42,305 nt of DNA from Dialister histaminiformans (GTDB lineage: Bacteria > Bacillota > Negativicutes > Veillonellales > Dialisteraceae): NCBI RefSeq assembly GCF_900103425.1, contig NZ_FMXA01000013.1, forward strand, positions 1 to 42,305. Direction: 5' to 3'. Below are positions 1 to 42,305 of this stretch, piece after piece. The notes under the pieces were generated by a model. That model saw only the letters and a program-made list of their open reading frames with translations, did not search any database and was not told the DNA's origin. Every line of letters starts with the position of its first letter. Position 1 is the stretch's first letter. Position numbers and translations under genes: made by a program.

Positions 1-418
1 GGGGAGACGCTGTTGTTTGGGGAGAACTTCATAAAACTGATTTTGATATTAGTTTTTACTGGGACTAAAAACACACTTTTTGTCCTATAACCCTAAAATC
101 ATCCTTCTCTTATAATCAGAATGTGGCCATCCCTCTTTTATCGCCAGACATACGGCCAGCCCCTGCCATGAGCCAGATCTTACCACCTGGGACAGAAGAC
201 ATGTCCATACCCGCCCCCTTTCCCTTACCTGCTCTTCCCGCATGGATAACCAGCCATGAGCCTATAGGTTATTCTGTCAGCATATCCTGAAAGACTCTCT
301 TCATAGTGACTCTTTCTGACTGCTCAGACACGTTTTGGCATGGATAAAGCCAATCCTTTTCGCCTGTAACGGCAATTATGCGGTTTCTTTTCCCTACTCC
401 CCTCAGAAAATTTCAGAT
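1..418. other. gene-free stretch at window edge
   Basis: I see no convincing coding region here. The only open frame entering it is on the plus strand, antisense to glutamine synthetase, with no ribosome binding site. A small hairpin lies at 62-85 (GGAC and AAAAA pairing with TTTTT and GTCC). It could end a gene beyond the left edge, but it has no clear U-tract. Confidence 0.5.
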
Positions 419-468
419 AAAAAAATGCCCCGTTATGCCTGAACATTTATCAGACATAACGAGGCATT
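419..468 (-). terminator. intrinsic terminator of glutamine synthetase
   Basis: A 14-bp stem (424-437 with 455-468, one mismatch) with a further CTGA/TCAG pairing inside is followed on the minus strand by seven U residues. It starts 18 bp after the glutamine synthetase stop codon. Confidence 0.9.
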
Positions 469-485
469 CTCTGCCTTACGGCATT

Positions 486-2384
486 TTAGTCATCCAGAAT
501 ATTATTTCTGTATTCTCTGTAAGCAACTTCCAATGCTTCAATCTTTCTTGTCATTTCCAGCTGGAGCGCAGAAGCTGTGTCATAATCTCTGGCTTCCAGT
601 GCATCCTTCAGTCGGGTGCAGATGGACTTCTTGCCTTCCTTGTCCTTACCCAGTTCGATACGGACAGCCTTGATAGCTTTCCAACGCTTCTTGTCCAGAT
701 CGTCATCATCTTCAAGATGCTTGAAGAGGCGGAGTTTTGCCTCTACTGCCGGAATGATGCGGTCTTCCAGTTCATTGGACCAGCGATAAAGGATAGAAGC
801 TACGAAGGAGTCAACGATATCCGCAGTCAGGGTATCCCCTGCAGTCAGCACCTTAACCTTATCCGGGTTAGCACGCATAATCTTGACGTTTTCCCAGACA
901 GTTGCCGGCGGTTTACCGAATTCAGCATCACGTTCTTCATCTGTGAAGTCTTCGAATACATTTTCTTCACAACGATAAGCTCTGCCTTCTTCCAGGTAAT
1001 CTGCTTTATCTTCCGGCTTCTTGGAGAGTTCAGCCAGAAGTTCAGCCGGGGTCTTACCGGAGGTTACCGCATAACGGATTCCGTCCAGTGCGGTGAGATA
1101 CAGGCAGGAAGCTGCCAGATAGGTGTTGGTGAACGGATTGGGCGCTCTGAGTTCAAAGCGAGTAGCCTTCGGATTATCAATATCGCGAATCAGACCAATC
1201 AGGATGGTTCTGTTTCTGGATGGAACATCCGGAGTGTGACCCAGAGAGGTTACGATACATACGGGAGCTTCAAAGCCTGGCTTCAGACGGTTAAATGCAT
1301 CCGTGGTAGAGGAAACAAATGGGTTGGTTGCTTCATAATTCTTCAGAATCCCCATAATAAACCCATAACCGATGGTGGACAGGAAATCCGCCTTCATATC
1401 TTCCGGTGCCAACAGATTGATTGTCTTGCCGTTCTTAAGACGGGCTACTATACCTACATGGGTATGTTCACCACTCCCCGCAACGCCGATAATCGGCTTA
1501 GCGCGGAAGGAAACATCAAGACCATTCTTACGGAAAATTTCGCGAACCACAATGCGGGCTTCCAGTTCATTGTCACCAGCCTGCAGCGGGTTATCACTGA
1601 ATCTCCAGTCAAGTTCCAGCTGTTCTGCTACGTCTACAATATGTCCATTGTCATCTACATGCGGCTTAATTCCGCCAACTTCCTTATGCCCCATTTCAAC
1701 GAGCATTCCACGTTTTTCGAGAGCATCTACGGTCTGTTCCATGGCTGTACGAACATTACCGCGCATTCTCTGCCAATACTGTTCCTGTAACTTCTGAGAA
1801 ATGGAAAGATTCGGAACAGAATGTTTTTCACTTGGTGTCTTTACCCAGAATTCCAGTTCAGTACCGGTGGTAAATATAATATCCTGGATTTCATGGAATG
1901 GTACATTTTCCATTCCCTTTACCGGATGGGTGGTGAGCAGCTTCTTAAGTTCAGCCGCTACATAGTCACATGATTTTTTAAGAATAGCTCTGGAATCCAC
2001 GAATCTGTCATTGTGAAGAAGGAATGCAGGAATACGGAGAGTACCAGTCGGAAGTCCTGTTTCTTCATCCAGGTTTTCATAATTATAATCAATGTACCAG
2101 TTTACGCTGCTGTCAGTTACCATATCCACTCTGGCATCATTGAGTGTGGCAATGTTCATAAGCACTACCGAGGAGCCATCGGTCTGTACGGCTCTGCCAG
2201 CAAAGAAATCATCATAGTTTTCCTTGAAAATACGAATCGGGATCTTTTCATCTGTATCATTGCCGGCCAGATCGATACCTACAACAGATACAAATTTAAT
2301 TTCAGGATGCTGTGCAAGGAGGGATAAGACCCCCTCTTTTCCATACTGCCCAGCAGGAATGTAATAGAGTAACTCGTCAGCCAT
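486..2384 (-). CDS. glnA: glutamine synthetase, long form (632 aa)
   Basis: ATP-dependent ligation of ammonia to glutamate, a cytoplasmic enzyme and the main entry of ammonia into glutamine. The glutamine synthetase catalytic fold is recognisable. A metal-binding TELEFW segment lies near residue 176, the GSGEHTHVG loop (family pattern GxGxHxH) at 303-311, and RFELRAPNP (substrate-binding arginines) at 409-417. At 632 aa it is longer than the classical 440-470 aa GSI enzymes. The extra length is an N-terminal part and a C-terminal helical tail (about 480-632) rich in Lys, Glu and Arg, as in long forms found in anaerobic Firmicutes. The ATG follows an AGGAGG site. A strong promoter lies 104-132 bp upstream, with a terminator hairpin between promoter and gene, so expression may be attenuated. 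No glnR or glnB gene is adjacent. Confidence 0.93.
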   Translation of the reverse strand: MADELLYYIPAGQYGKEGVLSLLAQHPEIKFVSVVGIDLAGNDTDEKIPIRIFKENYDDFFAGRAVQTDGSSVVLMNIATLNDARVDMVTDSSVNWYIDYNYENLDEETGLPTGTLRIPAFLLHNDRFVDSRAILKKSCDYVAAELKKLLTTHPVKGMENVPFHEIQDIIFTTGTELEFWVKTPSEKHSVPNLSISQKLQEQYWQRMRGNVRTAMEQTVDALEKRGMLVEMGHKEVGGIKPHVDDNGHIVDVAEQLELDWRFSDNPLQAGDNELEARIVVREIFRKNGLDVSFRAKPIIGVAGSGEHTHVGIVARLKNGKTINLLAPEDMKADFLSTIGYGFIMGILKNYEATNPFVSSTTDAFNRLKPGFEAPVCIVTSLGHTPDVPSRNRTILIGLIRDIDNPKATRFELRAPNPFTNTYLAASCLYLTALDGIRYAVTSGKTPAELLAELSKKPEDKADYLEEGRAYRCEENVFEDFTDEERDAEFGKPPATVWENVKIMRANPDKVKVLTAGDTLTADIVDSFVASILYRWSNELEDRIIPAVEAKLRLFKHLEDDDDLDKKRWKAIKAVRIELGKDKEGKKSICTRLKDALEARDYDTASALQLEMTRKIEALEVAYREYRNNILDD

Positions 2385-2419
2385 GATATCCTCCTAAGTG
2401 ATTGGAATCTAGTTCCAGA

Positions 2420-2460
2420 TAAATAAAAATGACTCATCCACTAATGTGAATGAGTCATCT
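2420..2460 (-). terminator. terminator hairpin in the glnA leader (attenuator candidate)
   Basis: ATGACTCAT and ATGAGTCAT form a 9-bp stem, extended by CAC/GTG inside, followed on the minus strand by TTTTTATTT. It ends rpsU-yqeY transcripts, but it also lies downstream of the glnA promoter (2488-2516) and upstream of the glnA start (2384). Transcripts from that promoter must therefore pass it. A second small hairpin (2402-2416, TGGAA/TTCCA) lies between it and the ribosome binding site. Confidence 0.8.
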
Positions 2461-2487
2461 TTGACAGAATTATTAACTTATGGACTA

Positions 2488-2516
2488 AGTATACGTTATC
2501 CGTATTTACTTGTCAA
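2488..2516 (-). promoter_or_regulatory. sigma-70 type promoter of glnA
   Basis: On the minus strand TTGACA, 17 bp, TATACT. The -35 matches the consensus and the -10 matches in five of six positions. The predicted transcript has a leader of roughly 95 nt that contains the 2420-2460 terminator hairpin. Confidence 0.85.
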
Positions 2517-2529
2517 GCTTAATTACAGA

Positions 2530-2982
2530 CTATTTAGCAAGTAATTCACGTACAATGGTACTGATTACCTTACCATCCGCCTTGCCCTTAAGCTTTGCCA
2601 TACAGGATTTCATAGCGAAACCCATGTTACGCTGTTCTTCCGGTATAGCATTCAAAGTTTCCTGCACAACCTTCCTGATCTCTTCTTCAGAGAGTTCAGC
2701 CGGGAGGTATTTCTGTAATACAGCGATTTCAGCATTGGTCTGATTAATCAGATCATCTCTGCCTGAATCAGCAAGTTCAGCGAGAGTTTCCTTACGCTGC
2801 TTTACTTCTTTGCGCAGAACGGTAATGACCTGGTCATCATTGAAATTCTGATGACCATTATCAATCTCAGCCTGTCTGATATGTGCCCGCGCCATGCGGA
2901 TTACATTCAGAGCCAGTTTGCCTTCTGCCTTAGCTTTCATGGCCGATTTCATATCCGCCATAAGCTGTTCCTTAATTGACAA
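2530..2982 (-). CDS. GatB/YqeY domain protein (YqeY family)
   Basis: A 150-aa cytoplasmic protein of the YqeY family, related to the C-terminal tRNA-binding tail domain of GatB. Its exact role is unknown, though a link to tRNA handling is often proposed. Family signs are the N-terminal SIKEQLMADMKSAMKAK helix and the C-terminal GKADGKVISTIVRELL segment. I choose the TTG at 2980-2982 as start. It is preceded at 4 nt by GGGTGAT, which pairs with the 16S rRNA tail, and it gives the family's usual N-terminus. A GTG 9 nt upstream (to 2991) lies inside that ribosome binding site. It follows rpsU by 20 nt and is co-transcribed with it, a common pairing in bacteria. Confidence 0.9.
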   Translation of the reverse strand: MSIKEQLMADMKSAMKAKAEGKLALNVIRMARAHIRQAEIDNGHQNFNDDQVITVLRKEVKQRKETLAELADSGRDDLINQTNAEIAVLQKYLPAELSEEEIRKVVQETLNAIPEEQRNMGFAMKSCMAKLKGKADGKVISTIVRELLAK

Positions 2983-3002
2983 TCTAATCACCCGATTACT
3001 GA

Positions 3003-3179
3003 TTACTTGAACTTACGTTTTCTTGCTGCTTCAGACTTCAACTTACGTCTTACGCTTGGCTTTTCGTAATGTTCACGCTTTCTTACTTCAGAAAGAACCC
3101 CGGCCTTTTGGCAGGAACGTTTAAATCTGCGAAGAGCGCTTTCCAAAGATTCGCCCTTTCTGACCTTAATTTCAGACAT
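3003..3179 (-). CDS. rpsU: 30S ribosomal protein S21
   Basis: A 58-aa basic protein of the small ribosomal subunit platform, near the 3' end of 16S rRNA. The N-terminus [19 protein letters not shown] and the Arg/Lys-rich C-terminus are typical. The ATG at 3177-3179 is preceded by GGGAGGGAGGG at a good distance. An upstream TTG in frame lies inside that purine run and is rejected. A perfect consensus promoter lies at 3230-3258. It is first gene of an rpsU-yqeY unit ending at the hairpin at 2420-2460. Confidence 0.97.
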
Positions 3180-3229
3180 GTTATCCCTCCCTCCCAATAA
3201 GACGATGGGGTGCTAATGCACACTATCTG

Positions 3230-3258
3230 ATTATAATTTATTGTTCCCTACGTGTCAA
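3230..3258 (-). promoter_or_regulatory. consensus promoter of rpsU-yqeY
   Basis: On the minus strand TTGACA, 17 bp, TATAAT: a perfect match in both hexamers and spacing, as expected for a ribosomal protein gene. Confidence 0.92.
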
Positions 3259-3332
3259 TTGATGAATTGAAAATCCATCAAAGTTTTTTATAGGCTGCGG
3301 AAGATAAAACATGAACTGCCTGTATTTTCCGC

Positions 3333-3689
3333 TTATTTATCTTCCGGGAATGGCGGCCAGCCCATAGCTTTTCCGCCTATGATATGCGCATGGAAATGGA
3401 ATACGGTCTGTCCTGCTTCCGCCCCGGTATTGATTACCAGACGGAATCCATTATCTCCCAGTCCTTCCTGTTCAGCAATCTTCTTTACTACCAGGAAAAA
3501 GTCGGAAAAATTCTTATTGGTTTCATCGGTAAGTGCAAGAATGTTCTTTACATGCTGGCGCGGAATGAGCAGCACATGAACAGGTGCTGACGGGTTAATA
3601 TCCCTGAACGCAAACCAGTGGTCATCTTCATAAACCTTTGTACTTGGAATTTCTCCTGCTGCAATCTTGCAGAATAAACAATCTTCCAT
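3333..3689 (-). CDS. HIT family (histidine triad) nucleotide-binding protein
   Basis: A 118-aa cytoplasmic protein of the histidine triad superfamily, Hint branch. Relatives hydrolyse adenosine phosphoramidates and aminoacyl-AMP-like nucleotides. The N-terminus MEDCLFCKIAAGEIPSTKVY and the HFHAHIIGG active-site motif near the C-terminus are diagnostic. CLFCK contains the Cys pair that binds zinc in some members. The ATG at 3687-3689 follows GGGAGGA. A leftward extension to 3710 would need a TTG start and is not supported. The stop codon overlaps one arm of a GGAAGATAAA/TTTATCTTCC inverted repeat that lacks a U-run, so a terminator is uncertain. Confidence 0.95.
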   Translation of the reverse strand: MEDCLFCKIAAGEIPSTKVYEDDHWFAFRDINPSAPVHVLLIPRQHVKNILALTDETNKNFSDFFLVVKKIAEQEGLGDNGFRLVINTGAEAGQTVFHFHAHIIGGKAMGWPPFPEDK

Positions 3690-3886
3690 ATTGATTCCTC
3701 CCTTGCGCAATTATATACTGACGGCATTCCATACGTTTTCAGAAATCTGCAGATGCCGTATGCTGAAACATGCTTATGATGTTCCTGTTGTTAATTATAA
3801 CACATTTGCGTTCGCATTTATCTTATTCTATGTTTCCCCCGTTAATTTGTTTTTTATCTTTTAAAGGTCAAATTTGATAAAAATAG

Positions 3887-3915
3887 TTGAGAAATGAATA
3901 AAATCGGACTATAAT
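3887..3915 (+). promoter_or_regulatory. promoter of the Rrf2 regulator
   Basis: TTGAGA, 17 bp, TATAAT on the plus strand. Just downstream (3922-3933) is the 12-bp palindrome AAATTTAAATTT, placed where an autorepressor could bind. The operator role is inference. Confidence 0.75.
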
Positions 3916-3978
3916 TATCATAAATTTAAATTTCATTTTCCTCATGCATTGACAACTTTCATATGGAGAATAAGAGAT

Positions 3979-4401
3979 ATGTTAATCACCAGAGAAACGG
4001 ATTATGCAATACGTTTAATTCGCGCGCTTTTTGAAGCAAAATCCAATCGCCTGACCATCAAGGAAATCTGCGACAGTCAGTGTATTCCTCAGAATTTCGT
4101 ATATAAGATTGCCAAAAAGCTGTCCCGCAAAGATATAATTGCTATCAAACGCGGAGTAAGCGGTGGATGCGTGCTTATCAAGGACCCCCATGATTTTTCA
4201 CTTTATGATGTAATGGCGGCCATTGATGCGGTACGTCCGGTTTCCGCATGTACGGTTCCCGGCTTTTCCTGCCCTTACAGAGAAAAGAACTGCAACTTCT
4301 GCAATGTGCATAATCATCTGGAAGTCATGGAATCCCATCTGCAGGATACACTAAGCAATTTTTCCATATACGATTTGCTGGTCACACCGGCAAAACAATA
4401 G
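3979..4401 (+). CDS. Rrf2 family transcriptional regulator, probable Fe-S sensor
   Basis: A 140-aa winged-helix regulator of the Rrf2 family (IscR, NsrR, CymR relatives). The N-terminus MLITRETDYAIRLIRAL and the helix-turn-helix around residues 25-60, with the wing RGVSGGCVLIKDP, are characteristic. Four cysteines (Cys91, Cys98, Cys105, Cys108) sit in the C-terminal loop, where IscR and NsrR hold three Fe-S ligands, so a redox- or iron-responsive cluster is likely. Two further cysteines (31 and 35) are in the DNA-binding half. The start at 3979 gives the canonical N-terminus; an ATG at 3949 adds ten unrelated residues. It stands alone, with no isc/suf or nitric-oxide genes beside it, so its target is not visible here. 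Confidence 0.9.
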   Translation: MLITRETDYAIRLIRALFEAKSNRLTIKEICDSQCIPQNFVYKIAKKLSRKDIIAIKRGVSGGCVLIKDPHDFSLYDVMAAIDAVRPVSACTVPGFSCPYREKNCNFCNVHNHLEVMESHLQDTLSNFSIYDLLVTPAKQ

Positions 4402-4456
4402 CCTGCTGATAATCTGCTATCCATGTAGTTATTCCGCCAACCTGAAAACCAACCTG

Positions 4457-4506
4457 AAAAGGACTGTGAAAAAATGATCGTTCTCATTTTTTCACAGTCC
4501 TTTTTT
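4457..4506. terminator. bidirectional terminator between Rrf2 and Nudix genes
   Basis: GGACTGTGAAAAAATGA (4461-4477) pairs perfectly with its complement (4484-4500). The plus strand continues with six T, the minus strand with TTTTC. It serves both convergent genes. Confidence 0.9.
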
Positions 4507-4535
4507 ACTGATTCATATAACGATACCCATTCCGC

Positions 4536-5081
4536 CTACTTATCTGCCAATCTTTTCAACCGTTCTCCGGCAATAGCAAAAGCAGACAGAGTTTTGGCAT
4601 CGTGAATATGCCCTTCTCTGATGTCCTCGAACACTTTTTTCAGAGGTATGGCTACCACATTAAGGAATTCACCTTCATCCAGATGCTGATGGGTATGCAC
4701 CAGATTCTCCGCCAGATACAGGTGAATCAGCTCATTGCAGAATCCAGGTGTAGTATATACATCTCCTAAATGTATCAGCTCACCGGTATACCCAGTTTCT
4801 TCTTCCAGTTCCCGACGGGCGCAGGTCAGCCCATCTTCCCCCGGGTCCACCTTGCCTGCCGGAATTTCAAGAAGCACCTTATCCACAGGATACCGATACT
4901 GCTCTACAAACAGGACATTTCCATCCTTATCGATTGGAATGATGGCGCTGGCCTCCTGATGGAGTACCACTTCCCGATGTACCCGCCTGCCGGCCAGGTC
5001 CGCTTCATCTGTATACACCTTTATCAGATGTCCCTCAAAGACAGTTTTTCTGCTGATACGCTTTTCCTTCACTATACTCAT
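4536..5081 (-). CDS. Nudix hydrolase, ADP-ribose pyrophosphatase type
   Basis: A 181-aa cytoplasmic hydrolase that probably cleaves ADP-ribose to AMP and ribose 5-phosphate. The complete Nudix box is present: G, five residues, E, seven residues, then RELEEETGY, beginning at GKVDPGEDG. Upstream VLFVEQYRYPV and the downstream YTTPGFCNE segment are typical of the ADP-ribose pyrophosphatase (NudF/YqkG) subgroup. I place the start at ATG 5079-5081, one base after the TAA of dut (TAATATG), which implies translational coupling. A longer frame upstream lies within dut. It is the last gene of pnp-dut-Nudix and ends before the 4457-4506 terminator. Confidence 0.93.
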   Translation of the reverse strand: MSIVKEKRISRKTVFEGHLIKVYTDEADLAGRRVHREVVLHQEASAIIPIDKDGNVLFVEQYRYPVDKVLLEIPAGKVDPGEDGLTCARRELEEETGYTGELIHLGDVYTTPGFCNELIHLYLAENLVHTHQHLDEGEFLNVVAIPLKKVFEDIREGHIHDAKTLSAFAIAGERLKRLADK

Positions 5082-5082
5082 A

Positions 5083-5526
5083 TTACGACCCTGTACTTCC
5101 GATTCCACCTTCCCGTTTGCCGGAAGCGTTATCATCGTCAGCTTTCAGGTAAGCGGTAAAAATCCCTTGAGCAATGCGATCCCCTTTATTTACATGGAAT
5201 ACTTTATCCGTCATATTCAGCAGGGCTACCATAATATGGCCTTCATTATCCGGATTATTGTAATAATCCGCGTCAATGATTCCGGTACTGTTCGCCAGCA
5301 TAATACCATGTTTGATTCCCATACTGGAACGAATATGGATGCTGAGATACTCTCCTGCCCCCATATATGCTTTTACTCCAGTAGGAATTACCGTCACTTT
5401 ACCTGGCAGCAGATCCACATCGGCAGCACTTTCTATATCATACCCTGCGCTTTTTTCTGTTTTTCTTACCGGCAGATGGATATCCTGTCCGGCAAAGGCC
5501 GATACAACTTCAAATCCTCTTGTCAT
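5083..5526 (-). CDS. dut: dUTP diphosphatase (dUTPase)
   Basis: Homotrimeric dUTPase, 147 aa, converting dUTP to dUMP and pyrophosphate, which keeps uracil out of DNA and feeds dTMP synthesis. All five family motifs are visible: AGYDIESA (1), RSSMGIKHG (2), [10 protein letters not shown] (3), GDRIAQGIF (4) and the C-terminal GGIGSTGS (5). In motif 3 the usual Tyr-Arg/Lys-Gly after the catalytic Asp is Tyr-Tyr-Asn. Motif 5 has Ile where most enzymes have Phe, which normally stacks on the uracil ring. The ATG overlaps the pnp stop codon (ATGA), so the two are translationally coupled. Confidence 0.95.
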
Positions 5527-7613
5527 CTTTTATTATTCTCCATGAGCAATGCTTTTCTGGACAGATTGATACGGCCCTTGTCATCGATTTCAATGACCTT
5601 GACCATAATCTCATCCCCTTCATGCACTACATCTTCCGGTTTTTCCACTCTGTGCATTGCCAGCTGAGAAACATGAACCAGACCTTCCTTACCCGGAAGG
5701 ATTTCCACAAAGGCGCCAAACTTCATCAGCCGGGTTACTTTGCCGAGATAGGTTTCTCCTACCTTCACTTCATGAGTCAGGCTTTCCACAATCTTTCTGG
5801 CCTGCTGCGCAGCCGATTCATCTTCCGACGCAATATATACGCGTCCATCTTCTTCAATGTCCATCTTGACACCGGTTTCCGCAATAATCTTATTGATGGT
5901 CTTACCGCCGGTACCGATGACATCACGAATCTTGTCTACCGGTATGGTCATGGTAATAATCTTCGGAGCATACTTGGACAGATGGTCTGCCGGCTTATCA
6001 ATGCATGCCGCCATCTTGCCGAGGATGAACAGACGGCCCTTTCTGGCCTGCTGAAGCGCGGACAGGAGAATATCACGGGAAAGTCCGTGAATCTTGATAT
6101 CCATCTGAATGGCGGTAACGCCTTTTGCTGTGCCCGCTACCTTGAAATCCATATCGCCAAGGGCGTCTTCCATGCCCTGGATATCGGTCAGAATAGTAAA
6201 ATGTTCTCCTTCCTTAACCAGACCCATAGCAATACCGGCTACCGGAGCCTTAATCGGAACACCTGCGTTCATGAGGGACAGTGTGCTTCCGCATACGGAC
6301 GCCTGGGAAGAAGAGCCATTGGATTCAAGAATTTCAGAAACCACACGGATGGCATAAGGGAATTCTTCTACCGATGGGATTACCGGAACCAGGGCTCTTT
6401 CTGCCAGAGCGCCATGACCGATTTCACGGCGTCCAGGACCACGGGACCCCTTGGTTTCCCCTACACTGTATGACGGGAAATTATACTGATGGATATATCT
6501 CTTTTCTTTTATGGTTGTCAGATCATCGATAATCTGTGTTTCAGACATCGGTGCCAGAGTTGTAATGGTCAGCGCCTGTGTCTGTCCACGGGTGAACAGG
6601 GCTGAACCATGAACCCTTGGAAGAAGTCCTACTTCGCAGGTAATTGGACGGATTTCATCCAATGCACGTCCATCCGGACGAATCTTATCTACGGAAATCA
6701 TATGTCTGACAATGGACTTTGTCAGATGATCAAGGCATGCGTCCACATCGGCTGCATTGTCCGGATAAATTTCCTTAAAGTGTTCTTCCGCTTCCTTCCG
6801 GACTTCTGCCATATGTGCTTCACGTGTCAGCTTATCTGGATTAAAAATAGCATCCTTAAGCGGACCGGCAGCGTAATCATGAATCGCCTGTTCGATATCT
6901 GCCGGAATTTCCGGGAATACCAGTTCCATCTTTGGTTTTCCTGCTTCCGCAACAATCTGCTTCTGGAAGGCAACCAGTTTCTTAATGGCCTCATGGCCAA
7001 ACATAATGGCATCAAGGACCTGTTCTTCCGGAACTTCTTTTGCGCCGCCTTCCACCATGAGGATTGCCGTTTCAGAACCGGCAACCGTTATGTTCATGGA
7101 AGAAGCCGCCAGCTGTTCCTGTGTTGGGTTGATGACATACTGGCCATCTACACAGCCTACACGGACGCCGGCAATTGGTCCATCCCATGGAATATTGGAA
7201 ATAGCCAGAGAAGCGGATGCCCCCAGCATTCCGCACAATTCAGGCGCATTATCCTGTTCAACAGACAGTACAGTAGCTACTACATGAACGTCATGTCTGC
7301 ATCTCTTATCAAACAACGGACGAATAGGACGGTCAATGAGGCGTGCATTTAAAATGGCAGAGTTTCCCGGACGACCTTCTCTTCTGAGGAATCCTCCCGG
7401 CATCTTCCCCACCGCATACATTTTTTCTTCATAATCCACTGTAAGGGGGAAGAAGTCGGTTCCTTCTCTGGCTTCCTTGCTGATTGTAGAAGTGACCAGT
7501 ACCACTGTATCCCCGTATCTGACCAGAACTGCTCCGCTTGCCTGTTTTGCCATTTTGCCGGTTTCAATTACCAGTTTACGGCCGGCCAGCTCCATTTCAA
7601 ATGTTTTGAACAT
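5523..7613 (-). CDS. pnp: polyribonucleotide nucleotidyltransferase (PNPase)
   Basis: A 696-aa phosphorolytic 3'-5' exoribonuclease, trimeric, a core of mRNA turnover. There are two RNase PH-like halves separated by a helical segment, then a KH domain (about 555-615, with [11 protein letters not shown]) and an S1 domain (about 617-690, [18 protein letters not shown]). Length and order are typical. The ATG follows AGGAGG. Gene order on the minus strand is rpsO, dehydrogenase, pnp; the rpsO-pnp link is classical, but here a dehydrogenase gene and two terminators intervene. An extended -10 promoter lies at 7654-7662. It overlaps dut by 4 nt at its 3' end. Confidence 0.98.
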
Positions 7614-7653
7614 TCCATGTTCCTCCTATATACCACTTTTATCATATTGTTTC

Positions 7654-7662
7654 ATTATACCA
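7654..7662 (-). promoter_or_regulatory. extended -10 element upstream of pnp
   Basis: TGGTATAAT on the minus strand, about 40 bp before the pnp start. No good -35 hexamer is seen, so the TGn extension would have to compensate. Confidence 0.6.
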
Positions 7663-7779
7663 CGAGTATATGGATAAAATACACTTTACAGATCCCTGCC
7701 ATGTCCTGGGGATAAAACAGATCCAGGTGACTTTATCTGCCTCTGCGCGGCCCTTTGCCCATAAAACAAAATACGCATA

Positions 7780-7822
7780 AAAAAGAAGGCTGTCCGGCAT
7801 TTCAACCGGTTCAACCTCCTTT
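7780..7822 (-). terminator. terminator after the LDH/HicDH-like gene
   Basis: An imperfect stem read on the minus strand (AAGGAGGTTG / CAGCCTTCTT with inner CCGG/CCGG) is followed by a run of T. It lies just beyond the dehydrogenase stop. Confidence 0.75.
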
Positions 7823-7828
7823 ATATGA

Positions 7829-8776
7829 TTATTCCTTCATCAGCTCATGGGCTCTGCTGACGCCCTGGCGAATCTTCTCACAACTCTGATTAAACTGTTC
7901 TCTTTCTTCTTCTGTGAGGTCATATTCCAGTACTTTCTCAATGCCGTTCTGACCTACTACCGCAGGAACACCTGCACATATTCCTGTATGTCCATATTCC
8001 CCGTGAAGCGGTGCGCTGAGCATAAAGATTTTCTTATCATCAGCAAATACGGCCCGGGCAATGGATGCGGCTACTGCGCCGATACCAAATTCTGTACAGC
8101 CTTTTCCCTTATAGATTCTTCTGGCTGTATCCAGAATATGCTTTCTGGCCTGTTCCCGGTCTATATGGATACCAAATTCTCTGGCAGCCTTTTCAAAAGG
8201 CTGTCCCATAAAATCGATATGTGACCAGGGAATCATCTGGCTGTCGCCATGTTCCCCCATGACAAGTCCGTCGAAGGAGTTATGATCCAGTCCGGTAAGC
8301 TGGGAAAGATAATCGGTCAATCGGGCAGAATCCAGGCTGGTTCCTGTACCAAACACATGTCCTTCCGGCAGAATGCCTGATTCCGATATAACCTGAGTAA
8401 TTACATCACAGGGATTGGCCACATTGATAAACACCCCGGAGAAACCGCTGGCCTGGACCTTTTCCATACAGGAGATAATCAGTCGGGCTGTAAAAATCAG
8501 TTCATTATCCCGGTTTTCTGCGCTCATGCTCGTCTTTCCTGCGGTATTGATGATTATTCCACAATCCCCCAGTTCCGGATATCCTGCACTTTCATAATGC
8601 ACTTTCCCCGGCATGAATTTCACTGCATCATTCAGGTCCTGAACCTGGCTGGCCGCAGCGATTTCATTAATATCGCATATTTTGACAATATCCGCAGCAT
8701 CCAGCATTCCGGCTGCATACGCAATGTGTGATCCAACATGTCCTGCCCCAATAATTCCCAAAATTCTTTTATGCAT
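7829..8776 (-). CDS. L-2-hydroxyacid dehydrogenase, LDH/MDH superfamily (HicDH-like)
   Basis: A 315-aa cytoplasmic NAD-dependent dehydrogenase interconverting a 2-oxoacid and an L-2-hydroxyacid. The Rossmann motif GIIGAGHVGSH is at 8-18. Catalytic residues in LDH numbering are present: Arg109 (Arg89 here), Asp168 (Asp149), Arg171 (Arg152) and His195 (His176 in GEHGDSQ). The substrate loop after NTAG reads KTSMSAEN. The key position 102 is Ser, not Gln (lactate dehydrogenase) or Arg (malate dehydrogenase). That argues against simple lactate or malate and fits L-2-hydroxyisocaproate-type enzymes, which act on branched or bulkier oxoacids; the exact substrate is inference. ATG follows AGGAGG. 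It has its own terminator. Confidence 0.85.
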   Translation of the reverse strand: MHKRILGIIGAGHVGSHIAYAAGMLDAADIVKICDINEIAAASQVQDLNDAVKFMPGKVHYESAGYPELGDCGIIINTAGKTSMSAENRDNELIFTARLIISCMEKVQASGFSGVFINVANPCDVITQVISESGILPEGHVFGTGTSLDSARLTDYLSQLTGLDHNSFDGLVMGEHGDSQMIPWSHIDFMGQPFEKAAREFGIHIDREQARKHILDTARRIYKGKGCTEFGIGAVAASIARAVFADDKKIFMLSAPLHGEYGHTGICAGVPAVVGQNGIEKVLEYDLTEEEREQFNQSCEKIRQGVSRAHELMKE

Positions 8777-8866
8777 AGCTGCCTCCTGTTGTTTTACCTG
8801 TGCTAAAGCACAACCTCACCTGAAAAAACATGCACATAAACAGATCGCCTGAGATATTATATTAGC

Positions 8867-8904
8867 AAAAAAAGAGATGGGAATAAAATCCTCATCTCTT
8901 TTTT
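8867..8904 (-). terminator. terminator of rpsO
   Basis: AAAAAGAGATG (8869-8879) pairs with CATCTCTTTTT (8893-8903), followed by T on the minus strand, directly after the rpsO stop. Confidence 0.9.
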
Positions 8905-8908
8905 ATAA

Positions 8909-9178
8909 TTACTTAATGCGCAGACCAAGCTTTTCGCCGAGAGCTCTGTAACGGTTAATATCCTTCTTCTGCAGGTATGCGAGAAGGTTTCTACGACGGC
9001 CAACCATCTTGAGCAGGCCACGACGGGAATGATGATCCTTCTTGTGGGACTTCAGATGTTCGGTCAGAAGAGCAATTCTCTTGGAAAGCATAGCAATCTG
9101 TACTTCCGGAGAGCCTGTGTCACCTGGATGTACTGCATAAGCGGTCATGATTTCTTTTTTCTGTTCAGCTGTTAACAT
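8909..9178 (-). CDS. rpsO: 30S ribosomal protein S15
   Basis: An 89-aa four-helix protein binding 16S rRNA in the small-subunit platform. The family sequence is clear: [16 protein letters not shown], then [16 protein letters not shown] and RRRNLLAYL. The ATG at 9176-9178 is preceded by AGGAGGAAA. Fourteen extra in-frame residues upstream are leader, not protein. A strong promoter lies at 9263-9291, leaving an untranslated leader of about 75-80 nt, long enough for the autoregulatory structures known for S15 in other bacteria (not demonstrated here). Confidence 0.97.
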
Positions 9179-9262
9179 AATCTTTTCCTCCTGAAATATA
9201 AATAGCCATATCTGGGTCAACGTTGGAGATTCGTTTAACTCAGGTACAGTTCAACCTTTTAG

Positions 9263-9291
9263 ATTATACATGCCGCCTCTGTTTTTTTCAA
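9263..9291 (-). promoter_or_regulatory. promoter of rpsO
   Basis: TTGAAA, 17 bp, TATAAT on the minus strand. Confidence 0.88.
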
Positions 9292-9377
9292 GTGTTCCCG
9301 GAAAATTCTGTCGTTTTACTGATATTCTGTAAAACCCGTCATTCCTCAGACAGCAGCGGCATCGGCTCCGCCTGTGA

Positions 9378-10172
9378 TTATTTCCCGCCAAGCATCATGC
9401 GGTCGCTCACATCATCAGTTACTTCTTCAAATTTTCTGAGAAGCATATCTATTGTCAGCTCTTTTTTCTGTTCCGCATTATAATCTGCAATGATTTTCCC
9501 ATCATTCATCATAATCAGACGGTTTCCCAGTCGAAGGGCGTCTCTCATATTATGAGTAATCATAAGGGTCGTCAGCTTCTGTTCCGTAACAATCTGATTG
9601 ACCAGATTAAGTACGGTCTCCGCTGTTTTCGGATCCAGCGCAGCCGTAGGTTCATCCAGCAGAAGAACTTCCGGGCGGCGCATGGTGGCCATAAGCAGCG
9701 TTACCGCCTGGCGCTGTCCGCCGGAAAACAGACCGATTCTCGCCGTCATCCGGTTTTCCAGTCCAAGTCCCAGTCGGGCTACCAGGTTCTGATAATACTG
9801 TTCTCTGCTCGGTGTAAATGCCCAGCGGAGTCTGTGGCAAAGTCCGCGCCGGTCAGCCAGCATCAGATTTTCCTGAAGCTGCATCCCTGCTGCTGTCCCC
9901 TTCATCGGATCCTGGAAAACGCGGCCGATATATTTAGCCCGTTTGTATTCAGGCATTCTGGTAACATCCTTGCCATCAATTTCAATCAGTCCCTCATCCG
10001 GGATAAGTGCGCCTGCAATCAGGTTAAGCAGTGTACTCTTTCCTGCGCCATTACTTCCGATAACCGTGCAGAAATCCCCATCATTCATTGTCAGTGAAAT
10101 TCCCCGAATCGCTTTCTTTTCATTCACTGTGCCCTTAAAGAAGGTCTTTTTAACATCTGTTACTTTCAGCAT
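9378..10172 (-). CDS. ABC transporter ATP-binding protein (Trp/Tyr-type importer)
   Basis: A 264-aa cytoplasmic ATPase powering the importer formed with the permease at 10177-11055. Walker A GSNGAGKST is at about 39-47, the ABC signature reads FSGGQRQA (Phe-Ser-Gly-Gly instead of Leu-Ser-Gly-Gly), Walker B is LLLDEPTAAL, and the H-loop is MITHNM. It starts 4 bp after the permease stop with AAGGAAGG upstream, so translation is coupled. No clear terminator follows it; a GTTTTAC/GTAAAAC hairpin downstream (about 9313-9335) lacks a U-run. Confidence 0.93.
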   Translation of the reverse strand: MLKVTDVKKTFFKGTVNEKKAIRGISLTMNDGDFCTVIGSNGAGKSTLLNLIAGALIPDEGLIEIDGKDVTRMPEYKRAKYIGRVFQDPMKGTAAGMQLQENLMLADRRGLCHRLRWAFTPSREQYYQNLVARLGLGLENRMTARIGLFSGGQRQAVTLLMATMRRPEVLLLDEPTAALDPKTAETVLNLVNQIVTEQKLTTLMITHNMRDALRLGNRLIMMNDGKIIADYNAEQKKELTIDMLLRKFEEVTDDVSDRMMLGGK

Positions 10173-10176
10173 AACC

Positions 10177-11055
10177 TCAACCTTCCTTTCCCGCAGCGAT
10201 ATGCGTCTTAATCAGCGGCATAGACAGTGCCAATACTACCACAACGGCAGTAAAGAGCTTTAAGTCATTCGGTTCCATGCCCATGTAAAGAACCACAGCA
10301 ATGATAACCCGGTAAATCACAGAACCAACCATAACCGCAATAAGGGATGTCTTAAAGGAGGTCGCATTCAGCACCACTTCACCGATAATGATAGACGCAA
10401 GGCCGATAACCAGCGTACCAATCCCCATGCCTACATCTGCGAATCCGTTATTCTGTGCCACTACAGCGCCACAGGCACTAATAAGACCGTTGCTGAGCAG
10501 CAGTCCCAGAATAGTCATGGTGTCTGTATTTACCCCCTGCGCTCTCATCATATGCACATTAAATCCGGTAGCGCGGATGCACATGCCTAGTTCTGTGCCG
10601 AAAAACCAGTATACCCACAGCACCAGTACAAGAATCAATCCACCAGATACTACCAGAGCCGCAACGGAACTTCCACAGTCCAGAAACCGGGAAGCCAGTC
10701 GGAAAATCGTATCTGTGCGGAGCAGGGATACATTCGCCTTACCCATAATATGCAGATTGATGGAATACAGTGCAATCATAGTCAGAATTCCTGCCAGGAT
10801 TGCGGGAATCTTAAGCTTTGTATACAGAATACCTGTAACCGCACCTGCCACCATGCCACCGATAACTGCTGCCACAATGGCCAGCCACGGAGACACTCCG
10901 GCCACCACCATGGTAGCCGCTATAGCTCCCCCGAGAGGGAAGCTCCCTTCACATGTCATATCCGGAACATCCAGAATTCGAAAGGAAAGAAATACCCCCA
11001 GGGACAGGATAGCCCACATAAGCCCCTGTGCCCCTGTAGAAATCGCCAGATCCAT
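10177..11055 (-). CDS. ABC transporter permease (branched-chain/Trp-type)
   Basis: A 292-aa inner-membrane protein with about eight hydrophobic segments, of the large permease family that includes LivH and sugar permeases. The short N-terminus, the MDLAISTGAQGLMWAILSLG start and the DVPDMTCEGSFPLGGA segment are typical of permeases paired with PF04392-type lipoproteins, predicted to import tryptophan or tyrosine. Substrate is inference from the family. ATG follows GGGGGT. Two hairpins (11074-11097 and 11111-11139) lie between it and the binding-protein gene. Confidence 0.9.
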   Translation of the reverse strand: MDLAISTGAQGLMWAILSLGVFLSFRILDVPDMTCEGSFPLGGAIAATMVVAGVSPWLAIVAAVIGGMVAGAVTGILYTKLKIPAILAGILTMIALYSINLHIMGKANVSLLRTDTIFRLASRFLDCGSSVAALVVSGGLILVLVLWVYWFFGTELGMCIRATGFNVHMMRAQGVNTDTMTILGLLLSNGLISACGAVVAQNNGFADVGMGIGTLVIGLASIIIGEVVLNATSFKTSLIAVMVGSVIYRVIIAVVLYMGMEPNDLKLFTAVVVVLALSMPLIKTHIAAGKEG

Positions 11056-11073
11056 TTATATACCCCCAGAATG

Positions 11074-11097
11074 AAAAAGGGTCTGAATCGCCCTTTT
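11074..11097 (-). repeat. small hairpin in front of the permease start
   Basis: AAAAGGG and CCCTTTT pair across a loop of about 10 nt, 18 bp upstream of the permease ATG. It could stabilise the processed mRNA end or modulate translation; this is inference. Confidence 0.55.
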
Positions 11098-11103
11098 CCC
11101 TGT

Positions 11104-11139
11104 AAAAAAAGGAACTTCCGTATAACGTCCGGAAGTTCC
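11104..11139 (-). terminator. internal terminator between binding protein and permease
   Basis: GGAACTTCCG (11111-11120) pairs perfectly with CGGAAGTTCC; the minus strand continues with seven T. It lies inside the operon, 65 bp after the binding-protein stop, and should let the lipoprotein be made in excess over the membrane parts. Confidence 0.88.
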
Positions 11140-11203
11140 TGATACCCTCAGTATAACCAGCCGCGCAGTCTGTTTTTCATTTGCACAGGACCAGCGGCTA
11201 TAC

Positions 11204-12184
11204 TCAGATTAACTTAGCTCTGTCAAGAACGGACTGCGGAACTTTGATTCCCAGCTTATCCATTTCGGCCTTGTTAATATACAGATGTGTGACAGGTGCA
11301 CCCTCTACAGGAAGATCCTTGACTTCCTTCTTCCCTTCCAGAATGTCCGCTGCCATCTCGCCAGCCCTATGCCCAATATCATAGAAGCTGATAGATTCCG
11401 AAGCGAAAGCTCCATTCTTTACATGCCCCACTTCTGCGCCATATACAGGAATATGGCCTCTGTCAGCCACAGACATCAGAGTCGGTATGGAAGATGCCAC
11501 TACATTGTCTGTTGGAACGTAAATCGCATCCACCTTGCCAAGGAAGCCTTCAGCTACCTGCTGAATATCATTTACATTGTTGACAGTGAGTTCCTTAACC
11601 TGGATTCCCATTGACTTACATGCCTTCTTCAGATCGGCAACCTGAACCACGGAATTAGCTTCGCTGGAGTTATACAGAACCCCAAGAGTCTTAATATCCG
11701 GCTGGATTTCCTTAATCAATGCCAGCTGTTTATCCAATGGCGCTCTGTCTGATGTACCGGTTACATTGCTATCCGGATGAGCTTCATCATTCATAAGCTT
11801 AGCTGAGGTATAGCTGGTAATCGCTGTCCCTACAATCGGAATGGTATCCGTCGCATTGGCCATAGCCTGCGCTGCCGGCGTAGAGATTGCGCAAATCAGA
11901 TCTACATTGCCGGAAACAAAGCGAGACGCAATCGAATTGAGATTTGACTGATCCCCCTGCGCGTTCTGCTGATCAATTTCTACCTTATCGCCCAGACCAC
12001 GTTCATTCAGTGCGGCTACAAATCCCTTGTTGGCTTCATCAAGGGCCGGATGCTGTACAATCTGTACAATTCCTACTTTTTTCTTTCCCTGTGCTGAATC
12101 GGTACCACAGCCTGAAATGAAGCCTGCCATCATGGTTCCCACAACGGCCGCTGCCAGTACCTTTTTCCACTTATTTCCTACCAT
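11204..12184 (-). CDS. ABC transporter substrate-binding lipoprotein (Trp/Tyr-type)
   Basis: A 326-aa lipoprotein that captures the substrate outside the inner membrane. The signal peptide (1-25) ends in the lipobox FISGC with Cys26 as lipid anchor. The mature part starts KKVGIVQIVQHPALDEANKG, and IVGTAITSYTSAKL and DAIYVPTDN follow, as in the PF04392 family (TrpX-like, including tryptophan/tyrosine receptors). It is first gene of the importer operon, with ATG behind GGGAGGA. No T-box or trp-leader peptide is seen in the 100-nt upstream region, so amino-acid control is not evident. Confidence 0.9.
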   Translation of the reverse strand: MVGNKWKKVLAAAVVGTMMAGFISGCGTDSAQGKKKVGIVQIVQHPALDEANKGFVAALNERGLGDKVEIDQQNAQGDQSNLNSIASRFVSGNVDLICAISTPAAQAMANATDTIPIVGTAITSYTSAKLMNDEAHPDSNVTGTSDRAPLDKQLALIKEIQPDIKTLGVLYNSSEANSVVQVADLKKACKSMGIQVKELTVNNVNDIQQVAEGFLGKVDAIYVPTDNVVASSIPTLMSVADRGHIPVYGAEVGHVKNGAFASESISFYDIGHRAGEMAADILEGKKEVKDLPVEGAPVTHLYINKAEMDKLGIKVPQSVLDRAKLI

Positions 12185-12284
12185 TCTACTTTTCCTCCCA
12201 TAATTACAATTATTCTCCGCTTCACGGCTCAGGCCGGCCCCTTCACTTGCACCTGATTAGCAGAGACTCTTATGTATTGCGAGT

Positions 12285-12293
12285 ATTATAGCA
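12285..12293 (-). promoter_or_regulatory. extended -10 promoter of the ABC importer operon
   Basis: TGCTATAAT on the minus strand, a perfect -10 with TGn extension; no convincing -35. The transcript would start about 95 nt before the lipoprotein gene. Confidence 0.65.
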
Positions 12294-12338
12294 CAGAAGT
12301 GCCATAAAAAGAAGAGACATCTCCTGAATGAAGGCACT

Positions 12339-12371
12339 AAAAAATAGATGCGATAAAATCACATCTATTTT
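12339..12371 (-). terminator. terminator of rpmF
   Basis: AAAATAGATG and CATCTATTTT pair around a 10-12 nt loop and are followed by T on the minus strand, 10 bp after the rpmF stop. Confidence 0.85.
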
Positions 12372-12381
12372 CTATGCTTCA

Positions 12382-12567
12382 TTATTCAGCTGTGTGAGCT
12401 GCTACAACGGACTTTCCTTTATAGAAACCGCATTCTGGGCAAACCCTATGAGGCATCTTCAGTGCGTGGCACTGTGGACATTCCACCAGTCCCGGGACTG
12501 TCAGCTTCCAGTTAGCACGTCTCTTGTCGCGACGGGACTTGGAATTTTTTCTCTTTGGACTTGGCAT
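12382..12567 (-). CDS. rpmF: 50S ribosomal protein L32
   Basis: A 61-aa basic large-subunit protein. The start MPSPKRKNSKSRRDKRRANW and the zinc ribbon CPQC...CPEC are diagnostic, so this is the zinc-binding (C+) form. ATG follows AAGGAGGTG. In most Firmicutes the gene sits after yceD (DUF177); here the preceding gene is a PadR regulator and rpmF has its own perfect promoter and a leader of about 95-100 nt. Confidence 0.97.
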   Translation of the reverse strand: MPSPKRKNSKSRRDKRRANWKLTVPGLVECPQCHALKMPHRVCPECGFYKGKSVVAAHTAE

Positions 12568-12670
12568 TTCGGCACCTCCTTACCGCTCGGATTACTCCGT
12601 TATTTTCGGTTCACGATTCTGTAACCGCTCCCCACTCATCGTTCTCACGAAGAAAATTATCAACTTCAAT

Positions 12671-12699
12671 ATTATACGAAGTGGCGCAGTTTTTGTCAA
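12671..12699 (-). promoter_or_regulatory. consensus promoter of rpmF
   Basis: TTGACA, 17 bp, TATAAT on the minus strand. The leader that follows contains a CGGTT/AACCG hairpin upstream of the ribosome binding site. Confidence 0.92.
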
Positions 12700-12711
12700 T
12701 AACCTTCTGCG

Positions 12712-13119
12712 TTAGTCTGCAAACTCTTCGCGAACCGTACTGATCAACGCATCAAAATCATTCAGCCAGCCAAGCACCTGCTCTATCATATAGGGTATAG
12801 CCTGCCTGCCACGCGTTGTAATGGTATAGATTCTTCTGCTTCGTTTATCAGGAGAATCCCATTGGCTTTTTACAAATCCCTTATCTTCCAGCAACCGAAG
12901 AACCGGATAGAGCTCATTGGGATTCGGCTTATAAGTATTATGTGTTCTGGCAAATATATCTTTTTCCAGCCGATTTCCATAGCTGTTGGATTCCGAAAGA
13001 AGTTTCAGTACAAATGTTGCTGTAAGCAATCTTTTCCACTGACGTCGGGTAACAAGTTCATTAATGTCTTCTACCCAGGGTGCTACTTTTTCCTTCTCGT
13101 CTTTTTTGTAGTCTGCCAT
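12712..13119 (-). CDS. PadR family transcriptional regulator
   Basis: A 135-aa winged-helix DNA-binding protein, probably a dimeric repressor. The PadR core is visible: LLTATFVLKLLSESNSYGNRLEK, then NPNELYPVLRLLEDKGFVKS, and the wing RRIYTITTRGRQAI. A charged N-terminal stretch of about 28 residues precedes the core, and the C-terminal dimerisation helix is short. PadR regulators often control multidrug efflux genes lying next to them; no such gene adjoins here, and the RND pump is about 23 kb away. Ligand and target are unknown. Confidence 0.9.
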   Translation of the reverse strand: MADYKKDEKEKVAPWVEDINELVTRRQWKRLLTATFVLKLLSESNSYGNRLEKDIFARTHNTYKPNPNELYPVLRLLEDKGFVKSQWDSPDKRSRRIYTITTRGRQAIPYMIEQVLGWLNDFDALISTVREEFAD

Positions 13120-13173
13120 GATGAATCACCCTTTCTGACTTATGCCAAACTTTGAACTGAAGGCTTTGCCTGT

Positions 13174-13202
13174 ATTATAGAGTATTTTTACAATTTCATC
13201 AA
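13174..13202 (-). promoter_or_regulatory. promoter of the PadR gene
   Basis: TTGATG, 17 bp, TATAAT on the minus strand; perfect -10, four of six at -35. Confidence 0.7.
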
Positions 13203-13267
13203 TAATTTTACATGGGAATAAGGTTCTGATACCTGAATTCCTCCAGGATAAGCTATATCTTCCTTAA

Positions 13268-15121
13268 TCACTTACTCTGACCGGTCTGATGAATGACCAT
13301 CTGTTTTTCATCCTTGCGCATACGGAAGAAATTATACACGTTTTCCGCTACTTTCCGGTTCATTCCCTTTGCCTGTGTCAATTCCTCGACAGAAGCCTTT
13401 TTCATCTCATCCAGAGAACGGAATGCGTGCCACAGTGCCTTTCGTCTTGCCGGCCCTACCCCTTCAATATGGTCCAGTATGGATTCCGTATTGCGCTTGG
13501 CATGCCACTGTCTGTGATAAGTAATGACAAACCGATGCGCCTCATCCCGGATATACTGAAGAAGTTGCAATGCCGGTTCATGCCGGTCCAGAACAATGGG
13601 TTCATCGCTATCTTCCACATAGATTTCTTCCATGCGCTTGGCCAGTCCGATAACCGGTGCATCTACACCGCACCCGCGAATGACCGGAATAGCCGCATTC
13701 ATCTGAGGCAAGCCGCCATCCAGAACTATCAGATCCGGTTCCGGCCAGTCTTTCTCTGTGCCATACCGCCGTTCCATAACCTCGGCCATAGACTTAAAAT
13801 CATCAGGTTTCCCCTGTGTGGTGCGAAGTTTAAATTTCCTGTATTCCTTCTTCGCCGGACGCCCCTGTTCAAATACCACCATGGACCCCGTGGTTTCCGC
13901 CCCCTGATTATGCGAAATATCGAAGCATTCCATCCGTTCCGGAAGCCGGGGCAAATGAAGGAGTACCTTCAGCTTTTTCAATGCTCCCGCCTCCCGGGCA
14001 TCCTGATATGCCCACTGCAGCTTTTTATCCTTCAAATATTTAGCTGCATTTTCCATAGCCATATCTTTCAGCCCGCGCTTAAATCCTCTCTCCGGAACGA
14101 CAACTTCTACATGACTGCCTCTCCTGTCAGAAAGCCATTCTTCCAGAAGCTTCTGCTCCTCTGGAAGCACAGGAACCAGTACACATTTCGGTATAATGGC
14201 CGCATTGGCTCCATAAAAATCCTTTATAAATGCCGCAATGATTTCCTCATCTGTTTCTTCCTGGCTTTCGGGAATATTGAAATTTTCCTTGCCAATCATT
14301 TTTCCATATCGTACATAAAAAATCTCAATGGCCGAATGCCCGCCATCCCGCGCCAGGCCAATTACATCAAAATCTCCGTCCTTAGCTACGATATTCTGCC
14401 TTTGCTGCACACTCATAATGGCCCGGATCTGATCTCTGAACAGGGCGGCCTTCTCATACTCCATCCGTTCAGAAGCTCTGCGCATATCCTGCTCCAGCGT
14501 ACGGACGAGTTCCGTGTTCTTTCCTTCAAAAATATCACATATGGCCTTTACATATTCCATATATTTCTCATGACTGATTTTCCCGCAGCAGGGACCGGTA
14601 CAAAGCCCCAGGTAATATTGAAGACAGGGTCTGTCCACGCGCATGCTCCGGCATGTCCTTATCGGAAACCGCCTTTCAATAAGGCGCAGAGCCCTCCGCA
14701 GACCGCCTACATCGGTAAACGGACCATAATACCGGGAAAATCCATCGCGCTTCAGGTTTCTTGTCACAAAGATGCGGGGCCATTCTTCACCGGTAATTTT
14801 CACATACGGATACGTCTTATCATCCCGCAGGGAAATGTTGTATTTCGGATGCAGTTCCTTTATCAGGTTGCATTCCAGAATCAGCGCCTCCATCTCCGTA
14901 TTGGTCATGGTAATATCCAGATCGTCCGCGTGCCTTATCATGGCAGCCACTTTGGGTGACCGGTTCTTATCTTCCCGTACATAGGAGCGTACACGATTTT
15001 TTAAATTGACCGCCTTGCCAACATAGATAACCCTGCCATTCTTATCTTTCCACCGGTATACACCGGGAGTCGTAGGCAGTGATTCTACTTTGGCGCGGAT
15101 TTTGTCATTGACATCAATCAT
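13268..15121 (-). CDS. uvrC: excinuclease ABC subunit C
   Basis: A 617-aa nuclease that makes both incisions flanking a DNA lesion after UvrB loading. It contains a GIY-YIG nuclease domain (about 15-95; [18 protein letters not shown]) for the 3' cut and a UVR motif (about 200-235) that meets UvrB. The RNase H-like C-terminal nuclease ([10 protein letters not shown]) makes the 5' cut, and the tail carries tandem helix-hairpin-helix motifs ([12 protein letters not shown]). It overlaps the 3' end of uvrA by 8 nt. No clear terminator follows before the PadR promoter. Confidence 0.98.
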
Positions 15122-17963
15122 TCTTCTCCCTTTCCATAAATTTCTTCGTTCTGTCCATAACTATCCGGAGATACTGTCCAGTATAGGATTTTTTCTCACG
15201 GCATATGTCTTCCGGAGTGCCGACCGCGACAATCTCGCCGCCCCAGTCGCCCCCTTCCGGACCCAGATCAATGATGTAGTCTGCTACTTTGATCACATCC
15301 AGGTTATGTTCAATAACCACTACCGTGTTACCGGCATCGACCAGCTTCTGAAGCACCAGCAGCAGTTTACGTATATCCTCTGAATGAAGGCCTGTTGTCG
15401 GTTCATCCAGGATATACAGGGTATCCCCGGTATTTCTCCTCATCAGTTCTGTTGCCAGCTTTACACGCTGCGCCTCCCCGCCTGACATGGTAGTCGCCGG
15501 TTGTCCCAGATGGATGTATCCCAGCCCCACTTCCTGCATTGTTTCCAGTTTCCGCAGGATTTTAGGATGGTTTTCAAAGAAAGGAATCGCTTCATCCACT
15601 GTCATATTCAGTACATCATAAATATTCTTTCCTTTATAATGGACTTCCAGTGTTTCCCGGTTATACCGCGCGCCATGACATACTTCGCAGGGCACATAGA
15701 CATCGGAAAGAAACTGCATTTCAATCTTTATGATGCCATCCCCATGACAGGCTTCACATCGTCCACCTTTTACATTGAAGCTGAACCGCCCCGGCTTATA
15801 GCCTCTCATCTTGGCCTCCGAGGTCTGGCTGAACAGTTCACGTATATCGCTGAAAACTCCTACATAGGTGGCCGGATTGGATCTTGGCGTACGTCCAATG
15901 GGCTGCTGATCAATATTAATTATTTTATCAATATATTCCGCTCCGCGTATTTCCCGGCATTTCCCGGCTCCAAAAGGCGTCTTATTCAGCTTATTGGACA
16001 GGCCTTTGAAAAGAATATCATTTACCAGCGTACTCTTGCCTGAACCAGATTCACCGGTAACCACAGTAAATGCCCCCAGAGGAATGGATACATCAATATT
16101 TTTAAGGTTATGTTCCTGAGCTCCGAGGACCTGCAGGAAAAGGCCATTACCCTTTCTGCGATGTTCTGGAAGCGGTATATACTTCTTCCCTGATAGATAC
16201 AGACCGGTAATGGAAGCCGGATTGGCCTCAATTTCCTGCGGTGTTCCTTCCGCCATTACCCGGCCGCCGTTGTCGCCGGCTCCTGGGCCAATATCCACAA
16301 CCCAGTCAGCGGCCCGGATGGTATCTTCATCGTGTTCCACCACAATGACCGTATTTCCCAGATTGCGCATCCCCTTCAATGTGGCAATCAGCCGGTCATT
16401 ATCCCGCTGATGAAGCCCGATGGATGGTTCATCCAGTATGTACAGTACCCCTACCAGCCCTGAGCCAATCTGCGTAGCCAGACGTATTCTCTGCGCTTCG
16501 CCGCCGGAAAGCGTTGCCGCACTTCTTGCCAGGGTAAGATAATCCAGCCCTACATTGACCATGAAGGTGAGCCGATTTCTGATTTCCTTCAGAATCTGAG
16601 CGGCAATAATCTTTTCTTTTTCTGTCATTTCGACATGACGGAAAAAGTCCAGAAGCGCGCTGACTGACATGGCTGAAATTTCTGCAATGTTCTTATTTCC
16701 TATTTTGAATGCCAGGATTTCAGGCTTCAGCCTGGCCCCGTGGCAGACCGGGCATGGACGTTCCACCAGATATTCCGCCAGATCTTCTTTCATCTTATCT
16801 GTAAACGCTTCTTCATATCGCCTTTTTACCATGGGTATGATGCCTTCAAACATACGGGTATACTGCTTTACTTCGCCGCGCATATTCTCGTATTCAAAAT
16901 CCAGCGGATCTCCGCCCCCATACATAAAGACGTCTTTGGCTTCTGGGGAAAAATCATTAAAACAGCTATCCATGGTCAGGTCGTAATGTTTAAGCAGTGC
17001 CCCCAGCTGACGCATGAGCCAGCTATCCGGATTTACCGGAAATGGCCGTATGGCCCCCTGGCGGAAGGATATGTCCTTATCTGGCATCACCCGATCAAAA
17101 TCCACTTCAAGGGATGACCCCAGGCCTGTGCAGGCAGGACATGCCCCCAGAGGATTGTTGAATGAGAATATTCTTGGCTCCGGTTTGGGCAGGGAAATCC
17201 CACATTCCGGACAGGCGAAATGAACGCTGAACATATGATCCTCTCCGCCGATTTCATTGACAATCACCATACCATTGCCAAGCTGCAGTGCTGTTTCCAC
17301 CGAATCGGTAAGCCTCTTGGTGATTCCTTCCTTTATGATGATACGGTCAACCACTACTTCAATCGTATGTTTTTTTGTTTTTTCCAGAATAATATCATCA
17401 GCCAGAATCCGGATGGCTCCATCCACACGTACACGAACATATCCTTCCCGGCGAAGCTGTTCAAGCAGCTTCTTGTGCGTCCCTTTTTTGCCAAATGCCA
17501 CCGGCCCCAGAATCATAATCTTCGTGCGCGGTTCCATGTCCTCTACTGCATCCACAATCTGATCCACGGTCTGTCTCTTTATAGGCTTTCCACACCGGGG
17601 ACAGAACGCACGGCTCGCATGGGCAAACAGCATACGAAGATAATCATGGATTTCCGTCACCGTGCCTACTGTGGATCTTGGATTATGGCTTGTCGATTTC
17701 TGATCGATGGATATGGCCGGAGACAGCCCTTCAATTTTATCTACATCAGGCTTATTCATCTGACCGAGAAACTGCCGGGCATAGGCAGAGAGTGACTCTA
17801 CGTATTTACGCTGTCCTTCTGCATAAATGGTGTCAAAGGCCAGGGACGATTTTCCCGATCCCGACAATCCACTGAATACAATCAGCTTATTTCTCGGGAG
17901 TGTCAGGCTGATATTCTGCAGATTATTCTGTCTTGCCCCCTGAATAACGATTCCTTTTTCCAT
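15114..17963 (-). CDS. uvrA: excinuclease ABC subunit A
   Basis: A 949-aa DNA-damage recognition ATPase acting as a dimer that hands lesions to UvrB. Two ABC modules are visible with Walker A motifs GLSGSGKSS and GESGSGKST, and signatures [12 protein letters not shown] and [17 protein letters not shown] and two CxxC pairs ([16 protein letters not shown]) are zinc modules. The start ATG 17961-17963 has GGAGGT upstream; a start 33 nt further upstream adds unrelated residues. It lies between uvrB and uvrC. A hairpin of about 35 nt (17984-18020) separates it from uvrB. Confidence 0.98.
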
Positions 17964-17983
17964 AAGACCTCCATGGGAATATA

Positions 17984-18020
17984 AAAGGGGATACAAAACC
18001 CTATATGGTTTTCCCCCTTT
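17984..18020 (-). repeat. hairpin between uvrB and uvrA
   Basis: AAAGGGG pairs with CCCCCTTT and, inside, AAAACC with GGTTTT. On the minus strand it is followed by TTTTAT, so it may act as a weak terminator or an mRNA 3'-end stabiliser, giving more UvrB than UvrA. Confidence 0.6.
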
Positions 18021-18032
18021 AATATCATTTGG

Positions 18033-20135
18033 TTATACTCTTTTCTTAAACTGGCGGTTTATTCGTTTTCTCCCGCTCTTCATAGTCTTCATTGCCGCAT
18101 CTGACCGAGAACCGAACCGTTCATTCCACTGCTGCCTGAGCTGTGCCAGCCTGTCTCTCCACATAGCTGCTTCTTCAAACTCCAGAGCTTTGGCTGCACG
18201 TTTCATATCCCGCTCTGTTTCGGTAATCTGCTGATACAGTTCATCATCAGAAATTTCCTGTTTCTTTCCGCCTCTGTAATCGGCCGGCTTTTCATCCACC
18301 TTAGTCAGATCAATCAGATCTTTGACCCGTTTCTGCACCGTCCGGGGAATTATATGATGTTCCTCATTATACTTTTGCTGAATCGAGCGGCGGCGGTTGG
18401 TTTCCTCTATGGCGTACCGCATCGATTTGGTTATTCTGTCAGCATACATGATGACATGTCCGTGCGCATTTCTGGCTGCACGGCCAATTACCTGAATCAT
18501 AGATGTTTCAGAACGCAGGAAGCCTTCCTTATCCGCATCCAGAATGGCGACCAGTGAAACTTCCGGCATATCCAGCCCTTCGCGAAGAAGGTTTATACCA
18601 ACCAGCACGTCAAAAACCCCGGCGCGCAGGTCCCGTATGATTTCAGCACGCTCAATGGTTGCTACGTCGGAATGGAGATATCTGACCTTGACTCCCATTT
18701 CCGTCAGGTAATCGGTCAGGTCCTCTGCCATTTTCTTAGTCAGTGTAGTAACCAGCACCCTTTCATTGAGCTTTTCCCGTTTATGAATTTCTCCCAGAAG
18801 ATCATCAATCTGCCCCTCAATTGGACGCACTTCAATATCCGGATCCAGAAGTCCAGTCGGGCGAATAATCTGTTCCGCCGTATTGGTCGACACTCCCAGT
18901 TCATACGGTCCCGGCGTTGCCGATACGTAAATTACCTGGTTGATTCTTTCCGTAAACTCATCAAATGTCAGCGGACGATTATCCAACGCACTGGGCAGAC
19001 GGAACCCATAATCCACCAATGTGGTCTTTCGTGAACGGTCACCATTATACATAGCCCGAAGCTGTGGCACCGTAACGTGGGATTCATCAATCATAAGCAA
19101 ATAGTCGTCAGGGAAATAATCCAGGAGAGTATAAGGAGGATCTCCGGGCTTGCGATTCGACATATGTCGTGAATAATTTTCAATGCCTGAACAATATCCC
19201 ACTTCCTGCATCATTTCCAGATCATATTCTGTACGCTGTTTGAGGCGCTGTGCTTCCAGCAGCTTATCCTGTGCCTTCAACACCTTCAGACGTTCATCCA
19301 GTTCCTTTTCAATACTGGTAATCGCCCTTTTCAGTTTGGGTCCTGTAGTTACGTAGTGCGAAGCCGGGAAAATGGCGATATGGTTTCGTTCTGCCACCGT
19401 TTCTCCGGTAAGCACATCAAATTCAGTCAGCCGGTCAATCTCATCACCAAACATTTCAATGCGCACCGCCGTATTATTTGAAGCGGCAGGGAATACATCA
19501 ATCGTATCCCCGTGCACACGAAACGTATCCCGTGTGAAGTTTATATCATTTCTCAGATACTGCATCTCCACAAGCCGGCTTAACAAATTCTCCTGCGTAA
19601 TTTCTTCCCCCGGCCGCAGGGACAGTCCCATGGTGCTGTAATCTTCCGGATCCCCTAACCCGTAAATACAGGACACCGAAGCAACAATGATTACATCCCG
19701 CCGTTCAAACAACGCCATTGTGGCCGAGTGACGCAGTCGGTCGATTTCTTCATTTCTTGAAGAATCCTTTTCAATATATGTATCAGTAGTCGGTATATAG
19801 GATTCCGGCTGATAATAATCATAATAGCTGACAAAATAATACACCGCATTGTCAGGGAAAAAATCCTTAATCTCACTGGCTGTCTGTGCCGCCAGCGTCT
19901 TATTCGGTGAAATAATAAGGGTAGGCCTCTGTACCTGCTGAATAATATTGGCCATGGTAAATGTCTTACCTGTACCCGTAGCCCCTACAAGGACCTGTGC
20001 CCAGTGTCCGTCATTGAGCCCATCGACCAGCGTGTGAATAGCTTTAGGCTGGTCCCCCATAGGTTTAAAAGGAGCCTTCAGCGTGAAAGGAATGGCCGGT
20101 TCCTGGTAATTACGTTTAATGCGGGATTTGTTCAT
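18033..20135 (-). CDS. uvrB: excinuclease ABC subunit B
   Basis: A 700-aa helicase-like damage verifier. Walker A GATGTGKT lies near residues 51-58, the DNA-clamping beta-hairpin segment [12 protein letters not shown] follows, and the helicase motif DESH and later motifs ([18 protein letters not shown]) are present. A C-terminal UVR motif ([15 protein letters not shown]) contacts UvrC. It is somewhat longer than the typical 660-670 aa because of a basic tail. First gene of uvrB-uvrA-uvrC, the full enzyme in one unit. A TGATATAAT extended -10 is at 20160-20168, and a degenerate SOS-like palindrome is at 20176-20189. Confidence 0.98.
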
Positions 20136-20159
20136 AAGTGTACCTCGTTTTCTTTTCTC

Positions 20160-20168
20160 ATTATATCA
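20160..20168 (-). promoter_or_regulatory. extended -10 promoter of uvrBAC
   Basis: TGATATAAT on the minus strand, 25 bp upstream of the uvrB start; possible -35 TGAACA at 18 bp spacing. Confidence 0.6.
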
Positions 20169-20263
20169 TCAGAGGCAACCATATGTTCAGGGGCAGCCAG
20201 GGCCTGTCCGGCCGGCATTTTGCCTTCTCCTGAATCAGTTTTCTCTTTCCATGTGTAAAGATT

Positions 20264-20295
20264 AAAAAAGTGCTGTGAACTGTCACAACACTTTT
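20264..20295 (-). terminator. terminator of the small membrane protein gene
   Basis: AAAAGTGTTGTGA pairs with TCACAGCACTTTT (one mismatch) on the minus strand and is followed by TT, 10 bp after the stop codon. Confidence 0.85.
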
Positions 20296-20305
20296 AATTA
20301 CCTGT

Positions 20306-20635
20306 TTATCGAAGCAGTCTGGAAACCACATAAACCAGAGCCGCGACGGCCAGTATTGCCCCAAATCCGACAAAGGCAAACCAGACCGCGACTGCCAGCA
20401 GCATAAGGAAGCCAATGAAGGCCGCCCCATACAGGATCTTCTTCCACAGCGGCAGACTGTGTATATGAATTACATGGATTCCTGCCTGTTTTGCAGCATC
20501 ATCCCAGTCCATCTGTTCCCGGCTGCGCTCTTCCTGTCCGTTTTCGTTCAGCGTAAGGCCCTGAAAATCATGGACATCGGTTTCACTCATCACCTGAGGC
20601 TCTTCATGAACCTGTGTATTCTTATCTTCTGTCAT
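20306..20635 (-). CDS. hypothetical membrane protein, 109 aa
   Basis: I do not recognise a family. The first 60 residues are acidic and polar (many Asp, Glu, Gln), with a short HVIHIHS stretch. Two hydrophobic segments follow (about 68-86 and 90-106), ending in a basic VSRLLR tail. It is probably an inner-membrane protein with a cytoplasmic N-terminus. It has a plausible site (GAGGAT) before the ATG, its own terminator, and sits alone between gatB and uvrB. Coding is supported by clean boundaries rather than by homology. Confidence 0.7.
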   Translation of the reverse strand: MTEDKNTQVHEEPQVMSETDVHDFQGLTLNENGQEERSREQMDWDDAAKQAGIHVIHIHSLPLWKKILYGAAFIGFLMLLAVAVWFAFVGFGAILAVAALVYVVSRLLR

Positions 20636-20813
20636 CCGTTTATCCTCATATTTTGACCAGCTGCAGTTTCAGAACCCGGCAATTACAACACATCCTGCAC
20701 ATATTTTCCTGCAACGCTGTCATTCAACTTATGATTTAATATTATCATAGTTTGACATATTTTATCCAGAATCCATCTCATCCCATTTTCTCTTCTGCCT
20801 GCACGAAGGCAGC

Positions 20814-20848
20814 AAAAAGACTGATGCCTTCATAAGCATCAGTCTTTT
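20814..20848 (-). terminator. terminator of gatCAB
   Basis: AAAAGACTGATGC pairs perfectly with GCATCAGTCTTTT around a 7-nt loop; the minus strand ends in TTTTT. Confidence 0.92.
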
Positions 20849-20881
20849 CTGTTCATGATTTAACTGTTGATTCAGCCCGGA

Positions 20882-22327
20882 TTACAGAGCCTGCAGTTTC
20901 TTAATCAGAATACCACTGACCATGCGCGGATTAGCCTTACCATGAGATTTCTTCATGATCTGTCCAATCATTGCGCCCATAGCCTTCTTATTGCCGGACT
21001 TGAAGTCAGCCACAGCCTTTGGATTTTCAGCAATCGCTTCATCCACCATGGCTTCCAGTGCACCGGTATCGCTAATCTGAACCAGTCCCTGTTCCTTAAC
21101 AATAGTCTCAGCGCTCTTGCCGGTTTCCCACATTTCAGGGAAAATCTTCTTGGCAATCTTGCCGGAAATAGTCCCCTTGGTGATAAGCTTCAGCAGTTCA
21201 GCCATAGCTTCCGGAGTCACCTTGGAATCTTTGATTTCCAGACCGTTTTCGGACAGCTTGCCTGCCAGTTCACCCATCAGCCAGTTGCACGCTTCCTTGG
21301 CATCAGCCCCTGCTTTGACCATAGCTTCAAAGAAATCCGCTCTGTCCTTATCGCTGGTCACATACGCAGCATCATAAGCGGACAGGCCATAGGATTCCAT
21401 ATACCGTGCCTTACGGGCATCCGGAAGTTCCGGCAGTGTCTTTCTGATGTTTTCAATATATTCATCAGATACGGTGAACGGGACAAGGTCCGGTTCCGGG
21501 AAGTAACGATAATCGTTGGCTTCTTCCTTGGAACGCATGCTCTTGGTTACCCCTTCATTTTCATCCCAGGTTCTGGTTTCCTGCTTGATGGTACCGCCTG
21601 CTTCAAGAATTTCTGCCTGACGCAGTGCTTCATATTCAATAGCCCGTTCAACCCCTTTAAAGGAGTTGATATTCTTAATTTCTGTCTTGGTGCCCAGTTC
21701 CTTCTGTCCTACCGGACGTACAGATACATTGGCATCGCAGCGCAGAGAACCTTCTTCCATACGGCAGTCTGAAATGCCGCAGTACTGAAGAATGGCACGC
21801 ATCTTTTCCATATAGGCAACCGCCTGTTTAGCTGATCTCATATCCGGTTCGGATACGATTTCCAACAGTGGTGTGCCTGTACGGTTGTAATCTACCAGGG
21901 AATAATCCGCTGTGGTGATGGAAGAGCCATGATGAACCAGCTTGCCGGCATCTTCTTCCATATGCGCACGGGTAATGCGGATACGGCTTACTTCCCCATC
22001 CACTTCCACGTCGAGATAGCCATGTTCACAGATTGGCAGGTCAAACTGGGAAGTCTGGAAATTCTTCGGAAGGTCCGGATAGTAATAATTCTTTCTGTCA
22101 AATTTGCTGAAGCGGGAGATTTCGCAGTTCAATGCCAGTCCGGCACGCACAGCAAATTCAAGTACTTTCTTATTCAGCACCGGCAATACGCCTGGAAGTC
22201 CCAGACATACCGGGCAGACATTGGTATTCGGGTCTGCACCAAAAGAGGTTTTGCAGTTACAGAAAATCTTTGTGGCCGTATGAAGCTCTGTATGCACTTC
22301 AAGCCCAATTACTGCTTCGTATTTCAT
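20882..22327 (-). CDS. gatB: Asp/Glu-tRNA amidotransferase subunit B
   Basis: A 481-aa subunit of the GatCAB transamidosome that binds misacylated Glu-tRNA(Gln) or Asp-tRNA(Asn) and activates it with ATP. It contains the cradle domain with LEVHTELHT at the N-terminus, [19 protein letters not shown] (cysteines of the zinc site), and [13 protein letters not shown]. The C-terminal YqeY-like tail domain is about 330-480. Its ATG is 2 nt after the gatA stop codon. Third gene of gatC-gatA-gatB. Confidence 0.98.
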
Positions 22328-22329
22328 GC

Positions 22330-23781
22330 TTACATTTCTCCTTTCGGTGCGGTCTTTGTGAATTCAGGATGATTCTGTTCAAATGTGTACGCTGCACGTA
22401 AAATCTTCTTTTCTCCCAGTGCCGGTCCGATAATCTGCATGCCCAGCGGCAGTCCATTGTGGAATCCTGCCGGGATGCTGATAGACGGTAAACCAGCCAG
22501 GTTGACCGGGACGGTACAGATATCTTCCATATACAGAGACAGCGGATCAGAGAATGCGCCAAACTTAAATGCTGTGCCGGATGCAGACGGTGCAATCAGT
22601 ACATCACACTGTTCATAGGCCCGGTCAAAGTCTTCCTTAAGCAGGCGGCGAACCTTGAGCGCCTTCTTATAATAGGCATCATAATATCCTGCGGAAAGTA
22701 CATAGTTCCCCAGCATGATACGGCGTTTAACTTCCTTGCCGAAGCCCTGTGTTCTGGTATTGATGTACATATCCACAATGTTATCTCCCGGAGCACGGAA
22801 TCCATAGCTTACGCCATCATAACGTGCCAGGTTGGAGCTGGCTTCTGCCGGTGCAATAATGTAATAAACCGATACACCGCTCTTAATATGCGGAATAGAA
22901 ACCGGAACAATTTCAGCTCCTGCTTCCTTAAAGAAAGCAATGGCCTTTTCAATAGCTTCTCTGGTTTCCGGTTTAATGCCCTTTCCGAAGAATTCTTCCG
23001 GAACGCCGATCTTCATGCCCTTGACATCATTGACCAGAGCTTCGGTATAGTCTGCCTTTTCCATAGGGATAGAGGTAGAATCCCGTTCATCATGCCCTGC
23101 AATCGCGTTGAGAACGATAGCCGCATCAGTTACATCTCTGGTAATCGGTCCAATCTGGTCCAGAGAGGAAGAAAAGGCAATAAGGCCATAACGGGAAACC
23201 AGGCCATAGGTTGGCTTCAGGCCTACCAGGCCGCAGAAAGAAGCCGGCTGACGGATAGATCCGCCGGTATCAGAGCCCAGTGCCCAGACCGCTTCCCCTG
23301 CTGCTACAGCCGCTGCGCTGCCGCCAGAAGAACCGCCAGGTACATATTCCGTGTTCCACGGATTCATGGATGGCCCAAAATAAGAGTTCTCGGTAGAGCT
23401 GCCCATGGCGAATTCATCCATATTGGTCTTACCTACCGACACATAATCATTGGCTTCCAGTCGTTCAATAACCCCTGCATCATAAGGAGATGTCCAGTTT
23501 TCCAGCATACGGGAAGCCGCTGTACATTTCTGTCCTCTGATGACAATGTTATCCTTGATTGCTCCGGGAATACCGGCCAGTGCAGCAATTTTTTCACCTG
23601 CTGCAATTTTAGCATCCACTGCCGCTGCCTGCTTCAGTGCTTCTTCATCATTGACAGAAAGGAAAGCATGAATATCGCCCTCCACCTGCTGACGATGTGC
23701 AATGAACTGTCTGGTTAATTCCACAGAAGAAATTTCCTTCTGTATCAGCTTTTCATGAAGTTCATGAATTGTATAACCCAC
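22330..23781 (-). CDS. gatA: Asp/Glu-tRNA amidotransferase subunit A
   Basis: A 483-aa amidase subunit that releases ammonia from glutamine and channels it to GatB. The amidase-signature Ser-cisSer-Lys triad is complete: Lys76 (GAIKDN), Ser151 (GGSSGG) and Ser175 (DTGGSIR), with the same spacing as in known GatA enzymes. The start is GTG (23779-23781) with AGGAGG seven bases upstream. It lies 11 bp behind gatC. Confidence 0.98.
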
Positions 23782-23792
23782 TTGTCTGCCTC

Positions 23793-24077
23793 CTATATGA
23801 TTCTAGGTACTTTGAAATAACCGTCTTCTTTTTCCGGCGCATTCATCAAAGCCTGTTCGTTAGTAAAAGATGTATGCGGCTTATCTTCACGCATAACATT
23901 AAACTGTTCTACCGCATGAGCCATTGGTGCTACATTTTCCGTGTCATACTGGTTCAATTCTTCCATATAGGTCAGAATTCCACTCATAGAGTCTTCCAGT
24001 TCCTCGATTTCCTTATCAGTAAAGGATAAACGGGAAAGAAGAGCTACCTTTTTTACTTCTTCAGCTGTAATTTTCAA
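23793..24077 (-). CDS. gatC: Asp/Glu-tRNA amidotransferase subunit C
   Basis: A 94-aa belt-like subunit that wraps around GatA and GatB and stabilises the complex. The start KITAEEVKKVALLSRLSF and the segment LEDSMSGILTYMEELNQYDT are typical. I prefer the TTG at 24075-24077, which gives the family's MKI N-terminus and leaves AAGGAAGTGG as ribosome binding site. A GTG 9 nt upstream (24086) would sit only one base behind AAGGA. First gene of gatCAB. Confidence 0.93.
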   Translation of the reverse strand: MKITAEEVKKVALLSRLSFTDKEIEELEDSMSGILTYMEELNQYDTENVAPMAHAVEQFNVMREDKPHTSFTNEQALMNAPEKEDGYFKVPRII

Positions 24078-24125
24078 AGTTTCCACTTCCTTCTTTAAGA
24101 CATTTGCTTCTATATTTTACCAGAT

Positions 24126-24141
24126 TTCAAGTCAACTTGAA
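24126..24141. promoter_or_regulatory. palindrome in the gatC promoter region
   Basis: TTCAAGT, two bases, ACTTGAA: a perfect 7-bp inverted repeat about 50-65 bp before gatC. It overlaps a TTGACT hexamer that could serve as -35 with TATAGA (15 bp spacing, not ideal). It may be an operator. Confidence 0.45.
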
Positions 24142-24197
24142 CAGATAGCCTGCTAAATAAATGACAATCCGGACCAACCTCATTCATAATTAGCGAA

Positions 24198-24219
24198 TTG
24201 CAATAAATAACGCAACACT
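24198..24219. repeat. left terminal inverted repeat of the IS
   Basis: Reads TTGCAATAAATAACGCAACA and two more bases; pairs with 25164-25185 at 17 of 22 positions, with GCAACA and ATAA blocks conserved. Confidence 0.75.
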
Positions 24220-24221
24220 TT

Positions 24222-25092
24222 TCACAAATTAGAAATTTCCTGTGTAAACATCTCTGATGCAGACCTGAATCCAAGACATTTTCGTGGTCTTTCATTAATC
24301 AATGACACGCTTCTATCCAGCTCTTCCTGATTGATGGCAGAGAATAATGTACCCTTAGGATAAAATTCTCTGAGCAGACCATTGGAATTTTCATTGGCTC
24401 CGCGTTGCCGTGAGGAATATGCCTCTGCAAAATAGAAGGGAATGCCCATGGCCTCTATCTCCCGGAAACAGGCAAATTCCTTCCCTCTGTCTGATGTCAT
24501 GCTTCGGAAACAGTTCTTTCCATATCGCTTTATCAGCTGTTTAACCGCATATAGCATAGATTTAGCAGAACAATCCGGAATACAAATCGTCACATAGAAA
24601 CGCGTTTTGCGTTCCAGGAAGGTGGCTTCACAGGCCTTATCTTTTCCACGAGGAGATACTACGGTATCAATCTCCCAATGCCCAAAAGTCTTTCGTGTCT
24701 CTACTTCGGGCGGTCTGTCAGAGATGGGAGTTCCAATCAAGAACTTTCCTCTGATTTCCATGGTCCTGAAAGGTTTTCCTTTACGACGAAAAACCTTTTC
24801 ATCAACGAAGAACCTTTTCATCGACGGAAAGTTGTTTATTATGAATCCAGTTATAGATGGTTTTAGCTAGAGAAGCAGTAAAGATGGTGCATCTCCCCTT
24901 GGTAGAGCGGCATAAGGAGGCATGGGCTTCTGCACGTTCAGCGAAATACTGCCCCGGTGAACGCTTGAACTCACGAGAAATGGTGGAAGGATGTACCTTC
25001 ATAAGGGACGCAATTTTACGAACAGAATGACCTTCAAGCACCTATGCTTCTATCTGATAACGTTCTTTTATGGTAAGATGGGAATAACTCAT
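24222..25092 (-). pseudogene. IS30-family transposase, broken by a stop and a frameshift
   Basis: Reading from ATG 25092, MSYSHLTIKERYQIEA runs into TAG at 25042-25044. The same frame continues with the IS30 N-terminal helix-turn-helix (GHSVRKIASLMKVHPSTISR) to 24802. The catalytic DDE domain then continues in another frame to 24222: HWEIDTVVSPRGKD has the first Asp, MTSDRGKEF the second, ANENSNGLLREFYPKGT the Glu. The shift coincides with a 19-bp tandem duplication (24788-24825). Removing one copy would restore a single frame, so these are two inactivating lesions in an otherwise full-length gene. Confidence 0.9.
24788..24825. repeat. 19-bp tandem duplication inside the transposase
   Basis: Two adjacent 19-bp copies (24788-24806 and 24807-24825) differ at two positions. 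Because 19 is not a multiple of three, the duplication shifts the transposase frame. The two differences suggest it is not recent. Confidence 0.85.
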
Positions 25093-25159
25093 ATTGGTAG
25101 TCCTTTCTATAATGTATTTGTCGTTATTCACATTTTACAGGAAACTACCAATATGAGTT
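25086..25159. repeat. 16-bp inverted repeat around the transposase start
   Basis: AACTCATATTGGTAGT (25086-25101) is perfectly complementary to 25144-25159. The ATG (25090-25092) and the GGA of its ribosome binding site are inside one arm. Only transcripts entering from outside the element would contain both arms and fold. Confidence 0.85.
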
Positions 25160-25163
25160 TTTT

Positions 25164-25185
25164 ACTGTTGCATTATATTTTACAA
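25164..25185. repeat. right terminal inverted repeat of the IS
   Basis: On the minus strand begins TTGTAAAATATAATGCAACA; partner of 24198-24219. Confidence 0.75.
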
Positions 25186-25193
25186 TCTACGTT

Positions 25194-25203
25194 ATGGTAA
25201 AAT
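25194..25203 (+). promoter_or_regulatory. possible extended -10 of the LuxR-type regulator
   Basis: ATGGTAAAAT, a TGn-extended -10 about 110 bp before the chosen start and 9 bp outside the IS end. No clear -35, and any -35 would lie in the IS terminus. Confidence 0.35.
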
Positions 25204-25314
25204 GAATGTATATTAAATTTAAGTTATAAATTTATGTTAACACAGAGTACCCAGAAAAACGGTATCTGCTGTCCGTTCAAAATCTTAGCTTACTCCCCGG
25301 AGAGGTGTCCAATT

Positions 25315-27606
25315 ATGCACATTGACAATGACCCACTGAAAGAAGAGGCTGATCTTTTATCCTATACACGTCGCATATATCATGATTTCTACGTCCAAAA
25401 CGATATCGCCCTGCTTCTTGCATCGTTAGCCCCTGATGTTTCCTGGTGTGGCAGCGGATCACAGATGATGAGATCCGGACGGGACGAGGTCATGCGATTC
25501 TTTGTCTCCACAAAAGATGAAATGATTCCTTTCACTATTCATAACGAAACCACGGCTGTGCATCGTTTAAGTGCCGACTTCATAAACATCACCATTGCCA
25601 ATGATGTACAGACACTGCCATCCACTCCACTGCTTCTGAAAGAACATCTCAAGTGTGACATCCTATATAGGAAAAATCCGGATTGTGCCAATGGCATCTG
25701 TTGGGAAATTGTCCATATCAATAATTCCGTTTCATATGACAAACTTAATCCCGATGAAACCTATCCCATCGCCGAAGGCACCCGGGCCTATCAACAACTG
25801 ACAGAAACGCCGGTCTTACCGGAGAATAAGATTTCCTTCTTCCGCATGATAGGCAGAAAACTCATGCCCAGTCTTTCAACAGAAGAACAGCATTGTCTCA
25901 GTATCCTCTCCATCTTTGACAACTTCTCTATTGAAGATGCTACAACAGTCTGCGGCAATACCAATATCTATGCCCTGCTGAACAAACTCCTGGCTCAGGG
26001 ATTTGTTCTTCACCAGACAAAGACCACCGGTACCTATGCATTGTATCCTCTGATAAGAGAATTCCTGCAGCAGAAATTCTCTCTGCTTCCGAAAGAGGAA
26101 CAGAACCAGCATTTAACCTGCGCAGCACAACATTTTCTTTCTCAGCAGCAATATACCAAAGCCATGTCTTATGCAAACCGTGCAAAGAATTATTCTCTTT
26201 GCCTTCGCATATTCATCAGGGGCGCAGACACCATACTGCTTTCCAATCCCAAAACATACCCTATGGATTTACTGGATCATGTTCCTTCTTCTGTGCTGAA
26301 AAAACATATGTATCCGGTACTTTACATACTGCTGGACATGTATTTTACAAATGCCAGAAATCTGTATCAGAAAAATTATGACAGGGTTAATTCATTATTG
26401 ACCGGAGAGGACAAACACATATTCTTCGAGCTGTTAAAAGCCTATATTTCTCTCAACAATCTCCCCTCGATGATCAATCATATGCAAAATGCCTGCACCA
26501 TTTTACAGCACACCCATTTCCGACAAAAACTCTATGCGCCTCCTCTCGGTTTTTTATGCCCTTCTTTTGCACTAATTTACCATTCGGTGCCCGGAAAATT
26601 CAGTGAAGAAATAAATCAGCTTGCCACATTGCATCAACTGTCGGCTACTATAAATCATAAACAGAATCAGGAAGAATGGGCATTATATTTTAAGGCAGAG
26701 TACAGTTATCATACCGGAAACTGGAAAAAGTCCGCAGAAATTCTGGCTCATCTCTCAACACTGCCGGCTTTTGCCCTTGAACTGACCTTAAGAGCACGTA
26801 TCCTCTATATTCAGGGATTTATGGCTTATTTCCAGAATGATTCGAGCTCTCTTTCCGATATCTATGAAAAATTACAGTCTTTGTTGCCCCGAGCCACCAG
26901 TTATGAGTCCATGCTTATTCATCTTTGCAGCCTCCGACTACGGTCCGCCATACCGTGTATAGCTGAAAAAAATATTTCGCCAGACTCTGAACCTGAATCT
27001 CCTCTCCGCCACTCTCCCGGGCTTACCTATCAGGAACTTATCGAAACCTGTACATTGATAAAACCGGGAAACGGTATCCCTCTCCTTTATGCCGCGCTCA
27101 GAAATGAACGCTTTTCCAGAGAACGCCATTCAGTGTTAGGTGAAATTTACAGTTATTTATATCAGGCCATTGCTTATGATATGCTGAATCAGCCGGACGA
27201 CTTTCGCCAAAGTCTCACTAAAGCGCTTACTCTGGCGGCTCCGGATCATATTATTTCGCCTTTTCTTCCATTTACTTCCCATTTACCAGTCACCTGGAGT
27301 CAAATACGTGGAAGCGATTCCATGAACCATCTGATTCAGGACATAGCTTTATTTGTCCAGGAAAGACCGTATCATCTGGAAGTAAAATCTATGCAATTTC
27401 CTCTGCTACAGGAAACACTGACTGGTAAGGAACTTCGTATTATCCATCTGGCCGTATCCGGAAAAACTAACCGGGAAATTGCCGAGGAACTGCATCTCGC
27501 AGAAATTACAATAAAAAAGGCTCTTTCCCGTATATATAAAAAGCTGGGAATTAAAAACAGAACGCAGCTGGCCACCCTTATAAACCAACATTTCCTTAAT
27601 CCGTGA
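25315..27606 (+). CDS. LuxR-type regulator with SnoaL-like N-terminus and TPR-like core
   Basis: A 763-aa cytoplasmic transcription factor. Residues about 8-150 look like a SnoaL/NTF2-fold ligand domain (ADLLSYTRRIYHDFYVQND, SWCGSG, SGRDEVMRFF). Residues about 185-270 resemble the winged helix that follows the ATPase in MalT-type regulators (CLSILSIFDNFSIEDA, YALYPLIREFLQQKF). A long helical, TPR-like region runs to about 690. The last 62 residues are a LuxR/GerE helix-turn-helix (LTGKELRIIHLAVSGKTNRE). No Walker A or B is found before the winged helix, so the ATPase of MalT/LAL regulators is missing. I choose ATG 25315, 7 bases behind GGAGAGGTG; an ATG at 25234 has no site. Ligand and targets are unknown; the converging adhesin gene is one candidate. 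Confidence 0.8.
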   Translation: MHIDNDPLKEEADLLSYTRRIYHDFYVQNDIALLLASLAPDVSWCGSGSQMMRSGRDEVMRFFVSTKDEMIPFTIHNETTAVHRLSADFINITIANDVQTLPSTPLLLKEHLKCDILYRKNPDCANGICWEIVHINNSVSYDKLNPDETYPIAEGTRAYQQLTETPVLPENKISFFRMIGRKLMPSLSTEEQHCLSILSIFDNFSIEDATTVCGNTNIYALLNKLLAQGFVLHQTKTTGTYALYPLIREFLQQKFSLLPKEEQNQHLTCAAQHFLSQQQYTKAMSYANRAKNYSLCLRIFIRGADTILLSNPKTYPMDLLDHVPSSVLKKHMYPVLYILLDMYFTNARNLYQKNYDRVNSLLTGEDKHIFFELLKAYISLNNLPSMINHMQNACTILQHTHFRQKLYAPPLGFLCPSFALIYHSVPGKFSEEINQLATLHQLSATINHKQNQEEWALYFKAEYSYHTGNWKKSAEILAHLSTLPAFALELTLRARILYIQGFMAYFQNDSSSLSDIYEKLQSLLPRATSYESMLIHLCSLRLRSAIPCIAEKNISPDSEPESPLRHSPGLTYQELIETCTLIKPGNGIPLLYAALRNERFSRERHSVLGEIYSYLYQAIAYDMLNQPDDFRQSLTKALTLAAPDHIISPFLPFTSHLPVTWSQIRGSDSMNHLIQDIALFVQERPYHLEVKSMQFPLLQETLTGKELRIIHLAVSGKTNREIAEELHLAEITIKKALSRIYKKLGIKNRTQLATLINQHFLNP

Positions 27607-27639
27607 AAGATCATGCCTCTGCACTTTCCCGTCAAAATC

Positions 27640-27686
27640 AAAAAAGGATTCAGAAATACCATAAATTATTTCTGAATCCTTTTTTC
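27640..27686 (+). terminator. terminator of the LuxR-type regulator
   Basis: AAAAAGGATTCAGAAATA pairs with TATTTCTGAATCCTTTTT and ends in T on the plus strand, 35 bp after the stop codon. Confidence 0.92.
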
Positions 27687-27791
27687 TTTGTCCCCCTTTT
27701 AAGTACCCTGCTTGTTGCAGTCTGGTGGTCATTACCATCTTCGCTTCCAATAAACAGCTGTCAGTCCCTGCTCACATTTCCACCAATATAT
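27687..27791. other. gap between convergent regulator and adhesin genes
   Basis: Between the two convergent genes (27607-27899, 293 bp) I see only the two terminator hairpins. Short open frames in it overlap those hairpins and lack ribosome binding sites. Confidence 0.6.
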
Positions 27792-27832
27792 AAGGGTCAA
27801 TGCACAGAATTTTTACCTATGCATTGACCCTT
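27792..27832 (-). terminator. terminator-like hairpin after the adhesin gene
   Basis: AAGGGTCAATGCA (27792-27804) pairs perfectly with TGCATTGACCCTT (27820-27832). On the minus strand it is followed by TATATATT rather than a pure U-run, so it is a moderate terminator. Confidence 0.7.
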
Positions 27833-27899
27833 TCCTCAAATCATCATCTCCCGTAACTAACATCCGGCCTGGAGGGACGAAAACTGATGATTAATGAGG

Positions 27900-29621
27900 T
27901 TATGCCTTGTTGCTGGCTGTCATGGCCTGGAGCTCCGGACGGAATTCATCAATTAGTTCTTTTTCCGCCTTAACGCCCTTTGAAAGTGCTTTGTAGATAA
28001 TTTCCGCCATTTCATAGCGGGTCATCTGACGCTCCCCATGGTATTTGCCATCTTCATAACCTTCTATGATGCCGTTCCCAGCCAACCGGGAAACTGCTTC
28101 ATATGCCCAGTGGTTAGCTGGTACATCAGGGAATTCCTTGGACATATTAGGATTCAGCACGGAAAGCAATGCGTCCATGCGTGCTTCGAGCTCCTTAACT
28201 TCCTGACGAAGGATTTCATTCTCCTTGATCGCATTCTCAGTTGCTGCACGTGCCGACTTATTGCCACCGCGGCCCACTCTTACAGAAATTCCGCCGCCCA
28301 CCATGTTTTCACCGGTACCGAACGAGGTAGATACTCCAAGCATTACGTCTTCATTCGGACGATAGTACATGCCTATAGCTGCTGCCGTTTCATCCCTGTA
28401 ATTGCCTACGGCTGCCGCCACATTCAACTTAGAATCCTTATCGAATTCCAGTGGATTAAGGTTAGCCAGTGCCGCTGCATTAGCCCCCACCTTATCCAGG
28501 CGGCTGTCCAGTTTGGACACTCTCTGATTAGTATTGTAGAGCTGAGAACCGTTTACCGCGTCCATGCTGGTCGGTGACAGTTCGCCTGGAGCTACATTGG
28601 TTATCTTCTTGTTATTTGCGTTGATTCCTTCCGCGCTGATATATGTTTCATTGCCAACCTTGAAAGAAGCGGCTGTCACATCACCAGTGACGGATGCATT
28701 ACCAGCCACGTTCAGATTCTTAGCAATATCCACATCATCGTGGAAAGTTGCTTTTCCTGCTTCCACATTTCCTGTAGTGCTGATGGTTCCACTTCCTGCA
28801 TTCAGATTTCCTCCACTCAGAGTAAGGTCATGTCCTGTCATAGAACCGGTAACACTGAGACTTCCCCCGGTAATGCTTCCATCTGCATTTAATGCAGCCG
28901 CTGCATCGGTACTGTTACTGCCGCCTGCATATACCCCACTGACGTCCATCTTGGTTCCTGTACCAACAGACAGTCCGGTAGTATCTATGGTTACCGCATT
29001 GGTCTCACCTTTATTGATAATCAGAGTATCTGCCGGATTAACTGAGGTGGTTACGTTACCATCCGCATCAACAGAAGAAGTGATTTTCTGCAACGTATTA
29101 TTTTCATCTACCGCCAGACCATGGTTGATTGCTCCAGACAGTGCATCTACATTGGCCTGATCATGATCAGCCTGTGCCTGCAATGCGGTCTTGGTTGCGT
29201 AGGTAGTCTCCGCATCTGCCGTTTTCAGATACGTAGTGGAAATATCATTACCATCCTTATCGCTCACAGCCTTTTCTGCTTCTGTTGCATTGGCTACATT
29301 ATTTACCACGACAGTTGTAGAACTGCCATCCCCTTTAGTAACAGTGAGTGTAGCCCCGGCCCCTGAAACATCGGTTACCACATCGGATAGCTCACCAGAA
29401 AGTACGGTGGCTGTTCCACTTGCCGGTGTGCTGACCTCCGTCGTACTGAGAGCGGCAAAACTCATTCCCGCCCCAGACAATAACGCCCCAGCCGTCATAG
29501 CGGCAATAACCAAGCCCCGCGTGGCTTTCCCTGCACTTTTTGTATGTGCTCTGGCAAATTCTGATGTAACCACATAACAATTCTTTGCCTGATTGTAAAT
29601 AACTCTGTAAATCCTGTTCAT
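27900..29621 (-). CDS. trimeric autotransporter adhesin with C-terminal SLH domain
   Basis: A 573-aa surface protein, secreted by type Vc. Residues 1-24 (MNRIYRVIYNQAKNCYVVTS) form an ESPR-type extended signal, followed by a hydrophobic signal core ending near Phe-Ala-Ala. The passenger (about 60-340) is Thr/Ser/Gly/Asn-rich and repetitive. A YadA-type neck (ITNVAPGELSPTSMDAVNG) covers 341-387 and the four-strand membrane anchor 388-453. Unusually, the chain continues with a coiled coil (454-495) and a full SLH motif (496-548; DVPANHWAYEAVSRL, MTRYEMAEIIYKAL). The anchor's last strand should end in the periplasm, so the SLH domain is placed to bind peptidoglycan. ATG 29621 follows AAGGAGGG. 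Confidence 0.9.
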   Translation of the reverse strand: MNRIYRVIYNQAKNCYVVTSEFARAHTKSAGKATRGLVIAAMTAGALLSGAGMSFAALSTTEVSTPASGTATVLSGELSDVVTDVSGAGATLTVTKGDGSSTTVVVNNVANATEAEKAVSDKDGNDISTTYLKTADAETTYATKTALQAQADHDQANVDALSGAINHGLAVDENNTLQKITSSVDADGNVTTSVNPADTLIINKGETNAVTIDTTGLSVGTGTKMDVSGVYAGGSNSTDAAAALNADGSITGGSLSVTGSMTGHDLTLSGGNLNAGSGTISTTGNVEAGKATFHDDVDIAKNLNVAGNASVTGDVTAASFKVGNETYISAEGINANNKKITNVAPGELSPTSMDAVNGSQLYNTNQRVSKLDSRLDKVGANAAALANLNPLEFDKDSKLNVAAAVGNYRDETAAAIGMYYRPNEDVMLGVSTSFGTGENMVGGGISVRVGRGGNKSARAATENAIKENEILRQEVKELEARMDALLSVLNPNMSKEFPDVPANHWAYEAVSRLAGNGIIEGYEDGKYHGERQMTRYEMAEIIYKALSKGVKAEKELIDEFRPELQAMTASNKA

Positions 29622-30150
29622 ATGTATACCCTCCTTTTGAACACCATCTTTTGTGACAGCTTCAGGCCAGATGAACTGCCGGTCTGTCAACTCCCAAATA
29701 TTAAAGGCCCTTTCCGGAATCTTCCGGAAAGGGCTCTGCAATACACCGGGGTAAACTATCACCTTACTCTTCCCCTGCGATGCAGCCTTATCTTGGCCGG
29801 ATGATTCTCTGCATCAGGAATATGCTGGCTGCTTACGCCATCTCATCCCCTGAAAGTCTATCAAACCTTTTACTGTGAATAGTATAAAAAACCGGGGTTA
29901 TTTCAAAAAGTATACTCAAGTATATTCTTACTTTTTACTTGTACATCAATTGCACGACATTGGCACACCACAAATAATCTGAAATTCCGCTAATGGTTGA
30001 CACTTGCTGCATTTTATCTCGATTGTAAACTTTATTTCGTTCTTCAAAAAAACATTATTAGATAAAAATTCATCCGGCGTTATATTATAAAATTAAGTTA
30101 TACTTTCGTATATAAGTGTATATTTATTCCTCGCATTCCCATTTTATGAC
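29622..30150 (-). promoter_or_regulatory. long gene-free region upstream of the adhesin
   Basis: About 530 bp without a gene. It holds a near-perfect hairpin (29707-29734) and repeated AAGTATA/GTATA elements (29908-29924, 30100-30126). There are two possible minus-strand promoters: TTTTTG-17-TATACT at 29881-29909, and TATACG-17-TATAAT at 30084-30112. Either would give a leader of about 250 or 460 nt. The AT content rises sharply from 29870 to 30150. Confidence 0.5.
29707..29734. repeat. 13-bp hairpin with double TTCCGGAA in the adhesin leader
   Basis: GCCCTTTCCGGAA, two bases, TTCCGGAAAGGGC: each arm contains the palindrome TTCCGGAA. On the minus strand it is followed by CTTTAATATTT. It may be an attenuator hairpin or a double operator. 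Confidence 0.7.
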
Positions 30151-30154
30151 AATA

Positions 30155-30192
30155 AAAAAGCAGAAAATACAGTTTTGTATTTTCTGCTTTTT
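30155..30192 (-). terminator. terminator of ligA
   Basis: A perfect 17-bp stem (AAAAAGCAGAAAATACA and its complement) around a 4-nt loop, ending in TTTTT on the minus strand. Confidence 0.93.
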
Positions 30193-30219
30193 GTATAAAC
30201 ACTAATATTCAGAGAGATA

Positions 30220-32241
<2,022 letters not shown>

Positions 32242-32299
32242 TTATAAAGAGCATACGGCTATATTTTACCACGTACCCCAGCGCAGATACATTACCATG

Positions 32300-32346
32300 A
32301 AAAAAGCTATGAAAAGATATCTTTTCCCATCTCTTTTCATAGCTTT
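32300..32346 (-). terminator. terminator between pcrA and ligA
   Basis: AAAGCTATGAAAAGA pairs with TCTTTTCATAGCTTT on the minus strand across a loop of about 13 nt and continues with T. It follows pcrA by 35 bp. Confidence 0.88.
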
Positions 32347-32381
32347 ACAATTTTTGTCAGATGATTAAGTCATTCCCCTTT

Positions 32382-34592
32382 TCAATCTTCCTTTTCCAGA
32401 GGAGCGAAAGCTGCCATAACCTGGCGAACCTGCTGACCTGGGAACTGCAGTTTTAAAATCATGCTCTTTCCTGTCCCTGATACAGACAGTACTTTGCCTT
32501 TCCCCCACAGCTTATGAATAACCTTATCCCCGGCTTTCCAGTCGTATCGTGCTCCCTGGCTGCGATTTTTAGGAATTCCGGAATATGCGGCTGTCGAGAC
32601 GGCACGCTCACTGGCATATGTATCATATCGGCGCATAACCTGAGTCTTGCGCCGCTGGCTTTCTTCTACTTCAATCTGCTGCACCAGATCCGACGGTATT
32701 TCCTTCAGGAACCGGCTTGGTGTATAAGGTTTAAGCTTACCATACATAGTCCTCATCCGGGTATTGGTAAGATAAAGTTTCTGCCTTGCACGGGTAATCC
32801 CTACATAACAGAGGCGCCGTTCCTCTTCCATCGCCGTATCATTCATAAGAGACCGGACGCCCGGGAAAATGCCTTCATCCATACCGGCAATGTATACAAC
32901 AGGGAACTCCAGTCCCTTGGCGCTGTGCAATGTCATAAGGGTGACCTTATCATCTTCTCCATCATAGTTGTCCACATCATTAACCAGGGCCACCTGTTCA
33001 AGAAATGCGGTAAGATCCCCATCTGGATTATTTCTCATAAAATCTCTGGCTACAGACAACAGTTCGCCCAGATTTTCTTCCCTGCTTTCTGACTGCGGAT
33101 CATCACTCTTCTGCAGATTTCTAAGATATCCAGTATCATCCAGCACTTTCTGTATCAGCTGGAATACATCCCCCTCCGACACCGCATTGAGTAGTCCGAA
33201 AATCAGGGCGCTGAATTTCTGCAGTTTCTGTCTGGCTGAAGAGGTCACATTGGTATCATCCGCTGCCATAACCGCCTCAAAAAGGGAAATGCCATGTTCA
33301 CTGGCATATTCTGACAGTTTTTCCACCGTAGTTGCACCAATCCCACGTTTTGGCGTATTGATGATGCGACGGAGACTGATATCATCCCTCATATTTCCCA
33401 GCACCTTCAAATATGCCATGATATCCTTAATTTCTGCACGGTCATAGAATCTTACTCCGCCAACCATAGTATAGGCAATCCCTCGCCTGACGAGCGCTTC
33501 TTCCAGAATACGGGACTGTGCATTCATTCGATACAGAATAGCCATATTCCCATAGGGAACCCGATTCTGTTCATGATTCTTTTTCATGCTGGAAACAATA
33601 TAGTTAGCTTCCTCATGCTCATCTACCGCTTCAAAATGCTGGATAAGCGCGCCTTTTTCATTTTGTGTCCACAACCGCTTGGATGGTCTGTCCAGATTAT
33701 TCTTAATGACTTCATTAGCTGCCTGAAGAATAACTTTAGTCGACCGGTAATTTTGTTCCAGCTTAATTATCTTCGCATCCGGGTAATCCTTCTGGAAATC
33801 GAGAATATTCCTGAGATCCGCACCTCGCCAGGAATAAATACTCTGGTCCGCATCCCCAACAGCGCAGATATTCTGGCGGTTTCCTGCTATATATCTGGCC
33901 ATCAGATACTGCGCATGGTTAGTATCCTGATATTCATCAATCAGAATATAGTGAAAACGGTTCTGCCACTTTTCACGGATTTCCTTTTTCTTGAGCAGTT
34001 CTGTCGTTACCAGAAGCAGGTCATCAAAATCAAGCGCATTGTTGCGTTTCATAGCTGCATCATACCGGTCATAAATATCGGCTATACGTTGAGCAAAAAA
34101 GTTATCTCCCACCGCTTTCCGGTAAGCTGCCGGGCCAAGCAGACGGTTCTTAGCACTGGAAATATGCCCGGCCACGGCATTTGGCTGGAACTGTTTATCG
34201 TCCAGATTCATCTCCTTCAGTATATTTTTTATAAGCTGTTTGGTATCATCTGAATCATAAATTGTAAACTGAGACGTATACGGTGGATAATTCTGTATTT
34301 CCCTCCGGAGGAATCTGGCGCCAAAAGAGTGGAATGTATACATCCAGATATATTCCGCCTCACTCCCAACCAGGTTGTGTACACGTTCCCGCATTTCCTG
34401 AGCCGCCTTATTTGTAAAGGTGATTGCCAGAATTTTATGCGGATCAATCCCCTTTTCCAGCATATATGCAATACGACAGGTCAATGCCTTGGTCTTACCG
34501 GAACCTGCCCCGGCCATAATCAGCAGCGGGCCATCAATCTGCTGTACAGCAGCACGCTGTTCTTTGTTCAGGCTATCTAAAAACTCAGCCAT
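32382..34592 (-). CDS. pcrA: ATP-dependent DNA helicase, UvrD/PcrA type
   Basis: A 736-aa superfamily 1 3'-5' helicase. It removes UvrC and the excised oligonucleotide in repair and clears proteins from DNA. The start LNKEQRAAVQQIDGPLLIMA, Walker A AGAGSGKT, motif Ia AITFTNKAAQEM, motif II DEYQDTN, motif III GDADQSIYSWRGA and motif VI YVGITRARQKLYL are all present. The C-terminal tail (about 685-736; WKAGDKVIHKLWGKGKVLS) is the Tudor-like domain that contacts RNA polymerase in PcrA. ATG follows GAGGAGG. With uvrBAC and ligA it completes the excision-repair path in this window. Confidence 0.97.
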   Translation of the reverse strand: MAEFLDSLNKEQRAAVQQIDGPLLIMAGAGSGKTKALTCRIAYMLEKGIDPHKILAITFTNKAAQEMRERVHNLVGSEAEYIWMYTFHSFGARFLRREIQNYPPYTSQFTIYDSDDTKQLIKNILKEMNLDDKQFQPNAVAGHISSAKNRLLGPAAYRKAVGDNFFAQRIADIYDRYDAAMKRNNALDFDDLLLVTTELLKKKEIREKWQNRFHYILIDEYQDTNHAQYLMARYIAGNRQNICAVGDADQSIYSWRGADLRNILDFQKDYPDAKIIKLEQNYRSTKVILQAANEVIKNNLDRPSKRLWTQNEKGALIQHFEAVDEHEEANYIVSSMKKNHEQNRVPYGNMAILYRMNAQSRILEEALVRRGIAYTMVGGVRFYDRAEIKDIMAYLKVLGNMRDDISLRRIINTPKRGIGATTVEKLSEYASEHGISLFEAVMAADDTNVTSSARQKLQKFSALIFGLLNAVSEGDVFQLIQKVLDDTGYLRNLQKSDDPQSESREENLGELLSVARDFMRNNPDGDLTAFLEQVALVNDVDNYDGEDDKVTLMTLHSAKGLEFPVVYIAGMDEGIFPGVRSLMNDTAMEEERRLCYVGITRARQKLYLTNTRMRTMYGKLKPYTPSRFLKEIPSDLVQQIEVEESQRRKTQVMRRYDTYASERAVSTAAYSGIPKNRSQGARYDWKAGDKVIHKLWGKGKVLSVSGTGKSMILKLQFPGQQVRQVMAAFAPLEKED

Positions 34593-34664
34593 GTATTATT
34601 TCCTCCTCCACATGGGATTCCAATTCCTTCACAATAAATCCAATAGAATCTATATGTAAAAAAC

Positions 34665-34702
34665 ATAATAAAACCCGTACATTCTTATGGTATGTACGGG
34701 CC
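34665..34702 (-). terminator. terminator of ppaC
   Basis: CCCGTACAT (34674-34682) and ATGTACGGG (34692-34700) pair; the minus strand continues TTTTATTATG. Confidence 0.85.
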
Positions 34703-34732
34703 TTATATCTATACAGTTATCCCTGACAGAAA

Positions 34733-35659
34733 TTATTCAGCATATGCCTTGATAAGCTGTGGGGATACCTGCTTCTTACGGGACATAACCTTTGGCAGAT
34801 ATACGCAGTTATCTTCAGCATTCTTATTAAATGCCTTTTCTGCAACATCCTTTGCACCATCAGTGAACCAGAGATAAGTATCTTCGGTAAGAATATTGGT
34901 CACCATGAGATAGGAAGCAACATAGTTATGCGCTGCACGGTTCTTTTCCAGTGCTGCCATAATATCAGCCTTCTTCGCATTGATTGGTTCTACATCCATT
35001 ACAGAGATCTGTCCAACAGTGAATACCTTACCTGCTGATTCAAATTCCTTGGTATCATTTCCAGCAAGCTTTTCAGCCGGATAGTCAGAAATATCAGCAC
35101 CAGCCTTAAGCATTTCCATGCCGTATTCTTCGTAATTAACTCCAGCCAGTTCAGCCAGTTCCTTAACTGCTTCGCGATCCTTATCCGTGGTAGTCGGGGA
35201 ACGGAACAAAACGGTATCAGAAATAATAGCAGAAAGCATCATGCCAGCCATAGCTCTGGACGGCTTCACGTTGTTCAGTTTATAGAGATTATAGATGATG
35301 GTATTCACACAGCCTACCGGGCAGAACAGAATGAAAATCGGGCTTGCTGTTTCAAAATCACCAATTCTATGATGATCTACCAGTTCAATAACTTCAGCAT
35401 CCTTAATGCCATCCACACACTGCTTGGATTCGTTGTGGTCAACCAGAATAACCTGCTGACCAGCTTCTACATGGTCAATAAATTCCGGTGCTTCCACGCC
35501 AAAATAATCCAGAGCAAATTTGGATTCTTTGTTTAATTCGCCTGCGCGATAAGCAGCTGCATCCATTCCCAGTTCACGCTTGAGATTAGAATAGCTGATA
35601 GCTGCTGCAATAGAATCCGTATCCGGAGACTTATGTCCAATAACGATAACTTTGCTCAT
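34733..35659 (-). CDS. ppaC: manganese-dependent inorganic pyrophosphatase
   Basis: A 308-aa family II (DHH) pyrophosphatase that splits pyrophosphate and pulls biosynthetic reactions forward. Metal and active-site motifs are visible: GHKSPDTDS at 8-16 (most members have Asn where this has Ser), VDHNE, VDHHRIGDF, and the C-terminal SRKKQVSPQL that closes over the substrate. There is no CBS or DRTGG insert, so it is the unregulated short form. ATG follows AAAGGAG. An extended -10 (TGGTATAAT) lies 40 bp upstream. Confidence 0.96.
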   Translation of the reverse strand: MSKVIVIGHKSPDTDSIAAAISYSNLKRELGMDAAAYRAGELNKESKFALDYFGVEAPEFIDHVEAGQQVILVDHNESKQCVDGIKDAEVIELVDHHRIGDFETASPIFILFCPVGCVNTIIYNLYKLNNVKPSRAMAGMMLSAIISDTVLFRSPTTTDKDREAVKELAELAGVNYEEYGMEMLKAGADISDYPAEKLAGNDTKEFESAGKVFTVGQISVMDVEPINAKKADIMAALEKNRAAHNYVASYLMVTNILTEDTYLWFTDGAKDVAEKAFNKNAEDNCVYLPKVMSRKKQVSPQLIKAYAE

Positions 35660-35698
35660 TTGTATTCTCCTTTTTACACAATCGATGAATCTTTAAGT

Positions 35699-35707
35699 AT
35701 TATACCA
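35699..35707 (-). promoter_or_regulatory. extended -10 promoter of ppaC
   Basis: TGGTATAAT on the minus strand, preceded by a T-rich stretch and an AGTTTAAACT palindrome (about 35726-35735). No clear -35. Confidence 0.6.
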
Positions 35708-35780
35708 TAAACCAGAAAAAAAACAGTTTAAACTTTCAACTTTTTCTATTTTTCCTGATATCAGTACTCAAACTCCAATA

Positions 35781-35825
35781 AAAAAGAATTGTGGCAATAC
35801 CTGTTGTATTATCCACAATCCTTTC
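35781..35825 (-). terminator. terminator of the RND pump operon
   Basis: GATTGTGG...CCACAATTC stem with inner TAATAC/GTATTG pairing, one bulge, followed by TTTTTT on the minus strand, 10 bp after the pump gene. Confidence 0.82.
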
Positions 35826-35834
35826 TTATGCTGA

Positions 35835-38800
35835 TTATCTCTTCAGAATCTTTTTACGTAATCCGGAGAAGTTTATTCGTTCCAATACGATGAACAGCAT
35901 CGGAATAATGAATATCTGGAAAATGGTTGCTGAGGTTACACCAAAGACAACCGCAATCCCCATTTCTGAACGGGATACGGAACCTGCTCCTGTAGACAAT
36001 GCCAGAGGAATGTTACCGAGAATAAACGCAAGAGACGTCATCAGAATAGGACGCAGACGAATTTCTGCTGCTTCTATAGCTGACTGTACGACATCCATGC
36101 CATTATCCACTCGAACCTTCGCATATTCGACAATCAGAATCGCATTCTTAGCCGCCAACCCGATAATAGTCAGCAGACCAATCTGGAAATAGATATCGTT
36201 ATATACATTGAAGGCAAAGGCTGCCACAACGGCTCCGAAGAACCCGGTCGGCAGACCAAACAGAATGGAAAACGGAATCTTCCAGCTTTCATACAGTGCT
36301 GCAAGAGACAGGAATACGAACAGAATGCCCAGAGACAGAGCATAAACTGTCTTGTTACCTGCTTCAAGTTCCTGTTCGGAAGTATCCGCAAATGCGTAGC
36401 TGTATCCGCTTGGCAATACCTGATCCGCCACTTCCTGTAATGCGGTAAGTGCCTGCCCGGAAGAATATCCAGCTGCGTTGTTACCGCCAATCTTAACAGC
36501 CGGGAAATTGTTGAATCGGGTAATAACTGCCGCTGTACTGGTCTGTGTTGGAGTAATAAAGTTTCCAATCGGAACCATGTTGCCGGATGCATCACGAACG
36601 GTCACATATTTGTTATCCGCCAGATTCATACGGAATGGTGTATCCCCTTCTACAACGACCTTATAGTTACGACCAAACAGAGTGAAATCATTAACGGTAT
36701 TTCCGCCATAGAAAGTAGCCAATGTGCTGAAAATATCACCGATGTTTACACCATTTCGTTCTGCCTTCAGACGATCCACATCATAATGATATGCCGGAGT
36801 ATCCATACGGAAGGTGGTATATGCACCATTAATTTCAGGTCTCTGGTTAGCTGCAGCCAAGAACTGATTGGTTACGTCATTCAGTTCTTCCATGGAACCG
36901 CCGCTCTTATCCAGAATATACAGAGTGAATCCGGAAGAAGTTCCCAAACCTGGAATAGGCGGTGGATTCATAGCAATAATATTTGCGCCCGGGTTCATAG
37001 CCCCAAAGGCAAAGGCCTTACCTACCATAGCATCCACGGATGTATCTGGAGTCTTACGTTCATCCCATGGCTTTAACTTAACAAAGGATGTCGCTGCATT
37101 CGACTTCTGTCCGCCTGACAGAATATCAAATCCGGTAATCCCCATTTCTTCCTGTACACCAGGCTGTTTGGCAATAAAGCGGAGGAATTTTTCAACTTCC
37201 TGATTGGTTCTAACATTAACAGAACCTTCCGGAAGTGTGAAAGAGGCAAAGAAATAGCCATTATCTTCGGATGGAAGGAATGCGGTTGGCAGCTTAACAA
37301 ACAGAACACCGGAAATCACAGTGAGCGCCACCAGTACTCCCATAGGAACCACCAGCCGCTTAGCCAGCCTGCGCAGGAAATTCCCGTATATCTTTACCAT
37401 TCGGTCGAACCCATCATTGAACTTGTCCCAGAATTTCTGCAAACGACCTCGTTCAATAACTTTGGATTCTTCCTTAAGGATAGACGCACAAAGAGTTGGA
37501 GTGAGGGACAATGCAACAAATGCAGAAAGAATAACGGAAATGGCAATAGTTAAAGCGAACTGTTTATACAGAATCCCCATGATACCGCCGAGGAATGATA
37601 CCGGCACAAATACCGCAGCGAGTACGCAGGCAACACCGATTACAGGGCTCTGTACCTTCTGCATTGCGATATAGGTAGCTTCTTTGGGCGACTTATTGTT
37701 ATATCGCATTTCGTATTCTACCGCTTCGATAACTACGATAGCATCATCGACTACCAGACCAATGGCCAGTACCATAGCAAACAGGGTCAGTGTATTAATA
37801 GTAAAACCAAGTACTTCAAAGGATGCAATGGTTCCCAGCAGGGATACCGGAACGGCAATCATTGGAATCAGTGTGGATCTCCAATTCTGTAGGAAGATAT
37901 AAACAATAATCGCAACCAGAACCAGCGCTTCAAAGAAGGTATGCATTACTTCATTAATGGAAGCATTGATGAAGTCTGTATTATCCATGTTGATTGCATA
38001 GGTCATATCTTCTGGGAAAGACTTGGCATCCTGAGCAAGTTTTTCCTTAATCTGTGTCAGCGTCTGCACCGCATTAGCATCACTAGTAAGAGAAATGCCA
38101 AGTGCAGAGGAAGCATGATTACCGCTTCGCGCAATAAAGTCATAAGAACGCTGATCCAGCACAATACGGGATACATCTTTCAGCTTCAGCAGAGAGCCAT
38201 CTGCATTAGTCCGAAGTACGATTTCACCAAACTGTTCCGGGGTCTTCAGACGACCTTCTGCATTAACAATATACTGCAATGCAGTCCCCTGAGCGACCGG
38301 CGCAGTACCAATGATACCACCGGCAATCTGCTGATTCTGTGTGGCAATAGCATTTACAATTTCCGAAGTAGTAATGTTATTCTTTGTCATCTTCATAGGA
38401 TCGAGCCACACGCGCATTGCGTAGTCAGAACCCCATTCGGTAATATTACCAACCCCTGGAATCGTCTTCAGTTCATCCAGATAGTTAATACTGAAATAAT
38501 TCTTCAGGAACGCTGCATCATACGTGTTATTTGGAGACTGAAGAGAAATAACCAGTGCCATATCCCCGGAAGACTTCTGAGTAGTTACCCCCAGTGTTTT
38601 TACTGAATCAGGAAGACCTGCGGTAGCCTGGCTTACTGCATTCTGTACTCGAACCGTAGCCATATCGTCATCTACGCCGCTCTTGAACTGCACATTCAGT
38701 GAATAAGAACCATTGGAGTTACTGGTAGAGGACATGTTATCAAAGCCTTCTACAGAAACTACCTGCTTTTCGATAACTTCAGCAACCGTATCGTTTACAA

Positions 38801-38966
38801 CCTGGGAATCTGCACCATAATATGTAGCATGTACAGAAACCTGTGGTGGAGTGATATGTGGATATCGGTCTACTGGTAATGTGAACATGCAGAGCACCCC
38901 GGCAATAGAAATGACAATAGCCATAACAATTGCAAATATAGGACGCTCAATAAAGAATTTTGACAT
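35835..38966 (-). CDS. RND efflux transporter, inner-membrane subunit (AcrB/MexB type)
   Basis: A 1043-aa proton-driven pump, acting as a trimer and expelling hydrophobic or amphiphilic compounds toward an outer-membrane channel. The N-terminus MSKFFIERPIFAIVMAIVIS, two groups of membrane segments each with a large periplasmic loop, and the HAE1-type length are typical. The proton-relay residues are present: an Asp pair in GLVVDDAIVVIE and the partner Lys in AAKNAILIVEYAK. It lies 9 bp behind its adaptor gene. Drug range cannot be read from sequence. It implies an outer membrane in this Firmicute. Confidence 0.96.
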   Translation of the reverse strand: MSKFFIERPIFAIVMAIVISIAGVLCMFTLPVDRYPHITPPQVSVHATYYGADSQVVNDTVAEVIEKQVVSVEGFDNMSSTSNSNGSYSLNVQFKSGVDDDMATVRVQNAVSQATAGLPDSVKTLGVTTQKSSGDMALVISLQSPNNTYDAAFLKNYFSINYLDELKTIPGVGNITEWGSDYAMRVWLDPMKMTKNNITTSEIVNAIATQNQQIAGGIIGTAPVAQGTALQYIVNAEGRLKTPEQFGEIVLRTNADGSLLKLKDVSRIVLDQRSYDFIARSGNHASSALGISLTSDANAVQTLTQIKEKLAQDAKSFPEDMTYAINMDNTDFINASINEVMHTFFEALVLVAIIVYIFLQNWRSTLIPMIAVPVSLLGTIASFEVLGFTINTLTLFAMVLAIGLVVDDAIVVIEAVEYEMRYNNKSPKEATYIAMQKVQSPVIGVACVLAAVFVPVSFLGGIMGILYKQFALTIAISVILSAFVALSLTPTLCASILKEESKVIERGRLQKFWDKFNDGFDRMVKIYGNFLRRLAKRLVVPMGVLVALTVISGVLFVKLPTAFLPSEDNGYFFASFTLPEGSVNVRTNQEVEKFLRFIAKQPGVQEEMGITGFDILSGGQKSNAATSFVKLKPWDERKTPDTSVDAMVGKAFAFGAMNPGANIIAMNPPPIPGLGTSSGFTLYILDKSGGSMEELNDVTNQFLAAANQRPEINGAYTTFRMDTPAYHYDVDRLKAERNGVNIGDIFSTLATFYGGNTVNDFTLFGRNYKVVVEGDTPFRMNLADNKYVTVRDASGNMVPIGNFITPTQTSTAAVITRFNNFPAVKIGGNNAAGYSSGQALTALQEVADQVLPSGYSYAFADTSEQELEAGNKTVYALSLGILFVFLSLAALYESWKIPFSILFGLPTGFFGAVVAAFAFNVYNDIYFQIGLLTIIGLAAKNAILIVEYAKVRVDNGMDVVQSAIEAAEIRLRPILMTSLAFILGNIPLALSTGAGSVSRSEMGIAVVFGVTSATIFQIFIIPMLFIVLERINFSGLRKKILKR

Positions 38967-38975
38967 GAGACCTCC

Positions 38976-40145
38976 TTACTTACCGGTGCCGCCTGCCGGC
39001 TGTGCGGTCATAGCTTCCTTAGCCTGCTTTTCGAGGGTAGCCTTTGTAACTTCAACTGCCTGAACCGCCTGACCACTCACAACCTTGGCCTGGCCAGCCA
39101 CAATGACTTCATCTCCTGGATTCAGGCCGGAAGAAATGATGGAATACAGGCCATATGTACCAATTACATTCACAGGCTTCTGTACTACCTTCCCGCCAAC
39201 CACAACATCAACCATGTTCTTGTCAAGCAACGGAATAATTGCCTGCGTTGGAACCAGCAGACTGTTAGCCGCCACCTGAGAATCAGAAACAACCGTAGTA
39301 AACATACCCGGCATCAGCAGGTTTCCTGGATTCGGGAATGCTGCCTTGAAAGAAATCTGTCCCCCGTTCATGCTTGGGTTGATCTGTACAATCTTTCCTG
39401 TATATCCATATTCGGAACCATCAGAAAGCTGAAGCTTCAGAGAATCCCCTAAAGCACTGGTTCCGCCATGTTCACGCACGAGGTTAAGATATTCCGCTTC
39501 AGACATATCAAACTGAACGTAGAGCGGATCAGAAGAAGAAATGGTCACCAGTGGTGTGGTTCCTGCTGTAGCATAGGTTCCCACATTGACATCATCCATA
39601 GAGAGCGTCCCTGTGAATGGTGCCGTCACAATCGTATCATTCAGATTATCCCTTGCAATCTGAACCTGCGCCTGAGCCGCATTAACTGCAGACTTATATT
39701 CAGAAACGGCGGCCTTCTGTGTGTCATATACCTGACGGGAAATAGCCCCTCCGGCAATCAGCTTTTCATAACGTGCCAGATCAGTCTGGGCATTCTGATA
39801 CGTTGCTGCTGCTCTGGCTGCATCTGCCTGTGCAGAAGCCAGATTAGAGCGATAAGTTCTTGTATCCAGACGATATAATGGTTGTCCGGCCGTTACCCGT
39901 TCACCACCACTTACATATTTCTCTGTAACTGTACCGGAAACCTTAGCCTTTACAGGAACTTCCTGCAAAGCCTCCACAGTGCCTGTGTACTGACGCTGAA
40001 TCGGCGTATCGGATGTAAACACCTTAAACGTGTCCACCTTGGCATTTGGCATTGCCTGCTGCTGGTCAGAACCACAGCCGGAAAGCAGTCCAGCTGTCAA
40101 TACTGCCGCTGCCGCAGTCGCTGCGAGCCATTTTCTATAATTCAT
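38976..40145 (-). CDS. RND efflux periplasmic adaptor (membrane fusion lipoprotein)
   Basis: A 389-aa adaptor joining the pump to an outer-membrane channel. Signal peptide 1-23 ends in the lipobox LLSGC with Cys24. Then come the lipoyl halves (VPVKAKVSGTVTEKYVSGG and NDTIVTAPFTGTLSM) around an Ala/Gln-rich coiled-coil hairpin (about 105-175), a beta-barrel domain, and a membrane-proximal domain. The tail is Ala/Lys-rich and ends PAGGTGK. First gene of the two-gene pump operon. No TolC-type gene follows, so the channel must be encoded elsewhere. No regulator gene is adjacent. Confidence 0.95.
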   Translation of the reverse strand: MNYRKWLAATAAAAVLTAGLLSGCGSDQQQAMPNAKVDTFKVFTSDTPIQRQYTGTVEALQEVPVKAKVSGTVTEKYVSGGERVTAGQPLYRLDTRTYRSNLASAQADAARAAATYQNAQTDLARYEKLIAGGAISRQVYDTQKAAVSEYKSAVNAAQAQVQIARDNLNDTIVTAPFTGTLSMDDVNVGTYATAGTTPLVTISSSDPLYVQFDMSEAEYLNLVREHGGTSALGDSLKLQLSDGSEYGYTGKIVQINPSMNGGQISFKAAFPNPGNLLMPGMFTTVVSDSQVAANSLLVPTQAIIPLLDKNMVDVVVGGKVVQKPVNVIGTYGLYSIISSGLNPGDEVIVAGQAKVVSGQAVQAVEVTKATLEKQAKEAMTAQPAGGTGK

Positions 40146-40202
40146 TATTTACCCCCTGAAACAAAAAGTCTGCTTTTGTAAAACTATATTATCCTAATAT
40201 TA

Positions 40203-40252
40203 ACAAAACAGGGATAATGTTTCAATAGCTAGCTATCTATTATATCCCTGTT
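40203..40252 (-). terminator. nested-palindrome terminator after yhcH, before the adaptor gene
   Basis: AACAGGGAT (40207-40215) pairs with ATCCCTGTT (40244-40252), and between them lies the perfect 12-bp palindrome ATAGCTAGCTAT (40225-40236). The minus strand continues TTTTGTTAAT. It ends the upstream gene, and its position just in front of the pump operon also makes it a possible operator. Confidence 0.7.
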
Positions 40253-40261
40253 ATGATTTCA

Positions 40262-40732
40262 TCATAAGGCATCCACTGGCACCTTGACTACCGCCTTTTT
40301 TAGCTGTACAGGCCCTTCGGGACCGGAGCAAAGCGGTCGGTGTAAATCCTCAGGAAAACAGATAACGAAGCTCCCCGGTGTGAGATGCACTCTGGTTTCC
40401 CCGTTTCTTCCTTTAAAAAAGTACAAGTCCCTGTCAGGATGAGATTCTATGTTTTTCTCAACATAGCATACCGGCTGGATTCCCATGTATTCTTCCCCCT
40501 GCACAAGAAAGGCAATATCGATAAACTGTTTGTGCCCTTCCAGTTTTCGCTGTTCTTCCGGTTCCGTAACCGGAGATTCCAGAGAAAGGCGGAACCCGTT
40601 CACTTCATAAATTCCGTCAGCCTTTTCTGCCAGATTCATCTGTACCATCTGACCAAGGCACTGATAGATGGTATCCGGAAGCTGATTTGCATATTTTTCA
40701 AGATTTGCTGCTTCTCCACTGATCATTTCCAT
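40262..40732 (-). CDS. YhcH/YjgK/YiaL family protein
   Basis: A 156-aa protein of the DUF386 family, a cupin-like beta-barrel often linked to sialic acid or other sugar catabolism. Conserved pieces are EGHKQFIDIAFLVQGEE (metal-binding Glu/His), GSFVICFPEDLHRPLC and the C-terminal KKAVVKVP. No sugar-metabolism gene is adjacent; upstream is a VTT membrane protein with only 69 bp between, so they may be co-transcribed. The ATG follows AAAAAGGAG. Substrate unknown. Confidence 0.88.
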   Translation of the reverse strand: MEMISGEAANLEKYANQLPDTIYQCLGQMVQMNLAEKADGIYEVNGFRLSLESPVTEPEEQRKLEGHKQFIDIAFLVQGEEYMGIQPVCYVEKNIESHPDRDLYFFKGRNGETRVHLTPGSFVICFPEDLHRPLCSGPEGPVQLKKAVVKVPVDAL

Positions 40733-40801
40733 ACTCCTTTTTTACATTGTCTTCTTATGTTACCACAAAGCAAATATCCTTTGTAATACATGACCTTTCG
40801 A

Positions 40802-41488
40802 TTATCTGCGCCTTTTCCACGCCCACAGAAGCCCATATACTACCGCCACCCCGATTATCAGTCCCAGCAGCCTTGCTCCATTGGTTTCATAGTAAACTAT
40901 ATCATGGCCAACGAAGACCTCGATGAATACAGAGGGAAACTTACCAATCAGGCTCCCTTCCAGATGATGGAGGAAGCTGATATCAGACACTGCACACACC
41001 GCTGTCACGAGCCCATTAGGAAGATAAGGTATCATACGGCTCAGTGCCACAATCTTCCAGTTGTCGTACGTACCCATCTTCCTTATCAGGCGGTTTTTCT
41101 CCATCAGATGCCTTGCCAGGTCTCGAAACATAAGACGCATCAGAAGAAAGGAAATTACTACTCCGATAACTTCGGAAAGCCAGGAAAGGATAAATCCCCA
41201 GAATAGTCCAAAGACGAGGGCATTGGCTGTAGATATAAAAATAGAAGGCAATACCCCGGAAACATTTACCAGCACATCCAGCAGAATGCTCACTAATACC
41301 GCATATGGCCCAAAGCTTCTGAGATAGGAAATAGTCCCATTCAGATCCCCATTGACTGACAGATAATACATGGTCCGGTAAAAGCCAGGATTAATCACAT
41401 ATATTAAGGCGAACAGGAAAAAAATAACAGCAAGAATGATGAGCTTTATCTTTGCATCACTCTGCTGCTTTACATGTTGTTTATTCAT
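40802..41488 (-). CDS. TVP38/TMEM64 (VTT domain) membrane protein
   Basis: A 228-aa inner-membrane protein with about six hydrophobic segments and a VTT/SNARE-associated core (GLFWGFILSWLSEVIGVVIS and the later PNGLVTAVCAVSDISF). The VTT/DedA-related family includes lipid scramblases and transporters; the role here is unknown. I place the start at ATG 41486-41488 behind GGGAGGA. A longer frame to 41572 is ruled out because the promoter at 41544-41572 lies within it. The N-terminus is polar and basic; the C-terminus ends in KRRR (positive-inside). Confidence 0.87.
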   Translation of the reverse strand: MNKQHVKQQSDAKIKLIILAVIFFLFALIYVINPGFYRTMYYLSVNGDLNGTISYLRSFGPYAVLVSILLDVLVNVSGVLPSIFISTANALVFGLFWGFILSWLSEVIGVVISFLLMRLMFRDLARHLMEKNRLIRKMGTYDNWKIVALSRMIPYLPNGLVTAVCAVSDISFLHHLEGSLIGKFPSVFIEVFVGHDIVYYETNGARLLGLIIGVAVVYGLLWAWKRRR

Positions 41489-41500
41489 ATTCCTCCCAGG

Positions 41501-41514
41501 CCGGTTTTCCGGCA
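41501..41514. repeat. small hairpin near the VTT gene ribosome binding site
   Basis: GCCGG, AAAA, CCGGC: a compact stable stem-loop 13-26 bp before the ATG, ending just upstream of the ribosome binding site, where it could affect initiation. Confidence 0.55.
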
Positions 41515-41543
41515 GAAGACTTACATTGCCTGCTTGTAGCTTC

Positions 41544-41572
41544 ATCATAAGCAAGCCCGGAGAGTACGTCAA
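41544..41572 (-). promoter_or_regulatory. promoter of the VTT/YhcH genes
   Basis: TTGACG, 17 bp, TATGAT on the minus strand (five of six in each hexamer). It fixes the translation start of the VTT gene downstream of it. Confidence 0.82.
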
Positions 41573-41696
41573 TAGCCTTATCCCACTCTTTATTTAAAAT
41601 TTAATAAGGCCTTTCTGATATTCCTCTAATGAATCCGCCTTATCCCGGACAACAGGTTATTATTTCCCCTGAATTCGCTGCTTCCCGGCAGATATA

Positions 41697-41736
41697 GAAA
41701 AAAGACATCAGTCCCGATCTGAACTGACGTCTTTTC
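41697..41736 (-). terminator. terminator of tRNA-Arg
   Basis: AAAAGACATCAGT (41700-41712) pairs with ACTGACGTCTTTT (41723-41735), one mismatch, with TTTTTT following on the minus strand. Confidence 0.85.
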
Positions 41737-41778
41737 TCTGATATAAACGAAGATGCCTTCATCTCCGGCGTTTATAAA

Positions 41779-41853
41779 TGGAGCGCCTAGAGGGATTCGA
41801 ACCCTCGCACTCGGTTCCGGAGACCGATGCTCTATCCCCTGAGCTATAGGCGC
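41779..41853 (-). tRNA. tRNA-Arg, anticodon CCG
   Basis: Full cloverleaf on the minus strand: acceptor GCGCCTA/TAGGCGC, D arm GCTC/GAGC, anticodon stem TCGGT/ACCGA with loop CTCCGGA (anticodon CCG, reads CGG), T arm GAGGG-TTCGAAT-CCCTC. CCA is encoded (41779-41781). The discriminator base is U. Total 75 nt. Confidence 0.95.
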
Positions 41854-41951
41854 CTGACGAAAGAATTATAACACATACTGACGTAATGCTCAAATACTAT
41901 ACCCATTTTACCAGTATGTTAAAATATATATCATTAGAGGAGGTGCATCCC

Positions 41952-42167
41952 ATGGAAAACGAAGAAGAACTTTCCGCTGAAGAATTACAGGAGCTCATGT
42001 CCTGCTATAAAAAGGAACTGGCGCATATTTACCGTACCGCTTCCGCTAAAAGGGCCGCTGCTATGAAAAGAGATACATTCCATCGAAACACCCTGCTCAG
42101 GCAATGTGATGAGGAAATGAGAAGTGACATTGATTCTCTGAAAAAGAAGTTTGGTATTCACTATTAA
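41952..42167 (+). CDS. hypothetical protein, 71 aa
   Basis: I do not recognise a family. The protein is highly charged and probably all-helical, with no signal or membrane segment: an acidic first third (MENEEELSAEELQEL), then a basic middle (SAKRAAAMKRDTFHRN) and a final Asp/Lys-rich helix. It has two cysteines. ATG 41952 has an excellent site (GAGGAGGTG). Twenty-two further in-frame codons upstream lie before that site and are not used. It lies between two tRNA genes on opposite strands, with tRNA-Lys following on the same strand. Confidence 0.78.
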   Translation: MENEEELSAEELQELMSCYKKELAHIYRTASAKRAAAMKRDTFHRNTLLRQCDEEMRSDIDSLKKKFGIHY

Positions 42168-42180
42168 TATCATCCAGAGG

Positions 42181-42209
42181 TTGACATAACTTTTACCATA
42201 GTATATATT
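42181..42209 (+). promoter_or_regulatory. promoter of tRNA-Lys
   Basis: TTGACA, 17 bp, TATATT on the plus strand, placing the start about 10 bp before the tRNA. The inverted repeat TGACATAAC/GTTATGTCA (42182-42190 and 42211-42219) brackets the -10. Confidence 0.85.
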
Positions 42210-42225
42210 AGTTATGTCAGCTTAT

Positions 42226-42302
42226 GGATCATTAGCTCAGCTGGTTAGAGCACCTGACTCTTAATCAGGGTGTCTGAGGTTCGAATCCTTGATGATCCAC
42301 CA
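42226..42302 (+). tRNA. tRNA-Lys, anticodon CTT
   Basis: Cloverleaf: acceptor GGATCAT/ATGATCC, D arm GCTC/GAGC, anticodon stem CCTGA/TCAGG with loop CTCTTAA (anticodon CTT, reads AAG), T loop TTCGAAT, discriminator A, encoded CCA. 77 nt, complete three bases before the window end. Confidence 0.96.
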
Positions 42303-42305
42303 AAT

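Follow-up and report, generated by a model that had tools for sequence, protein, structure and literature searches.

An NTF2/SnoaL-like domain in place of the ATPase of a MalT-type regulator beside a trimeric autotransporter adhesin gene in Dialister histaminiformans

The inserted locus and the domains of the regulator

The window, that is, the whole 42,305-nucleotide stretch of the Dialister histaminiformans genome analysed here, carries a segment inserted between gatC and ligA (approximately 24106..30150) that comprises an IS30 remnant, a regulator gene and an adhesin gene, and that is absent from a genome of the same genus (G001). The gatC-ligA gap measures 120 bp in G001 and about 155 bp in G009, against ~6 kb in the window, and similarity between the window and G001 stops near 24105 and restarts near ligA. 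The IS30-family transposase remnant (24222..25162, reverse strand), recognized by Pfam rve and PHROG transposase matches, has an interrupted coding region and terminal repeat-like arms. The regulator gene (25315..27606, forward strand) opens with an ATG at 25315 behind a good ribosome-binding site read in the sequence (GGAGAGG, 25299..25305, forward strand) and stays open to 27606, encoding 763 amino acids. Convergent with it, tail to tail, is the gene of a trimeric autotransporter adhesin (27900..29621, reverse strand) in which Pfam identifies an ESPR signal, a YadA stalk, a YadA anchor and a C-terminal SLH domain. Its open reading frame is listed from 29762; judged from the sequence, translation probably begins at the ATG at 29621. 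No other protein in this genome gives the ESPR plus YadA_anchor match (Pfam).

The same pair, also tail to tail, lies in D. succinatiphilus on a different contig from gatA and ligA, and the simplest reading is that regulator and adhesin move as a unit. The regulator had been placed at the edge of an IS remnant; the IS30-type remnant upstream is real, but the IS is incidental, as the pair also occurs without one. We considered a sequencing or fusion artefact, or an IS-driven chimera unique to this genome, and rejected both since independent genomes have the same architecture without the IS.

The body of the regulator follows the plan of E. coli MalT and other LAL/STAND activators, with a winged-helix domain (WHD), a TPR solenoid and a C-terminal LuxR helix-turn-helix (HTH) in the same order. 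The WHD (residues ~166–256; 25810..26082, forward strand) is identified by homology to the MalT/LAL domain from profile position ~167 and by comparison with MalT in the PDB (8bob_C, Z 16.2, 157 residues aligned, 2.7 Å), and the NCBIfam model of E. coli MalT aligns with the D. succinatiphilus relative over MalT positions 255–550, starting just past the NBD-HD. The TPR-like helical solenoid (residues ~260–680; 26092..27354, forward strand) is seen as helices in AlphaFold2 (AF2) models and superposes on MalT domain III (1hz4, Z 16.5, 272 residues aligned, 4.4 Å); the Pfam TPR_MalT match is weak. The LuxR/GerE HTH (residues 699–757; 27409..27585, forward strand) carries the LAL-type AEITIKK motif and matches Pfam GerE at residues 701–755 (E 1.9e-14).

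The ATPase is missing from this protein, not hidden in it. Pattern checks and alignment revealed no Walker A motif in the window protein or in any NTF2-headed relative, whereas ATPase-bearing LALs of the same class, two N-terminally odd ones excepted, carry APMG(Y/F)GKT. These ATPase-bearing proteins match the family profile only from ~167 onwards, after at least 225 residues of their own. The original prediction of a MalT/LAL regulator that keeps its winged helix, TPR-like helices and LuxR HTH and has no Walker motif was thus borne out by Pfam, AF2 and PDB comparison.

A conserved WHD histidine of MalT forms a hydrogen bond with the β-phosphate of ADP in the resting protein (PMC10427625). At the column that alignment suggests is equivalent, the window protein has a tyrosine (Tyr244; codon 26044..26046, forward strand), D. 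succinatiphilus and one G009 copy have phenylalanine and one G109 copy has glutamine. Nearly all aligned ATPase-bearing LALs have histidine here, as do most of the NTF2-headed chimeras, including most Acidaminococcaceae members. With ADP gone as a partner, loss of the histidine in the window's branch is as expected; its retention in most Acidaminococcaceae members counts against the model proposed below.

The place of the NBD-HD ATPase is occupied by an NTF2/SnoaL-like domain (residues ~7–145; 25333..25749, forward strand). Pfam SnoaL_3 matches residues 22–139 (E 3.5e-4) at 21.4 bits, just under the cut-off of 22; seven of ten aligned relatives also match (best E 6e-6), and some related NTF2 domains score above the cut-off (24.6, 24.9 and 27.3 bits). 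An AF2 model of the whole protein, built with ten aligned relatives as input (mean pLDDT 73.8, pTM 0.48), gave separate confident domains of NTF2 topology, winged helix, long helical solenoid and HTH, with a pTM that makes their mutual placement unreliable. Residues 1–165 folded alone again adopted the NTF2 topology (pLDDT 78.5, pTM 0.71). Helices packed on a bent antiparallel sheet, the NTF2 cone, are present in both models, with Z scores of 12–15 to many NTF2 folds; the comparison with 3d9r aligned 130 residues in each case (Z 15.3, 2.8 Å in the full model; Z 13.2, 3.4 Å for the domain alone). Across 14 domains, Gly55 is the sole invariant residue, and Ala39, Asp41, Gly46, Arg119 and Trp130 are nearly so. 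A degenerate NTPase fold at the N-terminus, which we also entertained, is ruled out by the two predictions and the NTF2 matches. Structure prediction had been proposed as the check on the domain swap, by asking whether the N-terminal part shows an NTPase fold or lacks an NTF2 fold; the NTF2 fold was seen, and the swap stands on both AF2 predictions, the PDB matches and the absent Walker motif.

Relatives of the regulator and of its NTF2 domain

A search of Negativicutes genomes for the same architecture and its neighbours, as had been suggested, found both relatives and recurrent adhesin neighbours. Full-length relatives are present in at least 11 other genomes from three families: D. succinatiphilus (G007), G009 (two copies), G049, Acidaminococcus massiliensis (G063), other Acidaminococcus (G061, G064, G066, G067) and a Succiniclasticum group (G109, G111, G113), the genus names being those we inferred. 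Partial, broken or frameshifted copies occur in the Megasphaera-type genomes G019, G028 and G036. In a tree of the WHD-TPR-HTH part, 15 chimeras fall on one side of a branch (support 100/99) and 16 ATPase-bearing or other LALs on the other. As the chimeras form one clade, a single replacement event explains them, and the NTF2-headed clade is old, of single origin and spread over three Negativicutes families. The suggestion of a lineage-specific system was therefore not sustained, with the clade reaching across these families and leaving fragments in a Megasphaera-type genus. One G009 copy groups among Acidaminococcus proteins in the tree, which suggests that it may have been transferred horizontally.

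The source of the HTH is less sharply defined: its mean identity is 0.40 to LAL proteins and 0.39 to short NTF2-LuxR proteins, and an HTH tree has too few columns to choose between them. Two further proteins were seen in the course of this survey. In G036 (L007; contig C36, 8587–8913) a 154-residue protein joins an NTF2 domain straight to the last ~27 residues of a LuxR HTH and is probably a deletion remnant of the chimera. In G122 (L078, 6712–9015), a 767-residue LuxR/LAL-like protein has neither a Walker A motif nor a recognisable NTF2 domain; here the ATPase may have been lost a second time, independently.

A profile restricted to the NTF2 domain found matches in 96 of 380 Negativicutes genomes, in architectures that include short NTF2-LuxR proteins (200–320 residues), NTF2-PAS-histidine kinase-receiver, NTF2-PAS-GGDEF-EAL, NTF2-GGDEF-EAL and NTF2-PAS-GGDEF. 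The match is strong in a PAS-kinase protein of G695 (E 4e-21); among those of GGDEF type, the weaker ones, at 20–40 bits, may be distant members. The domain looks like a portable input module, and its position at the head of several signalling classes supports an input role. The short NTF2-LuxR proteins of Succiniclasticum and Selenomonadaceae share with the window protein the NTF2 subfamily and the LuxR HTH, with the AEITIKK motif in the closest subset, but have no WHD or TPR. In Succiniclasticum-type genomes (L054, L056, L058) their genes adjoin groEL in a conserved neighbourhood.

The open-licence literature that we searched, for SnoaL with LuxR and MalT, holds no description of the NTF2-headed MalT-type architecture, which is weak evidence of novelty; it likewise contains no report of SnoaL as a sensor domain with GGDEF, and the literature searched gave no description of the short NTF2-LuxR proteins. 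Regulation by such a domain has, by analogy, an established precedent among sigma factors: in ECF41 and ECF56 sigma factors (SigJ, SigG1) a SnoaL_2 domain sits on a DNA-binding transcription protein, with a presumed modulating role (PMC7730460). In those sigma factors the domain is C-terminal, whereas the window protein carries one from a different SnoaL subfamily at the N-terminus of a MalT-type body.

The adhesin neighbour and its upstream region

The original prediction that the regulator faces a surface adhesin gene held, and in D. succinatiphilus, G109 and G113 the regulator likewise has a member of this adhesin group next to it. The adhesin is no further than about 1 kb away in the window and these three genomes, and probably also in G067, where the adhesin start adjoins the regulator gene at a contig edge. 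The adhesins of the window, D. succinatiphilus, G109 and G113 form one group, 60–62% identical over ~300 C-terminal residues. The pair extends beyond Dialister to two Acidaminococcaceae, and the adhesin group is shared by two families with different flanks. Trimeric autotransporters with a C-terminal SLH domain and the architecture of the window adhesin are known from Veillonella, in an account that describes the type as restricted to Negativicutes and that, in the portion available, reports no dedicated NTF2-LAL regulator (PMC5491611).

A YadA-type adhesin adjoins 5 of the 15 regulator loci, against 0.4–0.7 expected (p ~1e-4 to 6e-4, or ~4e-4 to 2e-3 after collapsing close relatives), in a post hoc test that counts the prompting window among its loci. 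The adhesin group is found in 9 of 12 genomes with an intact regulator and in 7 of 368 without one (Cochran–Mantel–Haenszel p ~0.0009 stratified by family or genus, with related genomes still included); this co-occurrence is partly shared ancestry. A universal association can be discarded: many copies lie away from any adhesin, namely both of G009, those of G049, G061, G063, G064 and G066, the second copy of G109 and the first of G111.

At nine loci without an adjacent NTF2-LAL gene, this adhesin is instead adjoined by a LytTR response regulator, one of them only a fragment, and three of the genomes with such loci have an NTF2-LAL gene elsewhere. The D. succinatiphilus adhesin locus has both regulators, and no LytTR protein was found in the window genome. 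The distribution reads as replacement of one regulator by the other beside the adhesin. Upstream of the D. succinatiphilus adhesin (L050, around 20320–20365) is a near-perfect tandem repeat of ~20 bp, AAAATGACCACTTTTGCAG twice, the spacing of which would suit the adjacent LytTR regulator. Elsewhere in the window genome (L011; G000 contig C25), the gene of a 242-residue LuxR-type regulator (952–1680) directly precedes that of a repetitive protein (1935–3056), possibly surface-exposed.

Upstream of the window adhesin, just above a promoter-like site, are the tandem 10-mers GAATATACTT GAGTATACTT (29908..29927, reverse strand), a putative operator. The tandem GAATATACTT-GAGTATACTT has no second occurrence in the genome when up to three mismatches are allowed. 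The G109 adhesin has GAGTATGCTT-GTGTATGCTA upstream with the same 10-bp period; single copies of the 10-mer occur in G063 and G064, and it is absent from seven genomes without an intact regulator, for a motif that was picked after seeing the window. A motif search found none upstream of the regulator genes themselves. MalT sites are likewise arranged as ten-base direct repeats, and we treat the tandem 10-mers as a lead only, a candidate operator read from sequence.

The 5' leader of the adhesin (29621–29900, reverse strand) is long and folds much more stably than shuffled versions of it (z −4.0), with a perfect GC-rich hairpin (29707–29734) followed by a weak T run. It matches no Rfam family at gathering score and is not conserved among relatives; an attenuator is possible.

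A model for ATP-independent control of the adhesin

STAND/LAL regulators of the MalT type undergo ATP- and inducer-dependent multimerisation. The window protein differs from them in having no NBD-HD ATPase and hence no ATP-driven NOD switch, in bearing the NTF2 domain instead and, within its branch, in having lost the WHD histidine. We consider it probable that this protein is an ATP-independent, NTF2-gated one-component transcription factor that descends from a STAND/LAL activator of the MalT type and has the neighbouring adhesin as its main target. In this model the NBD-HD ATPase of the ancestral activator would have been swapped for an NTF2/SnoaL-fold input domain, and ATP-driven opening of the NOD would no longer be needed. 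The NTF2 domain, possibly helped by the TPR solenoid, would receive the signal, of which a small molecule bound in its pocket is the likeliest form; the signal would alter how the WHD-TPR-HTH part packs or dimerises, and the LuxR HTH would then bind repeated ~10-bp sites. The adjacent trimeric autotransporter-SLH adhesin would be the main target, the two genes together forming a transferable regulator-plus-adhesin module. What the computations establish is the architecture, the loss of the ATPase, the single origin, the recurrence of the NTF2 domain in other signal proteins, the linkage with the adhesin and the empty insertion site; ligand binding, the allosteric route, the oligomeric state, the DNA site, the sign of regulation and the target are, in this model, what we infer.

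The main rival to NTF2-gated control assigns sensing to the TPR solenoid, which would bind the inducer, and makes the NTF2 domain an assembly hub, like the association domain of CaMKII, that supplies the dimer or ring once made by the NOD, constitutively or under regulation. CaMKII hub domains are indeed among the structural matches (Z ~12–12.6), and the inducer site of MalT is formed by the arm and the TPR sensor (PMC4381067), of which the TPR part is retained here. The presence of the same domain on histidine kinases, on GGDEF-EAL proteins and on short NTF2-LuxR proteins that have no TPR fits an input role better, even if dimerisation is still possible in those proteins, and we regard the hub as rather unlikely. 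Less likely again is that the regulator controls genes elsewhere and that shared mobility, or the gathering of accessory genes in the same hot spots, accounts for its adjacency to the adhesin. The many relatives that do not lie beside an adhesin and the post hoc nature of the adjacency test (p ~1e-4 to 2e-3) speak for it; the recurrence of one adhesin group in two families with different flanks, the LytTR regulator that the adhesin locus otherwise has and the similar tandem 10-mers that precede the adhesin gene both in the window and in G109 speak for the adhesin as target. Finally, the fragments and frameshifted copies in Megasphaera-type G019, G028 and G036 could be taken to mean that this is a decaying STAND protein, bereft of its ATPase and fading in function, in which the NTF2 domain is a passive fusion remnant. 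That the frame is long and intact in at least 12 genomes, that conservation is domain-wide over three families and that the origin is old and single makes decay very improbable.

Beyond NTF2-gated control of the adhesin, we put forward tentatively a broader scheme, in which a separate NTF2 sensory family, of which the literature searched gives no description, would serve as a plug-in ligand-sensing input across Bacillota signalling (LuxR proteins, histidine kinases and c-di-GMP enzymes). Here it would have taken the place of the STAND ATPase altogether, so that an activator that forms rings and is switched by ATP became a ligand switch with no need of ATP. This switch would travel as a cassette with a Negativicutes-specific adhesin and would have taken over the slot of a LytTR regulator.

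An ATP-driven switch is the defining feature of STAND proteins, a class that runs from MalT to the immune receptors of plants and animals. A naturally occurring clade with the WHD-TPR-effector body, but with an NTF2 domain for the motor, opens to experiment the question of which elements of the switch really need ATP. The finding also points to an NTF2 sensor family common to several signalling classes, and it offers a concrete candidate regulator for the adhesins of gut and oral Negativicutes, the control of which is poorly known.
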